Assembly: GCF_014199435.1 (NCBI RefSeq)
Contig: NZ_JACIJP010000001.1
Location: forward strand, 124,001 to 188,000
Source: Sphingobium subterraneum
GTDB taxonomy: Bacteria; Pseudomonadota; Alphaproteobacteria; Sphingomonadales; Sphingomonadaceae
Direction of reading: 5' to 3'
Length of the DNA stretch: 64,000 nt
Shown: piece after piece, positions 1-64,000 of the stretch
How the letters are laid out: each line of letters starts with the position of its first letter
Position numbering within the stretch: position 1 is the first letter of the stretch
Made by a program: the position numbers and the translations under genes
The notes under the pieces: model-generated
What the model was told of the DNA's origin: nothing
What the model saw: the letters and a program-made list of their open reading frames with translations, nothing else
The model's database searches: none

Positions 1-1377
1 TATCCCGGCGATCTGGTGGTCGTCGAGGATCAGGCCGCGCTCGCTGCCGCCGTGCGCCGCTATGCCATCGGGCCGCAGATTTCGGGCGATATCGCGGTAC
101 GCCTGCGCGTTCAGCCCGACGAACCGGTCGCGCTCAGCCTGGCGGGCGTGCGCGGGCTGGGGGAGGCGGCGGTATTGCTCGGCCTCAAGGACAATAGCGA
201 GGAAAGCAAGCTCAAGCGGCAGGTGGCGCAAGCGACCAAGATGCAGGCGGTGGGACAGCTCGCGGGCGGCGTTGCGCATGATTTCAACAACATCCTGACC
301 GCCATCATTGGTCATTGCGACCTGATGATGATGCGTCATACGCCCGGCGACAGCGATTATGACGACATCCAGCAGATCAAGTCGAACAGCAATCGCGCGG
401 CGAGCCTGACCCGCCAGCTGCTCGCCTTCTCCCGCCAGCAGACGCTGCGACCCCAAGTGCTGCAACTGCCCGACATCGTGGCCGACGTTTCCAACCTGTT
501 GAAGCGCCTGCTGGGCGAAACAGTCAAACTCGAAGTGAGCCATGGCCGCAATTTGGGGCAGGTGCGGGCCGACCCCGGCCAGCTTGAGCAGGTGATCGTC
601 AATCTGGCGGTCAATGGCCGTGACGCCATGCCGGAGGGGGGCGTGTTGTCGATCAAGACCTACGCCGTCACGACTGCGCAGGTGCGCGAGATGCGCTCCA
701 CCGTGCTGCCACCCGCCGACTACACCGCGCTGCGCATCAGCGACACGGGAACGGGCATTCCGCCTGACCTGCTGCCCAAGATTTTCGAGCCGTTCTTTAC
801 GACCAAGGAAGTCGGCAAGGGTACCGGACTGGGCCTGTCCACCGTGTACGGCATCGTGAAGCAGTCGGGCGGGTTCATCTTCGCCGAATCGGAGCCCGGC
901 AACGGGGCGAGCTTCGTGCTCTATCTGCCCGTTTACGTCGCCGCGCCCGGAGAGCAGGAGCCACCCGCGATCAAGTCTCCCCCGCCCAGGCGTGAAAGCT
1001 GGGGGACCGGCACCATCCTGCTGGTGGAGGATGAGGACATGGTGCGCGCCGTGGCCGAGCGGGCACTGACGCGGCAGGGCTACACGGTCCTGACGGCGTG
1101 CGATGGGGAGCAAGGGCTGGAGGTTCTGAACTCGGGCCAGCAGATCGACCTGCTGTTGTCCGACGTCGTTATGCCCAATATGGATGGGCCTTCCATGGTG
1201 CGGCAGGCGCGACATACGCATCCCGATCTTCCGGTGGTGTTCATGTCGGGCTACGCCGAGGAGCAACTGCGCAAGTCGATTGATATTCCCAATGTTTCGT
1301 TTCTGCCAAAACCCTTTTCGGTCGCCCAGCTGTCGGAGGCAGTCCGGGCTGGGGCGGGGCCAGAGGTCGCTGAATAA
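1..1377 (+). CDS. cckA: CckA-type hybrid sensor histidine kinase, C-terminal part (5' end outside window)
   Basis: The reading frame is already open at base 1, so the true start lies upstream. In order it holds the end of a sensory region, a dimerisation/H-box (GGVAHDFNNIL, phosphorylated His codon near 277), an N-box (NLAVNGRDAM), a G1 box (DTGTGIP), an F/G2 region (FFTTKEVGKGTGLGL) and a C-terminal receiver (VEDED, acceptor Asp codon at 1162-1164, then MSGY and the KPF lysine). This kinase-plus-receiver order and the HDFNNIL box are typical of CckA, the membrane kinase/phosphatase that feeds the ChpT-CtrA phosphorelay in alphaproteobacteria. The membrane segments and PAS domains that would prove it are not visible, so another hybrid kinase is possible. 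Confidence 0.82.
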   Translation, partial: YPGDLVVVEDQAALAAAVRRYAIGPQISGDIAVRLRVQPDEPVALSLAGVRGLGEAAVLLGLKDNSEESKLKRQVAQATKMQAVGQLAGGVAHDFNNILTAIIGHCDLMMMRHTPGDSDYDDIQQIKSNSNRAASLTRQLLAFSRQQTLRPQVLQLPDIVADVSNLLKRLLGETVKLEVSHGRNLGQVRADPGQLEQVIVNLAVNGRDAMPEGGVLSIKTYAVTTAQVREMRSTVLPPADYTALRISDTGTGIPPDLLPKIFEPFFTTKEVGKGTGLGLSTVYGIVKQSGGFIFAESEPGNGASFVLYLPVYVAAPGEQEPPAIKSPPPRRESWGTGTILLVEDEDMVRAVAERALTRQGYTVLTACDGEQGLEVLNSGQQIDLLLSDVVMPNMDGPSMVRQARHTHPDLPVVFMSGYAEEQLRKSIDIPNVSFLPKPFSVAQLSEAVRAGAGPEVAE

Positions 1378-1460
1378 AGGCAGTAGGCCGCTCAGGCGTG
1401 TTGCACGCGCGACGGAGTGAGTGATTGCCCCTTGTGCCATCTGGCGCTAAGGCTAGCGTG

Positions 1461-1491
1461 AAGGCTGTTGCGGCGAGGCACAGCCTTTTTC
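1461..1491 (+). terminator. Rho-independent terminator after the hybrid kinase
   Basis: AAGGCTGT (1461-1468) pairs perfectly with ACAGCCTT (1480-1487) across an 11-base loop and is followed by a T run. It sits 84 bases after the kinase stop and before the response-regulator start, so it would separate the two transcripts. Confidence 0.7.
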
Positions 1492-1522
1492 CGTTTTCTT
1501 TTAGGGCACTGGCTATCCTCCG

Positions 1523-1882
1523 ATGAACGCACCGACAAAAGCCAGAACAATCATGATCGTCGAAGACGAGGCCATGATCGCATTGATGCTGGAAGATTTC
1601 GTGGAATCCCTGGGGCACCACCTGCATGGCGTTGCCGCAACGGTAGAGGAGGGATGTGCCCTCGCCAAGGAGGGGGATTTCGATCTCGCCATTCTGGATT
1701 GCAACCTTGCGGGGGAGCAGGTCTGGCCGGTGGTCGATGTTCTCGTCGAACGCTCGATCCCCTATATCCTCAGCTCCGGCGGGAGTCTGACCGAGATTCC
1801 TCCGGAATATGCGGGCGGGCCGATGCTGGAAAAGCCCTATACGATCAACACCATCGCCGAGCTTCTCGCCACGGTTGATTGA
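1523..1882 (+). CDS. Single-domain response regulator
   Basis: This 119-residue protein is one receiver domain with no output domain. Acidic residues E14/D15/E16 (IVEDE) lie at the end of strand 1, the likely phospho-acceptor is D59 (AILDCN), a Ser pair at 84-85 takes the conserved Ser/Thr position, and K104 (EKPY) is the conserved lysine. Such stand-alone receivers pass phosphate between proteins or regulate by binding. It follows a hybrid kinase gene, but a terminator lies between them. The sequence does not closely resemble CpdR or DivK, so its partner is unknown. No clear ribosome-binding site precedes the ATG. Confidence 0.8.
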
Positions 1883-1921
1883 GCCGCAGCCAGACTTTTC
1901 TCCGCATCCAACAAATATTTT

Positions 1922-1956
1922 GTACCCCTCTTGTTCTCATAGAACAAAAAGGGTAC
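1922..1956. promoter_or_regulatory. Nested palindrome upstream of recA, candidate LexA/SOS operator
   Basis: GTACCC (1922-1927) mirrors GGGTAC (1951-1956), and inside them GTTCT (1933-1937) mirrors AGAAC (1941-1945), centred at 1939. Each half reads GTAC-N7-GTTC on one strand, one mismatch from GTTC-N7-GTTC, the known alphaproteobacterial SOS box. It lies 49-83 bases before the recA start. LexA binding is inferred from position and spacing. Confidence 0.5.
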
Positions 1957-2004
1957 GGGTGTGAAGCATCCAAAGCGCAGTTGCGCTGGGCAGGAGACAA
2001 GGCC

Positions 2005-3099
2005 ATGACCGCTACGCTTAAGCTCATCGATTCCGACAAGAAGACGGGGACTATGGATAAAACAGCACTCGACCGGCAGAAGGCACTGGAAGCGGCCCTG
2101 TCGCAGATTGATCGCGCGTTCGGCAAGGGCAGCGCGATGAAGCTGGGCAGCCGCGACAAGATGGAGATCGAGGCGGTGTCGACCGGCTCGCTGGGGCTGG
2201 ATATCGCGCTCGGCATTGGTGGCCTTCCGCGCGGCCGCATCATCGAAATTTACGGCCCGGAAAGCTCGGGCAAGACGACGCTGGCCCTGCATGCCATTGC
2301 GGAGGCGCAGAAGATCGGCGGCACGGCGGCGTTTGTGGACGCCGAGCATGCGCTGGACCCGGTTTACGCCAAGAAGCTGGGCGTCGACATTGACGAACTC
2401 ATCGTGTCACAGCCTGATACGGGTGAGCAGGCGCTGGAGATTGTCGATACGCTGGTGCGGTCCAATGCCGTGGACGTGCTGGTGGTCGATTCGGTTGCCG
2501 CCCTTGTCCCCCGCGCCGAAATCGAAGGCGAGATGGGCGACAGCCATGTCGGTCTGCAGGCCCGCCTGATGAGCCAGGCTCTGCGGAAGCTCACCGGTTC
2601 GATCTCCCGCTCGCGCTGCACCGTGATCTTCATCAACCAGGTGCGCATGAAAATCGGCGTGATGTATGGCAATCCGGAAACCACGACCGGCGGCAACGCG
2701 CTCAAATTCTATGCCTCGGTTCGTCTCGATATTCGCCGGATCGGCCAGATCAAGGATCGTGACGATATCGTCGGCAACACCACCCGCGTGAAAGTCGTCA
2801 AGAACAAGGTCGCCCCGCCGTTCAAGCAGGTCGAGTTCGACATCATGTATGGCGAAGGTATTTCTAAGATCGGCGAGATCCTCGATTTGGGCGTCAAGGC
2901 CGGGATTGTGGAAAAGTCGGGTGCCTGGTTCTCCTATGACTCGGTGCGGATCGGCCAGGGACGCGAAAACGCCAAGACGTTCCTCAAGGAAAATCCGGAG
3001 CTGTGCGCTAAGCTGGAAAGCGCGATCCGCGGCCGTACCGATGCGGTGGCGGAGGGCATGATGGCCGGTCCCGACGAGGGCGACGACGGCGAGGAATAA
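2005..3099 (+). CDS. recA: RecA recombinase
   Basis: RecA coats single-stranded DNA, drives homologous strand exchange and activates LexA self-cleavage in the SOS response. The 364-residue protein has the Walker A motif GPESSGKT at residues 84-91, the RecA signature [12 protein letters not shown], the loop 2 region ([13 protein letters not shown]) and an acidic C-terminal tail. The frame is open from a TTG at 1879, but ATG 2005 is chosen because an AGGAGA ribosome-binding site lies 8 bases upstream and the extra N-terminus would run through the operator-like palindrome. A second ATG at 2053 is possible. Confidence 0.97.
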
Positions 3100-3128
3100 A
3101 CGAGCGTTTTTGCCGGTAAGGAACAGCC

Positions 3129-3491
3129 ATGGCGCGTCTTAATTATGTCGAGCTTCCGGTCCGCGATCTGGCGGCCAGCAAAGCATTTTTTGAGCGTGCC
3201 TTCGGCTGGGCCTTGACGGATTTCGGTCCGGAATATGCGGCGACCGTGGCGGATACGCCCAAGACGCCTGCGACCGATATCGGTCTGGATGGATCGGATG
3301 CTTCGGTCGCGGCGCCCCTTGCGGTGATCGAGGTGGAGGATATCGAAGCCGCTTGTGATGCCGTCGAGCAGGCAGGCGGCGTCGTGACGCGGCCGATCTT
3401 CGCCTTTCCGGGTGGTCGCCGCTTTCATTTCCGCGAGCCTTCGGGCAACGAACTGGCGGTGTGGCAGCGTGGCGACGCCGCGCATGGCTGA
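3129..3491 (+). CDS. VOC (glyoxalase/bleomycin-resistance fold) family protein
   Basis: The 120-residue protein shows the beta-alpha-beta-beta-beta pattern of the vicinal-oxygen-chelate fold: an N-terminal strand (NYVELPVRDLAAS) followed by FFERAFGW, and a C-terminal FHFREPSGNELAVWQ, where the glutamate is a usual metal ligand. Members act as small metal-dependent enzymes or binding proteins on varied substrates, and nothing here points to a particular one. It follows recA by 29 bases with an AAGGA ribosome-binding site and may be read from the recA transcript. The C-terminal EPSGNELAVW signature makes the family call firm. Confidence 0.85.
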   Translation: MARLNYVELPVRDLAASKAFFERAFGWALTDFGPEYAATVADTPKTPATDIGLDGSDASVAAPLAVIEVEDIEAACDAVEQAGGVVTRPIFAFPGGRRFHFREPSGNELAVWQRGDAAHG

Positions 3492-3638
3492 GGTAAGGGC
3501 GTTGCTCGGTAGCGCGATGCGCGAATGAACGGATCGGGCGATTCGGCTTGCAGGACGGTGGACCTGCCCCGCATTCGTTTCGTCGCACGCGCATTGCGGC
3601 TTGTCTCTGTTCCTGCGGTCGCCTAAGTCGCTTGCATC

Positions 3639-6287
3639 ATGACATCGACCAACGATATCCGCCGCTCCTTCCTCGAGTATTTCGAAAGTCAGGGGCATAT
3701 GCCGGTCGCCTCGGCGCCGCTTGTTCCGCACAACGACCCGACGTTGATGTTCGTGAACGCGGGGATGGTGCCGTTCAAGAATATGTTCACCGGGCTGGAA
3801 TCCCGTCCCTATACGACGGCGACATCCGCGCAGAAGTGCGTGCGCGCCGGGGGCAAGCATAACGATCTCGACAATGTCGGCTACACTGCCCGGCACCATA
3901 CGTTCTTTGAGATGCTGGGGAATTTTAGCTTCGGCGACTATTTCAAGGAGCAGGCGATCCATCATGCCTGGACGCTGGTGCACAAAGAATGGGGTATTCC
4001 CGCCGACCGGCTGACCGTTACCGTCTATCATGATGATGACGAAGCGTTTGGCTATTGGCGTTCGATCGCGGGTCTTCCGGAGGAGCGCATCATCCGCATC
4101 GCGACGTCGGACAATTTCTGGTCGATGGGCGACACCGGCCCCTGCGGACCGTGCTCGGAAATCTTCTACGATCATGGCGATCACATCTTTGGTGGCCCCC
4201 CCGGCTCGCCCGATGAGGATGGCGACCGGTTCGTGGAGATCTGGAACCTGGTCTTCATGCAGTATGACCAGCGCGCACCGGGCGACCGTGTTCCCTTGCC
4301 GCGGCCGAGCATCGACACCGGCATGGGACTGGAGCGGATTGCCGCCGTACTGCAGGGCGTGCACGACAATTACGACACCGACACGTTTCGCGGCCTGATT
4401 GCGGAGTCGGGCGCGTTCACCCGTACCGCGACCGACGGCGAGCACAAGGCGAGCCACCGGGTGATCGCGGATCATCTGCGTTCGTCGGGCTTTTTGATCG
4501 CCGATGGCGTGCTGCCTGCCAATGAAGGCCGCGGCTATGTGCTGCGCCGGATCATGCGGCGCGCTATGCGCCATGCGCATCTGTTGGGCGCGGCAGACCC
4601 GCTGATGCACAGGCTCGTGAACGTGCTGGTCCGCGAAATGGGGGGCGCCTATCCCGAACTGGTCCGCGCCCAGCCGCTGATCGAGGAGACCCTGCTGCGC
4701 GAGGAAACGCGGTTCCGCCAGACTCTCGACAAGGGCCTCAAGCTGTTGGATGAGGCGACCGGCGGTATGACGTCGGGCGATGTTCTGCCCGGAGCAACGG
4801 CGTTCCGCCTCTATGACACATTCGGCTTTCCCTACGATCTGACCGAAGATGCTCTGCGCGCTCAGGGACTGGGCGTCGACCGCGCCGGTTTCGATGCGGC
4901 GATGGCGGAACAGAAGGCGGCGGCACGCGCGGCGTGGAAGGGGTCCGGCGAAAAAGCCTCTGAGGAAATCTGGTACGACATTGCCGAGGACGTTGGAGCG
5001 ACCGAGTTTATCGGTTACGATGCGACGCTGGGTGAGGGGCAGGTCGTGGCGATCGTACGCGACGGCGCGCGGATCGACGCGGCGCAGGCTGGCGACACGG
5101 TGACTCTTATCACCAACCAGACCCCGTTTTATGGCGAGAGTGGTGGTCAGACCGGCGACGTCGGCTTGGTTTCGGACAACACGGATCTGGTCGCGCAGAT
5201 TACGGACACGGGCAAGGCGCTCGGCCGTCTGCATACGCACCAGATGGTGATCGAGTCGGGTGCGGTGCGTGTCGGCGATATGGTACACCTGGCCGTGGAT
5301 GCCGATCGACGCGATCAGGTGCGCGCGAACCACAGTGCCACGCATCTTCTGCATGCGTCGCTGCGCGCGCGGTTGGGCGCGCATGTAACGCAAAAGGGCA
5401 GCATGGTGTCGGCCGACCGGCTGCGCTTCGACTTCTCGCATCCCGATGCGCTCTCACCCGATCAGATCACGCAGATCGAGGCGGATGTGAACGCGCAGAT
5501 CCGCAAAAACGGGGCCGTTTCGACCCGACTGATGACGCCCGACGATGCGATCGCCGCCGGGGCGATGGCGTTGTTTGGCGAGAAATATGGCGACGAAGTC
5601 CGCGTGCTTTCGATGGGTGCCGGTGACGAGCGCAGCTATTCGGTCGAGCTGTGTGGCGGCACCCATGTGCGGGCGCTCGGCGATATCGGTCTGTTCAAGA
5701 TCGTCAGCGAAAGTGCGGTCGCGAGCGGCATACGGCGTATCGAGGCCCTGACGGGAGAGGCGGCGCGATTGTGGCTGTCCGAGCGCGAGGATCGGCTGAA
5801 GGCGGCTGCGAACGTCCTGAAGACCGCGCCGGACGACGTGCCCGCTCGCGTCGCAGCACTGGTGGAGCAGGCGCGCAAACTGGAGCGCGAGTTGGCAGAC
5901 GCCAAGAAGGCGCTGGCTCTGGGGGGCGGAGCCAAGGGCGGCGCGGCTGCGGGACCAGAGACGATCGGCACCGTCGCCTTCCTCGGGCAGGTGATCGATG
6001 GACTCGATCCCAAGGAATTGCGCGGCATTGTTGATCAGAACAAGGCGACGCTGGGTTCGGGTGTGTCAGCGGTTATTGCGGTTGTCGACGGACGCGCATC
6101 GATCGCGGCTGGCGTGACCGACGATTTGCTGGGGCGGTTCAGCGCAGTGGACTTGGTCCGCGCCGGGGTGGAAGCACTGGGCGGCAAAGGTGGCGGTGGA
6201 CGCCCCGACATGGCGCAGGGCGGCGGGCCGAATGGCGGCGCGGCAACGGCGGCGCTCGACGCGGTGAAGGCTCTCATCGCCGGATAG
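3639..6287 (+). CDS. alaS: Alanyl-tRNA synthetase
   Basis: AlaRS charges tRNA-Ala and removes mis-charged Ser or Gly. The 882-residue length is normal. Visible parts are the class II catalytic core at the N-terminus ([27 protein letters not shown]), the editing domain with zinc-binding HSATH near residue 565 and CGGTH near residue 671, and a C-terminal C-Ala/DHHA1 region with a glycine-rich segment ([15 protein letters not shown]) that binds the tRNA elbow. The ATG at 3639 lacks a strong ribosome-binding site. The gene follows recA and the VOC gene on the same strand, a common recA-alaS neighbourhood in alphaproteobacteria. Confidence 0.98.
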
Positions 6288-6381
6288 GCGCTGGGGAGGG
6301 GGTAAACGCGGGCAGGACGCGGCGATAGTCGGCGCGGATGGCGGGTGCGGGTGATCCGGTCGTCTTCCTTCGGTCTAGCGT

Positions 6382-7329
6382 TTAGGCTGCCCCCTCGTGT
6401 GCGACCAGACCGATCTCGCGCAGCCGTTCGTGCAGATAATCCTGTGCACGTATGGCCGGATCCCGGGGCGGGTGCGCCGTATCGACGCACTGTGCCAGAG
6501 GCTCGATCACGAAATCGGGCCGCAGATGGAGAAAAAAGGGCATCGAGTAGCGGGATATGCCAGAGCGTTCCGCCGGGGGATTGACGACCCTGTGGGTGGT
6601 GGACGGCAGGACATGATTGGTCAGACGTTGCAGCATGTCGCCGATGTTGACGACCAGCGCTCCGAGCGGCGGATCAATAGCGAGCCAGTCGCCGTTGCGC
6701 TCCCTTAATTGCAAACCCGCCTCTTCCGCGCCGAGGAGAAGGGTGATGAGGTTGATGTCTTCGTGCGCACCCGCCCGCATGCCGTTGCTAGCCCCGTCCA
6801 AAGGTGGATAATGGAGAAGGCGTAGGATGCTGTTGCCGTTGCGGATAGGGTCTTCGAACCAGTCCGGAGCCAACCCCAGATGCCGAGCGATGGCGCGCAG
6901 GATGTTCGCACCGGCACGATCAAAGGCCGCGAACAATGAGGTGAAGCAGGTACGAAACCCTTCGCATTCGCGCGGCCAGATATTGGGCGGCATGGACGAA
7001 GCCAGCGGGCTGGCCGGATCGAGATCTCTCCCGATATGCCAGAATTCCTTCAGGTCATGGGCCTGCGCGCCCTTTGCGATTTCTGTCGCGAACGGCGTAT
7101 AGCCACGCTGGCCTGCTCCTCCCTGCACAATGTAACGCTGCTTCACGTCATCGGGCAGCGCGAAGAAGGCACGCGATAAGGCCCAACCCTGTGCGATCAA
7201 CGCCGGATCGATGCCATGGTCGCCGATCATCGCAAAACCGAACCGGCGAAAGCTGGCGCCGAGGGCGTCCACGAATGCGGGAGAGTCCGGATCGCGGAGC
7301 GAGAGCAAAGGAACATGCGAGGACGCCAT
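6382..7329 (-). CDS. 2-oxoglutarate-Fe(II) oxygenase, isopenicillin N synthase-like
   Basis: The 315-residue protein has the DIOX_N segment at its start (FGFAMIGDHGID) and a jelly-roll 2OG-Fe(II) domain. Iron ligands are H189 and D191 (AHEDIN) and H246 (TTHRV); R260 (SRYSM) would bind the 2-oxoglutarate carboxylate. All catalytic residues are therefore present. Family members hydroxylate or desaturate small molecules with O2; the substrate cannot be read from sequence. The frame extends to a TTG at 7365, but ATG 7329 starts just before the conserved N-terminal region. It is transcribed divergently from the EVE-domain gene, 108 bases away. Confidence 0.87.
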   Translation of the reverse strand: MASSHVPLLSLRDPDSPAFVDALGASFRRFGFAMIGDHGIDPALIAQGWALSRAFFALPDDVKQRYIVQGGAGQRGYTPFATEIAKGAQAHDLKEFWHIGRDLDPASPLASSMPPNIWPRECEGFRTCFTSLFAAFDRAGANILRAIARHLGLAPDWFEDPIRNGNSILRLLHYPPLDGASNGMRAGAHEDINLITLLLGAEEAGLQLRERNGDWLAIDPPLGALVVNIGDMLQRLTNHVLPSTTHRVVNPPAERSGISRYSMPFFLHLRPDFVIEPLAQCVDTAHPPRDPAIRAQDYLHERLREIGLVAHEGAA

Positions 7330-7437
7330 TGTCCGCACCGTAAAGAGAAAAGGCGATCCGGCCAAGGCTTGCGCTTAAATCTTCGGTCTTCCTCTGCCAT
7401 AGAGGGCAGCGCGGGAATCACTTTCTGGGGTATGGGT

Positions 7438-7842
7438 ATGCACTATTGGCTGATGAAATCGGAACCGGACGTTTTCTCGTGGGACGATCTGGTCGCCAAG
7501 GGAAATGCCGAATGGGACGGCGTCCGCAATCATCTTGCGCAGAACCACATGAAGGCCATGAAGAAGGGTGACCAAGCTTTTTTCTATCACAGCAACGTCG
7601 GGCTGGAAGTGGTCGGCATCATGGAAATTATGGAGGAGGCTGCGCAGGACAGTACGGACGAGACCGGCAAGTGGATCGCGGTTCATGTCGCGCCGGTGCG
7701 GAAACTGAACCATCCGGTCACGTTGAAGACGATCAAGGCCGACCCCGCTCTTGCCGATATGGCAATGATCCGGCAGTCGCGCTTGTCCGTTTCCCCGGTT
7801 TCGGCCGCGGAGTTTCGTCACATTATCGCGTTGTCGCAGTAA
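7438..7842 (+). CDS. EVE domain protein (PUA-like fold)
   Basis: The 134-residue protein starts with the family hallmark YWLMKSEPD and continues with the EVE/DUF55 core (WDGVRNHLAQNHMKAMKKGD, then FYHSN). EVE domains share the PUA fold, form an aromatic pocket and are thought to bind modified bases in DNA or RNA. It fills nearly the whole protein, as in free-standing bacterial EVE proteins. Of two in-frame ATGs (7432 and 7438) the second is chosen because homologues of this type start directly at the MxYWLMKSEP motif. A much longer open frame upstream overlaps the divergent gene and is ignored. Confidence 0.9.
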   Translation: MHYWLMKSEPDVFSWDDLVAKGNAEWDGVRNHLAQNHMKAMKKGDQAFFYHSNVGLEVVGIMEIMEEAAQDSTDETGKWIAVHVAPVRKLNHPVTLKTIKADPALADMAMIRQSRLSVSPVSAAEFRHIIALSQ

Positions 7843-8003
7843 CGGGTTCATAAGCGCGCGCAACGCAACAGCCATGCCGTGTGCGTGACGTGCAACTGCT
7901 TCTTCATTTTTTGCGTTTGCACAAATTGCTGCGCTACAGCATTCCGGTGGCAAGAAACAAAACAAACAAGGGTGTTTGACAGGCATTCACAAGGAGAAAT
8001 CTT

Positions 8004-8306
8004 ATGCGAATGCTGTCTCGTTTTATTGCCGCCGCGACTTTTGTTGCTGCATGTTCCACTGTTGCCCACGCTGAAGATGCTGCGAAGAGCTTCACGTATG
8101 ATGGCGTGACCTACGTTTATTCCACGAAGGCCGTCGGCGAATCCACGATTGTAAAGGGAAGCATCTCCCCCGACCAACGTCCCTTTTCGCTCCGGATCAA
8201 GGGCAATCGCGTGTCCGGTGTGGTTGGAGGGCGCCCCGTGTCTTTCCTGGTGAAAGATACCGCTGAGGCGATGAAGAAAACCGAAACACAAGTGACCATG
8301 CGCTGA
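8004..8306 (+). CDS. Small exported protein, unknown function
   Basis: This 100-residue protein begins with a typical signal peptide: MRMLSRF, a hydrophobic stretch to residue 16, and a probable AHA cleavage site after residue 23. A VAAC string at 14-17 also matches a loose lipobox, so it could be a lipoprotein. The mature part is short and basic (FTYDGVTYVYST, then PFSLRIKGNRVSGVVGGR), probably all beta strand, and should be periplasmic. An AAGGAGA ribosome-binding site sits 7 bases before the ATG and a strong terminator follows, so it appears to be an independent one-gene unit. I do not recognise its function. Confidence 0.8.
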   Translation: MRMLSRFIAAATFVAACSTVAHAEDAAKSFTYDGVTYVYSTKAVGESTIVKGSISPDQRPFSLRIKGNRVSGVVGGRPVSFLVKDTAEAMKKTETQVTMR

Positions 8307-8385
8307 TAATGTGGCTCGAAGGTGCGGGGATCAGCTGATTCCGAACGTTTGAGCCAGACCGCGCACAGGAGCTGTTGCAAATGAT

Positions 8386-8415
8386 AAAAGGCCGGTGATC
8401 GTCACCGGCCTTTTT
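8386..8415 (+). terminator. Strong rho-independent terminator
   Basis: GGCCGGTGA (8390-8398) pairs perfectly with TCACCGGCC (8402-8410) around a TCG loop, with an A4 run before and a T5 run after. It is 80 bases after the small exported protein. The A run means it could also work on the minus strand. Confidence 0.85.
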
Positions 8416-8448
8416 CTGTGCGGGTGAGTGCACTTGTGCCCAGAATCA

Positions 8449-8482
8449 TTCCGCCCCGCACCATCTCTGGTGGCGGGGCGGA
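8449..8482. other. GC-rich hairpin between convergent small genes
   Basis: TTCCGCCCCGC pairs over 11 bases with GCGGGGCGGAA, and a further ACC/GGT pairing is possible in the loop. No T run follows on either strand. It lies about 50 bases beyond the stop of the 30-codon minus-strand gene, so it may end or stabilise that transcript. Confidence 0.45.
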
Positions 8483-8533
8483 ACGAAATGCCTTGCGGTT
8501 GAGACGGTCGCGGCTAATCCGCGACCATCCGTT

Positions 8534-8626
8534 TCACGCAAACAGGCTGAGATAGACCATGCCCGGCGCTGCCGCGGCAACAAGGCCTGCGATGATCGTG
8601 AATCCGATCTCGGAAACATACTTCAT
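8534..8626 (-). CDS. 30-residue hydrophobic peptide, possible membrane micropeptide
   Basis: A 30-codon frame starts at ATG 8626 with a GGAG ribosome-binding site 7 bases upstream and ends in TGA. The peptide begins MKYVSEIGF and is then almost wholly hydrophobic (an Ile/Ala/Gly/Leu stretch followed by PGMVYLSLFA), consistent with one membrane-spanning helix. It stands alone in a 530-base gap between the small exported protein and the serine hydrolase, with a GC-rich hairpin after its stop. The ribosome-binding site, uniform hydrophobicity and isolation argue for a real gene. Its small size makes chance possible. Confidence 0.5.
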   Translation of the reverse strand: MKYVSEIGFTIIAGLVAAAAPGMVYLSLFA

Positions 8627-8836
8627 GATAGTGCTCCATTTCCCTGCGTGCAGCGCGCCAATCTCGTTTTCGGGATTGTGTCGTCCTGCAAGGGCGCATT
8701 TATGGTGCGCTGCAACATATCACAAACGCAAAGCGCACGATCACGATTGCAGGAATTGCAATCATTGCTCCTGAAGCACTCCTTGCATAAAGCCTTTTGA
8801 GTAGGCGACACCTTGGGCGGTCAGGAGGCAGCACTA

Positions 8837-10069
8837 ATGGATATCGAGATCGGCCACTCAACCCGCTTTGACGGGCGTCGGCTCGAACATATGTGCCGGC
8901 GCCTTGACGCCCATTACCTTCAATCGGGCCGCCTGCCGCACCTGCAACTGGCGGTCTGGGCAGACGGTGAAAAGGCGCTGGATTGGGTGGCGGGCAGAGC
9001 GAACGAGGCGGGGGACGCACTGAGCGCCGACGCCCTGTACCGCATTGCTTCCATGACAAAGCCGGTGACATCCGTTGCATTCATGATGCTGGTCGAGCGT
9101 GGTCTGGTGGCGCTGGATACACCTGTTCAAACGGTGATCCCGGAATTCGCCGGTCTTGAAGTTGTCTCGGCACCGGATCCGTCCGCACGCTCTGGACCAC
9201 CTCTGGCCGCCCGTCCCATGCTGATGATCGACCTGATGCGCCATACGGCAGGCTTCACCTATAGTTTTCAGGAGTGCACAGCGGTCGATCGCCTCTATGC
9301 TGAGCGACAACTTGATGTCTTTCACCAGAAACGCACGCCCGAAGAGTATATTGCCGCGATTGCGGAACTGCCGCTGCTGTTTTCGCCGGGGGAAGGCTGG
9401 AATTATTCGATCGCTACCGACATTCTGGGGCTGGTGGTCGAGCGGGTATCGGGAGTGACGCTGGAGCAGTTTTTTGCCGATATGATCTTTACGCCGCTCG
9501 GTATGGACGACAGCTTTTTCGTGGTGCCGCCGGATAAGCTCTCACGCCTGACCGACGCGTGGCAAGCAGGGCCGGACGGGACGCTTTCCTTGTATGACCG
9601 GGGCGCGAACAGCCGCTGGCGGAGTCGACCCAGTAGTTATTCCGGCGGCGGAGGACTGGTGTCGAGTTGTGCCGACTATGGCCGCTTTTGCGCCATGCTG
9701 CTGAACGGCGGCGCGGTGGATGATGTCCGTATTCTTGCGCCCAAGACGATCGATCTGATGACGCAAAATCATCTTCCGGGCGGCGGGGATCTGGCGAGCG
9801 TATCGACGTCCCTGTTCAGTGAAAGCACGAATTCCGGTGTCGGTTTTGGCCTTGGTGTTGCCGTGACCATGGATCCTGCGCGTGCCATGATGCCAGGCAG
9901 TGCGGGAGAATATTATTGGGGCGGGCTTCTCTCAACTGCGTTCTTCGTCGATCCGGTCGAGCGGATCGTCGCCGTGTTGATGACGCAGGCCATGCCGTCG
10001 AGCGCCTTTACGATCAGAAGGGAATGGAAGACGATGCTCTACAGCGCACTGGTGGAGAGCCGGACATGA
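8837..10069 (+). CDS. Beta-lactamase-family serine hydrolase (EstB/class C-like)
   Basis: The 410-residue protein has the catalytic SxxK motif SMTK at residues 72-75. The second motif begins with Y189 (WNYSIATDILG), as in EstB-type esterases, where the usual Asn of YxN is replaced. There is no signal peptide, so it is probably a cytoplasmic esterase or transesterase, not a drug-resistance enzyme. ATG 8837 is chosen over the upstream TTG 8813 because a perfect AGGAGG ribosome-binding site lies 8 bases before it. Its stop overlaps the tesB start by four bases (ATGA), so the two are translationally coupled. Confidence 0.88.
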   Translation: MDIEIGHSTRFDGRRLEHMCRRLDAHYLQSGRLPHLQLAVWADGEKALDWVAGRANEAGDALSADALYRIASMTKPVTSVAFMMLVERGLVALDTPVQTVIPEFAGLEVVSAPDPSARSGPPLAARPMLMIDLMRHTAGFTYSFQECTAVDRLYAERQLDVFHQKRTPEEYIAAIAELPLLFSPGEGWNYSIATDILGLVVERVSGVTLEQFFADMIFTPLGMDDSFFVVPPDKLSRLTDAWQAGPDGTLSLYDRGANSRWRSRPSSYSGGGGLVSSCADYGRFCAMLLNGGAVDDVRILAPKTIDLMTQNHLPGGGDLASVSTSLFSESTNSGVGFGLGVAVTMDPARAMMPGSAGEYYWGGLLSTAFFVDPVERIVAVLMTQAMPSSAFTIRREWKTMLYSALVESRT

Positions 10070-10959
10070 CATCCGAATATGGCGATAGCCAGCCGGTGCA
10101 GGACGACCGAACCGACCGCGAAAAGGTGGACAGCCTGCTGACGCTGCTGGACGTGCGTCACGTGGATAAGATGCGCTTTGTCGGCGCGCGCAAGATTGGT
10201 GGCATAGGTCGTGTCTTTGGCGGGCAAGTGATCGCCCAGGCGCTGATGGCTGCCGCGAAAACAGTCGCAGAGGACCGTTCGGTTCATTCCCTTCATGCCT
10301 ATTTTCTGCGACCTGGCAGCGAGGATCATGAAATCGAATATCGGGTGGAGGCGGACTTTGATGGCCGCAGCTTCTCCAACCGGCGTGTTGTGGCGATTCA
10401 GCAGGACCGGCCGATCTTCAATCTTGCGGCCTCGTTTCACCGAATGGAGCGGGGTCCGGAGCACTGGCATGCGATCCCGGATGTAAAGCCTCCGGAACTC
10501 GGTGCGCCGCTCGACACCATGAAGATCGCAGGAGACCCCGAAGCCACGCATATGGCGCGCGTTGCCGCACGGGTGCTCGCTGCGTTTGACATCCGCCCGG
10601 TGCGATTGCCTGGAGGAAACCTGACGGAGCAGTTGGGCTTCTGGTTCAGGACTCGCGCATCGCTCGACTGTTCGCAAGCGATGCACCGGGTGATCGTGTC
10701 CTTCGTCACCGATATCTCCCTGCTTTCCTCCGCCAGCATGCGCCATCGCGACGTTCCGATGCAACATGCGAGCATCGACCACGCGCTGTGGTTTCATGAG
10801 GACATGCGGGCCGACGAGTGGATGCTTTACACCACGGAAAGCCCCCGGGCGGGCGGCGGGCGTGGACTGGGCCGCGGCATGATCTTCAACCGGGAAGGCC
10901 GCCTGATCGTGTCGAGCGCCCAGGAGGGCATGATGCGGATCGTCGAGCGCAAGGAATGA
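10066..10959 (+). CDS. tesB: Acyl-CoA thioesterase II
   Basis: TesB hydrolyses medium- and long-chain acyl-CoA to free fatty acid and CoA. The 297-residue protein is the usual length for a double-hotdog enzyme. It shows the family N-terminus (GGQVIAQALMAAAKTV, then SLHAYFLRPG), FDGRSFSNRRVVAIQ in the first hotdog, and a C-terminal half with LWFHEDMRADEW and GGGRGLGRGMIFNREGRL, the residues around the family's catalytic Asp-Thr-Gln network. It overlaps the preceding hydrolase gene by four bases, which suggests co-expression of two ester/thioester hydrolases. Confidence 0.95.
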   Translation: MTSEYGDSQPVQDDRTDREKVDSLLTLLDVRHVDKMRFVGARKIGGIGRVFGGQVIAQALMAAAKTVAEDRSVHSLHAYFLRPGSEDHEIEYRVEADFDGRSFSNRRVVAIQQDRPIFNLAASFHRMERGPEHWHAIPDVKPPELGAPLDTMKIAGDPEATHMARVAARVLAAFDIRPVRLPGGNLTEQLGFWFRTRASLDCSQAMHRVIVSFVTDISLLSSASMRHRDVPMQHASIDHALWFHEDMRADEWMLYTTESPRAGGGRGLGRGMIFNREGRLIVSSAQEGMMRIVERKE

Positions 10960-11265
10960 CGCGATGTGCCGAGGCTCGGCACATGTGGCTCTCGGTGGAC
11001 CGACCACAGCTAGGGCTAGAGAAAAGCCCTCCCGTTTTGGGTACCGGAGAGATTCGCGACCGACACTTCAGCTATCCGTGCGGGCATGAGCGATAAACGG
11101 TGCTCGAGTCTGCGCTATGGCCGTTCCCATGGGGGCGCCAGGCCTTCAGCCGAACAGGCCGTTGCCGCGTCCTCCCGACCCGCAAGAATTGTGTCGGATT
11201 CCGGAAGAACTGACTCCACAACGGATATATGCAGGCGCTATGCATAACGTCGGGGGACGTATGCT
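10960..11265. other. 306-base gap; perfect hairpin after tesB, otherwise nothing recognised
   Basis: ATGTGCCGAG (10964-10973) and CTCGGCACAT (10975-10984) form a perfect ten-base inverted repeat around one base, just after the tesB stop. It has no T run, so it is a weak terminator candidate. The remaining bases show no convincing gene, RNA or promoter. A GGGGGA ribosome-binding site for the next gene is at 11252-11257. Confidence 0.5.
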
Positions 11266-11730
11266 GTGATTCCTAATAACCTGAAAGAAGCAGAAAAATC
11301 GTGTCTTCGCCTTGTCGCGCAGAACATGACGTCAAAGGAAATCGCGCAGAAACTCCGCCTTTCTCCTGCCACCGTCGATACCTATCTCAAATCCGCGACC
11401 GCTAAACTGAGTGGGCAGAATCGGCGCGACGCCGCCCGCATTTTTCTCCAGTTTGAACACTCCCAGCTTTTGGGATCACAATCGGAACCCCTTGTCATTC
11501 CCTCCGATAGCGGGGCAATCGATGGGCCGACGGAGATCAGTCCTCCGTCTGTTTCACGAAATGGCGGGCAGGGATGGCGAACGTTATTGCCGCCAGGTTT
11601 CGGAGGAAAGATCAATGACACGACGACCGGACAGCGGATTACTGCCGCAATCAAAATTGCCTTCTGGAGCGTCACAGTCTTCATTGCCCTTGTTCTTTTC
11701 TTGAGCCAGGCGCTCAAAGCGCTCGCCTAA
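11266..11730 (+). CDS. LuxR-type HTH regulator with C-terminal membrane anchor
   Basis: The 154-residue protein starts with a LuxR/GerE helix-turn-helix (residues about 5-60: LRLVAQNMTSKEIAQKLRLS, then PATVDTYLKSATAKL). A poorly conserved linker follows, then one transmembrane helix at about residues 128-150 (AFWSVTVFIALVLFLSQAL). There is no receiver or autoinducer domain. The DNA-binding part would face the cytoplasm from the inner membrane. The start is a GTG, supported by a GGGGGA ribosome-binding site 8 bases upstream. It leads a same-strand cassette with a small unknown protein, a membrane protein and a winged-helix protein, so it may sense an envelope signal. Confidence 0.8.
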   Translation: MIPNNLKEAEKSCLRLVAQNMTSKEIAQKLRLSPATVDTYLKSATAKLSGQNRRDAARIFLQFEHSQLLGSQSEPLVIPSDSGAIDGPTEISPPSVSRNGGQGWRTLLPPGFGGKINDTTTGQRITAAIKIAFWSVTVFIALVLFLSQALKALA

Positions 11731-11786
11731 ACCAGCCCATTTTCAGAACGCGAGGACGTGCCGTGCAACGGCGCGAGAGGATAGCT

Positions 11787-12062
11787 ATGATCCATATTAC
11801 GCACACAGCTGGCCAAGTGATTGCCAGCGACACCGTCACAACGTTCTGCGATACCGCCAAAGCTTCAACAAGCAGCGCGTGCCTCCGGGCTTCGGTGCGG
11901 GAGGGCTTCCAGGAAGCCAACCTCCAGCTTCTCGCCATTCAGAAAAACAATAATCTCGATATCGTTGCCAGGGGGTGGTGGATACGGGGAAGCAAGGAAA
12001 ATCCTGTCGGGGATCGGAATTGGGAAGCCCTTCGCGAGGATCTTGGTCTGGGTGCACAATAG
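11787..12062 (+). CDS. Small hypothetical protein in the LuxR cassette
   Basis: The 91-residue frame starts MIHITHTAG and ends with a charged segment (GDRNWEALREDLGLGAQ). It has no signal peptide or membrane helix and I recognise no domain. ATG 11787 is preferred to a GTG at 11763 because an AGAGG ribosome-binding site is six bases upstream. An overlapping frame (11821-12108) is also open but has no ribosome-binding site and an unnatural Ser/Arg-rich composition. It lies 56 bases after the LuxR-type gene and 42 before the membrane-protein gene, consistent with one transcript. Confidence 0.5.
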   Translation: MIHITHTAGQVIASDTVTTFCDTAKASTSSACLRASVREGFQEANLQLLAIQKNNNLDIVARGWWIRGSKENPVGDRNWEALREDLGLGAQ

Positions 12063-12104
12063 CCAAGGGTTGACTGTGGAATATTACGCCGCAGACATCA
12101 GTGA

Positions 12105-12509
12105 ATGAAAAATATTCTCTTCACGGGCCTCGTGCTGTTCTGCTGTGGATATTCGATAATCAAGGGCGGCCGGGATGGGCGGACGGTATCGGCAATGTTT
12201 ATTCTTGCCGGGCTGGTGAGCATTCCAGCTGGTTCCCCACAGGAATGGACCCACACCAACGTATGGGCGCTTCTGATCGACGTTCTGTTGTTGATTGGCC
12301 TCGCCCGGGTGGCGCTCCAAACGCAGTTCTACTGGCCTGTTTGGATGGTGGGTTTGCACATTGGCAGCATTGCTACTCATTTTGCTACCGTCGGGGTGAA
12401 AGATCTTGATCCCGATCTCTATTTTTCCATGCAGTCGTTTTGGAGCCTGCCTGAGCTGATCATCATGGCCATCGGCATTGCAGCGGACCGCCGTGCTGGC
12501 ATTGCCTAG
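12105..12509 (+). CDS. Four-helix integral membrane protein, unknown function
   Basis: The 134-residue protein is strongly hydrophobic with about four predicted transmembrane helices: residues 3-16 (ILFTGLVLFCCGYS), 30-45, 54-72 (WALLIDVLLLIGLARVALQ) and 77-95, with a last hydrophobic stretch near 110-127. The end is short and basic (ADRRAGIA). No family is recognised. It sits in the middle of the cassette starting with the membrane-anchored LuxR regulator, so it may be the partner whose state the regulator reads; that is a guess from gene order. Confidence 0.72.
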   Translation: MKNILFTGLVLFCCGYSIIKGGRDGRTVSAMFILAGLVSIPAGSPQEWTHTNVWALLIDVLLLIGLARVALQTQFYWPVWMVGLHIGSIATHFATVGVKDLDPDLYFSMQSFWSLPELIIMAIGIAADRRAGIA

Positions 12510-12541
12510 GGCTTCGGTTGAAATACATAAGCGAGATATCC

Positions 12542-13000
12542 ATGAGCAAAATTCCGGACTTGATCAGCGATGATCCGACTTCGCCTGTAGGCCATCTCGC
12601 TCAGGAAATTCGGCAGCGGCCGTCCCTTCTTTCCGACATCGTAAGCCACGGGGACGACATAACCGACGCTGTGTTTGCGTTTCCTTCGGCAACAGCGCGA
12701 GATCTGTATCAAATTCGACGCCGTCGCGATGAGATGTTCGGCAGGGAATTGTTTGGCGAACCGGCCTGGGACATGATGCTCGATCTTTTCACGGCTCGCG
12801 GGCGGGGTGAACGGATAAGTGTTTCGAGCCTGTGTGTCGCCGCATCTGTCCCTGCAACTACGGCACTGCGCTGGATTTCTCTTCTTACTGAGCGCGGGAT
12901 TGTGGTCCGCGATGACGATCCGGCAGATCGTCGTCGAGTCTTCATCGACTTGACCCCTGAGGCCTTTGTGCGGATGAAAGTGTTTCTATCCGGAATTTGA
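12542..13000 (+). CDS. Winged-helix (MarR-like) transcriptional regulator
   Basis: The 152-residue protein has a C-terminal winged helix: ISVSSLCVAASVPATTALRW is the helix-turn-helix, ISLLTERGIVVRDDDPADRR is the wing and its basic tip, and DLTPEAFVRM follows as in MarR proteins. The N-terminal 70 residues are probably helical dimerisation segments. ATG 12542 is taken over an upstream TTG at 12518. It is the last gene of the LuxR-led cassette and, as a second DNA-binding protein there, could repress or tune it. No ligand can be inferred. Confidence 0.75.
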   Translation: MSKIPDLISDDPTSPVGHLAQEIRQRPSLLSDIVSHGDDITDAVFAFPSATARDLYQIRRRRDEMFGRELFGEPAWDMMLDLFTARGRGERISVSSLCVAASVPATTALRWISLLTERGIVVRDDDPADRRRVFIDLTPEAFVRMKVFLSGI

Positions 13001-13271
13001 CGCAAACAAGCGTGCTAATGGACGATATTAGAGCGGCGTCAGAAAATATCGTACACGCTTTGGTCCACGCGCTGACGGAGGCGGCATCGGTCAACGCAAT
13101 AGGCGCGATCTTCCTGATTCAGATGGGTCCTCGCCGATATGGCCCCCAATCTGGCCCAAATTTTCCGGCTACCTTGCGACACGGCTGGACACCCTTGTAC
13201 GGGGTAACATCCAAATACTGCAGAAAACTCGGCTTTGCTTGGATGCTATGGAGCGGTGCTGGAAAGGATGT
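13001..13271. other. Intergenic stretch before tRNA-Asn; no gene supported
   Basis: About 270 bases separate the winged-helix gene from the 3' end of tRNA-Asn. One open frame crosses it, but its last third is the complement of the tRNA, so it is not credible. No repeat of the tRNA 3' end, integrase remnant or clear promoter was seen. Confidence 0.5.
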
Positions 13272-13346
13272 TGGCTCCCTGAGTAGGATTCGAACCTACG
13301 GCCATTCGATTAACAGTCGAATGCTCTACCGCTGAGCTATCAGGGA
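13272..13346 (-). tRNA. tRNA-Asn (GTT)
   Basis: Read on the minus strand, TCCCTGA pairs with TCAGGGA as the acceptor stem, followed by a G discriminator and an encoded CCA (13272-13274). The D arm reads GCTCAGCGGTAGAGC, the anticodon loop CTGTTAA contains GTT (Asn), and the T arm contains GGTTCGAATCC. All arms fold normally with no long variable loop. Confidence 0.97.
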
Positions 13347-13419
13347 GCAGCCCGGCTCTCGCTGGGCAGGCCGCGCCTATAGCAGCGGCTTTTGCCCGAT
13401 GGCAAGAGGGGCAAGCGGG

Positions 13420-14196
13420 TCAGGTAATAAATTGTTCGGCGGCGATGCGGTCGTCGAGCGTATGTTCGGGGTCAAACAGCAGGGTGAGCGGCGTGGTGCG
13501 ATCGATGCTTACGGCCACATGCGATACATCACGCACTTCGCGCTGGTCACCCACGGCGCTGACCGGCCGCTTTTGCGGATCGATGACACGGAAGGTGACG
13601 CGGGTATTTTCCGGCAGGATCGCGCCGCGCCAGCGCCGGGGGCGGAAGGGGCTGATGGGCGTCAACGCAATGAGGCCGGAACCCAGCGGCAGAATCGGAC
13701 CCTGCGCAGACAGATTATAGGCGGTCGATCCGGCCGGGGTTGCCACCAGGACGCCATCGCACACCAGTTCGGGAATCACAACGCGGTCGTTGACGGCGAC
13801 TTCCAGCTTGGCGGTCTGGCGTGTTTCGCGCAGCAGCGACACCTCGTTGATGGCGGGAAGCGAGAGTTCCTCGCCATCGATGGTCGTTACGGTCATGCGC
13901 AGTGGGCTGACCTTGAACGGCTTGGCAGCAGCAATCCGCTGTTCCAGCCGCTCCAGCCGCCATTCGTTCATCAGAAAACCGACCGTGCCCAGGTTCATGC
14001 CGAAGATCGGCATTATCGAACGGTTTTCCAGCATGTGGTGCAGCGTTTGCAGCATGAAGCCGTCGCCGCCCAGCGCGATCACCATTTCCGCGTCGGCCAG
14101 CGGCACGAAGTCGTATGCGCCGCGCAGCCGATCCTCTGCCGCGCGCGCGCCGGGGGTGGTGGACGCGACGAGCGCACGACGCACGTCTCCGCTCAT
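13420..14196 (-). CDS. nadK: NAD kinase
   Basis: NAD kinase phosphorylates NAD to NADP. The 258-residue protein, typical of the short alphaproteobacterial form, has the GGDG motif at residues 43-46, NE at 117-118 and TPAGSTAY at 153-160, which together bind ATP and NAD. Its start overlaps the moaA stop by four bases (ATGA on the minus strand), so it is translationally coupled to and transcribed after moaA. A tRNA-Asn gene lies just downstream on the same strand. Confidence 0.96.
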   Translation of the reverse strand: MSGDVRRALVASTTPGARAAEDRLRGAYDFVPLADAEMVIALGGDGFMLQTLHHMLENRSIMPIFGMNLGTVGFLMNEWRLERLEQRIAAAKPFKVSPLRMTVTTIDGEELSLPAINEVSLLRETRQTAKLEVAVNDRVVIPELVCDGVLVATPAGSTAYNLSAQGPILPLGSGLIALTPISPFRPRRWRGAILPENTRVTFRVIDPQKRPVSAVGDQREVRDVSHVAVSIDRTTPLTLLFDPEHTLDDRIAAEQFIT

Positions 14197-15209
14197 CCGC
14201 CGGTGACGCTCATGTGCCGTTGGGTTTGGCCGCCGGTCTGGCCGTCGCTGATGGCGAATTCATGCGCCAGCGGCTTGCGGATCAGCGCCCGGTCGAGCAG
14301 CGCATCGATCGCGTCGGCTCCGCCCTCGCGAAACGCCGCTTTGAGGTCGATGTGATCCTCATGGCCCAGACACATGAAGATCTTGCCCTCGCAAGTGAGG
14401 CGCATGCGGTTGCAGCCTGCGCAGAAATTGTTGCTGAGCGGCGTGATGAGGCCGAGGCGGATGCCCATGCCTTGCGGCTGGAAATAACGGGCCGGGCCGC
14501 CGCTGCGATAGGGCAATGGCGCCAGCGGGTGAGCCTGTTCGATCTGCTCGACCGCTTTGCTCAAGGGAAGATAGCGGTCCGACCGGTCCTCATCGATCGC
14601 GCCGAGCGGCATGGTCTCAATGAGCGTCAGATCATGGCCCTGCGCATCGCACCAGCGGAGCATGTCGAGAAAACCCTGGTCGTTAAGGCCGCGCAGGGCG
14701 ACAGCGTTGATCTTGATGGCGAGGCCCGCCCGCCGAGCAACGTCCATGGCCGCCAGCGTCCCGGCAAGGTCGCCCCCCCGAGTGATATGGCGGTAGATGT
14801 CAGGATCGAGCGAATCGAGACTGACATTGATGCGTCGAATGCCGGCACGCACCAGCATATCGGTATGTTCGGCCAGCCGAGTGCCGTTGGTCGTCAGCGT
14901 CAGTTCGTCGAGCGCGCCGGTGGACAGATGGCGACCGATGCGATGCGCAAGATCCCCGAAGTCGCGCCGCACCAGCGGCTCGCCGCCGGTCAGCCGGATT
15001 TTACGGACGCCCCGTGCAATGAAGCGGTCGGCCATGATCGCAATTTCTTCGAGCGTGAGCACGTCCTTGCGCGGCAGGAAGGTCATCTTCTCCGCCATGC
15101 AATAGCGGCAGCGCAAGTCGCAGCGATCCGTAACCGAGATACGCAGATAGTCTATGCGGCGGCCAAAGCCGTCGACCAACGATGCGGGAGAGGGCGAGAG
15201 AGCCGTCAT
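14193..15209 (-). CDS. moaA: GTP 3',8-cyclase (molybdenum cofactor biosynthesis)
   Basis: MoaA is the radical-SAM enzyme that starts molybdopterin synthesis by cyclising GTP. The 338-residue protein has the SAM cluster cysteines C30, C34 and C37 (CDLRCRYC), the SAM-binding TGGEP at residue 74, a second cluster with C263, C266 and C280 (CX2CX13C), and the C-terminal Gly-Gly needed for catalysis. All key residues are present. It leads the moaA-nadK pair; no other molybdopterin gene is in the window. Confidence 0.97.
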   Translation of the reverse strand: MTALSPSPASLVDGFGRRIDYLRISVTDRCDLRCRYCMAEKMTFLPRKDVLTLEEIAIMADRFIARGVRKIRLTGGEPLVRRDFGDLAHRIGRHLSTGALDELTLTTNGTRLAEHTDMLVRAGIRRINVSLDSLDPDIYRHITRGGDLAGTLAAMDVARRAGLAIKINAVALRGLNDQGFLDMLRWCDAQGHDLTLIETMPLGAIDEDRSDRYLPLSKAVEQIEQAHPLAPLPYRSGGPARYFQPQGMGIRLGLITPLSNNFCAGCNRMRLTCEGKIFMCLGHEDHIDLKAAFREGGADAIDALLDRALIRKPLAHEFAISDGQTGGQTQRHMSVTGG

Positions 15210-15344
15210 GCATCCTAGCTAGGGCAGGACGCACCGCCGTGCAAGGCCGCGTTGGCCGAATAGCCTTTGCGTCAGGCTAATGGCTCGGTAACATCTTGCC
15301 ACTAAGGCTCTGGTTTTGCAGGTCGGGAGGAAGGGGAAAGAGCA

Positions 15345-17054
15345 ATGGATCGCGCGGCCCCCAGCCTGTTTATTCTGTCACGGTCGGATCGTGACGCACT
15401 GTGCGAACGCGCGACCGCGTGCGGATGGCGTGCGATCGCTGCGCGCCGGAAAGCTGGTGCCGCCGAGCGCTTTATGACCAGTCAGGCCCATGTGGCGTTG
15501 GTCGACCTGCGCGGCGTGCGTACTCCTTCTCGCTGGATCGCTGACATGGCCCGCGCCGTGGATGTCACCGACAGCGCACTCGTCGTCCTGGTCGACGCGG
15601 CAGACGCGGACAAGACGGTACGCCTTGCGGCTGAGGGCGTCACGCATATGCTGGTTGCGCCATTCAGCGATGAAGAGCTGGGGACGGTGCTGCATCTTGC
15701 GGAGGGAGTGGCCCGGAGGTTGCGCTGCGACGCCCAGCCTGTGGCACCGGTTGCCGGGGGAAACCGGTCCGGAATGGACTTCCTCACCGGCCTGACCGAT
15801 CGACAGGCGGCCATGGCATGGCTTGATCACGCACTGGCGGCGCGCGCGGTGTCGACGTGCCTGCTGATCGGTATCAGCCAGTTCGAAAGCATCAATGCGG
15901 CCTATGGGCCGGTGGTGGGCGATGCCCTGCTTGCCCGTGCTGCGGGGCGGATCACCCGGATCGTGCAGGCGGCTGGCTGGAACGGTGCGCTTGTCGCGCG
16001 GATGGGCGGCGCGGAATATCTCGTCGCCTTGCCGGTTCGGGAGGATGCAAGCGGGCAGGAACACGCGCTGATGCTCGCGCGGCAGATCCACGCAGCGGTC
16101 GCGCGGCCGTTCGTCGTCGGCGCACAGACGATCCGTCTGACGGCGCGGTGCGGCGTGGCGGAGGCGCTGGCTGGCGATGACGCCGGACGACTGATCCGCC
16201 GGGCGAATGGCGCGCTCGCCGACGCACGGCGCAACGGAGCAGGCGATATCTGCATCCGCTCAGCCGACCGGCGTGGGCGGGGGGTGGATCCGGACCGGCT
16301 GGACGCTGATTTGCGGCTTGCGCTGGAGCGCGGTGAGATCGGCATTCTGTTTCAGCCGCAATATGCAAGCAGCGACGACCGCATCGTCGGCGTCGAGGCG
16401 CTGGCACGCTGGAACCATCGCCAGTTGGGGCAGCTGGGCGCGGCGATGCTGTTCGATGCGGCGGAGCGGTCGGACTATCTGCTGCCACTGTCCCGTCACA
16501 TTCAGCGCGAGGCATTGCAGCAGGCGGGAGCATGGCCTGATGCATTGGATGGTCTGCGGCTCTCGATCAACGTCACGGCCAACGATATCGCGCAGGAGGA
16601 TTTCCTGCCGCGCCTGTTGGCGATGGTGGCGGAAAGCGGCTTTCCCCGCGAACGCCTGACGGTCGAGATTACCGAGAGTGGATTGATCCAGAACCTGCGG
16701 CTGGCGGGCGACGTGCTGCGGTCGCTGCGGGGCGAGGGGCTGCGCGTGGCGATCGACGATTTCGGCACAGGTTATTCGAGCCTTGCTTATCTAAAGGCGC
16801 TACACCCGGACTATTTGAAGATCGACAGCGGACTGACGCGGGACATTGCCGGTGCGCCGCGCGACCGGCTGATTGTGCGTGGTATCATTGCGATGGCGAA
16901 GTCGCTGGCGCTGACCGTCGTGGCGGAAGGCGTGGAGCGGGAAGAGGAACTTGCGCTCTTGGCGCGCGAGGGGTGCGATATCTATCAGGGCTTCCTGCGG
17001 TCCGCCGGCGTTGAGAGTCCTGAGCTCGTGGCGCTCGTGTCAAGCATTCGTTGA
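15345..17054 (+). CDS. GGDEF/EAL protein, probable c-di-GMP phosphodiesterase
   Basis: The 569-residue protein has an N-terminal receiver-like domain (about 1-120) whose expected acidic residues are not clear, a GGDEF domain (about 145-305) with the active site reduced to GGAEY at 221-225, and a full EAL domain (about 315-560). The EAL domain keeps the signature EALAR (351-355), ITES, DDFGTGYSSL (471-480) and DYLKID, so it should hydrolyse cyclic di-GMP. The GGDEF half probably only binds GTP. Such enzymes lower c-di-GMP and favour motility over exopolysaccharide. It is cytosolic with no membrane segment. Confidence 0.88.
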   Translation: MDRAAPSLFILSRSDRDALCERATACGWRAIAARRKAGAAERFMTSQAHVALVDLRGVRTPSRWIADMARAVDVTDSALVVLVDAADADKTVRLAAEGVTHMLVAPFSDEELGTVLHLAEGVARRLRCDAQPVAPVAGGNRSGMDFLTGLTDRQAAMAWLDHALAARAVSTCLLIGISQFESINAAYGPVVGDALLARAAGRITRIVQAAGWNGALVARMGGAEYLVALPVREDASGQEHALMLARQIHAAVARPFVVGAQTIRLTARCGVAEALAGDDAGRLIRRANGALADARRNGAGDICIRSADRRGRGVDPDRLDADLRLALERGEIGILFQPQYASSDDRIVGVEALARWNHRQLGQLGAAMLFDAAERSDYLLPLSRHIQREALQQAGAWPDALDGLRLSINVTANDIAQEDFLPRLLAMVAESGFPRERLTVEITESGLIQNLRLAGDVLRSLRGEGLRVAIDDFGTGYSSLAYLKALHPDYLKIDSGLTRDIAGAPRDRLIVRGIIAMAKSLALTVVAEGVEREEELALLAREGCDIYQGFLRSAGVESPELVALVSSIR

Positions 17055-17068
17055 TCCTGATATTTACG

Positions 17069-17163
17069 GAAGTTCCAATGTGATGAATGAAAATCCATTG
17101 TTATCAACGCATTTTCAACCATCGTTTCAGATAAGGACTGTGATTGAAAGATAATGGAACTTC
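17069..17163. repeat. Separated 9-base inverted repeat in an AT-rich gap
   Basis: GAAGTTCCA (17069-17077) and TGGAACTTC (17155-17163) are perfect inverted copies 77 bases apart. They lie in an unusually AT-rich stretch between the EAL gene and the glycosyltransferase gene. They may be a looping operator or a relic of DNA acquisition. Confidence 0.35.
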
Positions 17164-17171
17164 ATTATTAG
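17144..17171 (+). promoter_or_regulatory. Candidate sigma-70 promoter of the orphan glycosyltransferase
   Basis: TTGAAA (17144-17149) and TATTAG (17166-17171) are 16 bases apart, close to the sigma-70 consensus. This would start transcription roughly 30 bases before ATG 17211. The right arm of the 9-base inverted repeat lies in the spacer, so a bound protein there could block the promoter. The AT-rich context makes chance matches more likely. Confidence 0.35.
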
Positions 17172-17210
17172 GGTTCAGATTATTTTTATTATAACATCGC
17201 GGGGGCGTTG

Positions 17211-18485
17211 ATGGCAGGGGAAGAATGTGTGCTGACTTCGAAAAAAGGGAGCAGTAGAGAGACATCGCCATGCATTGAAATGCGGTACACGCTATTTTCG
17301 TGGATCCCGATGTTTGTCGACGCATCTGGCCAATGCTTTGTAGAAAGATTGTGGGCGAAAGATCTCGAACGGCATTTCGACTATATTCGCGATTTTCATA
17401 TTTGTTGCCCGGTGGAAAACGGTGAAGTGCCGCCCGAAGATTGGCAACTTTTGTCGAGACTGGACGCAACGCGGGTTCATCGATTGGGCAGAAAAGGCGG
17501 ATGGGCGCGAGTATTTGCCAATTTTTTCCCGGATTTCTGGGCCGTGTACCGGGCCGTTCGAAGCACCGAAATTGTCCATAGCGACGCTGCGGGCTGGCCC
17601 TTTCCCTTGTCGTATTACATCCTGCCGCTTCGGACATTTTTGCGCTTTCAATGGGTAATCAACATGGAGTCGTCCTTCTGGATGTTACCGGCGACTGCGC
17701 GAGGATCCCTGAGAGAGCGCCTGCGTCATCATATTACTCTGTTCCTTGTTCGTAAGTGTATGCGCAACGCGGATGCACGCCTGTTTACTTCCGAATGGTA
17801 TCGGCAGCAGATATTGCAAGACGAGCGCAGCAGGACGTTGGTTAACGAAGCGGTATGGGTCGACGAAGCCGATATCTTCGATGATGTCGCTTTTCACGCA
17901 CAAAAAAGAACGCGAACCGGTCCTGTCCGGGTGCTCATGCCCACTCGACTGATTAAAGAGAAAGGCTTGGATACGCTGCTTCAAGCGGTTACGCTTGTTG
18001 AGCTGCAACTTGGCGATGGCGCTCATACGCCATCGCTCGTCGTCGATGTCATCGGCGCCGGGCCGATGAAGGACGAAATACTCGCCTTCATTGCGGCACA
18101 TCCCGGTCGAAATGTAGAAATGTCGTTCATCGAACAGGTGCCTTACGGCGCGCCGTTATTCACTTTAATGAGGCAGTATGATGCCTTCCTTGTCGCCAAT
18201 CTCTCCCAAGAGCAGCCGCGGATCATCTACGACGGGTTTAGCCAAGGCCTTCCCTGTATTGCAAGTCGCACTGCCGGTATTGTCCAGGTCACGCGGGAGA
18301 ATGAAACCGCACTTCTCTTTACGCCTGGCTCCGTGGTCGAGTTGGCCGAGCGGCTGACCGAGATCACGACGGCTCGCGATAGCTTGGCTGAGATGGGGGC
18401 GCGTGCTCTGGATTTCGCGCAGGGACGCACCCACCAGGCCATGCACCGGGACCGCGCCGAGTTTCTTTTGCAGTGTTTCGGATAG
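17211..18485 (+). CDS. Glycosyltransferase, GT-B fold (group 1/GT4-like), orphan
   Basis: The 424-residue protein has the two-domain pattern of retaining GT-B transferases. The C-terminal half shows VLMPTRLIKEKGLDTLLQAV, VVDVIGAGPMKDEIL and a nucleotide-sugar region (SQEQPRIIYDGFSQGLPCIA) in which the usual EX7E motif is altered. It probably transfers a sugar in cell-surface polysaccharide synthesis. No other glycan gene is near, and both the gene and its leader are AT-richer than their surroundings, which suggests acquisition. ATG 17211 follows a TTG at 17208; a GGGGG ribosome-binding site precedes both. Confidence 0.75.
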   Translation: MAGEECVLTSKKGSSRETSPCIEMRYTLFSWIPMFVDASGQCFVERLWAKDLERHFDYIRDFHICCPVENGEVPPEDWQLLSRLDATRVHRLGRKGGWARVFANFFPDFWAVYRAVRSTEIVHSDAAGWPFPLSYYILPLRTFLRFQWVINMESSFWMLPATARGSLRERLRHHITLFLVRKCMRNADARLFTSEWYRQQILQDERSRTLVNEAVWVDEADIFDDVAFHAQKRTRTGPVRVLMPTRLIKEKGLDTLLQAVTLVELQLGDGAHTPSLVVDVIGAGPMKDEILAFIAAHPGRNVEMSFIEQVPYGAPLFTLMRQYDAFLVANLSQEQPRIIYDGFSQGLPCIASRTAGIVQVTRENETALLFTPGSVVELAERLTEITTARDSLAEMGARALDFAQGRTHQAMHRDRAEFLLQCFG

Positions 18486-18587
18486 GTCATAAGCTGTCCG
18501 CCAACGGTGAGCGCAACACGTCCGACAGGACAGGTTCGAACATCGCCAGGGGACATTACACCCCGTCAGCGGACGACGAGGCGGCCG

Positions 18588-21500
18588 CTAGGACGACACG
18601 GCCGCCAGCCCATTCTCCGCCACCTTCGCCAATCCCTTTGACAGTTGCAGCCCCGCATGCAGGCGCGCGGCGGGTTGCGGCCAGGCGCGCGTGATGACCA
18701 GTTTGTTGTCCGGCCGCAGCTTGGCCGTGCCGGACAGGCGCTGGACATAGGCGATAAGGCCCATCGGGTCAGCGAAACTGTCATTGTGGAAGGTGACGAG
18801 CGCCCCCTTGCCACCGACGTCGAGGCGGGAGATGCCCGCCGCCACACAATTTTGTTTGATCTGGATGAGGGTCAGCAGGTTCTGCGTCGCTTCGGGTAGA
18901 GAACCGAAGCGGTCGATCATCTCGGCCGCGAATGCTTCGATGGCGTGGGCGTCTTCCAGGTCGTTGAGGCGGCGATAGAGGCCCATGCGCAGGTCGAGGT
19001 CCGGTACATAGTCTTCCGGGATCATGATCGGTGCGTCGATGGTAATCTGCGGCGAGAACGCGTCGCGCGGCGTGAAGCTGGTGGAGCCACCGGCCTTCGC
19101 CTCCAGGATCGCGTCCTCCAGCATGGACTGATAGAGCTCGAAGCCGACCTCGCGGATATGGCCGGACTGCTCGTCGCCCACCAGATTGCCCGCGCCGCGA
19201 ATGTCGAGGTCGTGGCTGGCGAGCTGGAACCCTGCACCCAGCGTATCGAGATCCGACAGCACCTTGAGGCGTTTTTCCGCCGTTTCCGTGATGATCCGGT
19301 CGGCAGGCGTCGTCATATAGGCGTAAGCGCGCGTCTTGGACCGGCCGACGCGCCCGCGCAGCTGATACAACTGGGCCAGACCGAAGCGGTCGGCACGGTG
19401 GATGATGAGGGTGTTGGCGCTGGGGATGTCGAGGCCGCTTTCCACGATGGTTGTGGAGAGCAGCACATCATATTTCTTGTCGTAGAAGGATGCCATCCGT
19501 TCCTCGACTTCCGTGGCACTCATCTGGCCGTGGGCGACAACGGCGCGTACTTCGGGCACCTGTCCCAGCAGATATTCCTCGATCTCGGGCAGGTCCGCGA
19601 TGCGCGGCACGACGAAGAAGCTCTGCCCGCCCCGATAATGCTCGCGCAGCAGCGCTTCGCGGATGACGACGCCGTCCCACGGCATGACATAGGTGCGCAC
19701 GGCGAGCCGGTCGACGGGCGGTGTCTGGATGACCGAGAGTTCGCGCAACCCCGACATGGCCATTTGCAGCGTGCGCGGAATCGGGGTTGCGGTGAGGGTG
19801 AGGACGTGGACGTCGGTCTTGAGCTGCTTCAGCCGTTCCTTGTGGGTGACGCCAAAGCGCTGTTCCTCGTCGACGATCACAAGGCCCAGCCGCTTGAACT
19901 CCAGCCCCTTGGTGAGGAGCGCGTGGGTGCCGACGACAATGTCGAGCGTGCCGTCCGCCAGTCCTTCCTTGGTCGCCTTGGCTTCCGCCGCCGGGACAAG
20001 GCGGGACAGGCGGCCGATCTTCATCGGGAAGCCGCCGAAGCGTTCGACGAAGTTACGATGGTGCTGGCGGGCGAGCAGCGTCGTGGGGCAGATGAGCGCG
20101 ACCTGCATCCCCGCCATCGCCGCGACGAACGCCGCGCGTAGGGCGACCTCGGTCTTGCCGAAGCCGACATCGCCGCACACTAGCCGGTCCATCGGCTTGC
20201 CTGCGCCCAGATCCTCGATCACGTCGGCAATGGCGCGGTCCTGATCGTCGGTTTCCTGATAGGGGAAGCGGTCGACGAACGCCGGATATCCGCCCGCATC
20301 GGGCTCCGCGACAGGAGCGGGGCGCAGCGCGCGTTCGGCGGCGACCTTGAGCAATTCACCCGCTATCTCGCGGATGCGCTCCTTCATCTTCGCCTTGCGT
20401 CGCTGCCATGCTTCGCCGCCCAGCCGGTCCAGCGCGACGCCTTCGCTTTCCGACCCGTAGCGCGACAGCACGTCGATATTTTCGACCGGCACGTAAAGCT
20501 TGTCGCCGCCGGCATATTCCAGCGCGACGCAATCATGCGGGGCATTGCCGACCGGGATCGACGTCAGGGCCTCATAGCGCCCGATGCCGTGGTCCATATG
20601 GACGACCAGATCGCCCGGTGTCAGCGTCGCGAGTTCGGCAAGGAACGCGTCGGCGCTCTTCTTGCGCTTGGCGCGGCGGACGAGACGGTCGCCCAGCATG
20701 TCCTGCTCGGTCAGCACCGCGATGTCGGGCGCGGTAAAGCCATGGTCCAGCGGGAGGACAACAAGGGCGACTGGCCCCTTGGCGGAGACACCTTGCGCTT
20801 CCTGCCAGTTGTCTGCGCTGGCGATGCGCTTGACCTTGTGGTCTGTCAGCAGCCCCGAAAGCCGCTCGCGCGCGCCTTTGGAGTAGCTGGCAATGACGAC
20901 CTTCTTGCCCGCTCTGGCCAGATTGTCGATGTGGACCGCAACCGCGTCATAGACATTGGCGTTCTGCGCACGCTCAGGCGCAAAATCCCGGGCGTTTTCC
21001 ACGCCAAAGTCGATGACCGAAGCGCTTTCCGGTTCATGGAACGGGGACGTGATGTGGATCGGCTGGCTGGCGATCATGCCATCCCATTCCGGCCTTGTCA
21101 GATAAAGCTGGTCCGGTCCGAGCGGACGGTAGGAGCCGGGATCCGTGCCCTTGGCGGTGACGCGGTTGGCGTGATAATCCGTGATTGCGTCGAGCCGCGC
21201 ATCGGCCGCGCCGGTCACGCCGCCATCGCGCACGACGACCGCATCTTCGCCCCAATGCTCGGAGAGGGGGACGAGGCGTTCCTCGAACAGGGGCAGCCAA
21301 TGCTCCATGCCGGAGAGGCGACGGCCGTCGCTGATCGCCTGATAAAGGGGATCCCCGGTCGCGGTCGCCCCGAACAGTTCGCGATAGCGGCCGCGGAAGC
21401 GCTTGATATTATCCTCGTCGAGCAGCACTTCCGAAGCGGGGAGCAGGGTGAAGCTCTCGACATTGCCGGTCGTGCGCTGGTCGCCGGGGTCGAAGCTACG

Positions 21501-22091
21501 CAGTGTCTCGATCTCATCGCCAAAGAAATCGAGGCGCAACGGCTGTTCCGCGCCGCCGGGGAACAGGTCGACGATGCCGCCGCGCACGGCATATTCGCCC
21601 GCGTCATGCACGGTGTCGGTGCGGACATAGCCATTGGCCTGCAGGAGCGTGATCAGGCGGTCGAGTGCAATGCGTTCACCCGGAGCAAGCTTCGCGACCA
21701 GTTGTCGGACCCGGAAGGGCGTGAGGGTCCGCTGGGTGACAGCGCTGACGGTGGTGACGACAAGCTGCGCGGTCTTGGGCGCACCCTGTATGGCGTGTAG
21801 CCCGGCCAGACGCGCGGAGGCGGAGCGCAGCGAGGGAGAGGCGCGGTCATAGGGCAGACAGTCCCAGCCCGGTATCCGGATGATGTCGATCTCCGGCGCG
21901 AACCAATCCGCCGCATCCGCCACGGCCAGCATCGCCAGCTCGTCCGGCGCGATATAGACGGCGCGCGTTTTGCCTGCCCCGCCAAAGGCCGCGCGTGCAA
22001 GGTCAGCCAGCATCCACGGCAGGAACCCCGCCGGTACTCCCGACAGGGTAAGGGGATTGCGTGCCTTGATGATGCGGGGAAGGTCGGTCAC
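18588..22091 (-). CDS. mfd: Transcription-repair coupling factor
   Basis: Mfd removes RNA polymerase stalled at lesions and recruits UvrA. The 1167-residue protein shows a UvrB-like N-terminal region, the RNA polymerase-interacting Tudor-like domain (PGDLVVHMDHGIGRYEAL), a RecG-like translocase with Walker A GDVGFGKTE near residue 640 and DEEQRFGV near 740, motif VI QLRGRVGRS, and the C-terminal TRCF domain. It starts with GTG, 21 bases after the sdhE stop, so sdhE-mfd is probably one transcript. Confidence 0.98.
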   Translation of the reverse strand: MTDLPRIIKARNPLTLSGVPAGFLPWMLADLARAAFGGAGKTRAVYIAPDELAMLAVADAADWFAPEIDIIRIPGWDCLPYDRASPSLRSASARLAGLHAIQGAPKTAQLVVTTVSAVTQRTLTPFRVRQLVAKLAPGERIALDRLITLLQANGYVRTDTVHDAGEYAVRGGIVDLFPGGAEQPLRLDFFGDEIETLRSFDPGDQRTTGNVESFTLLPASEVLLDEDNIKRFRGRYRELFGATATGDPLYQAISDGRRLSGMEHWLPLFEERLVPLSEHWGEDAVVVRDGGVTGAADARLDAITDYHANRVTAKGTDPGSYRPLGPDQLYLTRPEWDGMIASQPIHITSPFHEPESASVIDFGVENARDFAPERAQNANVYDAVAVHIDNLARAGKKVVIASYSKGARERLSGLLTDHKVKRIASADNWQEAQGVSAKGPVALVVLPLDHGFTAPDIAVLTEQDMLGDRLVRRAKRKKSADAFLAELATLTPGDLVVHMDHGIGRYEALTSIPVGNAPHDCVALEYAGGDKLYVPVENIDVLSRYGSESEGVALDRLGGEAWQRRKAKMKERIREIAGELLKVAAERALRPAPVAEPDAGGYPAFVDRFPYQETDDQDRAIADVIEDLGAGKPMDRLVCGDVGFGKTEVALRAAFVAAMAGMQVALICPTTLLARQHHRNFVERFGGFPMKIGRLSRLVPAAEAKATKEGLADGTLDIVVGTHALLTKGLEFKRLGLVIVDEEQRFGVTHKERLKQLKTDVHVLTLTATPIPRTLQMAMSGLRELSVIQTPPVDRLAVRTYVMPWDGVVIREALLREHYRGGQSFFVVPRIADLPEIEEYLLGQVPEVRAVVAHGQMSATEVEERMASFYDKKYDVLLSTTIVESGLDIPSANTLIIHRADRFGLAQLYQLRGRVGRSKTRAYAYMTTPADRIITETAEKRLKVLSDLDTLGAGFQLASHDLDIRGAGNLVGDEQSGHIREVGFELYQSMLEDAILEAKAGGSTSFTPRDAFSPQITIDAPIMIPEDYVPDLDLRMGLYRRLNDLEDAHAIEAFAAEMIDRFGSLPEATQNLLTLIQIKQNCVAAGISRLDVGGKGALVTFHNDSFADPMGLIAYVQRLSGTAKLRPDNKLVITRAWPQPAARLHAGLQLSKGLAKVAENGLAAVSS

Positions 22092-22112
22092 TAATTTATG
22101 TTCCGGCAGGCG

Positions 22113-22379
22113 TCATTCGGCGATGGGGATGAAATCGAGCTTGCAGAACGCGTCCATCATCGGTCCCTGGAAACGCTCCGGAATGCTCTGGGTGCCCAGC
22201 ACCCACGCCATGATGTCGACATCCTGTTCTTCGAGGAGGACTTCGAACCACGCGATCTCGTCCTCGCTCCAGCCGGCGCCATAGCGATCGAAGAAACCGC
22301 CCATCATCAGGTCCGCTTCCTTGGTGCCGCGATGCCACGCGCGGAATTGCAGGCGGCGGCGGCGGGGATTGTCGTCCAT
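22113..22379 (-). CDS. sdhE: Succinate dehydrogenase assembly factor 2 (FAD assembly factor)
   Basis: SdhE helps attach FAD covalently to the succinate dehydrogenase flavoprotein. The 88-residue protein has the family motif RGTKEADL near residue 17 and the following MGGFFDRY and WFEVLLEEQDVDIMAW segments, which form the small five-helix fold. The Arg-Gly pair of the RGxxE motif is conserved. It lies directly upstream of mfd on the minus strand and is divergent from recG. Confidence 0.94.
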   Translation of the reverse strand: MDDNPRRRRLQFRAWHRGTKEADLMMGGFFDRYGAGWSEDEIAWFEVLLEEQDVDIMAWVLGTQSIPERFQGPMMDAFCKLDFIPIAE

Positions 22380-22461
22380 AAAGTCTACTCATTTCCATGC
22401 AGAAGCGCCGGACAGGGATATTTGATCCGTCCGGTGCCATAAGATAGGGACGGCAATAGCT

Positions 22462-24522
22462 ATGCGACCCGAACTTCTCAATCCGCTGTTTACCGAAATT
22501 TCGGCGCTGAAAGGCGTCGGGAATGCGCTGGGCAAGCCGCTCGACCGCCTGGGGCTGTCGCGGATGGTCGATCTGGCGTTCCACCTGCCGACGGGATGGG
22601 TGGAGCGGAAGCGGGTCAGCACGCTCGATGCCGCCGATGTCGGGCAGGTGATTGTCGTGACGGTGACGCCGACCGATTACCGTGCATCAGGCAGTATCCG
22701 CGCGCCGTTCCGCGTGCTGGCGAGCGATGCGGCGGGAAATTTCGTGACGCTGACCTTCTTCGGCAAGAACAGCGGCTGGCCCCGCAAGCTGCTCCCGCTG
22801 GGAGGGGCGCGGGTCATTTCCGGAAAACTGGAGCAGTACGGACAGGAATTGCAGATCGTCCACCCGGACGTGGCGGAAGAGGGCGATGCAGGCGCCATCC
22901 TGCTGCGTGAGCCGGTCTATCCGCTGTCGGAGGGGCTGACCGCTGCGCGGATGCGCGATCTGGTGGGGCAGGCGCTGGAGCGCGCGCCAGATCTGCCCGA
23001 ATGGATCGAGCCGTCCGTGCTGGCGCGGCATGGGTGGAAAGATTGGCGGAATGCGCTGGTTTCCGCCCACCACAGCCCGGATGCGCAGGATGCGCGCAAA
23101 CGGCTCTCCTATGACGAGATTTTTGCGGGGCAACTCGCGCTGATGCTGGTGCGCGCGGCGTCGCGGCGGCGGCGGGCCGTGCCGATTGCGCCGGATGGAC
23201 GGCTGCGCGACGCCGTGCGACTTCCCTTTGCGCCGACAGGTGCGCAACGGCGCGCTGTGGCCGAGATCGATGGCGACATTGCCCAATCCTCGCCGATGCT
23301 GCGTCTGTTGCAGGGAGACGTCGGGTCCGGCAAGACGTGGGTGGCGCTAATGGCGCTGCTCGGCGCTGTGGAGGCGGGGATGCAGGGGGCGATGCTCGCC
23401 CCCACGGAAATTCTCGCGCGGCAACATTATGCGACGTTGCAGAAAATGCTATCTGGCGTGCCCGTCAACATCGCGATCCTCACCGGGCGGGACAAGGGCA
23501 AGGTGCGCGAGGCGACGCTGATGGGGCTGGCGGACGGCAGCATCGATATCCTGGTCGGCACGCACGCCATCTTCCAGGAGACGGTGAATTATCGGCGGCT
23601 GGGGCTGGTGGTGATCGACGAGCAGCACCGTTTCGGCGTCGTCCAGCGCATGATGTTGGCAGCGAAGGCAGAGCTGAACCCGCATACGCTGGTTATGACC
23701 GCCACGCCGATCCCGCGCACGCTGACCCTCACTTATTATGGCGACATGGAGGTGTCGCGGCTCGACGAAATGCCGCCGGGCCGCCAGCCGATCAAGACCA
23801 GCGTTCTTTCTGTCGACCGGATTGACGAGGTCGTCGAGGCGCTGGGTCGGCATATCGCGGGCGGGGGGCAGGCTTACTGGGTGTGTCCGCTGGTCGAGGA
23901 AAGCGAGAAGAGCGATCAGGCGGCGGCGGAAGCGCGCGCGGCGGCGCTGCAGATGCGTTTCGGTGAGGCGATCGCCCTCGTCCATGGGCGGATGAAGGGG
24001 CCGGAGAAAGATGCCGTCATGGCGCGCTTTGCCAGCGGCGGGGCGAGCGTGCTGGTGGCGACCACCGTGATCGAGGTCGGCGTCGATGTGCCCAATGCGA
24101 CGCTCATGATTATCGAGGGTGCGGACCGTTTTGGCCTTGCCCAGTTGCACCAGCTGCGCGGACGCGTGGGGCGGGGGGACAAGGCTTCGGTGTGCCTGTT
24201 GTTGCGCGCCAATGGCCTGAGTGAAACGGCGCGCTCACGGCTCGCGTTGATGCGGGAAAGCAACGATGGGTTCCGGCTGGCGGAGGAAGACCTGCGCCTG
24301 CGCGGAGCGGGAGAGGTGCTCGGCACCCGCCAGTCGGGCGATGCGCGCTTCCGCCTCGCGCAGCCCGAGGACATCAGTGCGCTGATCGACATGGCCCGCG
24401 ACGATGCACGGCTTTTGATCGACCGCGACGGCGGTCTGGACTCGCCGCGCGGGCAGGCAGCGCGGACGTGCCTCTATCTGTTCGAGCGGGATGCGGCGGT
24501 GGCGTTATTGCGGGGCGGGTAA
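22462..24522 (+). CDS. recG: ATP-dependent DNA helicase RecG
   Basis: RecG remodels stalled replication forks and Holliday junctions. The 686-residue protein has the N-terminal wedge/OB domain (about residues 60-160), Walker A GDVGSGKTW near residue 286, the DEQHRFG box near residue 386, TATPIPRTL, and QLRGRVGRG in motif VI. It is divergent from sdhE-mfd and 82 bases from sdhE. Having mfd and recG back to back puts two related fork/transcription translocases side by side. Confidence 0.98.
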   Translation: MRPELLNPLFTEISALKGVGNALGKPLDRLGLSRMVDLAFHLPTGWVERKRVSTLDAADVGQVIVVTVTPTDYRASGSIRAPFRVLASDAAGNFVTLTFFGKNSGWPRKLLPLGGARVISGKLEQYGQELQIVHPDVAEEGDAGAILLREPVYPLSEGLTAARMRDLVGQALERAPDLPEWIEPSVLARHGWKDWRNALVSAHHSPDAQDARKRLSYDEIFAGQLALMLVRAASRRRRAVPIAPDGRLRDAVRLPFAPTGAQRRAVAEIDGDIAQSSPMLRLLQGDVGSGKTWVALMALLGAVEAGMQGAMLAPTEILARQHYATLQKMLSGVPVNIAILTGRDKGKVREATLMGLADGSIDILVGTHAIFQETVNYRRLGLVVIDEQHRFGVVQRMMLAAKAELNPHTLVMTATPIPRTLTLTYYGDMEVSRLDEMPPGRQPIKTSVLSVDRIDEVVEALGRHIAGGGQAYWVCPLVEESEKSDQAAAEARAAALQMRFGEAIALVHGRMKGPEKDAVMARFASGGASVLVATTVIEVGVDVPNATLMIIEGADRFGLAQLHQLRGRVGRGDKASVCLLLRANGLSETARSRLALMRESNDGFRLAEEDLRLRGAGEVLGTRQSGDARFRLAQPEDISALIDMARDDARLLIDRDGGLDSPRGQAARTCLYLFERDAAVALLRGG

Positions 24523-24571
24523 GGGACGAAGAAAAAGGCCCGTTTCCGTTCGTCCTGAGCGGAGAATGGAA

Positions 24572-25783
24572 TTAGCCGGTTACCAGCCCGTGTTTTTTCG
24601 CTCCGAGGCTGAGCTTTTGGCCCATTACGAGCGCCAGAGCCGGGTCGCTGACGGCGATGCCGTCCACACGGACCGCGCCCTCGGCCAGCTTGCGGCGGGC
24701 TTCCTTGTTCGACGATGCAAAGCCGAGCGCAACGAGCGCTGCGACGACGTTCGGCGCGTCGGCCAGCGCCACCGTGGGTAAGTCCGCACCCGCCCCGCCG
24801 CTGAACGTCGCAGTCGCTGTCGCAGCAGCGGCCTTCGCGGCATCTGCGCCATGCGCCATGGCTGTGGCGGCGTCGGCCAGCGCCTTCTTCGCTTCGTTGA
24901 TCTCTGCGCCTTCCAACGCTTCCAGCTTGGCGATCTCATCCAGCGGGAGGTCGGTGAACAGACGCAGGAAGCGCCCGACATCGGCGTCCTGAGTGTTTCG
25001 CCAGAACTGCCAGTAGTCATAAGCGGGCAGGGCGTCTTCATTGAGCCACACGGCGCCCTTGGCGGTCTTCCCCATCTTGCCGCCGTCCGCGGTGGTGATG
25101 AGCGGGGTCGTCAGGCCGAACACGCTCGTGCCGTCGACGCGGCGGGACAGCTCGATCCCGTTGACAATATTGCCCCACTGGTCCGATCCGCCCATCTGCA
25201 ATCGGCAGCCGACGCGGCGGGACAATTCCAGAAAATCATAGGCCTGCAGGATCATGTAGTTGAATTCGAGGAATGTCAGCGGCTGCTCCCGCTCCAGCCG
25301 CAGCTTGACCGAATCGAAAGTCATCATCCGGTTGATCGTGAAATGCTTGCCGTAATCGCGCAGGAACGGAACATATTCGAGCGTGTCGAGCCAGTCGGCG
25401 TTGTCGACCATGATCGCGTCGGACGGCCCCTCGCCAAAGGTCAGGAAGCGCTCGAACACGCGGCGGATCGACGCGATATTGGCGTTGATATCCTCTTGCG
25501 TGAGCATCTTGCGGCTTTCGTCCTTACCGGATGGGTCGCCGACCTTGGTCGTGCCGCCGCCCATTACGACGATCGGCTTATGCCCTGCCTGCTGAAGGCG
25601 GCGCAGCATCATGATCTGCACCAGCGAACCGACATGCAATGAGGGCGCGGTCGCATCGAAGCCGATATAGCCGGGCACGACCTGGCTGCGGGCAAGCGCA
25701 TCCAGCCCTTCCGCATCGGTGATCTGATGGATATAGCCTCGGCTGTCGAGAAGGCGCAGCAGGTCGGATGTGTATTCGGTCAT
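24572..25783 (-). CDS. tyrS: Tyrosyl-tRNA synthetase
   Basis: TyrRS charges tRNA-Tyr. The 403-residue protein has the class I HIGH variant HVGS at residues 50-53, the tyrosine-binding region with [14 protein letters not shown], the KMSKS variant KMGKT, and a C-terminal S4-like RNA-binding domain ([13 protein letters not shown]). ATG 25783 is chosen; the frame upstream to 25993 is Arg/Pro-rich and overlaps the divergent DOMON-like gene. It is convergent with recG, with 49 bases between the stops. Confidence 0.97.
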
Positions 25784-25812
25784 GGTCGCGCGCCTAGCAC
25801 GGAGAAGCGCGT

Positions 25813-26328
25813 TTGGACAAGGTTGTGCGCCTAATCTGCCACCCGGATACGCCTGCGCGGGGCGTGGAAGGCGTGGAGGCCCGGGTTCGTGTCGCCGCAG
25901 GCCAGTGGGTGCTGGATTATGCGGTTGCCGGTGCGCGTCCCTTGTTGCCATCTCCAGCCGCGCCCCAGCGGACAGACGGGCTGTGGCAGACAACCTGCTT
26001 CGAGCTGTTCATCGAGGACGGAACGGGCGATTACAGCGAGTTCAACTTCGCGCCGTCCATGCAATGGGCGGCGTACCGTTTTTCCGGATATCGGCAAGGG
26101 ATGAACGACCTTCCCCTCTCTGCTCCCCGCGTCGAACCAATGGAGGAAGGGATACGGGTGACGCTGGATTTTCCGGTTGAGAATGGCGCGCGGTTTGGTC
26201 TCTCCGCCGTGATTGAAGAAGTTGACGGCACAAAATCCTGTTGGGCGCTCGCCCACCCGCCCGGCAAGCCGGATTTTCATCATCCCGATTGCTTTGCCCT
26301 GCAAGTGGAGGCAGGGGATAATTCATGA
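25813..26328 (+). CDS. DOMON-like domain protein
   Basis: The 171-residue protein is mostly beta strand. [22 protein letters not shown] followed by [12 protein letters not shown] matches the carbohydrate- or ligand-binding DOMON-like/CBM9-type sandwich. It has no signal peptide. The only usable start is TTG 25813, supported by a GGAG ribosome-binding site 8 bases upstream; the next in-frame Met is mid-domain. Its stop overlaps the start of the NamZ-family gene by four bases, so the two are coupled. This may place it with muropeptide sugars, though that is inferred from context. Confidence 0.78.
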
Positions 26329-27527
26329 AATTCGGGATCGACAGGCTCTTGAGCGAACCGGCGCTGCGTGCGCCTTTGGCGGGTAAACGCGTGGCGCTGC
26401 TCGCGCATCCGGCGTCGGTGACGGCGGACCTGACCCATAGTCTCGATGCGTTGGCGGAGTGCGCAGACATCACCTTGAGCGCGGCCTTCGGTCCGCAGCA
26501 TGGCCTGCGCGGCGACAAGCAGGACAATATGGTCGAGTCGTCGGATTTCCTCGATCCCGTCCACGGCATTCCGGTGTTCAGCCTCTACGGCGAAGTGCGC
26601 CGACCGACCGACGCGATGATGGCAAGCTTCGATACTATCCTGATCGACCTGCAGGATGTCGGCTGCAGGATCTACACATTCATCACGACGCTGCTTTATG
26701 TGCTTGAGGCCGCCGCGAATCATAAAAAGGCGGTCGTCGTGCTTGATCGCCCCAATCCCGCCGGGCGACCGGTTGAGGGGTTGAGCCTGCGACCCGGCTG
26801 GGAAAGTTTCGTGGGCGCAGGGCCGATGCCGATGCGGCACGGCATGACGCTGGGCGAACTCGGCCACTGGTTCATCGCGCATTATGGGCTGGATGTGGAG
26901 TATAGCGTCGTCACGATGGAGGGGTGGCGTCCGGAGGACGCGCGCGGCTATGGCTGGCCTGGCGACGAGCGGATCTGGATCAACCCCAGCCCCAACGCGC
27001 CCAACGTCAACATGGCGCGGGCTTATGCCGGCACCGTGATGCTGGAAGGCGCGACGCTCTCCGAAGGGCGGGGGACTACCCGCCCGCTGGAGCTGTTCGG
27101 TGCGCCGGATATCGATGCGCGTGCGGTCATCGCGACAATGCGCGGGCTTGCTCCCGACTGGCTGGCGGGTTGCCTGTTACGGGATTGCTGGTTCGAGCCG
27201 ACGTTTCACAAGCATGTCGGCACGCTGTGCAGCGGCGTGCATATTCATGCCGAGGGGCCTCGCTATGATCACGCGGCGTTTCGGCCGTGGCGGGTGCAGG
27301 CGCTGGCGTTCAAGGCGGTCCGCACACTGTACCCCGACTACGACCTGTGGCGCGATTTTCCGTATGAGTATGAGCTGGGGAAGCTGCCTATCGACGTGAT
27401 CAATGGATCACCGCTGCTGCGCACATGGGTGGACGATGCGGGAGCCGCGCCGGGTGATCTCGATGCGCTGACGGTGCCGGACGAGAGTGCGTGGGTAGAG
27501 GAGCGGCGGCCACATTTGTTGTATTAG
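26325..27527 (+). CDS. NamZ-family (DUF1343) exo-beta-N-acetylmuramidase-like protein
   Basis: The 400-residue protein matches DUF1343 throughout: LLAHPASVTADLTHSLDAL, AFGPQHGLRG, DMQD-like LIDLQDVGCRIYTF, VLDRPNPAGRPVEG and the late GTTRPLELFGAP. Studied members (NamZ, GH171) release terminal N-acetylmuramic acid from peptidoglycan fragments. No signal peptide is visible, so it would act in the cytoplasm on imported muropeptides, in keeping with cell-wall recycling. It is coupled to the DOMON-like gene upstream. Its stop overlaps the convergent DUF2314/Imm33-like gene by four bases. Confidence 0.88.
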   Translation: MKFGIDRLLSEPALRAPLAGKRVALLAHPASVTADLTHSLDALAECADITLSAAFGPQHGLRGDKQDNMVESSDFLDPVHGIPVFSLYGEVRRPTDAMMASFDTILIDLQDVGCRIYTFITTLLYVLEAAANHKKAVVVLDRPNPAGRPVEGLSLRPGWESFVGAGPMPMRHGMTLGELGHWFIAHYGLDVEYSVVTMEGWRPEDARGYGWPGDERIWINPSPNAPNVNMARAYAGTVMLEGATLSEGRGTTRPLELFGAPDIDARAVIATMRGLAPDWLAGCLLRDCWFEPTFHKHVGTLCSGVHIHAEGPRYDHAAFRPWRVQALAFKAVRTLYPDYDLWRDFPYEYELGKLPIDVINGSPLLRTWVDDAGAAPGDLDALTVPDESAWVEERRPHLLY

Positions 27528-28216
27528 TCTTGATACGCAATAAATTTGCCGGTTTCCCAATCCCGAATATATGCAGAACCTATAGGTTCATCGATCAAAT
27601 GCAGCCAGCTATCATCGCAATTTAGCGGGACGCCGAGCGCAACATATTGCATTTCCCGAGCATCAATTTCCTCGTCGGTTAACCCACGATAATCGGCGCG
27701 TATTCTCCACCCGCTGTCCGGATATTTATCATCGCCTTGAGCCAACTCTGGCTCTTCGCGATACAAGAAATGAGCCGGAAGATGTTCTTGGATAAGGCAG
27801 GCGTCCACTAAACATCTGGCCCAATATTCCCGACGTCCCGGCGATGAAGGCGGGGAGGCCCTACGTTCCGGATTCCAAAGAATGTCTATTACATCCGTTC
27901 GGTTGAAAGAAACTGCGAGGCCGGGGCGGATTTGTGGAATGTCGGACGGTTCGTTGTCCAGTTCACCAACCAATCTTTCACCATCCGCCGCAATGATTGT
28001 GAACCACATTCGCTCGGCATCCCATACCAAACTTTCTGGAATGGAACGAATAATGATTTTAACTTGGTCGCCCTGTTCCAGCGCAAGGAGTTCATTTTCC
28101 GACGGCAGAAAATATGTGTAAGGGGCGACTTCGGCTTCAGGACGCGGATCCAGGACTTCATACCTCCCGAATATACGTCGCCAAGTATAACTGATTGTCC
28201 TTCGCCAAAGGCTCAC
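27524..28216 (-). CDS. DUF2314/Imm33 (DUF2185)-like protein, orphan immunity-type gene
   Basis: The 230-residue protein has two parts. Residues about 35-110 resemble DUF2314 (LEQGDQVKIII, ERMWFTI, VGELDNEP). Residues about 150-228 resemble Imm33/DUF2185 (DSGWRIRADYRGLT, then SWLHLIDEPIGSAYIRD). Imm33 domains occur as toxin-immunity proteins and in house-keeping fusions. No toxin gene is adjacent. The start is a GTG overlapping the stop of the VWA gene (GTGA), so it is coupled to the MoxR operon, yet its base composition is clearly AT-richer than the neighbours. Acquisition at the end of the operon is likely. Confidence 0.65.
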   Translation of the reverse strand: MSLWRRTISYTWRRIFGRYEVLDPRPEAEVAPYTYFLPSENELLALEQGDQVKIIIRSIPESLVWDAERMWFTIIAADGERLVGELDNEPSDIPQIRPGLAVSFNRTDVIDILWNPERRASPPSSPGRREYWARCLVDACLIQEHLPAHFLYREEPELAQGDDKYPDSGWRIRADYRGLTDEEIDAREMQYVALGVPLNCDDSWLHLIDEPIGSAYIRDWETGKFIAYQD

Positions 28217-29388
28217 CGCTTCCGCACCAGTTCCCGCATCGCCTGATCCAGCCCGTCCAGCGTCAGCGGGTACATGCGGTCATCGATCAGCTGGCGCATG
28301 ATCGTCGTCGACTGGCTATAGTTCCAGTGGTCCTTCGCGGTCGGGTTGAGCCACACTGTCGCGGGATAGGTGCGGCAGATCCGCTCGATCCACACACCGC
28401 CCGCTTCCTCGTTCATATGCTCGACGGACCCGCCGGGATGGGTGATCTCATAGGGGCTCATCGCCGCATCGCCGACGAAGATCACTTTGTAATCATGCCC
28501 ATATTTGTGGAGGATGTCCCAGGTCGGGATACGCTCGTTGAAGCGACGGCGGTTGTCCTTCCACACGCCTTCATACAGGCAGTTGTGGAAGTAGAAGAAT
28601 TCCATGTTTTTGAATTCGGACGTCGCGGCGCTGAACAGCTCCTCACAGAGCTTGATGAACGGGTCCATGGAACCACCGACGTCGAGAAACAGCAGCAACT
28701 TGACCGCATTGCGCCGTTCGGCGCGCATATGCACATCAAGCCAGCCTTGACGCGCAGTGCCGTCGATCGTGGCGTCGAGATCCAGCTCGTCGGCCGCGCC
28801 GGTCCGCGCGAAGCGGCGCAGGCGGCGCAGCGCGACCTTGATGTTGCGGGTGCCCAGTTCCCTGGTGTTGTCGAGATTGGCGAACTCGCGCTTTTCCCAG
28901 ACCTTGATCGCCCGCTTGTGCTTGCTTTCCCCGCCGATCCGCACGCCTTCGGGATTATAGCCGCCATTGCCGAAGGGCGAGGTGCCTCCGGTGCCGATCC
29001 ACTTGTTGCCGCCCTGATGCCTTCCCTGTTGCTCCTCCAGGCGCTTCTTCAGCGTCTCCATGATTTCGTCCCAGGAACCGAGCGATTTGATCTTTTCCAT
29101 CTCTTCGGGCGTCAGGAATTTTTCGGCAATGGCGCGCAGCCATTCCTCAGGGATCTCGGGCGTGTCGCCACCGCTTTCCAGCACGCCCTTGAACACCTGC
29201 GCGAAGACGCGGTCGAAGCGGTCGAGAAGACCTTCGTCTTTCACATAGATGGCACGGGCTAGGTAATAGAACTGCTCTGGCGAACGGTCGATCGCCTCCC
29301 GATCGAGCGCCTCAAGCAGGATCAGATGCTCCTTGACGCTGGCGGGTATGCCCGCACTGCGCAGGGCGTCGAGGAAGTTCAGGAACAT
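28213..29388 (-). CDS. CoxE-like VWA domain protein, partner of MoxR ATPase
   Basis: The 391-residue protein has a helical N-terminal region, a Gly/Asn-rich segment (KWIGTGGTSPFGNGGYN) and a C-terminal von Willebrand A domain (about 225-390) with a MIDAS motif D236-x-G-x-S240 (DVGGSM), where the usual first Ser is Gly. MoxR ATPases with VWA/CoxE partners act as chaperones that insert metals or mature protein complexes. The ATPase gene lies two genes upstream. ATG 29388 is chosen because it overlaps the GFA stop (TGATG) and begins the conserved FLNFLDALRSAGIP region. Confidence 0.88.
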   Translation of the reverse strand: MFLNFLDALRSAGIPASVKEHLILLEALDREAIDRSPEQFYYLARAIYVKDEGLLDRFDRVFAQVFKGVLESGGDTPEIPEEWLRAIAEKFLTPEEMEKIKSLGSWDEIMETLKKRLEEQQGRHQGGNKWIGTGGTSPFGNGGYNPEGVRIGGESKHKRAIKVWEKREFANLDNTRELGTRNIKVALRRLRRFARTGAADELDLDATIDGTARQGWLDVHMRAERRNAVKLLLFLDVGGSMDPFIKLCEELFSAATSEFKNMEFFYFHNCLYEGVWKDNRRRFNERIPTWDILHKYGHDYKVIFVGDAAMSPYEITHPGGSVEHMNEEAGGVWIERICRTYPATVWLNPTAKDHWNYSQSTTIMRQLIDDRMYPLTLDGLDQAMRELVRKR

Positions 29389-29813
29389 CAGTTCTGCGAA
29401 GGCGGAATGGCGGGCGGCTGAGCGGCGAAGTTTTCCAGCGCTGGGTCGATCACCGCCCATCCCGGTGCCTCGCTCGTCCAGATCGCGGCAGTGGGACGCA
29501 GGTCGTGGGGCAGGTCGATCGCGCCGAGGCGCACACCCTGCATATAAGCGCGCGCCGAGGAGTTCATCATCAGTTGCGTGCCGCATTTCGGGCAAAACGC
29601 CCAGTTCAGCGTGTTGCCGCTGTCCGCCGAGTGGCTGTTCCAGACGACTTCGCCGTCAAAGGTCACATCCTCAGCCTTGAAGAAGACATTGTGGGTCGGA
29701 CCGCCCGCTGCGAGTTGCTGGCAATGGCGGCACCAGCACTGCCGCACAGCTCGCGCAGCGCCGCTTATTCTTATCGTCACCGCGTCGCAGGCACATCGTC
29801 CGGTATAGGGCAT
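29388..29813 (-). CDS. GFA family (Mss4-like fold) zinc-binding protein
   Basis: The 141-residue protein has three cysteine motifs: CAC near residue 7, CWCRHC near 26 and CPKCGTQL near 74, matching the GFA/CENP-V family that binds zinc. Some members condense formaldehyde with glutathione, but most have unknown substrates. It lies between the MoxR ATPase and VWA genes, 20 bases after the first and overlapping the second by one base. It is therefore co-transcribed with the MoxR/VWA pair. Confidence 0.88.
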   Translation of the reverse strand: MPYTGRCACDAVTIRISGAARAVRQCWCRHCQQLAAGGPTHNVFFKAEDVTFDGEVVWNSHSADSGNTLNWAFCPKCGTQLMMNSSARAYMQGVRLGAIDLPHDLRPTAAIWTSEAPGWAVIDPALENFAAQPPAIPPSQN

Positions 29814-29833
29814 GGGCCCGCTCCTCTCTTACC

Positions 29834-30676
29834 TTACCCGCCCCGCCGCGACATAAACGCAAGCCGCTCGAACAGCATCACGTCTTGCTCGTTCTTGAGC
29901 AGTGCGCCGTGGAGCGGGGGGATCGCCTTGCGCGCGTCCTGCGATTGCAGCACATCGAGCGGCATGTCCTCCGCGAGCAGCAGCTTGAGCCAGTCGAGCA
30001 GTTCGGACGTGGACGGCTTTTTCTTGAGGCCAGGGACTTCGCGCAGGTCATAGAAGATGTCGAGCGCGCGGTTAACGAGGATTTTCTGGATGTCGGGGAA
30101 GTGCACGTCGATAATCGACTGCATCGTCTCGCGGTCGGGGAACTTGATGTAGTGGAAAAAGCAGCGGCGCAGAAACGCGTCGGGCAGTTCCTTCTCGTTG
30201 TTGGACGTGATGACGACGATCGGACGCTCCTGCGCCTTCACCGTCTCGCCGGTTTCGTAGACGTGGAATTCCATCCGGTCGAGTTCCTGCAACAGGTCGT
30301 TGGGAAACTCGATATCCGCCTTGTCGATCTCGTCGATCAGCAGCACGGGCAGAGTAGGGGAGGTGAACGCCTCCCACAGCTTGCCCTTGCGGATATAGTT
30401 GCGGATGTCGTGGACGCGTTCCTCGCCGAGCTGGCCATCCCGCAGGCGGGCAACCGCGTCATATTCATACAGGCCCTGATGCGCCTTGGTCGTGGATTTG
30501 ATGTTCCACTCGATCAGCGGCGCGTCGAAGGCGGCAGCGATCTGTTGTGCAAGAACCGTTTTGCCGGTGCCCGGTTCGCCCTTTACGAGGAGCGGGCGGC
30601 GCAGCAGCGTGGCTGCGTTCACGGCGACCTTCAGGTCATCGGTGGCAATATATTCGCTAGTACCCTGAAAGCGCAT
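29834..30676 (-). CDS. MoxR-family AAA+ ATPase
   Basis: The 280-residue protein has Walker A GEPGTGKT at residues 33-40, Walker B VLLIDEIDK at 111-119, a sensor 1 region (VVITSNNEKELPDAF) and arginine-finger RRCFFHYIKFPD. It lacks a long C-terminal extension, as in CoxD/MoxR types. With the CoxE-like VWA protein it should form a chaperone pair that remodels or metallates a target. The target is not evident; no CO dehydrogenase genes are nearby. Confidence 0.92.
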   Translation of the reverse strand: MRFQGTSEYIATDDLKVAVNAATLLRRPLLVKGEPGTGKTVLAQQIAAAFDAPLIEWNIKSTTKAHQGLYEYDAVARLRDGQLGEERVHDIRNYIRKGKLWEAFTSPTLPVLLIDEIDKADIEFPNDLLQELDRMEFHVYETGETVKAQERPIVVITSNNEKELPDAFLRRCFFHYIKFPDRETMQSIIDVHFPDIQKILVNRALDIFYDLREVPGLKKKPSTSELLDWLKLLLAEDMPLDVLQSQDARKAIPPLHGALLKNEQDVMLFERLAFMSRRGG

Positions 30677-30747
30677 AGGATCGTCCTGACTGTGGACGGT
30701 CAGCGTTAACGGTCACCGGAGCAAAAGCAAGCCCGGAAGTCGACGGT

Positions 30748-31425
30748 TTATTGAGCGGCGCGGACGGCCGCGCGCGCGCGCAGGAGATCCCACATGCCGC
30801 GATGTTGGCCGAGCAACTGCCTTGCGCCGAACTGCACCGCGCGGGACGCCTGATCGTCGGCGGTGATGGCGCGGGCCATTTCGAGCGTGGCGTCGCGCAG
30901 CGGAAGTCGGCAGCGCATAGGCTCCAGCCCCACTCGGATTGCTGCCATGTCGAGCAGGCGGCGGACCGCGGCCCAATCGAGCGCCAGCGTCAGTGCGGCG
31001 CCCATGGCGCAGCCGCGCCGGTCCGACTGAGCGAGCATTTCCAGCGCGTGACGTTGCTGAGCGACGGTTGTTTCGCAATTGTGCTGGCCCTGCGTGCTCG
31101 GCATTGGCCCGAGGGCCACCGCAACGCGGGTAAGGTAGGCGCGTTCCTCCGCAAAAGCTTCCGTCGTCTGGATCAGCCAGTCGCGTGCGGCATTTTCGGT
31201 CGTGCGCGTGGCGGCGTGGTCGATGACGCCGGGGAAACGTCCATGCAACAGGCAAAGATAATGTGCGGCGTCCGCAAGGCTCGCAAGCGGGCGAGCGCCG
31301 GGGCTGGTTGCCGCTGCCGTCAGTTCGACAGCATGGTCGTGCGCTCCGGAACCATCGACCGCGATAAGCGCGTCTATGATGTGGCTGATGTCTGCGTCCC
31401 GGTGGGGCGTAGGCGAATGCTGCAT
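30748..31425 (-). CDS. Hypothetical all-helical protein
   Basis: The 225-residue protein is rich in Ala, Leu and Arg and appears helical throughout, with no signal peptide, membrane helix or catalytic motif that I recognise. Two histidine-containing segments (DISHIIDAL, ALADAAHYLCLLHGRFPGVIDH-type composition) stand out near the start. It is on the same strand as MoxR, 71 bases upstream of it, and lies downstream of rpoD across a 267-base gap. Good coding composition and a clean ATG support a real gene. Confidence 0.7.
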   Translation of the reverse strand: MQHSPTPHRDADISHIIDALIAVDGSGAHDHAVELTAAATSPGARPLASLADAAHYLCLLHGRFPGVIDHAATRTTENAARDWLIQTTEAFAEERAYLTRVAVALGPMPSTQGQHNCETTVAQQRHALEMLAQSDRRGCAMGAALTLALDWAAVRRLLDMAAIRVGLEPMRCRLPLRDATLEMARAITADDQASRAVQFGARQLLGQHRGMWDLLRARAAVRAAQ

Positions 31426-31692
31426 ATCGAACCTCTTTCAGCCCGCCGACACGGGCTTTGTCGGATCTGGTCTAGCAGTACGGGGTAAACGCGACGTTTA
31501 TTCGCGCCTTCGCTCCACCGCATTTATACGGTTTATATGTCCCGAAATGGAGCGGAATAGGCGTGAATAGGGGCTGCAATCGTGAGCAACGCTCAGGCCA
31601 TCTTTGGCGTCGAGCGTCAAGGCACGGCGCCTCAGCGCATGCGCGACTAGACTGCGCTCGACACCAACGGGCGTCGGTGAAGAGCGAAGGCC
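31426..31692. other. Gap between rpoD and the helical protein gene
   Basis: The 267 bases contain no credible gene. An 8-base inverted repeat (GTCGAGCG and CGCTCGAC, about 36 bases apart) lies some 30-90 bases beyond the rpoD stop. It lacks a T run, so it is only a weak terminator candidate. The promoter of the minus-strand gene ending at 30748 should be in the left half. Confidence 0.35.
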
Positions 31693-33738
31693 TTACTGAT
31701 CCAGGAAACTGCGCATCTTGCGGCTGCGGCTGGGGTGCTTCAGTTTGCGGAGCGCCTTGGCCTCGATCTGACGGATACGTTCGCGGGTCACGCTGAACTG
31801 CTGCCCGACTTCCTCCAGCGTGTGATCGGTGTTCATGCCGATGCCGAAGCGCATGCGTAGCACGCGTTCCTCGCGCGGGGTGAGGGAAGCAAGAACGCGC
31901 GTGACGGTTTCCTTGAGGTTCGCCTGAATGGCCGCATCCACAGGAATGATCGCGTTCTTGTCCTCGATGAAATCGCCGAGGTGCGAATCCTCCTCGTCGC
32001 CGATCGGCGTTTCGAGCGAGATCGGCTCCTTGGCGATCTTCATCACCTTGCGGACCTTTTCGAGCGGCATGGAGAGACGCTCGGCCATTTCTTCTGGCGT
32101 CGGCTCGCGACCCTGCTCGTGCAGGAACTGGCGGGAGGTGCGCACCAGCTTGTTGATCGTCTCAATCATATGCACCGGAATACGGATGGTGCGGGCCTGA
32201 TCGGCGATCGAGCGGGTGATCGCCTGCCGGATCCACCAGGTCGCGTAGGTGCTGAACTTGTAGCCGCGGCGATACTCGAACTTGTCGACCGCCTTCATCA
32301 GGCCGATGTTACCTTCCTGAATAAGATCAAGGAATTGCAGGCCGCGGTTCGTATATTTTTTAGCAATGGAAATCACAAGGCGCAGGTTCGCCTCAACCAT
32401 TTCCTTCTTCGCGATGCGGGCCTCGCGCTCGCCCTTCTGCACCATGTTGACAATGCGGCGGAACTCGCTGAGCGACATGCCGGTGGCCTGTGCGATTTCG
32501 GCGACCTCGTTGCGGATACGGTCGACTGCGCGCGCTTCGTTGGTGGCGAAGGCCGTCCACTTCTTGTCGATCGAACCGACACGCTCCAACCAGCCCTCAT
32601 CAAGCTCGTGGTTCACATAGTGATCGAGGAAGTCCTTGCGAGGCACCTTGTGCCGTTCGGCGAGGCGCAGCATCTGACCACCCAGCGTCGTCAGGCGCCG
32701 GTTGTAGCTGTAGAGCTGATCGACCAGATATTCGATTTTCTGCTGGTGGAACTGCACGCTCTCCACCTCGGCGGTCAGGTCTTCGCGCAGCTGCTGATAG
32801 TCGTTTTCGGCTTTTTCGCTGAACGCATCGCCATTGGCCATGGCGGTAAGGCGCGCTTCCTGTGCCTTGGAGAAGTTGAAGAAAATCTGCGTGATGGTCG
32901 CGAATTTCTCCAGCGCCATCGGCTTGAGGGTTTCTTCCATCTGGGCGAGGGAGAGTGTGTTGTCTTCCTCGTCATCTTCCTCGACACGGGGCGCGCGGCG
33001 CTCCGTCATCGACTCCTCGTCTTCGTCCTCGTCGGCGGCGGCTTCTTCCGGTTCTTCCTCTTCCTTGAAGCTCGGACCGGCGGTTTTTTCGCTGATCTCG
33101 CCGTCATCATCCTCGGCGCCTTCCTCCAGGCTCTCCGGGGCAGGGTCCTTGGACAGCATCGCATCCAGATCGAGGATCTCGCGCAGCTGCATCTCGCCAT
33201 TGTTGAGGGCGGTCGACCATTCGATGATGGCGTTAAAGGTCGTGGGGCTTTCGCACAGGCCCAGGATCATGGTGTCGCGACCGGCCTCGATCCGCTTGGC
33301 GATGGCGATTTCGCCCTCGCGGCTCAGCAGCTCGACCGCGCCCATTTCGCGCAGGTACATGCGCACGGGATCGTCGGTGCGATCGACCGTTTCCTTCTTC
33401 TTTTCCTGCGTCAGCCGTTCGCCGGTATCCGTGCCGTCATCATCGACGGCGTCGACCGCATCGACTTCCTCTTCGCGAGTATCTTCGCCGTCTTCGCCGG
33501 CTTCGTCATTTTCGACGATGTTCACACCCATGTCATTCAAGGCTGACATAACATCCTCGATCTGCTCGGAGGACATCTGGTCCTGCGGCAGGGCGGAATT
33601 CAGTTCGTCATAGGTGATGTAGCCGCGCTTGGTCGCCCGCGCGATCAGCTTTTTGACCGACGCCTCGTTGAGATCGAGCAGCGGAGCATCTCCGCTGTCG
33701 ATGTCTTCACCTGCGCCTTTATTTGCCTTGCTCGCCAT
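31693..33738 (-). CDS. rpoD: RNA polymerase primary sigma factor (sigma-70)
   Basis: The 681-residue protein has region 1.1 (residues about 20-70), a long acidic non-conserved region rich in Glu/Asp (about 205-265), region 2 with [17 protein letters not shown] and the 2.4 helix, region 3 and region 4 with the helix-turn-helix ([20 protein letters not shown]). It directs housekeeping transcription. It is the last gene of the yqeY-dnaG-rpoD operon, 33 bases after dnaG. Confidence 0.98.
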
Positions 33739-33771
33739 CTATCGCCCTAAGCTCTCATGTCCCGTGCTGGC

Positions 33772-35640
33772 TTAAGCGGCCAGCAGTTGTTCTTCAATAT
33801 TCGCCTTCAACGCCATAACCCGTTCATCGTTCTGGCGTTTTTGCGCCAGAAGGGCCTGTCGTTGGTCCCAGTCTTCCGAACTGATCCAGCTTTCGTCGCC
33901 CTGCGCATAAAGCGCGCTTTCGTGCCGTGCAAGCTGCGCTGTCAATTCCTGTTCGAATCGGAGTATCTCTATCACTTCGACAAGATCCTGTTCCGCCATC
34001 GTCGGGTCCGCCCCGGGCCGGAAAAAGGAAAAGCCGAGATCGTGCTGGATGTTCCGACGTTCGATTGGGCCAAGCGAGCTATCTGCCAATATGGCGTCGA
34101 GCAGGTTTTCTTCAAGGGCAGGCCGTTCAAAAGACGCGCGAATGAGCAGGTTTTTCCACTCTGTAAGGGTCGCCGTGGGCATATGCAGCGCGACGATCTG
34201 TTCCCGGTGCGAATAGAGGATCTGGGGCAGACGAGACAGACCAAGCAGGATGGCCCGGTGCGTCATCCGCTCCACCCGCTGCGATATGGTGGCGAGCTTC
34301 GGACTGACTTCCTCCAGCGACCGCGCAATGAAGCCGCGCACCGCATTCCGCTCGCTCTTGCGCCAGCCCCACCCGAACTCCAAGAAGAAGCGGTCCTGCA
34401 CCGCCTTGCCATATTCCTTGCGCACCAGGGGATCGGCAATGGTCGCAACCTGATCGTTGAGGCGCTGTTGCAGCCCGGCGCGGGCTTCGGGCGTATCGAT
34501 CGACCCGGCCTCGCGTTCATGTTGCCACAAGCGTTCGACCAGCGGTTTGGCGCCCTTGAGGCAGGCCTCGAACGCCTTTGCGCCCTTGCCGCGCACCATG
34601 TCGTCCGGGTCTTGCCCCTGCGGCAATGTCACGAAACTCAGGCTGTGGCCGGGACGCAGCATCGGGAGCGCGCGGAGCGCAGCACGGTCGGCAGCGCGGA
34701 TCCCGGCGCTGTCGCCATCGAAACAGAGTATCGGCACGTCGACCATCTTCCACAGCCGCTCGATCTGGTGCTCGGTGAGCGCGGTGCCGAGCGGGGCGAC
34801 GCATTCGTGGATGCCCGCCTGCGCAAGTGCGATCACGTCCATATAGCCCTCGACCACGATGACGCGCCCGGCCTGCCGAGCGGCGGGCAAAGCCTTGTCG
34901 ATATTATAGAGGGTGCGCCCCTTGTCGAAGAGCGGCGTGTCAGGAGAGTTGAGATATTTCGGCTCACCGGCGCCCAGAATGCGCCCGCCAAACGCGATCA
35001 CACGCCCGCGCGCATCGCGGATCGGGATCATCAACCGGCCCCGGAAGCGGTCATAGGGATCGCGTGCCTTGCCGCCATCGACTTCCGGCTGGATCAGCAT
35101 GCCGGTTTCGACCAGCATCGGATCGCCGAATTCCTTGAGCGCGCCGCGCAGCTTGCCGCGCGAATCAGGTGCAAAGCCGATACCGAACGCCTTGCGGGTC
35201 GCTTCGGACAGGCCGCGCTTGTCGAGATAGGCGCGCGCTTCCGCCCCTTCGATGCCCCCAAGCTGCTCCACGAACCAGTTCTGCGCGGCGGCCATCGCGT
35301 CGTGCAGACCACGCGCAGTCTCCGCCTTTTTCGCGGCGCGCGGATCGGGCGCGGGCACGTCCAGCCCGGCGGCCAGAGCCAGCTCCTTCACCGCATCCAT
35401 GAACGGCAGGCCCCGCTGCTCGGTCATCCAGCGGATCGCATCGCCATGCGCGCCGCAGCCAAAGCAGTGGTAGAAGCCCTTTTCGTCGTTGATTGTGAAG
35501 CTGGGCGTCTTCTCGTTGTGGAAGGGGCAGCATGCCTTATACTCGCGCCCCGCCTTGGTCACCTTTACGCTCTTGCCGATGAGCGTCGACAACGGCGTCC
35601 GCGCGCGCAGCTCATCCAGGAATTGCGGGGAGAGGGACAC
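33772..35640 (-). CDS. dnaG: DNA primase
   Basis: DnaG makes RNA primers at the replication fork. The 622-residue protein has the N-terminal CHC2 zinc ribbon (C38-x2-H41 and C59-x2-C62), a TOPRIM domain with VEGYMD near residue 264 and CFDGDSAG near 305, and a C-terminal helicase-binding region. The start is GTG 35640. Its ribosome-binding site (GGGAGGGG) lies inside the left terminal repeat of the DUF559 cassette, whose stop codon is three bases upstream, so primase initiation now depends on element sequence. Confidence 0.97.
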   Translation of the reverse strand: MSLSPQFLDELRARTPLSTLIGKSVKVTKAGREYKACCPFHNEKTPSFTINDEKGFYHCFGCGAHGDAIRWMTEQRGLPFMDAVKELALAAGLDVPAPDPRAAKKAETARGLHDAMAAAQNWFVEQLGGIEGAEARAYLDKRGLSEATRKAFGIGFAPDSRGKLRGALKEFGDPMLVETGMLIQPEVDGGKARDPYDRFRGRLMIPIRDARGRVIAFGGRILGAGEPKYLNSPDTPLFDKGRTLYNIDKALPAARQAGRVIVVEGYMDVIALAQAGIHECVAPLGTALTEHQIERLWKMVDVPILCFDGDSAGIRAADRAALRALPMLRPGHSLSFVTLPQGQDPDDMVRGKGAKAFEACLKGAKPLVERLWQHEREAGSIDTPEARAGLQQRLNDQVATIADPLVRKEYGKAVQDRFFLEFGWGWRKSERNAVRGFIARSLEEVSPKLATISQRVERMTHRAILLGLSRLPQILYSHREQIVALHMPTATLTEWKNLLIRASFERPALEENLLDAILADSSLGPIERRNIQHDLGFSFFRPGADPTMAEQDLVEVIEILRFEQELTAQLARHESALYAQGDESWISSEDWDQRQALLAQKRQNDERVMALKANIEEQLLAA

Positions 35641-35643
35641 CTC

Positions 35644-36042
35644 TTAAAGCCCCTCCCTTCCAAGGGAGGGGGTGGGGTGGGTGATCTTGCGCCGCTCCGG
35701 CATCACAGCCGCTATCGAAAGGATATGATCCACGACACCATCCACGTTGGTCATCACGTCGGCATTGCCGAACCTGACCACTGTATACCCATTTTCCGTA
35801 AGGTGGGTATCCCTGTTCCTGTCCCGCTCGGCGTCATGTTCGTCCCCATCCAGCTCAACGATCAGCCCGTTGAACGGGCAGAGAAAGTCAACAATGAAGG
35901 GGTCAATCACAGCCTGCCGTCGAAATTTAAGGCCGGTTTGGGAAGCCCGAAGGCGATTCCACAGGCGGCGTTCGGGTTCTCCGGGGTTGCCGCGAAGGTT
36001 GCGAGCAAGCGCGCCGAGATCTGAATCGATTCGCTTTGCCAT
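35644..36042 (-). CDS. DUF559 (Vsr-like) endonuclease-fold protein carried by a repeat-bounded cassette
   Basis: The 132-residue protein matches DUF559, a PD-(D/E)xK relative of very-short-patch repair endonucleases. Visible are E23RRLWNRLR, KFRRQ at 39-43, VDFLC (D52) and VELDGDEHD (E64, D66), followed by RDTHLTENGY and VVRFGNADV. ATG 36042 is preferred to a GTG at 36051. The ribosome-binding site (GGGGTGGGT) is formed by the right terminal repeat, and the last residues (HPTPSLGREGL) are translated from the left terminal repeat. Gene and repeats thus behave as one unit inserted between yqeY and dnaG. Confidence 0.85.
   Translation of the reverse strand: MAKRIDSDLGALARNLRGNPGEPERRLWNRLRASQTGLKFRRQAVIDPFIVDFLCPFNGLIVELDGDEHDAERDRNRDTHLTENGYTVVRFGNADVMTNVDGVVDHILSIAAVMPERRKITHPTPSLGREGL
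35646..35682 (+). repeat. Left 37-base terminal repeat of the DUF559 cassette
   Basis: Begins AAAGCCCC and ends GGTGGGT. It contains the hairpin CCCCTCCCTT-CC-AAGGGAGGGG (10-base stem). It is an inverted copy of 36046-36082 with one mismatch (G at 35672). It overlaps the DUF559 stop and carries the dnaG ribosome-binding site. Confidence 0.95.
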
Positions 36043-36045
36043 TTG

Positions 36046-36082
36046 ACCCACCCCAACCCCTCCCTTGGAAGGGAGGGGCTTT
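36046..36082 (-). repeat. Right 37-base terminal repeat of the DUF559 cassette
   Basis: Inverted copy of 35646-35682 with one mismatch. It holds the hairpin CCCCTCCCTT-GG-AAGGGAGGGG as read on the plus strand. Its inner GGGGTGGGT, read on the minus strand, lies a few bases before the DUF559 ATG and acts as its ribosome-binding site. The repeat starts six bases past the yqeY stop. Confidence 0.95.
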
Positions 36083-36087
36083 TATGT

Positions 36088-36540
36088 TCACCCCAGCGCA
36101 GCTTTCACCAATCCGCTCGCCTTGCTCATGTCGATCACGGTGCCGTGGCGTTCCTTGAGCACCGCCATTACCTTGCCCATGTCTTTGAGGCTGGCCGCGC
36201 CGATCTCCGTCTTGATTCCCTCGATCGCGGCGCGGGTGTCGTCCTCGCTCATCTGCTGCGGCAGGAAGCCCTCGATCACGTCGAGCTCGGCCTGTTCCTT
36301 CGCGGCGAGTTCCGCCCGGCCGCCCGCTTCGTACATGCTGATCGATTCGCGGCGCTGCTTGACCATTTTTTGCAGCACATCGACCACGATCGCGTCATCC
36401 TCCGGCACCTGGGACGCGGTGCGCAGTTCGATGTCGCGGTCCTTCAGCTTCGCGAGGATCAGGCGGACGGCGGCGAGGCGCTCCTTGTTTCCGGCCTTCA
36501 TCGCCTCAATCTGCGCGGCTTTCAGTGCGTCGCGAATCAT
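36088..36540 (-). CDS. yqeY: GatB/YqeY domain protein
   Basis: The 150-residue helical protein matches YqeY: MIRDALKAAQIEAMKAGNKER, RLILAKLKDRDIE, and the late LPQQMSEDDTRAAI and GKVMAVLKERHG, similar to the tail domain of GatB that contacts tRNA. Its cellular role is unclear, but it is often next to dnaG and rpoD in the macromolecular-synthesis operon, as here. The DUF559 cassette has been inserted between it and dnaG. Confidence 0.93.
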   Translation of the reverse strand: MIRDALKAAQIEAMKAGNKERLAAVRLILAKLKDRDIELRTASQVPEDDAIVVDVLQKMVKQRRESISMYEAGGRAELAAKEQAELDVIEGFLPQQMSEDDTRAAIEGIKTEIGAASLKDMGKVMAVLKERHGTVIDMSKASGLVKAALG

Positions 36541-36700
36541 CTTCGTCCCCGTCTCTCTGCTTTGTCGGAAACGAACAGCTATAACGGCAAAAGAGATTTT
36601 TAACAGGATTGACCGCGATGGGTTGAGCGCCTAGTTCACCGGCCGTTTAGCCTGCGTAACGGCGGCCTGACCCAAAGCAAAAGCAAAGGATAGTTTGACC

Positions 36701-37858
36701 ATGGCTGACGCCAAATCCCCGACCGTGCCTAAAGGAGCAACCGGGGTATTGGTATTGGCCGATGGGACGGTGGTGTTCGGCCACGGCTTTGGCGCGGTGG
36801 GCGATGCAGTGGGCGAAGTGTGCTTCAACACCGCGATCACCGGCTATCAGGAAATCATGACCGACCCGAGCTACGCCGGGCAGATCGTTACCTTCACCTT
36901 TCCCCATATCGGCAATGTCGGCACCAACGCGGACGATGTGGAGGCGGAAGCGCCCCACGCTTTGGGGTGCATCGTGCGCGAGAATGTGACGGAACCGAGC
37001 AATTTCCGTAACGTACAGCCGTTCGACGAATGGATGAAGGCGCAGGGGCGCATCGGCATTTCCGGCGTCGACACCCGCGCGCTGACCCGCCGCATCCGCA
37101 CCAGCGGCGCACCGAATGGCGTGATTGCGCATGATCCGGCGGGCGCGTTCGATATCCCCGCGCTGCTCGCCAAGGCGAAGGCCTGGCCGGGGCTGGAGGG
37201 CATGGATCTTGCCGTCTCAGTGACCGGGCAGCAGCGGGAGTGGCAGGGCGGGGCGTGGACGCTGGGGCAGGGATATGCCGCAGCGGACGGAGGTGGAAAA
37301 CCCCATGTCGTCGCGATCGATTATGGCGCGAAACACAACATCTTCCGCAATCTGGTGAAGGCTGGCGCGCGGGTGAGCGTGCTGCCCGCGCAAGCGAGCT
37401 ATGACGAGATCATGGCGCTCAAGCCCGATGGCGTGTTCCTTTCCAACGGCCCCGGCGATCCGGCGGCGACGGGCGCATATGCCGTGCCGGTGATCGCGAA
37501 GCTGCTCGACGCCAATGTGCCGATCTTCGGCATCTGCCTGGGGCATCAGCTCCTCGCGCTCGCGGTCGGCGGCAAGACGGTCAAGATGCATCAGGGGCAT
37601 CGCGGCGCCAACCACCCGGTCAAGCGCCTGTCCGACGGCGCGGTCGAGATCACATCCATGAACCACGGCTTCGCGGTCGACATGGACAGCCTGCCCGCCA
37701 ACGCCCGTGCGACGCACATATCCCTGTTCGACGGCAGCAACTGCGGCATCGAGATCACCGACCGCAACGCGTTCAGCGTGCAATACCACCCCGAAGCCTC
37801 ACCCGGCCCGCAGGACAGCTTCTACCTGTTCGAGAAGTTTGTGGGGGGATTGGGATGA
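36701..37858 (+). CDS. carA: Carbamoyl-phosphate synthase small (glutaminase) subunit
   Basis: CarA releases ammonia from glutamine and passes it to CarB for carbamoyl phosphate, the precursor of arginine and pyrimidines. The 385-residue protein has the N-terminal CarA domain (FNTAITGYQEIMTDPSYAGQ) and a class I amidotransferase domain with nucleophile Cys in GICLGHQ and the QYHPE His/Glu pair. ATG 36701 is used, with AAAGGA 10 bases before; a TTG at 36695 is too close to that site. It overlaps the next gene by four bases. Confidence 0.97.
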   Translation: MADAKSPTVPKGATGVLVLADGTVVFGHGFGAVGDAVGEVCFNTAITGYQEIMTDPSYAGQIVTFTFPHIGNVGTNADDVEAEAPHALGCIVRENVTEPSNFRNVQPFDEWMKAQGRIGISGVDTRALTRRIRTSGAPNGVIAHDPAGAFDIPALLAKAKAWPGLEGMDLAVSVTGQQREWQGGAWTLGQGYAAADGGGKPHVVAIDYGAKHNIFRNLVKAGARVSVLPAQASYDEIMALKPDGVFLSNGPGDPAATGAYAVPVIAKLLDANVPIFGICLGHQLLALAVGGKTVKMHQGHRGANHPVKRLSDGAVEITSMNHGFAVDMDSLPANARATHISLFDGSNCGIEITDRNAFSVQYHPEASPGPQDSFYLFEKFVGGLG

Positions 37859-38075
37859 GGATTGCGGTCATGGCCTTCATGATTTTGGCGGGCTGTGCTG
37901 CTGGAACGTCACACCATGCGTCGACAGGCAACGACGAGGCGTTCGGTCCCGCCACTAACGCCATGTCATTGACAGAAAGCGATAGCGCTAATGTTAGCCG
38001 TGCGGATGAACGTAACCGCAAATATGTGTGCGAAGCATACGCACGAGAACATAATATTCCGACGGATTGCCAATA

Positions 38076-38076
<1 letters not shown>
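37855..38076 (+). CDS. Small lipoprotein between carA and carB
   Basis: The 73-residue protein has a short signal peptide with lipobox LAGC (residues 11-14), so Cys14 should be lipidated and the mature peptide anchored in the envelope. The rest is polar, with two cysteines near the end ([17 protein letters not shown]) that could form a disulfide. It overlaps the carA stop (ATGA) and its own stop overlaps the carB start (TAATG), so it is fully embedded in the carAB operon. Function unknown; nothing links it to carbamoyl phosphate apart from position. Confidence 0.75.
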
Positions 38077-41402
<3,326 letters not shown>

Positions 41403-41444
41403 TCGCACGTCTGAACTTCCGGACAGAAATGGCGAACCGTGTCC

Positions 41445-41466
41445 AGCCACTCCTTCGGGTGGCTTT
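41445..41466 (+). terminator. Short hairpin after carB, weak terminator candidate
   Basis: AGCCAC (41445-41450) pairs with GTGGCT (41459-41464) around a TCCTTCGG loop, followed by only a few T. It lies about 40 bases past the carB stop and before greA. The stem is short, so read-through into greA is likely. Confidence 0.3.
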
Positions 41467-41501
41467 GCACGATTATTGATGATGTGATTGGGGACAAGCG
41501 A

Positions 41502-41978
41502 ATGGCGACCGTCGAAAAAATGCCGATGCTGGATGCGGGCTATAAAATGCTCACCGATCAGCTTCGCGCCCTGAAGGCGGAGCGGCCCCAGATCGTCGAC
41601 GCGATCGAGGAAGCGCGCGCGCATGGCGATCTGTCCGAAAACGCGGAATATCATGCTGCGAAGGAACGGCAGGGGCAGGTCGAGGCGACCATTTCGGACC
41701 TCGAGGATAAGCTGTCCCGCGCGCAGGTGATCGATCCGACGACCCTCTCAGGCGACAAGATTGTGTTTGGCGCGACCGTCACGTTGCTGGACGAGGACGA
41801 TAAGCCGGTGCGTTACCAGATCGTCGGACAGGCCGAAGCTGACGCCAAGCAGGGTATGATCAGCTACAACAGCCCGCTGGGCCGCGCGCTCATCGGCCGC
41901 AAGGTCGGCGAAGACGTCGAAGTGACCGTACCGTCCGGTGAGAAATTTTACCACGTCGACAAGATCGAGTTCATCTGA
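41502..41978 (+). CDS. greA: Transcription elongation factor GreA
   Basis: GreA rescues backtracked RNA polymerase by stimulating transcript cleavage. The 158-residue protein has the N-terminal coiled coil with the catalytic acidic tip ([16 protein letters not shown]) and the C-terminal FKBP-like domain ([18 protein letters not shown]). ATG 41502 is preceded by a GGGGA-type ribosome-binding site; upstream in-frame codons do not belong to the family. It follows carB by 99 bases on the same strand, a common carAB-greA order in alphaproteobacteria. Confidence 0.97.
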
Positions 41979-42015
41979 AGATCGTGCCCGGTTTGCTGAC
42001 CGTCGGAACAGTCTG

Positions 42016-42720
42016 ATGCGCTCGTCGCAGGGTCGGCTGGCGCAGGGCCGGGTCATCACGCTCCTCTCGGTGATGACGTTTGCCGCGTTCGTGATCGTGA
42101 ACGTATTTGGCTGGAGTGATGCGGCCGCTTATGTTGCTGGCTTCATTCCCGCGCGTGTTGGCCATCCGGCCTTAATGGATCACGCGGGCTTGCCCTTTCC
42201 CGCCATCCCGGCCTGGCTGACGCCGCTTTCGGCAACGCTGGTGCATGGTGGGTGGATGCATATCGGCTTTAATCTGCTGACACTGATTTACTGCGGGCGA
42301 CAGGTTGAGCTGGTGCTGGGCCCGCGCCTGACTTTGCTACTCTATGCCATTGGAGCCTATGCTGCGGCGGCGGGACAATGGGCGCTCGGGCCGCAGGAAG
42401 TTGTACCGATGGTGGGCGCGAGCGGCGCGATTTCGGCGCTCATCGGCGCCTATGCCCTGCTCTACAGCAATCAGCAGGTACGCGCGGTGGGTCCGTTTTC
42501 CGCCAGCGTCGTACGGATGCTGTGGCTCGGGGCAGGCTGGGTGTTCATCCAGTGTCTGGTGGCGCTCGCCGGGAGCAGCAGCGCGGGCGCGAGTATCGGC
42601 AGCACGAGCCTCAGCCAGATCGCGGTGGGCGCGCATGTCGGCGGGTTCCTTGCGGGGATGGTGCTGACCCGGCCGCTTCTTCGGATGCGCTTCCGGAACG
42701 GACCGCGCTCGGTCCACTAG
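42016..42720 (+). CDS. Rhomboid-family intramembrane serine protease
   Basis: The 234-residue protein has about six transmembrane helices. The catalytic serine is in GASGAISALIGAY and the catalytic histidine in GAHVGGFLAG. The loop HGGWMHIGFNLLTL carries the conserved HxxxN of rhomboids. It should cleave membrane protein segments in the inner membrane; the substrate is unknown. The long frame upstream overlaps greA and is ignored. It starts 38 bases after greA on the same strand. Confidence 0.92.
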   Translation: MRSSQGRLAQGRVITLLSVMTFAAFVIVNVFGWSDAAAYVAGFIPARVGHPALMDHAGLPFPAIPAWLTPLSATLVHGGWMHIGFNLLTLIYCGRQVELVLGPRLTLLLYAIGAYAAAAGQWALGPQEVVPMVGASGAISALIGAYALLYSNQQVRAVGPFSASVVRMLWLGAGWVFIQCLVALAGSSSAGASIGSTSLSQIAVGAHVGGFLAGMVLTRPLLRMRFRNGPRSVH

Positions 42721-42751
42721 AGTGTTGGTGCCGGGGCAGGGCAGTTCATCG

Positions 42752-42967
42752 TCAATGGTGGTCGGGTTCCATCAGCTTGTGCAGGTGGACGATGACATAT
42801 TTCATTTCGGCGTCGTCGACGGTGCGCTGCGCGGCGGCGCGCCAAGCCTTCTCTGCGGAGGCGTAATCCGGGAAAATACCAACCATATCGATCGCCGACA
42901 GGTCTTCGAAATCGGTCGTCTGCGGATCGGTAACACGACCGCCCATCACGAGATGCATCTTGCTCAT
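42752..42967 (-). CDS. DUF4170 protein
   Basis: The 71-residue protein matches DUF4170 from end to end: MHLVMGGRV, DFEDLSAIDMVGIFPDY, AEKAWRAAAQRTVDDAEMKY and VIVHLHKLMEPD. The family is common in alphaproteobacteria and small, with no known function. It is convergent with the rhomboid gene. The AGGAA ribosome-binding site is 6 bases before the ATG, and a TATAAT box with a dyad lies just upstream. Confidence 0.92.
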   Translation of the reverse strand: MSKMHLVMGGRVTDPQTTDFEDLSAIDMVGIFPDYASAEKAWRAAAQRTVDDAEMKYVIVHLHKLMEPDHH

Positions 42968-42983
42968 CGACTATTCCTGCTGA

Positions 42984-43004
42984 TTGCCTGCGTGGCAATT
43001 ATAT
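42984..43004 (-). promoter_or_regulatory. Candidate promoter and dyad operator of the DUF4170 gene
   Basis: On the minus strand a perfect TATAAT (42999-43004) is followed by the inverted repeat ATTGCC/GGCAAT (42984-42989 and 42995-43000), which overlaps the expected transcription start. The -35 region is a poor match, so an activator may be needed. Confidence 0.35.
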
Positions 43005-43040
43005 CAGGCATGTCCTATCGCCTAGAGCCTAATTAATCAT

Positions 43041-43081
43041 AAAATGCGGAAATCCACGCCCGCGCACACGTGAATTTCCGC
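43041..43081 (-). terminator. Terminator of the envelope/stress gene cluster
   Basis: GCGGAAAT-C-CACG (43046-43058) pairs with CGTG-A-ATTTCCGC (43069-43081): eight and four base pairs around one mismatch. On the minus strand it is followed by ATTTTA. It lies 28 bases past the stop of the last gene of the cluster. Confidence 0.65.
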
Positions 43082-43108
43082 CACATCGGACTTGGACAGG
43101 TTGGCTAG

Positions 43109-43720
43109 CTATTTAGTGACGCGGCTCGCGGCCTTGCGCAGGCGGGTAACGGCGCCTGCTGCGCCCTTGCTTGCCCTGCTGGCAAGTTCCGAAGCCTGAT
43201 CGCGCACTTCGGCGGCTGGCCCGACAAGGACGTCATTGGCGGTTTCCCGTGCGATGTCTGCCCCGTCTTTCACGGCCTCGATGATCGCAGCGGGCGCCTT
43301 GCGCGCGGCGTCAGCGGCCGCTTCGGCGAGCGAGGCAACCTCGGCGATGGGAAGGGCGGACTTGGCGGCATCTTGTGCTTCCCTCGCGCGGGTCGCGACC
43401 GCGTCGAGCAGCCGGGGCGCGGCATTGCGGAGAGTGCGGGCACTGCGGGGGAACGCGTAGGCGAACAGCGCGCCAACGGCGACCGCCGCGGCGGTCGCAG
43501 CAAGCGGATGCTCGGTGATTAGGCGATTGGCGTTGTTAACGGCCTTACCTGCTTCGATACGCGCATGATCCAGGCCTTCCGCCGCTCGCTGCGTCTGCTT
43601 ACGGGCCGCCGTGGCGCCCTTGCGCACCGTCTTGATTGCCTGATCGGCGGTATCGCCTGCGATCTCGCGTACACGCTCCAGCTTGGGCTGGGCGGACAGG
43701 GTTTTGTCATTGTTGGGCAT
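43109..43720 (-). CDS. DUF883/phasin-like membrane-anchored helical protein
   Basis: The 203-residue protein is Ala-rich and helical, with a charged N-terminal amphipathic region, one probable membrane segment at residues 72-90 (PLAATAAAVAVGALFAYAF), and a long amphipathic C-terminal part with AAA repeats. This resembles DUF883/ElaB-like proteins that bind the inner membrane. ATG 43720 is chosen because GAGG lies six bases upstream; another ATG is at 43726. Its start overlaps the preceding gene's end by 14 bases. It is the last gene of a four-gene minus-strand cluster. Confidence 0.65.
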   Translation of the reverse strand: MPNNDKTLSAQPKLERVREIAGDTADQAIKTVRKGATAARKQTQRAAEGLDHARIEAGKAVNNANRLITEHPLAATAAAVAVGALFAYAFPRSARTLRNAAPRLLDAVATRAREAQDAAKSALPIAEVASLAEAAADAARKAPAAIIEAVKDGADIARETANDVLVGPAAEVRDQASELASRASKGAAGAVTRLRKAASRVTK

Positions 43721-44054
43721 GATCATCCTCGGCTGTGAATTTGGCGGAATATTCGCGGTAGGTTTCACGCCCCTTTGCCCACAGATCGCGGGTCAACGCC
43801 CAAAGCGGGCGGCGTGCGGCGATCGCTCCCAGTGCGGCAACAAAAGCTAACACCTTGAACGGATTGTCGCGTGCGATCTGCTTGGCATCTTCGATGCCAT
43901 CGAGCGCAGCGTCGAGCACGGTGTTGGTGGCCTCGGCCTTCAGGCTCGCAGGCGTGAGCCGGTCCTTGGCGAGAGCAACCGTCGAAAGGAAGGCGATGCG
44001 GCGCTGGTGCGCCTCGGCATCGGCAGCCGCGATGCGGGGATCGGTATCCGTCAT
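43707..44054 (-). CDS. Small helical membrane-associated protein of the holin-like cluster
   Basis: The 115-residue protein starts MTDTDPRIAAADAEAHQRR and has a helical body with a hydrophobic stretch near 75-95 (NPFKVLAFVAALGAIAARRP), probably one membrane-associated helix. No named family is recognised. ATG 44054 overlaps the preceding holin-like gene's stop (ATGA), so the two are translationally coupled. It shares its DPRI-containing N-terminus style with that neighbour (DPRISDADP), perhaps because both end up at the same membrane site. Confidence 0.65.
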   Translation of the reverse strand: MTDTDPRIAAADAEAHQRRIAFLSTVALAKDRLTPASLKAEATNTVLDAALDGIEDAKQIARDNPFKVLAFVAALGAIAARRPLWALTRDLWAKGRETYREYSAKFTAEDDHAQQ

Positions 44055-44488
44055 GCCGCCGTCTTCCCCGACGCGATGGAGGCGACCAGCGCCCGCACCC
44101 GCGCCTTTGCGATGAGGCCCAGAATGGCGATGACAACAAACGTCCCGGCAATCACAAGGAGCGTCGCCCATCCCGCGCCCACCACCGGGGCCAGCGCGAC
44201 GATTAGCCCTACAAGCAGCGCAACCAGCGCACCGATCAGCAGTACAAGTGCCACGATACCGAGCACCGCAATGCGGATCGCCATGCGCACATAATGGGCG
44301 GCGCGCAGCTTTTGCCTGCTGGCTTCTGCGCTGGCGTAGATCTTCCCCTCGGCGACAGCGCGTCGAATAAGCGCGACAATAGACCCGTCCTGCCCCGGTG
44401 GGGCATCGACGTTCATATCGCGCTCAGGCGACCATCCGCTGCTCTCCGGCACGGGATCGGCATCACTGATGCGGGGGTCCGCTGTCAT
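44051..44488 (-). CDS. Phage-holin-family (holin superfamily III-like) membrane protein
   Basis: The 145-residue protein has a charged N-terminus, a helical segment ending in YVRMAIR, and two close transmembrane helices at about residues 72-96 and 101-123 (LLIGALVALLVGLIVAL, GWATLLVIAGTFVVIAIL). This layout matches the Phage_holin_3_6 family, which is common in bacterial chromosomes outside prophages. No lysis gene is nearby, so a role in envelope homeostasis is more likely than phage lysis. Confidence 0.75.
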   Translation of the reverse strand: MTADPRISDADPVPESSGWSPERDMNVDAPPGQDGSIVALIRRAVAEGKIYASAEASRQKLRAAHYVRMAIRIAVLGIVALVLLIGALVALLVGLIVALAPVVGAGWATLLVIAGTFVVIAILGLIAKARVRALVASIASGKTAA

Positions 44489-44515
44489 GGAAACGAGCCT
44501 TTCGTACGCCGGAGA

Positions 44516-45052
44516 TCAGGCGTCGGTGTCGCCCGAACCCTTGGCAAGGCGCATCAGCACATAACCTGCGACCGCGGCAGCGCCGATTGCGACCGCGGGG
44601 CTCTTGCGCACGAAATCGCGCGCTTCCCCCAGCAACTGGTCGATGTCCTTGCTGTCGAGCGACTTGGCGGCGCCCGCCACCGCTTCGGCAGCCTGACGGG
44701 CATAGTCGCCATATTGCGGGCCGAGCTTGGCATCGACAGTCCCGGCGGTATCCGTGATAAGCTTGGCAAGGCCTTCCATCGCGGCGCCGGTTTTGCCTTT
44801 GGCGACATCGGCGACAGTGTAGGCGGTTTTGGTAGCCTGCGACTTGATTTGCTCGCCCTGCTTGTTCCAGTCGATACCAGATTTCTCGGCCGCGCTCTTC
44901 ACGGTCTCCGTCACCTTTTCGGTGACATCGGATGCTGCAGCGGAGATTTTTGCGCGGGTGCTCTTCTTGGGTGCGCCGGTTCCGTCCACACTCGTCTGCG
45001 CGGACTTGGCGGAGCGGGGCTTGCGGGCGGTGGGGATGACGGGTTCGGCCAT
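44516..45052 (-). CDS. DUF883/ElaB-like protein, first gene of the cluster
   Basis: The 178-residue protein has a basic, Lys/Ala/Ser-rich N-terminus, a middle helical region with coiled-coil-like repeats (VTEKVTETVKSAAEKSG) and a C-terminal membrane anchor (SPAVAIGAAAVAGYVLMRLA). The C-terminus fits ElaB/DUF883 proteins, which tie ribosomes or other partners to the membrane during stress in some bacteria. ATG 45052 has a GAGGAA ribosome-binding site. It leads a four-gene minus-strand cluster ending at the terminator near 43050. Confidence 0.7.
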   Translation of the reverse strand: MAEPVIPTARKPRSAKSAQTSVDGTGAPKKSTRAKISAAASDVTEKVTETVKSAAEKSGIDWNKQGEQIKSQATKTAYTVADVAKGKTGAAMEGLAKLITDTAGTVDAKLGPQYGDYARQAAEAVAGAAKSLDSKDIDQLLGEARDFVRKSPAVAIGAAAVAGYVLMRLAKGSGDTDA

Positions 45053-45216
45053 GGCGACTTCCTCTGTTAAACGGGCGTGGTCTTTAGAATGCATAACGTC
45101 AAATAAGGGTTCCGAGCTTGATTAACATCATGGCTGGCAATTTTCCTGCGATTTTTACCATGATTTTTGTCGGCAAGCGAGACCGACGCATTGCCAAGAC
45201 GGCGCGTGCTGGCTAA

Positions 45217-46575
<1,359 letters not shown>

Positions 46576-46681
46576 TCGGATAGGGCGAGGCGTGGCCTGC
46601 GCCGTCATCAATCTGTCGTAAAATCGCGCTGTTAACCATTTTTCGGTTGCCAGCGGAATCAGGCTGTGATTCAAAAGGTCT

Positions 46682-46993
46682 ATGGCGCAGCTTGCAAAAC
46701 TTCGGATGCTTTTCACGTCGGCCTTTGGGCCGACGTTGGCGATCCTGTTGCTCGCGGTGCTGCTCGGCTATGCGGTGCTGGGTTCCAATGGCATTCTTGC
46801 GTGGGGCGATTACACGCGTCAGCTGCATGACAGCCGCGCCGAGCTGAAGGTTGTGCAGGCCGAGCGCGCCCGCATCGCCAACCGGGTGGAGCGGCTCGAC
46901 CCGCGGCACGTCGACCCCGACATGGTTGACGAGCTGGTCCGCCGTGAACTGAACGTCGGGCACCCGGACGAGGTCGTCGTTCCCCTGAAATAG
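46682..46993 (+). CDS. ftsB: FtsB/DivIC septum formation protein
   Basis: The 103-residue protein has one N-terminal transmembrane helix (about 14-36, FGPTLAILLLAVLLGYAVLG) followed by a coiled coil (residues 45-75) and a short conserved end (DMVDELVRRELNVGHPDEVVV). This is the FtsB/DivIC pattern: a bitopic divisome protein that bridges FtsQ and FtsL. It lies between eno and pdhA, the usual place for ftsB in alphaproteobacteria. Confidence 0.9.
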   Translation: MAQLAKLRMLFTSAFGPTLAILLLAVLLGYAVLGSNGILAWGDYTRQLHDSRAELKVVQAERARIANRVERLDPRHVDPDMVDELVRRELNVGHPDEVVVPLK

Positions 46994-47095
46994 AGCGATA
47001 TGGCGCAGTTTTGTGCGTCAGAATGCGTTGGATTTTTGGCGGTGGGCTGATAATGGGGACGTTCCTCCCCATGAAAACCACGAAGGGTTCCTCCT

Positions 47096-48169
47096 TTGGC
47101 CAAATCCACCACACCGCGCACAGCCAAGCCTAAAACGGCGGCAGGCGCGTCTGCGGGCGGCGATCATAACCGCCCCGTTCCCGATACTCCGCAGGACTAT
47201 AAGGCGAGCAAGGACGAGTTGCTCGAGTTCTACCGCCAGATGGTGCTCATCCGCCGGTTTGAAGAGAAAGCGGGCCAGCTTTACGGCCTCGGTCTGATTG
47301 GCGGCTTCTGCCACCTCTATATCGGTCAGGAAGCCGTGGCCGTCGGTATCCAGTCCGCTCTGGAACCGGGCAAGGACAGCGTGATCACCGGCTATCGCGA
47401 CCATGGCCATATGCTCGCCTATGGGATCGATCCCAATGTCATCATGGCCGAACTGACCGGTCGGGAGGCGGGCATTTCCCGCGGCAAGGGCGGGTCGATG
47501 CACATGTTCAGCGTCGACCACAAGTTCTACGGCGGCCATGGCATCGTCGGCGCGCAGGTCGGGCTGGGCACGGGGCTGGGCTTCGCGCATAAATATCGCG
47601 GCGATGGCGGCGTGTGTGTCGCCTATTTCGGCGACGGCGCCAGCAACCAGGGCCAGGTGTACGAGAGCTTCAACATGGCAGAGCTGTGGAAGCTGCCGAT
47701 CATTTTCGTGATCGAGAACAACCAGTATGCCATGGGCACGTCAGTGAACCGCTCGTCGGCGGAGGATCTGCTCTACCGGCGTGGCGAAAGCTTTCGCATT
47801 CCCGGACTCCAGGTCAACGGCATGGATGTGCTGGCGGTGCGCGGCGCCACCGAAGAAGCGCTCAAATGGGTGCGCGGGGGCAACGGGCCAATCTTGCTGG
47901 AAATGAAAACCTACAGGTATCGCGGCCACTCCATGTCCGATCCGGCGAAGTACCGCTCGCGTGAGGAAGTGCAGGAAATGCGCGATAAATCCGACCCGAT
48001 CGAGGGCGTGAAGAAATATCTTGAAGCTGCTGGCGTGTCTGCCGACGAGCTCAAATCCATCGATCAGTCCATCCGCAAGATCGTAACCGAAAGCGCTGAT
48101 TTCGCGGAATCATCGCCCGAGCCCGATCCGTCCGAACTGTATACCGACGTGCTGGTGGAGCAATATTGA
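47096..48169 (+). CDS. pdhA: Pyruvate dehydrogenase E1 component, alpha subunit
   Basis: With PdhB it decarboxylates pyruvate and passes the acetyl group to lipoyl-E2. The 357-residue protein has the thiamine diphosphate motif [17 protein letters not shown] followed by ENNQYAMG, and the conserved [11 protein letters not shown] phosphorylation-loop region. The start is a TTG at 47096, the first codon of the conserved N-terminal MAKSTT frame, with GAAGGG 8 bases upstream; the nearest ATG (47071) is out of frame. It overlaps pdhB by one base. Confidence 0.96.
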
Positions 48170-49566
48170 TGGCAATTGAAATCAAGATGCCGGCGCTGTC
48201 CCCCACGATGGAAGAGGGAACGCTGGCGAAGTGGCTGGTCAAGGCTGGCGATGATGTGAAATCGGGCGACCTGCTCGCCGAGATTGAAACCGACAAGGCG
48301 ACGATGGAATTCGAAGCGGTCGACGAGGGCGTGATCGGCGAGATTCTGGTGCCCGAAGGCGCAGAGGGCGTGAAGGTCGGCACCGTCATCGCGACGATGC
48401 AGGGTGAGGCAGGGGGGGCAGGGGCGGCAGAGGCCGCGTCCCCGCCCGCGCCCGCTGCGAAGGAGAGCGCGCCACCCGCCGCTCCTGAAGCGGCTCCCGC
48501 GCCGAAGAAGGCGGAATCCGGCACAGCAAATCTTGCCAGCGAGGCGAAGGCCGTGACCGATCCGACGATCCCGGATGGCACGAAACTGGTCAAGCTCACG
48601 GTACGCGAGGCGCTGCGCGACGCGATGGCCGAGGAAATGCGCGCTGACGACCGGGTGTTCGTGATGGGCGAGGAAGTCGCCGAGTATCAGGGCGCGTACA
48701 AGGTGACCCAGGGCTTGCTGGAGGAATTCGGCGCCCGTCGGGTCATCGATACGCCGATTACGGAATATGGCTTTGCCGGTGTCGGCACGGGCGCGGCGAT
48801 GGGCGGATTGCGCCCGATCGTCGAGTTCATGACGTTCAACTTCGCGATGCAGGCGATCGACCACATCATCAACTCTGCCGCAAAGACCAACTATATGTCG
48901 GGCGGCCAGATGCGCTGCCCCATCGTGTTCCGCGGCCCCAACGGCGCGGCGAGCCGTGTGGGCGCGCAGCATAGCCAGAATTACGCGCCCTGGTACGCCA
49001 GCGTGCCGGGCCTGATCGTCATCTCGCCCTATGATGCGGCCGACGCCAAGGGCCTGCTGAAGGCGGCGATCCGCAGCCAGGACCCGGTGGTGTTCCTGGA
49101 AAACGAGCTGCTCTATGGCCGCAGCTTCGACGTCCCGGAGATCGACGACTTCGTCCTGCCGATCGGCAAGGCGCGGATCATGCGGCCGGGTAAGGATGTG
49201 ACGCTGGTGAGCTACTCAATCGGCGTCGGCCTTGCGCTCGAAGCGGCGGAGACGCTGGCGGGTGACGGGATCGACGCGGAGGTCATCGACCTGCGCACGC
49301 TGCGCCCGCTCGATACCGCGACGGTGCTCGAAAGCCTGAAAAAGACCAACCGCATCGTGGTGGTCGAGGAAGGCTGGCCGACCTGCTCGATCGCGAGCGA
49401 GCTAGCCGCGGTGGTGATGGAACAGGGTTTCGACGACCTCGACGCGCCGCTGCTGCGCGTCACGAACGAAGACGTGCCGTTGCCCTATGCCGCCAATCTC
49501 GAGAAAGCGGCGCTGATTGACAGCGCGCGCGTAATCGCGGCGGCGAAGAAGGTGTGTTACCGCTGA
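48169..49566 (+). CDS. pdhB: Pyruvate dehydrogenase E1 component, beta subunit, with N-terminal lipoyl domain
   Basis: The 465-residue protein starts with a lipoyl domain (1-80; lipoylated K43 in ETDKATME), then a flexible Ala/Pro-rich linker (about 82-122), then the E1 beta core (about 145-465) with [12 protein letters not shown] and GAQHSQNY. A lipoyl domain on E1 beta is known in sphingomonads and other alphaproteobacteria but is unusual elsewhere. ATG 48169 overlaps the pdhA stop (TGATG). The E2 and E3 genes are not in the window. Confidence 0.96.
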
Positions 49567-49573
49567 TGGAGCT

Positions 49574-49593
49574 GGCCGGGCTTCGGTCCGGTC
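49574..49593 (+). terminator. UUCG-capped hairpin after pdhB
   Basis: GGCCGGGC (49574-49581) and GTCCGGTC (49586-49593) pair over eight positions in RNA with two G-U pairs, capped by a TTCG tetraloop. There is no T run. The G-U pairs become mismatches on the other strand, so it would act only on pdhB transcripts, although it overlaps the end of the convergent tadE-like gene. Confidence 0.45.
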
Positions 49594-50311
49594 AGGTGCA
49601 GGTCGAGACGGGTGCGCCCGCCGTGTTGTCGAGGGTGGTGTTGCGATCGTCGCGCACCACCATCGCCGCGACGGAATCGAAATTGCGATAGGTCATCAGG
49701 CCGAACATGCCCGATCGCAGGACCGGGAAAAGCGGTTCGTAGCGATAGTGGACTTCCACGAACATGATGGAGGTGCCCGTCGGTGCTGTAACTTGCCGCC
49801 CCGCCGGACCCATGCCGTCGAGATTGTCGTCGCCCTCCTCACCATATTGGGGTGTGTAGTCGGTGGCGAGACCGTAGCAGCGCTGCCAGTGGATGTAATT
49901 CTTCCCGGCGTTAACCGGGTCGGGTTCCAGGCTGGAAATGATGATCCGGGCCTTGTTCTTGACCTGGGTCGTGTTGTCCGCCTGCTTCTCCGTATAGGTT
50001 CCGTTGATATTGAGGTTGCCCGCCTGTGCGAGCGCACCCTGCAATATGTCGTTGACCTGCGCTTCCGTAATGACCTTCACCTGGCTCGGGTCGCCTGTGC
50101 CGATACGTGCGGAGTTATCCGCCACCTGAAGCGCGAGCGACGACAGCCGCATGGCCGTGATCGAATAGTTGGCCAACTCGCCGCCCGCGCAGATCAGCAG
50201 CAGCATGATGGGCGTCACATAGGCGAATTCCACGAGCGCGAGGCCACTGGTGTCGCGGCGCAGGCGGCGCAGGGTACGCATGACGCGGCGAGGAGCGATG
50301 GTGCTCCTCAT
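49592..50311 (-). CDS. TadE-like pseudopilin family protein (second)
   Basis: The 239-residue protein starts with a basic end (RRVMRTLRRLRRD) and a TadE signature: SGLALVEFAYVTPIMLLLI, a Glu five residues into the hydrophobic helix, followed by a periplasmic domain with a C-terminal cysteine (STCT). TadE-type proteins are minor pilins or assembly parts of Flp/Tad systems. ATG 50311 overlaps the upstream TadE-like gene stop (ATGA). It is the last gene of a TadG-TadE-TadE set. Confidence 0.82.
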   Translation of the reverse strand: MRSTIAPRRVMRTLRRLRRDTSGLALVEFAYVTPIMLLLICAGGELANYSITAMRLSSLALQVADNSARIGTGDPSQVKVITEAQVNDILQGALAQAGNLNINGTYTEKQADNTTQVKNKARIIISSLEPDPVNAGKNYIHWQRCYGLATDYTPQYGEEGDDNLDGMGPAGRQVTAPTGTSIMFVEVHYRYEPLFPVLRSGMFGLMTYRNFDSVAAMVVRDDRNTTLDNTAGAPVSTCT

Positions 50312-50913
50312 GGGCAATCCAGTTGCGGGATCGCGCCGCTCGCTTGCTCACCGTAGGGCTGGTTTGCAAGCAGCGTGGTTGCGGTGATGGTTACATTGGG
50401 TGAGGCGCCGACCAGCGTCGCCACGGGAAAGAGTCGCGGATAGGTGGTGGAGACGCTGTAGACGACGGCGTCCTTTGCTCCGCCTTGGCCGTTAGCGCCG
50501 CCATCCGAATCATACGAACCGCTGAAGTTGCGGTCGAAATATTTCTCGCCCGGGCTGCATACGCCATCGCCGCCCACGTCCTCCGGCGTCTTCGCTGCAG
50601 CGGTTGTAAAATCATGATAATAATTTCGGGTAATCTGGATGTCGTTGTCGGTTAGACTTTTATTGAGGTCTTTGACAGCCGCGCGTACCTCCGCGTCGAG
50701 TTCATCCTGCTTGGCGGCGCTGGTCCCCGTCTCTAGCGACGAATTTCGTGCCGCCTTCTGCACGATCCCTTGCATCACGGCCTGCGTATAGAGGGTGTGG
50801 CCCATGTCGAAGCCGCCCATCAGCAGCGTCAGAAACGCGGTGCTGACTACGGCAAATTCCACTGCCGCCGCGCCCTTTTCATCCTGTTTCAGTGCAGGCC
50901 AGAATTTCTTCAT
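50308..50913 (-). CDS. TadE-like pseudopilin family protein (first)
   Basis: The 201-residue protein has the TadE signature (DEKGAAAVEFAVVSTAFLTLL) at its N-terminus followed by a Thr/Ala-rich periplasmic part and a late DCP end. The Glu after the hydrophobic start is the pseudopilin hallmark. ATG 50913 follows GAGGTGGGT by a few bases. It is 7 bases after the TadG-like stop and overlaps the second tadE-like gene, so the three are one operon. Confidence 0.82.
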   Translation of the reverse strand: MKKFWPALKQDEKGAAAVEFAVVSTAFLTLLMGGFDMGHTLYTQAVMQGIVQKAARNSSLETGTSAAKQDELDAEVRAAVKDLNKSLTDNDIQITRNYYHDFTTAAAKTPEDVGGDGVCSPGEKYFDRNFSGSYDSDGGANGQGGAKDAVVYSVSTTYPRLFPVATLVGASPNVTITATTLLANQPYGEQASGAIPQLDCP

Positions 50914-50920
50914 ACCCACC

Positions 50921-53212
50921 TCAGCCCGTCAGTCTCAGGTTGGCGATACGGTCGGCGATCTCGCGGAACTTTTTGATCAACTGCGTGGTGTCGGCTGCCG
51001 AGAAAAAATAGGCATCCCCAGAGGAGCATTCCTTCAGACGATTATTCGTATCGACGTTTGCGCCGTTTCCGTACGAAATCACCCATAGAGTGATGTTTTT
51101 GTTCTTGATTGCTTTGCACAGGGCTTTGGAGCGCGCATTATTGTTAGCTTCCATTTGGGCGGCAGTCACGTCGGTGTTAAATTGACGTTGGTCCCACCAA
51201 TCAATGCCATAGCTGGTATAGTTGTTGGGTGTGTTCGCCGTGTCACCGTCCGTCATGAAGATCATGTGCCGGGTAATCTGCGCGCCGCCGGGCGTCGTTT
51301 CATTTTCGCTGCGGAAAATGCCGTCGGGCCACATCAGCCGCGCACCCCAGAGCAGGCCAATGTCGTGATAGGTGTTGCCGTTAGGCGTAAGGCTGTTGAT
51401 ATAGGCTTTGAAGTTGGCCGCACCCGCATCGTCGGGATAGGCAGCGAGCTTGCGCGAGGCGGCGACACAGCTGTTGGACGATAGGTTACGATTCGAAGAA
51501 ATCGCGCCCGTAACGTTGTTATGCGTCCAGCCACCGCTCCAGTTTCCAGAGCTGTCCAGCGTGGTCTGCCGACCCCATACGGCAGCGTGAAGGGCCGGTT
51601 TCCAGCGAGTGTTGTCGTCCGCGATCGACGGCGTCATCTTGATATCCATGTCTGTCGCGTCGCCTGGTGTCGAGGGGTTGTTTGTCCAGCCAATAGGCCA
51701 GTCGTCGGAACCGTCGCCATCGGTGTTCTTGAAGGTATGCCGTTCCTCGATGCAGCCGTTCCAGGCAACCGAGGTGTTGGCGACCTGCCGGATGGACGTC
51801 GATGTGTTCGATCCAGAGAGCTTGACAGAGGTCGCGCTAGACTGGCCGATCGGCAGCGAAACGCTGCTACCCCAGCTGCTGTCGCCCAGTTTCAGGGAGG
51901 ATACGGTGAACGTGACCGGCTTGTACGTCCAGTCGACAATGCGGTTGTAGGGGGTCCAGTTGATCGGCTTAGACGCGGTGCCGGTTTGCGTCTGGGTGTA
52001 TTTGTGCGCGTTGCTCGCAGTGTTTGCATTAGCGCTTTCGAGCCAGCAACTCGTCGTCGAACCATTTTTAAACCAGCGGTAGCGAAAGCCCTTTGACACT
52101 GTCGTGGTCCGTGTCCGGCTGACATTCTGGTTCTGCGCCGTTGCTGGGTATACAGGAGGATCATTATCAGACGGAGTGTAGGTGGGGGTCGCCGGCGTTC
52201 CGTATGATTCGGTTATGCCTACCAACTTGTTATGGCTGCCATACTGATTGAGCAGATCGCAGGTCGCGGAATTGACCGATGTGTTTTGCTTAGGATAGCT
52301 GAGTAGGTCAGCCAGCGTCGTGTTCGCAGCCGAAACGACCGTGTATGTGCTGCCGTACGAGGACGGGTCGGAGTAGCCGTCGGGTGTGGCGCTCCACGCC
52401 CCATAGTTCGGCGTTGTGGCCGTTCCCAGTGTCCAGGCCCAAACCTGTTCTGTGTTTGCGACGCGCGACTGATAAGTGGCGCTGTCGACCATATAGTCGT
52501 TGGGCAGCAATTTGCCGACATTGACCATATGGTCGTAGTTTACGAAACCGAAGCGCAGCTGCACTTGAGACGACAGGCCGCCGCTGGGATCCGCATCGGT
52601 GCCGCACTCATCGTGGGTCACGTCGTCAATATTGCGTTTCGCCAGCGCCTCATAGAAGCATTTGATCGCGAGGCGCAGTCCGACGATCTTGGTCCGGCCG
52701 GTGGTGTCTCCAGGAATGACCTGGCTCATCGACCCGGAGTTATCGAGCACGAACATCACGTCCGTATTGGGAATACGCATCTGCCCGTCACAGGTCACCG
52801 TGATAGTCTTGGTCGGCTTGTCGAACAGCCGCATCAGGGTCATGGGCACAGCTACGGTGGCCGTGCCCGTCACAGTGCCATCGCTTTCGGTAAAACTGCG
52901 CGTCGGCGCGTCCGACCCGAATGTTCCGCTCGGGAAGTTGAGGTCGAAGGTTTTCAGTGCAACGGTGTTGGCAAGGCCGCTGTTATCGCTCCACTGGCCG
53001 GTGCCCATGGTGCGGCGTCCCGCGAGTGCGCCCGCGTCGCAGCCCGCCTGTAGGCGCGACTTGACGGCGTAAACGCGACCCATGTCGACCGCTGCGCCGA
53101 TCAGGCCCATCATTGGGAATATGGCTGCGGCGGTCATCGCCATGACGTTGCCGCTCTGGCTGCGGGCCAGACGGGCAAGAAATCCCTTTTGAGCGATCTT
53201 CGTTCGTGCCAT
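50921..53212 (-). CDS. TadG-like VWA pilus-assembly protein
   Basis: The 763-residue protein has a basic N-terminus, one transmembrane helix (about 25-45, AAAIFPMMGLIGAAVDM) followed by VYAVKSRLQAGCDAGALAG, typical of TadG, then a VWA domain with MIDAS D157-x-S159-x-S161 (DNSGSM). A long Thr/Ser/Asn-rich insertion of about 400 residues lies before the closing part of the VWA domain (MIFMTDGDTAN). ATG 53212 is chosen because upstream codons do not fit. The long insertion suggests an exposed adhesive surface. Confidence 0.83.
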   Translation of the reverse strand: MARTKIAQKGFLARLARSQSGNVMAMTAAAIFPMMGLIGAAVDMGRVYAVKSRLQAGCDAGALAGRRTMGTGQWSDNSGLANTVALKTFDLNFPSGTFGSDAPTRSFTESDGTVTGTATVAVPMTLMRLFDKPTKTITVTCDGQMRIPNTDVMFVLDNSGSMSQVIPGDTTGRTKIVGLRLAIKCFYEALAKRNIDDVTHDECGTDADPSGGLSSQVQLRFGFVNYDHMVNVGKLLPNDYMVDSATYQSRVANTEQVWAWTLGTATTPNYGAWSATPDGYSDPSSYGSTYTVVSAANTTLADLLSYPKQNTSVNSATCDLLNQYGSHNKLVGITESYGTPATPTYTPSDNDPPVYPATAQNQNVSRTRTTTVSKGFRYRWFKNGSTTSCWLESANANTASNAHKYTQTQTGTASKPINWTPYNRIVDWTYKPVTFTVSSLKLGDSSWGSSVSLPIGQSSATSVKLSGSNTSTSIRQVANTSVAWNGCIEERHTFKNTDGDGSDDWPIGWTNNPSTPGDATDMDIKMTPSIADDNTRWKPALHAAVWGRQTTLDSSGNWSGGWTHNNVTGAISSNRNLSSNSCVAASRKLAAYPDDAGAANFKAYINSLTPNGNTYHDIGLLWGARLMWPDGIFRSENETTPGGAQITRHMIFMTDGDTANTPNNYTSYGIDWWDQRQFNTDVTAAQMEANNNARSKALCKAIKNKNITLWVISYGNGANVDTNNRLKECSSGDAYFFSAADTTQLIKKFREIADRIANLRLTG

Positions 53213-53343
53213 TCGCGAGTTCCATTTCCCACCGCGCGGCCGATTGCATAAGCTGGACAGACATGCCCCGTATCCGCGATATGCCACGGAACCGCGCGTG
53301 GAACTTAGGCGGATCGGGTTAACAAAAGGTTAGAAGGACAGCC

Positions 53344-54006
53344 GTGCGGGACAGTTTCAAGAGCTTGACGCCATTGGATTGGCTCGTTGCCGCGGCCGCC
53401 CGGCGTAACCCGCTGATGTTACGACGGATCTTTGCTCTGGACCGGAAATGCGGACGCATCGTGCTTTCAGTACGCGAGCCGATCATCGGGCAGATGCGCC
53501 TCGCGTGGTGGCGGGATGTGTTGCGCGACGGGACAAAGGGGCGAGGAGAACCGCTCGCCGATGCGTTGCGCAGCGCGTCGGCGTTTCCCGCATGTGAGGA
53601 CCACCTCGTGCGTATCGTCGACGGCTGGGAGGAACTTTGTGTGGCGGGAGACAGCGGAGAGGGCTGGGAAGAGGCGGTCACGGCCTTCGCGCGGTTGCGG
53701 GGGGGCGGGCTGTTCGGCGCAGTCGGAGCCGCCGAGGAAGCGATAGGGCCCCAGAATGAGAAGGCCGGCGCGGCGTGGGCGCTCTGGGATCTGGCCGGGC
53801 AGCTCGGACCGGGCGAGCGGCGGGATATTGTGCTTCGGCAGGCCGCCTCGTTCGCTTTGTCCGCGGACGGTCGTGCATTGCCCCGCCCGACCCGCATTCT
53901 TGCGCTGTTGAGCCATAAGGATGTTGCGCGCGGCCGCCCAAGCCCGTCGCATATGACGCCGGGTCTCTACGCGAGGGTGCTGCGTGCGCAATTTCTGGGT
54001 CGCTAA
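53344..54006 (+). CDS. Short squalene/phytoene synthase-family protein
   Basis: The 220-residue protein contains the family pieces RRIFALDRKCGRIVLS, EPIIGQMRLAWWRD and late HKDVARG, but it is 50-60 residues shorter than normal synthases. The two Asp-rich motifs needed for prenyl diphosphate binding are absent. It resembles NDUFAF6-type proteins that assist respiratory complex I assembly more than a carotenoid or hopanoid enzyme. The start is GTG 53344. It is divergent from the tad-like operon. Confidence 0.65.
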   Translation: MRDSFKSLTPLDWLVAAAARRNPLMLRRIFALDRKCGRIVLSVREPIIGQMRLAWWRDVLRDGTKGRGEPLADALRSASAFPACEDHLVRIVDGWEELCVAGDSGEGWEEAVTAFARLRGGGLFGAVGAAEEAIGPQNEKAGAAWALWDLAGQLGPGERRDIVLRQAASFALSADGRALPRPTRILALLSHKDVARGRPSPSHMTPGLYARVLRAQFLGR

Positions 54007-54043
54007 AGGCGGTGAGCAAGGGTAGAAAACGGGGCAGGGGAGT

Positions 54044-54520
54044 ATGGCAATGGGACGCTTTGTTGCGGGAGTGATCGCGTGTTTGCTGCTGGTAACCGGC
54101 GGGCTGCTGTGGTGGCAGACCCGCGCGGACAGCGCGCGCCCGTTTCCCCGCCCGCTATCGGCCATCAGCGCGGCTGATGAGCTTCTGCCGGAAGGGACGG
54201 AAAACGCGTTCGGGGCACCACCGCCTCTGCTGCCCGAAGCACGGCCGCAGGATCGGGAGGCGCGGCGCTTCGGACGCTATGATCGCAATCGCGATGGAAC
54301 CATCACCCGCACGGAGATGTTGTCGTCCCGGACGAAAGATTTCAAGAAGCTCGACGCTGACGGAAACAATCTGCTCTCGTTCGAGGAATGGGCTGTGGCG
54401 ACGGCCGATCGTTTCGACGGCGCGGATGTTAACCGCGACGGCAAACTGACGCCTGCAGAATTTGCCATAACGGCACCGAAGCGGTCGGCAAAGCCCCACT
54501 GCAAATGCAGCGGGTCGTGA
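54044..54520 (+). CDS. EF-hand calcium-binding protein, membrane-anchored or exported
   Basis: The 158-residue protein starts with a hydrophobic signal or anchor segment (residues 5-24), then a Pro-rich linker and three EF-hand loops: D80-E91 (DRNRDGTITRTE), D104-E115 (DADGNNLLSFEE) and D128-E139 (DVNRDGKLTPAE), each with calcium ligands in the usual positions. It should sit in the periplasm and bind calcium. It ends in a CKCSGS tail. It lies between the short synthase-like gene and trmFO. Confidence 0.85.
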   Translation: MAMGRFVAGVIACLLLVTGGLLWWQTRADSARPFPRPLSAISAADELLPEGTENAFGAPPPLLPEARPQDREARRFGRYDRNRDGTITRTEMLSSRTKDFKKLDADGNNLLSFEEWAVATADRFDGADVNRDGKLTPAEFAITAPKRSAKPHCKCSGS

Positions 54521-54526
54521 AGGAGT

Positions 54527-55876
54527 TCAGGCGGTCTCCAGCAAACCTTGCGCTCTGATCCACTCGCTGAAATCCGTCCGCGCCCGAGCCGTGTAGGCTT
54601 CCTTGCGCTGGTTTTTGCGGACCTTCCCCTCTGGAGGCGGGAACAGCCCGAAATTGACGTTCATCGGCTGGAACGTTTCCGCATCGGCCCCGCCCGTTAC
54701 ATGGGACAGGAGCGCGCCCATTGCCGTCGTCACCGGTGGCGGGGCAAGGGGACGACCGGTCAGCTCGGCGATGGCGAACCGCGCGGCGAGAAGGCCGATC
54801 GCGCTGCTCTCGACATAGCCTTCGCACCCCGTCATCTGTCCCGCAAAACGGATATGGGGCGCGGATTTGAGGCGCAGCGTCGGATCGAGCAGCTTGGGGC
54901 TCTGGATGAACGTGTTGCGGTGAAGACCGCCCAGTCGGGCAAATTCCGCCCGTTCCAGCCCGGGGATCGTGCGGAACAGCTCGACCTGCGCCCCGTGCTT
55001 GAGCTTGGTCTGGAAGCCAACCATGTTCCATAACGTGCCCAACGCGTTGTCCTGACGCAACTGAACCACGGCATAGGGCCAACGGCCGGTGCGCGGATTG
55101 TCCAGCCCCACGGGTTTCATCGGGCCGTGGCGTAGTGTCTCCGTACCGCGCGACGCCATGACCTCAATGGGCATGCACCCTTCGAAATAGGGCGTGTCCT
55201 TCTCCCATTGTTTAAACTCGGTTTTCTCGCCGTCGAGCAGGCCCTGAACGAAGGCGTCATATTGGGCCTTGTCCATCGGACAGTTGATATAGTCCTTGCC
55301 GTCGCCGTCCGGGCCGACCTTGTCCCAGCGTGATTGCATCCAGCAAATGCTCATGTCGACGCTGTCACGGTACACGATAGGCGCGATGGCATCGAAAAAG
55401 GCGAGCGCATCCATCCCCGTTGCCGCGCCAATCGTTTCGGCCAAGGGCGCTGCGGTGAGGGGCCCCGTCGCGACGATCGTTGGGCCGGAAAGGGGTAGCG
55501 TATCGACACGCTCCCGCACGATCGTGATCCCGGGATGAGCGGATAAAGCCTGGGTAACCCGGGCGGAAAAGATATCACGGTCGACCGCGAGGGCTGATCC
55601 GGCCGGCACACGCGCCTCATGCGCCTGGGCCATTACAAGTGAGTCGAGGTCGCGCATTTCCTGGTGCAGCAGTCCGACGGCGTTTTTGGTAGCGTCATCC
55701 GAACGAAAACTGTTGGAGCAGACCAGTTCGGCGAGGCTGTCGGTCTGGTGAGCGGGGGTCATTTCACCCGATCCGCGCATCTCCGAAAGGCGTACAGAAA
55801 AGCCTGCACGGGCCAATTGCCACGCCGCTTCCGATCCCGCTAGTCCGCCACCGATAATGTGTATGTGATGATCCAT
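54527..55876 (-). CDS. trmFO: Methylenetetrahydrofolate-tRNA-(uracil-5-)-methyltransferase TrmFO
   Basis: TrmFO makes ribothymidine at position 54 of tRNA using folate and FAD. The 449-residue protein has the N-terminal FAD-binding [14 protein letters not shown], the conserved CSNSFRSDD, the substrate region ([22 protein letters not shown]), GCMPIEVMA and the C-terminal [16 protein letters not shown] 55876 is chosen; the long open upstream frame runs through the palindromic intergenic region. It is divergent from the PEP-CTERM gene. Confidence 0.96.
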
Positions 55877-55891
55877 GTTTGCCGCCGTTAA

Positions 55892-55942
55892 TGCGTTGCA
55901 GCATGAAAAGCGAGGGGCTTTGGTAAACGATGCTGCAACGCA
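55892..55942. promoter_or_regulatory. 13-base inverted repeat with a shared GGGCTTTGGTAAA word
   Basis: TGCGTTGCAGCAT (55892-55904) and ATGCTGCAACGCA (55930-55942) are perfect inverted copies. Between them lies GGGCTTTGGTAAA (55915-55927), which recurs at 58318-58330 before the flippase gene. In both places TGCAACGCA follows. The site is 16-66 bases upstream of trmFO and about 210 upstream of the PEP-CTERM gene. Confidence 0.5.
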
Positions 55943-56153
55943 CAAAACCAAAAAGGTTCCATATGCATTTCGTCCCCTTTTGGGGGCAGACTGTCCCACA
56001 AAAGGACATAGTTAACCGATTCTTTATGGACACATCTCCCTTTTCCGGTAGTTTTAGAGCCTAACCGGCCATTGATTAACGAGCCGACGTCGCGTTCATT
56101 GAGGGCCCACAGGCGTTCGTAAGTTAAAAAGCCAGCAATTCTGGAGATTGAGT

Positions 56154-56792
56154 ATGAAGAAATTTTTTGCAGTTGCTCTGTTGAGTTCTGCGGCAGTGGT
56201 GGCTCCGGCGCACGCTGCTCTGGTGGTTGGCTATACGGGCGGTGCGTCCGCGCAACCGGTCGGAACGACCGTCATTCAGAACTTCGATGCACTGGCTCCG
56301 GGCTCGTCGCTCGGCACCAATGCAACGGTGTACGATACGAATGTGTCGGGCCAGGCAGCCCGTCCGGCTTTCGACAGCACGGGCGGTTTTGGAACGGTGC
56401 TGACCGGCGGCGTCTACGAGATCAACTTTGCAGCATCGACGCTGTTCTCTTTCGTGCTGGGTTCGCTTGACCAGTACAACTCGCTTGAGTTGCTCTTTTC
56501 GAGCGGTCCTTCGACCCTTTTGTCGGGTAGCCAGATTGTAAATGGTCTGGGTGTTGCTTCCGGTAGCCAGACCAGCATCGGTTCGAATGGTCGCGTAAAC
56601 TATTCGGTCGAAGCGGGCGATCCGTCGATCATCGGTGCGATCTTTCGGTCTGGCGGCAATTCGTTCGAATTTGATAACCTTGCGACCAATGCTGTTCCTG
56701 AGCCCACGACGTGGGCGATGATGCTGGCTGGTTTCGGCGCCATGGGTGTTGCCCTGCGTCGCCGCCGCCGTGTTGCGGTCAGTTTCGCCTGA
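56154..56792 (+). CDS. PEP-CTERM (PEPxxWA) sorting-domain protein
   Basis: The 212-residue protein has a signal peptide (MKKFFAVALLSSAAVVAPAHA) and a C-terminal PEP-CTERM tail: VPEPTTWAMM, a hydrophobic helix and RRRRR. Exosortase should cut near the PEP motif and the protein would be delivered to the cell surface or into exopolysaccharide. The middle is a Gly/Ser/Thr-rich beta-type region without known enzyme motifs, probably a matrix protein. ATG 56154 has GGAG seven bases upstream; a TTG at 56148 is less likely. A strong terminator follows. Confidence 0.92.
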   Translation: MKKFFAVALLSSAAVVAPAHAALVVGYTGGASAQPVGTTVIQNFDALAPGSSLGTNATVYDTNVSGQAARPAFDSTGGFGTVLTGGVYEINFAASTLFSFVLGSLDQYNSLELLFSSGPSTLLSGSQIVNGLGVASGSQTSIGSNGRVNYSVEAGDPSIIGAIFRSGGNSFEFDNLATNAVPEPTTWAMMLAGFGAMGVALRRRRRVAVSFA

Positions 56793-56816
56793 ATCCCTGT
56801 TCAGGTGAGCGGAATG

Positions 56817-56849
56817 GGCGTCGGTCTGCGGACCGGCGCCTCTTTTTTT
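56817..56849 (+). terminator. Strong terminator after the PEP-CTERM gene
   Basis: GGCGTCGGTC (56817-56826) pairs over ten positions (one G-U) with GACCGGCGCC (56831-56840) around TGCG, then a T7 run. It makes the PEP-CTERM gene a single-gene transcript. Confidence 0.9.
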
Positions 56850-56965
56850 GTGATGAAGGGTGTAATTCAGCGCGCATCGCTACGATCGCAACTGTGTAGG
56901 ACTAAACGCTAGTCTCTTGTGCCGGCGCCATTGCAGCGCGTCGACGCGCGTGCCACTCTCGTGTC

Positions 56966-58264
56966 ATGAACAGCCCCGCATCGACCAGTGACAACGGGCC
57001 GTCCCGCGTCCGCTTGTTCTTGAAGTCGCTCGGACCTGGGCTGATTACCGGCGCCGCGGATGATGATCCCAGCGGTATCGGCACACACAGCCAGATCGGC
57101 GCGGAATTCGGCTATGGCCTTGCCTGGACGTTCGTCCTGAGTTTCCCGCTGATGGTCGTGATTCAGCAGATTGCGGCGGAGATCGGACGGGTGACGGGCG
57201 CGGGCATCGCGCGCAATCTGCGGCGTCATTACCCACGCCCGGTGCTGTGGACGATGGTGTCGCTGCTGCTGGTGGCCAACATCGTTAATTTGGGCGCGGA
57301 CCTCAGTGCAATGGGGGCGGCGCTCGAACTTCTTGTCGGCGGCAATCCTGGCCTTTACACCTTGTTGTTCGGCATCATGTGCGTCGTCCTCGAGGTGGTG
57401 CTGAACTACCCCCGCTACGCGTCGATCCTTAAATGGACGACGCTTACGCTCTTTACTTATGTGGCCGTTGTGGTGGTCGCTCATGTCCCCTGGCTTCATG
57501 CGATCCGGTCGTTGGTGGTTCCCGAAATCCAGCTTAATGTGGCCTATGCCACGGCCTTCGTCGCGATCTTGGGTACCACGATCAGCCCCTATCTCTTTTT
57601 CTGGCAGGCCGGACAGGAGATCGAGGAACAGCATCGCCATCACGCCAAGCCTCTCTGTCTGACGCCCCGGACGGCGGGGCCGGAATTGCGGCGCATCCAG
57701 GTGGATACGCTGACGGGCATGGCGTTCAGCACGATCATCTCGCTCGCTATCGTGTTTGCGACGGCGGCAACACTGAACGCCAGTGGCGTGCACAACATTA
57801 CGACATCGTCGCAGGCGGCCGAAGCGCTGCGGCCGATCGCCGGTCCGTTTGCCTTCGCGATGTTCGCCGTCGGCATCATCGGAACCGGGTTGCTCGCGGT
57901 TCCCGTACTCGCTGGGTCGGCGGCCTATGCGGTGACGGAGATGGCGGGGATCGCCGGAAGCCTCGATGCCAAGCCGCTCTCTGCCCGGCTGTTTTACGGG
58001 ACCATTGCTGCCACGACGCTGGCGGGGGCATCTCTCAATGTCATCGGCATCGATCCGGCGCGGGCACTCTACTGGGCGGCAGTTGTCAATGGCGTGCTGG
58101 CAGGACCGCTGATGGTCATGATGATGATGATCGTTGCCAACCCGCGCGCGATGGGGCGATTGACGGCCTCGCGCAGGCAGCGCGCGTGGGGCTGGGGAGC
58201 GACGCTGGTGATGATCACCGCTTCTGTGCTGTTTCTAGTGTTCGTTGCGAAAGGTGCAGCGTAA
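56966..58264 (+). CDS. NRAMP-family transporter with altered metal-site motifs
   Basis: The 432-residue protein has about eleven transmembrane helices and NRAMP family order. In helix 1 the canonical DPGN is DPSG (GAADDDPSGIGTHSQIG), and in helix 6 the metal-binding Met-Pro-His region is replaced (GTTISPYLFFWQAGQEIEE). The changed ligands suggest a different substrate from manganese or iron. It lies downstream of the PEP-CTERM terminator and upstream of the flippase with its own open stretch on either side. Confidence 0.85.
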   Translation: MNSPASTSDNGPSRVRLFLKSLGPGLITGAADDDPSGIGTHSQIGAEFGYGLAWTFVLSFPLMVVIQQIAAEIGRVTGAGIARNLRRHYPRPVLWTMVSLLLVANIVNLGADLSAMGAALELLVGGNPGLYTLLFGIMCVVLEVVLNYPRYASILKWTTLTLFTYVAVVVVAHVPWLHAIRSLVVPEIQLNVAYATAFVAILGTTISPYLFFWQAGQEIEEQHRHHAKPLCLTPRTAGPELRRIQVDTLTGMAFSTIISLAIVFATAATLNASGVHNITTSSQAAEALRPIAGPFAFAMFAVGIIGTGLLAVPVLAGSAAYAVTEMAGIAGSLDAKPLSARLFYGTIAATTLAGASLNVIGIDPARALYWAAVVNGVLAGPLMVMMMMIVANPRAMGRLTASRRQRAWGWGATLVMITASVLFLVFVAKGAA

Positions 58265-58317
58265 TGGAGATATGCCCAGTGCAGTGCCAACATGCATTAT
58301 TCTGCGCGGCAGCGGGA

Positions 58318-58351
58318 GGGCTTTGGTAAATTCCATTGTGTTTGCAACGCA
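58318..58351. promoter_or_regulatory. Second copy of the GGGCTTTGGTAAA / TGCAACGCA element
   Basis: GGGCTTTGGTAAA (58318-58330) and TGCAACGCA (58343-58351) match the pair at 55915-55942, with 12 instead of 6 bases between them. Located about 90 bases upstream of the flippase start. It may be the control site of the exopolysaccharide operon. Confidence 0.45.
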
Positions 58352-58436
58352 ACACGAATAGCGCCGTGACCAACGCCCAGACAGCGCTAAGGTGCGCGCT
58401 GCTTCAGGTTGATGGTACTCTTTGAGCAGGTCTTTG

Positions 58437-59981
58437 ATGAAGCCCTTCCTGACCCGCGACGAACGCAATGCCCGGGTGCTCAACGCCTCGACGGAAGGCG
58501 GCGGCTGGGGAAAGCGCGCCGTACGCGGCGGCGTTATTTCGATATCGGCACAGGTCGTCCGCATGGTCATTGCGATTGGCGGAACGGCAGTTCTCTCTCG
58601 CTTACTGGGACCGTCCGATTTCGGGCTGATCGCCATGGCGGGCACGATTACGAGTTTTGTAAGCATGTTCGCCGACATGGGCCTTTCGACCTCCACCGTT
58701 CAGCGGCCCAGTATCGGACAGACATGGGTCAGCACGCTCATGTTTATCAATATCGGGATCGGGTTGGCACTCATGGCGGTGACAATGGCGGTGGCGCCGG
58801 TTGCGGCCTGGGTGTTCAGCGACCCGCGCGTGACGTTAATCACCATGGCGCTGGCCGTTGCCCTGCCGATAACGGCCGCGGGGGCGCAACACAACGCGCT
58901 GCTGTCGCGCAGCATGAACTGGTTCGCCATCCAATGCGCGTCCATCGTCGGGCAGCTCATCGGCCTGATCACTGCGATCCTGTTCATCAGCTTCACCAGT
59001 ATCGGCTATTGGGGCCTCGTGATGCAGGCGGTGATAGGGGCCTTGATATCCACCTTTTTGTCGTGGCGCTTCTGCGACTGGCGGCCTAGTTGGACGCTTG
59101 ACTGGAGCATGGCCCGGCAGGAAGTGAGCATGGGCGTCGGGATTACCGGGAACGGTATCAACAATTATTTTCAGAGGCAGCTCGACAATGGTCTGATCGG
59201 CTGGTGGTGGGGCGCCCGGGAACTGGGATTTTACAGCCGCGGTTATAATCTTTTCTACACCTTGCAGCTCTTTGCCAGTCTGCCGATCGCGATGGTGCTG
59301 ATGCCTCTGCTGAGCCGGTCGCAGCACGACGCTGACTATTGGAAGCGCAATGTGCTCGATGCGGCTGCCGTGGCATCGATGGGGAACGGGCTGGTCGCGG
59401 CGGTGTTCACCTGCCTGTCAGTAGCCATGGTTCATTTCCTGCTGGGCCCCGGCTGGGATAAATCGGGCATGGTAATCCTGTATCTGGCGCCCTCGATCAT
59501 GCTGTTCAACACGTCCGTGCTGAACGCCGTTTTCATGGCGCGGCGGGATATGAGGGGCCTCCTATGGTCCGGGGCGATCACGACGGCCCTTTTCGCGGTC
59601 GCGTTCCTTGTTTCGCTGCGTTTCGGCGTTGTCGCGATGGCGGCTGCCTACTCGGTCGTGATGCTGGTGACGCTTCCGATCAGCGTCTATCTAGCGTTCA
59701 GGGCCGATGTGGTGCGCCAGCGTGATTATTATCGGGTGGTGTTGCCTTTCGTGCTGTGCGGTGTGGTGACGATCGCAGTCTACATGCGCTTCGTCCCCGA
59801 TCCGCTTGGCGCGATCGGGTTTGTACAGATTGTCCTGCGGGGTATGGGGCTAGGAGCATTTTATTGCGCGCTGGCATTGGCGGTTTTCTGGTTCGATCCG
59901 GTGCTGGCTCCCTTGAAGGCACGGGTGATGGGGTACCTGAAGCATTGGCAACTTCCGGCGTGGGCGCGGAGGAGCATATGA
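58437..59981 (+). CDS. Polysaccharide flippase (Wzx-like, MOP superfamily)
   Basis: The 514-residue protein has about twelve to fourteen transmembrane helices. An N-terminal AVRGGVISISAQVVRMVI is followed by LSRLLGPSDFGLIAMAGTI and FADMGLSTSTVQRP, the typical start of lipopolysaccharide/exopolysaccharide exporters of the PST type. It should flip lipid-linked oligosaccharides across the inner membrane. ATG 58437 has AGCAGG six bases upstream. It is the first gene of a run with two glycosyltransferases. Confidence 0.9.
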   Translation: MKPFLTRDERNARVLNASTEGGGWGKRAVRGGVISISAQVVRMVIAIGGTAVLSRLLGPSDFGLIAMAGTITSFVSMFADMGLSTSTVQRPSIGQTWVSTLMFINIGIGLALMAVTMAVAPVAAWVFSDPRVTLITMALAVALPITAAGAQHNALLSRSMNWFAIQCASIVGQLIGLITAILFISFTSIGYWGLVMQAVIGALISTFLSWRFCDWRPSWTLDWSMARQEVSMGVGITGNGINNYFQRQLDNGLIGWWWGARELGFYSRGYNLFYTLQLFASLPIAMVLMPLLSRSQHDADYWKRNVLDAAAVASMGNGLVAAVFTCLSVAMVHFLLGPGWDKSGMVILYLAPSIMLFNTSVLNAVFMARRDMRGLLWSGAITTALFAVAFLVSLRFGVVAMAAAYSVVMLVTLPISVYLAFRADVVRQRDYYRVVLPFVLCGVVTIAVYMRFVPDPLGAIGFVQIVLRGMGLGAFYCALALAVFWFDPVLAPLKARVMGYLKHWQLPAWARRSI

Positions 59982-60034
59982 AGCTATTGTCTGGAAGGCA
60001 TGGCGCGGATCTGGCGATCGGGGTGCTGCTATGA
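59978..60034 (+). CDS. 18-codon relay ORF between flippase and glycosyltransferase
   Basis: The short frame MKLLSGRHGADLAIGVLL starts with ATG 59978, overlapping the flippase stop (ATGA), and ends in TGA at 60032-60034, overlapping the glycosyltransferase start (ATGA). A GGAGGAG ribosome-binding site lies just before its ATG, better than the one before the transferase. It may carry ribosomes from one gene to the next; a functional peptide is not claimed. Confidence 0.4.
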   Translation: MKLLSGRHGADLAIGVLL

Positions 60035-61248
60035 AAATCGCATACCTCACCACTCAATATCCCGCTGTCAGCCACAGTTTTATCCGGCGGGAGATTCTCG
60101 CGGTCGAGGCGGCTGGCGCGGAGGTGAAGCGCTATTCGATACGCCGTCCCGCATCCGAGCTGCCGGATCCCACAGACCGTGCAGAGGCCGCGCTCACCCA
60201 AGTCGTCCTGGGGCAGGGGGCTGTCGCACTGCTGAGCGCGACGATCACAACGGCTTTGCTGCGACCCGGGGCCTTTCTTCGTGCGGTCGGGTGCGCGTTT
60301 CGCATGTACCGCGCGAGCGGGCGGACATTCGTGCGGCACTGCGCCTATTTGGTGGAAGCCGCATGGCTGGCGCAACGCCTGCGGGCCGAGGGGATCGAGC
60401 ATCTGCACGTTCATTTCGGCACCAATCCGACCGCCGTGGCGCGACTGGTGCGTTTGCTGGGTGGAGCGCGTTACAGCTTTACGGTTCATGGGCCCGACGA
60501 GTTCGACAATCCCCGCGAGTTTGACCTCCGTGGCAAGATTACCGATGCGGCGTTCTGCGTGGGCATCAGCAGCTTTGGTCGTAGCCAGCTGATGCGGTGG
60601 AGCGCCTATAAAGACTGGCCTCGCATCGAAGTTGTCCGCTGCGGTGTGGATGGGATTTTCACGGCGCCGATGGCGACCACTCCCTTACCGGAAGAGCATC
60701 GTTTGTGTTGCGTAGCGCGGCTATCGGCGCAGAAGGGCCTTCCGCTGCTGATCGAGGCCGCAGCGGCTGTAAAGGCGCGTGGCATCGATTTTCACCTCAC
60801 ATTGGTGGGCGACGGCGAGATGCGCGGCGAAATCGAAGTGCGCATCGCGGCACTGGGTCTTGGTGACAGCATCACGATCACAGGGTGGGCGAGTGCCGAT
60901 CGCGTCCGTCACGAGATCGGCGCGGCCCGCGCGATGGTGCTGCCGAGCTTTGCTGAAGGGCTGCCGGTCGTCATCATGGAAGCGCTGGCGCTGGAACGCC
61001 CTGTAATCGTGAGTGCGATTGCGGGTACGCCGGAACTGGTGGATAATCAGTGCGGATGGCTTGTTCCGGCTGGGGATGTCAACGCGCTGGCCGATGCCAT
61101 GGTCGAAGCATTGGAAGCGCCCGTCGACCGGCTCGCGACTATGGGTCAAGTCGGGCGCGGCCGGGTGCTAGCACGCCATGATGCCGGAAAGAACGGTGCG
61201 CAGATGCTTGAGCTTATTCGTTCCGCAGCTATGGAGCACGCACATTGA
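60031..61248 (+). CDS. Glycosyltransferase family 4
   Basis: The 405-residue protein is a GT-B retaining transferase. The N-terminal half has YLTTQYPAVSHSFIRREI as in WcaL/colanic-acid types; the C-terminal half has CCVARLSAQKGLPLLIEA, VGDGEMRGEIE and the EX7E motif EGLPVVIME. It should transfer a sugar from a nucleotide donor in exopolysaccharide repeat-unit assembly. It overlaps the relay ORF and the GT2 gene by four bases each, so all are in one operon. Confidence 0.9.
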   Translation: MKIAYLTTQYPAVSHSFIRREILAVEAAGAEVKRYSIRRPASELPDPTDRAEAALTQVVLGQGAVALLSATITTALLRPGAFLRAVGCAFRMYRASGRTFVRHCAYLVEAAWLAQRLRAEGIEHLHVHFGTNPTAVARLVRLLGGARYSFTVHGPDEFDNPREFDLRGKITDAAFCVGISSFGRSQLMRWSAYKDWPRIEVVRCGVDGIFTAPMATTPLPEEHRLCCVARLSAQKGLPLLIEAAAAVKARGIDFHLTLVGDGEMRGEIEVRIAALGLGDSITITGWASADRVRHEIGAARAMVLPSFAEGLPVVIMEALALERPVIVSAIAGTPELVDNQCGWLVPAGDVNALADAMVEALEAPVDRLATMGQVGRGRVLARHDAGKNGAQMLELIRSAAMEHAH

Positions 61249-62429
61249 TTGCCTTGTCCGCGCTTTCCTGGATGCTGGTTGCCCCTGTGGGAGCCGCACT
61301 CTGGGTGCTGTTGGTGGAGGTCACACTTGGGGTTGTGCCCAGTCGCCGCCGTCCCGATGAGAACAAGCAAGGGGCACGCCTCCGCACTGCGATCCTGATG
61401 CCCGCCCACAATGAAGCGCGCGGGATCCCGGCGATTATCTCTGCCCTCGCCCCCGCTCTGAATGATGACATGCGTCTGCTGGTTGTCGCGGACAATTGCA
61501 GCGACGACACGGCGGCTGTCGCCCGTGGTCTGGGCGCAGATGTGGTGGAACGGCAGGATACCGACCGTCGGGGGAAAGGCTACGCGCTGGCATATGGTCG
61601 GGATGCACTGGCGGGCGATCCGCCCGAATGCGTGATTGTTCTGGACGCCGATTGCGAGGTAGAGGACGACGCCCTGACGCAACTCGCGCAGGCGGCAGTC
61701 GAGTACGGTGTTCCGGTGCAATCCTGCTATCTCATGCGGCCGCAACCCGATGGTGCGGCAATGGTGCAGATTTCCAACTTTGCGTTTCTGGTCAAGAATT
61801 TGGTACGGCAGCGGGGGGCGGCGCGACTGGGCGCGCCAGCTGTTCTTGGCGGCACAGGCATGGCCTTTCCGTGGACCATTTTTTCGACCGCACCGCTCGC
61901 CTCCGGCGATCTGGTGGAGGATCTTGCACTCGGGATCGAAATGACCCGGAAGGGCCACACACCCCGCTTCCTCGAGCATGCTCGGACATGGAGCCGGGCT
62001 GCGTCAGGCGAGGACACGCTGGAGCAGCGTACCCGCTGGGAGCACGGCTTCATCGACACGGCGAGACGCACGGCTATCCCGTTGCTGGGGGAGGCAGTCC
62101 GTACGGGTTCGCCGCGCCGGTTATGGCTGGCGCTCAATCTGTGCGTGCCGCCGCTGGCACTGCTGATGATGGTTGCGGTGGGGGTCTGGGGTGTCGCCGC
62201 CATATTATGGCTGCTGGGGGCGAGCGAGATACCCCTGATCACCCTTTCGTTGCTGCTGGGGGCGAGTGGACTGGCGCTGGTGGCGGCCTGGGCCGTCAAT
62301 GGCCGACAGATGTTGAGAGGGGCGATGCTGCTGCGTATCCCGCTCTACATCGCGTGGAAGCTGCCGGTCTATCTCAAGCTGGTTCGGGCGCCCGAAACCC
62401 AATGGAAGCGCACGGGGCGCGGAGACTGA
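61245..62429 (+). CDS. Glycosyltransferase family 2, membrane-bound
   Basis: The 394-residue protein starts with a membrane helix (LSALSWMLVAPVGAALWVLL), then the GT2 domain with ILMPAHNEARGI, VADNCSDDT, DXD motif LDADCEVEDD, and a late QRTRWEHG box (the QxxRW-like motif), and about three more helices at the C-terminus. It should add a sugar on the cytoplasmic face of the membrane. The start is a TTG overlapping the GT4 stop (TTGA), supported by GGAG eight bases upstream. Confidence 0.88.
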   Translation: MIALSALSWMLVAPVGAALWVLLVEVTLGVVPSRRRPDENKQGARLRTAILMPAHNEARGIPAIISALAPALNDDMRLLVVADNCSDDTAAVARGLGADVVERQDTDRRGKGYALAYGRDALAGDPPECVIVLDADCEVEDDALTQLAQAAVEYGVPVQSCYLMRPQPDGAAMVQISNFAFLVKNLVRQRGAARLGAPAVLGGTGMAFPWTIFSTAPLASGDLVEDLALGIEMTRKGHTPRFLEHARTWSRAASGEDTLEQRTRWEHGFIDTARRTAIPLLGEAVRTGSPRRLWLALNLCVPPLALLMMVAVGVWGVAAILWLLGASEIPLITLSLLLGASGLALVAAWAVNGRQMLRGAMLLRIPLYIAWKLPVYLKLVRAPETQWKRTGRGD

Positions 62430-62442
62430 ATTCCTGCGACGG

Positions 62443-62478
62443 ACAAAAAAATGCCGGGGAGGATCGCTCCACCCCGGC
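62443..62478 (-). terminator. Terminator of the glycosidase gene
   Basis: Read on the minus strand, GCCGGGG (62472-62478) pairs with CCCCGGC (62453-62459), and an inner GGAG/CTCC can pair, followed by ATTTTTTTG. It is 28 bases past the glycosidase stop. It also lies after the convergent GT2 gene. Confidence 0.8.
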
Positions 62479-62505
62479 GTTCTATGTGTGTGTGCGGGCC
62501 TCGCC

Positions 62506-64000
62506 TTATTTCAGCGTCGAGGCGAAGGTCTTCACCGCAGCAGCCTTGGGCGCTTGCGCGAGCGGCTGACCAGGATATTCCATCATCGGGAAGGCGCCGT
62601 ATCGGGAATAGCTGCCCGTGTCCGAATAGAGCATCATCACGTCGTTGAACCGGGCCTTCCACGCCGCGAGATAACGGGCGTACATCTCACCCATACGCGG
62701 ATCGCGGTTCATGACGAGGTGACGTTCGTCGGTATTCGACACCAGGTGCTGGCCCGCTTCATAGGCGATGAAGCGTTTCTTGTACTTTGCGGCGAGGTCA
62801 GCGTTGCCCTGTGAGGACGTGAAAGCAGCATCCATGCTAGTCTTCAGCGATGCGAAAAGCGCTCCCAGATCTTGGGCTGTCGCGTTCGCGCCGTTGAAGG
62901 CGTCGTGGCCGAAATACGGTGCCGTCGCCAACGCGTCGACATAATCTGCGGTGCCCGGGAACGAGAGTATCTGCTCTGCCACCCACGGGTTGGCGTTCTG
63001 GCTGGAAACAACGCGGACAATACGGTTCGGCTGTTGCGCGAATACTTCCGTCCAGATTTTCATGAACGAAGTGGTCTTTTGTGCATAGCGCAACATGGCG
63101 GCCTTGAACTCGTCCCCAGCAAGCTTTGCCGCGAGTCCTTCAGTGGCAGCCTGGCGATAAACAGGGAACTGTCCGTTCCAGACCTCGTTCGACAGCTCGA
63201 CGTAAATCTTGTGTGACGGATCGACATTATCGCGAACATAGGTTGCGTAACGACGCACATAATCATCGTCGGCGTTCCACGAGATGGAGAACCAGGGATC
63301 CACATTCGCCTGATTGGCCAACGCGACCAGATATTCCAACGGGGGACCATCCGGTCCTGAGAGATTTTCGGTGTTCACCGTCGCGCGGGTTGCCCATGTG
63401 ACCTTGTTGTTGGAGTTTACCCCCTGCCATTCCATGAACCGCACCACACGATATGGTGCGAACGAAGCGATAAAGGCAGGATCGAAAATGGCGTCAGGCG
63501 AAGCTGTTGTTTCCCGGCAATCGAGCCGACGGACTGGGTTGCTTGGATCTGTTGCCACAACACGAAGATGGATCGGTTCAATGTAGGCGGTGGGGTCGGC
63601 GCCAGCAACAGGATGCCAAGTGAATGTTACACCATTGCTCTGTGTTACGACATTGTTGACCGGGCCATTGCCCGCGCTCAGTTCACCCTTGCCCAGGAAC
63701 GTGCACCGAATATTGACGGGTTTGCCAAAGCGCAGCGCTGGCGGGGGCGTGATCAGCTTAATACCGTAGTCGCCGGGATTCAGGAATTTCACGTTGCCGC
63801 TCGCATCGAGCCGTTCGGCAGGCATGGCTTCGAAGTAGATGCCCTTCTTGGTTTCGGCCAGCGCCCAGGTTGAGGCGTACAAGAGGTTTGAAAATGATCG
63901 CTGACCACTCCAGTAAGACTGGGCGTTGACGTTGACACCCAACTGCATGCCAACCCCCGCCGGTTTGGGAGCAGGCGTCGGCGTGAGTACCGGTGGATTC
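62506..64000 (-). CDS. Secreted glycoside hydrolase-like protein, 5' end outside window
   Basis: The frame is still open at base 64000 on the minus strand, with a Pro/Thr/Ala-rich linker (TPTPAPKPAG) at the edge, so the start and a probable signal peptide lie beyond it. The visible part is about 498 residues. After the linker comes a beta-rich segment, then a TIM-barrel-like part with IYVELSNEVWNGQFP (the Asn-Glu pair is the acid/base motif of clan A glycosidases), WFSISWNADDDY and YEAGQH, where the Glu may be the nucleophile. It probably trims or releases exopolysaccharide. Family assignment needs a search. Confidence 0.72.
   Translation of the reverse strand, partial: NPPVLTPTPAPKPAGVGMQLGVNVNAQSYWSGQRSFSNLLYASTWALAETKKGIYFEAMPAERLDASGNVKFLNPGDYGIKLITPPPALRFGKPVNIRCTFLGKGELSAGNGPVNNVVTQSNGVTFTWHPVAGADPTAYIEPIHLRVVATDPSNPVRRLDCRETTASPDAIFDPAFIASFAPYRVVRFMEWQGVNSNNKVTWATRATVNTENLSGPDGPPLEYLVALANQANVDPWFSISWNADDDYVRRYATYVRDNVDPSHKIYVELSNEVWNGQFPVYRQAATEGLAAKLAGDEFKAAMLRYAQKTTSFMKIWTEVFAQQPNRIVRVVSSQNANPWVAEQILSFPGTADYVDALATAPYFGHDAFNGANATAQDLGALFASLKTSMDAAFTSSQGNADLAAKYKKRFIAYEAGQHLVSNTDERHLVMNRDPRMGEMYARYLAAWKARFNDVMMLYSDTGSYSRYGAFPMMEYPGQPLAQAPKAAAVKTFASTLK

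What the first reader, a model, noticed from the sequence alone, without database searches (positions are those of the whole stretch)
35646..36082. DUF559 endonuclease cassette bounded by 37-base inverted repeats inside the yqeY-dnaG-rpoD operon
The two ends (35646-35682 and 36046-36082) are inverted copies with 36 of 37 bases the same, and each holds a 10-base-stem hairpin. One gene of the Vsr-like DUF559 family fills the space. The structure resembles REP elements with an associated enzyme gene, but the enzyme is a PD-(D/E)xK nuclease relative and not a Y1 transposase. I infer a self-contained mobile or domesticated element. It sits between two conserved operon genes that are normally adjacent.
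Basis: partly seen in the sequence, partly recalled or inferred. Interest (0 to 1): 0.78.

Follow-up and report, generated by a model that had tools for sequence, protein, structure and literature searches.

The report
Nuclease gene in a REP-like cassette
Inside a core operon sits a small gene for a predicted DNA-cutting enzyme, closed by two matching inverted hairpin repeats; over a hundred related cassettes show that enzyme lineages carry their own versions of the repeat, which the enzyme likely spreads through bacterial genomes in place of a transposase.

Summary
In detail: 37-nt inverted repeats (36 of 37 bases) enclose a DUF559 gene between yqeY and dnaG. It is not a local oddity. Inverted repeats close 105 of 131 DUF559 loci of this genome and its relatives; windows shifted outward gave 0 of 110. 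Repeat class follows the DUF559 clade: in 105 of 126 loci a cassette's own arms match better than any other cassette's arm in that genome. Relatives carry dispersed copies and gene-less inverted pairs (REPIN-like); for the one class counted (D), copies are more numerous where the matching clade is present. The yqeY-dnaG junction recurs: 15 of 30 genomes have DUF559 (three repeat classes), 7 a GIY-YIG gene, 3 a 15-nt gap. Similar cassettes occur in Methylobacter, planctomycetes, Deinococcus and one cyanobacterium. The layout is that of a REP/RAYT unit, but the enzyme has a Vsr/I-Bth0305I fold and the arms no GTAG tag. Best reading: a nuclease-based REP-type element, here old, low-copy and probably not moving. 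Cleavage and movement are inferred; no target duplication was seen. Paper searches listed no report of this link.

The parts
35646..35682 (.). Left terminal repeat arm (3' side of the gene): hairpin plus inward G-run tail
36046..36082 (.). Right terminal repeat arm (5' side of the gene), inverted copy, 36 of 37 bases
35649..35672 (+). Hairpin of the left arm (about 10-bp stem)
36056..36079 (-). Hairpin of the right arm
35664..35681 (+). Four G-runs reading into the cassette (G-quadruplex-type motif)
   Evidence: read from the sequence; motif counts over 105 loci
36047..36064 (-). Four G-runs reading into the cassette from the other end
   Evidence: read from the sequence
35644..36051 (-). DUF559 gene, predicted nuclease (GTG start, 135 aa); its last codons lie in the left arm
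36088..36540 (-). yqeY, upstream operon gene
33772..35640 (-). dnaG; its GTG start lies 3 nt past the DUF559 stop codon
31693..33738 (-). rpoD

Best explanation
The 437-bp element is a REP-type cassette: a DUF559 gene closed by two inverted hairpin repeats, whose predicted Vsr-fold nuclease likely recognises its own class of repeat and would spread it by cutting DNA and leaving host repair to copy the repeat in. Shown: the anatomy; the match between repeat class and nuclease clade; gene-less inverted pairs with the same kind of ends in relatives; for class D, more dispersed copies in genomes holding the matching nuclease clade; and presence or absence at the same gene junctions. Inferred: that the nuclease binds and cuts the hairpin or G-run end; that a break is repaired using a repeat copy as template (a PD-(D/E)xK nuclease is not expected to join strands itself; recalled); and that gene-less pairs move in trans. 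In this genome the cassette is old and low-copy, so it is probably inactive or kept as a single-copy gene.
Against: No target duplication or base-exact junction was seen; the few bases around the sites also differ. Of 11 clades checked, eight keep one context and H has two in nine loci, so only F and G look mobile. 26 of 131 loci score under 15, as do 5 of 12 plasmid-collection loci, including E. coli and Photobacterium, and 3 of 3 further Azospirillum loci. Clades A, B and E share one stem type (CCCCTCCCGC), so class and clade do not match one to one. The copy-number test covers one class and is not corrected for relatedness; class-D copies also occur without the matching nuclease (G013 6, G015 5). 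The two clade-F pairs tested have dN/dS 0.85 and 1.24 on few changes. Whether these genomes hold a RAYT that could move the repeats was not tested.
Confidence: 0.58

Rival explanations
1. Hitchhiker or domesticated repair gene: the nuclease is a Vsr-like repair enzyme (as proposed for Caulobacter VsrA), and the repeats around it are moved by an unrelated transposase acting in trans.
For: DUF559 protein VsrA of Caulobacter is linked to cytosine methylation and the SOS response (PMC12907096, passages seen). dN/dS is 0.07-0.32 in 11 of 13 computable pairs. Eight of 11 clades keep one genomic context.
Against: Repeat class follows DUF559 clade, also within one genome. Class-D copy number follows the matching clade. 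In 86 of 97 loci the ORF ends inside or beyond the 3' hairpin.
Confidence: 0.17
2. True strand-transfer transposition: the nuclease excises a hairpin-ended single strand and inserts it, as RAYT/IS200-IS605 enzymes are thought to do.
For: Same layout as RAYT units and REPINs (PMC2817692 and PMC3116915, passages seen). No target duplication seen, which IS200/IS605-type movement would also not leave.
Against: The Vsr/PD-(D/E)xK fold has no strand-transfer chemistry that I know of (recalled); no partner gene lies in the cassette.
Confidence: 0.1
3. Operon regulation: the hairpins are kept because they slow transcription or shape mRNA between yqeY and dnaG, and the gene is a passenger.
For: Stable hairpins lie close to the dnaG start; several cassettes sit between operon genes.
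Against: The same junction has only 15 nt in 3 of 30 genomes and unrelated cassettes in others; no Rfam match at gathering score.
Confidence: 0.1
4. Chance or an assembly artefact.
For: None found.
Against: No match in 100 shuffles; 0 of 110 shifted windows; four further genomes carry the same class at the same site.
Confidence: 0.01

Closest known systems
REP/RAYT units (REPtrons) and REPINs
   Same: Enzyme gene between two inverted palindromic repeats; dispersed repeats and gene-less inverted pairs in relatives; no target duplication seen.
   Different: Predicted nuclease of the Vsr-like PD-(D/E)xK fold instead of a Y1 HUH transposase; no GTAG or CGTC tag in the arms; inward G-run tails; similar cassettes in planctomycetes, Deinococcus and one of three cyanobacterial loci.
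Vsr-like homing endonuclease I-Bth0305I
   Different: Here the gene is closed by its own inverted repeats, and the repeats also occur without the gene; homing into an empty allele was not shown.
Caulobacter VsrA (DUF559) and E. coli Vsr
   Different: No cytosine methyltransferase among the neighbours identified here (rpoD, dnaG, yqeY, carA, carB); repeats at both ends suggest a mobile-element role.
NGO0050 (PDB 3hrl)
   Different: Its genome surroundings were not examined.

Membership tests
REP/RAYT (REPtron) system | Enzyme gene flanked by two inverted palindromic repeats | tested here: met
   defining feature from passages of PMC2817692
REP/RAYT (REPtron) system | Enzyme is a Y1 HUH tyrosine transposase | tested here: not met
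   only DUF559 and a sub-threshold REase_MTES_1575; best fold matches are 3hrl, I-Bth0305I and Vsr
REP/RAYT (REPtron) system | GTAG or CGTC tag at the palindrome | tested here: not met
   neither tetranucleotide occurs on either strand of the two arms; tag definition from passages of PMC3733652
REP/RAYT (REPtron) system | Repeat dispersed in the host genome | tested here: inconclusive
   own genome: 3 exact palindromes including both arms, a few degraded ones; clearly met in relatives
REP/RAYT (REPtron) system | Gene-less inverted pairs (REPINs) | tested here: inconclusive
   met in relatives G007, G019, G023, G030, G016; only a degraded pair seen by eye in the own genome (L034)
DUF559 / Vsr-like PD-(D/E)xK nuclease | Pfam family and fold | tested here: met
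DUF559 / Vsr-like PD-(D/E)xK nuclease | Conserved acidic active-site residues | tested here: met
   D55, E66, H72 and D77 invariant in 14 sequences; their catalytic role is inferred
DUF559 / Vsr-like PD-(D/E)xK nuclease | DNA cleavage | not testable with these tools
   needs a biochemical assay
Insertion sequence | Target-site duplication | tested here: inconclusive
   none visible at the compared sites, whose junctions are not base-exact
Homing endonuclease gene | Cuts the empty allele and is copied into it | not testable with these tools
   fold resemblance only

The most novel reading that the evidence does not exclude
Many of the abundant palindromic intergenic repeats of bacteria that lack a known transposase are made by small nuclease cassettes, DUF559 (PD-(D/E)xK) or GIY-YIG, each with its own terminal hairpin repeat: a second, nuclease-driven kingdom of REP-type elements that spreads by cut-and-repair and recurrently occupies the same operon junctions.
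Probability: 0.4. Interest if true: 0.92.

Novelty: new variant of a known kind. Interest (0 to 1): 0.8.

Why it matters
DUF559 is still a family of unknown function in Pfam. If such genes act on their own repeats, a set of unexplained bacterial repeat families gains a candidate maker, and REP-type spread would have arisen from more than one unrelated enzyme class. The class-F and class-D cassettes make this testable: each gives a defined gene, a defined repeat and gene-less copies.

Tried and rejected
Clean empty site for the clade-G cassette L017: rejected, because G030, G018 and G022 carry other sequence there. Clean target duplication at gene-less pairs: not found. Phage collection as a source of cassettes with empty relatives: only 2 weak hits. 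Azospirillum as a test set: no inverted repeat of score >=15 at three loci; in the records listed, the flanks of the A. lipoferum cassette match different places. PADLOC: only a marginal hit, DpdF E 0.0013. Rfam at gathering score: none. All cassettes at the yqeY-dnaG site as one clade (16 rows, quick tree): weakly rejected, AU p 0.044, so at least two DUF559 arrivals are likely but not certain. The score of the Ktedonobacteria locus L164 is unreliable, since its shifted control scored 43. Four GIY-YIG loci were cut by contig ends and read with assumed coordinates, and the 30 were each the best hit of their genome, not a random draw; one of them gave no control. Of the 144 DUF559 places (short, broken or contig-end hits) were not fetched as cassette loci; 20 of the 131 fetched are not in the tree or in the context count. 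The G022 yqeY-dnaG gap gave no GIY-YIG match although I first counted it as one. In PMC2267715 none of five terms was found.

Full report
What is there. The window holds yqeY (36088-36540, -), a DUF559 gene (35644-36051, -), dnaG (33772-35640, -) and rpoD (31693-33738, -). The DUF559 gene lies between inverted arms 35646-35682 and 36046-36082, 37 nt and 97% complementary. Each arm is a hairpin of about 10 bp followed, reading into the cassette, by four G-runs. The gene's last codons lie in the left arm, and dnaG starts 3 nt after its stop codon. The palindrome is found nowhere else in the window, and 100 shuffles give none.

How general it is. Of 61 genomes (own plus 60 relatives), 43 have DUF559, 144 places in all by my count of the rows. 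I read 111 loci first: 89 have an inverted repeat of score >=15 within 200 bp of the domain. The same geometry moved 450 bp outward gives 0 of 110, and arms taken from different loci give 78 of 555. With 20 more loci the count is 105 of 131. Of those 105, 99 have a 5' hairpin stem of at least 7 perfect pairs, with 27 different stem sequences; a far stretch gives 8 of 105. In 86 of 97 loci the ORF ends inside or beyond the 3' hairpin. A strict G-run motif reads inward at both ends in 60 of 105; at the 5' end it occurs in 65, on the opposite strand there in 3, and in a far stretch in 2.

Nuclease clades have their own repeats. On a tree of 111 domains, read by eye, the repeat class changes with the clade. 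The alignment is short, many forks are open, and clades A, B and E share one stem type. In the 34 genomes with two or more cassettes, a locus's own arms match each other better than any other cassette's arm in that genome in 105 of 126 loci.

Dispersed copies. The palindromes CCCTCTCCC(N0-10)GGGAGAGGG and CCCCTCCC(N0-10)GGGAGGGG reach 50 and 125 copies per genome, while the reversed controls give 0-2. For class D, 13 carriers hold 1-22 copies besides the exact ones in the fetched cassette locus; 24 same-genus non-carriers hold 0-6; p 4e-6, without correction for relatedness, and 8e-6 without G028, which I counted as a carrier by its arms although its protein lies in a neighbouring clade. Other classes were not counted this way. 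Many hairpins are inverted pairs without a gene, with the same kind of ends as the cassettes. In G030, 16 pairs at 50-150 bp are found among 50 listed sites of 52, against 0.04 expected; seven are spaced exactly 98 bp. In G016, with 25 of 42 sites listed, there are 8 pairs, four of them at 98 bp. This is the REPIN layout described for RAYT systems (PMC3116915, PMC2817692: passages seen).

Movement. Of 11 clades checked, eight keep one flanking context and H has two in nine loci; F has 7 contexts in 10 loci and G 6 in 8. A context here means detectable similarity of the flanks within 1 kb. Gene-less pairs are present in some and absent in other close relatives: site L238 present in G030 and G018, reduced to one hairpin in G022, absent in G016; site L247 present in G030, G018 and G022, absent in G016; site L250 present in G030 and G018, absent in G022. 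At one gene junction G016 has a class-F pair and G030 a class-D pair. In Deinococcus the cassette lies between hpaB and an oxidoreductase gene, on the opposite strand, in D. proteolyticus, is decayed in D. wulumuqiensis, and is absent in D. radiodurans, D. ficus and D. deserti; another splits paaD-paaZ in D. psychrotolerans but not in strain QL22. None of these sites shows a target duplication, and the junctions are not base-exact.

The yqeY-dnaG junction. Of 30 junctions (own included), 15 hold DUF559 of three repeat classes (A 4, B 6, C 5). Seven hold a GIY-YIG gene, one of them truncated; in three of these both orientations of a different repeat were found by exact pattern, in two one copy. 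Six hold no cassette by eye, three of them with a gap of 15 nt including the stop codon. G022 keeps one palindrome without a matching gene, and G032 has an unidentified 880-nt gap. The window's cassette is class C, shared with G005, G016, G030 and G031, so it is likely inherited from a common ancestor. One origin for all DUF559 cassettes at this site (16 rows) is weakly rejected (AU p 0.044). Sphingomonas parapaucimobilis YK209 also has yqeY-DUF559-dnaG, and others between sufB and sufC and among pnt genes.

Beyond sphingomonads. Of 13 named loci from a genome scan, 11 score >=15; one of 13 controls does, that of L164, which is therefore unreliable. The 11 include Methylobacter, Zooshikella, two planctomycetes (Stieleria, a Gemmataceae MAG) and two loci of one Ktedonobacteria genome; the Kryptoniota locus and one alphaproteobacterial MAG do not pass. 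Of 12 plasmid-collection loci 7 score >=15, including Deinococcus (47, 53) and Pseudanabaena (40); Synechocystis, Photobacterium, Sinorhizobium, PCC 7002 and E. coli do not. Three Azospirillum loci do not. GIY-YIG genes behave alike: 22 of 30 loci score >=15, shifted control 0 of 29.

Selection. Among 16 pairs tested, 13 gave a ratio: 11 between 0.07 and 0.32, two clade-F pairs at 0.85 and 1.24 on few changes. The window's own gene is too far from its class-C relatives for a ratio.

Reading. The anatomy works like a REP/RAYT unit, but two defining features of that family, the Y1 transposase and the GTAG-type tag, are not met, so I do not file it there. I read it as a nuclease-based REP-type element. 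Cutting of the repeat and spread by host repair are inferred. The chief untested rival is a transposase elsewhere in these genomes that moves the repeats.

Print record. Searches for DUF559 with REP, inverted repeat, palindromic and GIY-YIG, and for REP or palindrome terms with GIY-YIG, RAYT, Vsr, nuclease or Sphingomonas names, listed no paper whose title or abstract start joins DUF559 to flanking repeats. [quoted passage not shown] Only open-licence papers are held, so earlier work elsewhere is not excluded.

Noticed in passing
G000:C3:33570-33782 (L318, about 1071-1283): The window's own genome has a GIY-YIG gene flanked by inverted CCGTTCGTCCTGAGTAG-type repeats (score 25), a second kind of nuclease cassette.
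   Followed up: partly
L271-L300: GIY-YIG genes of relatives are flanked by inverted repeats in 22 of 30 loci, many of the CCGTTCG type, some of the GTCATTCCCGCG type.
   Followed up: partly
L035 (own genome) and L205 (G019): Upstream of the same gene start (ATGGCACTGCATTTCGAACTCGT, atpC by recall) the own genome carries a single repeat and G019 a gene-less pair of another class: another recurrent junction.
   Followed up: no
L047 (G032), yqeY-dnaG gap: An 880-nt gap of unidentified content sits at the same junction in G032.
   Followed up: no
L231, L233, L235-L237, L243, L244: Class-F gene-less pairs share about 20-25 further bases outside both hairpins (about 165 bp in all), so the copied unit is larger than the two arms.
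   Followed up: partly
L015 (G007): A clade-G cassette lies between genes that read like a phage portal and a terminase (by eye).
   Followed up: no
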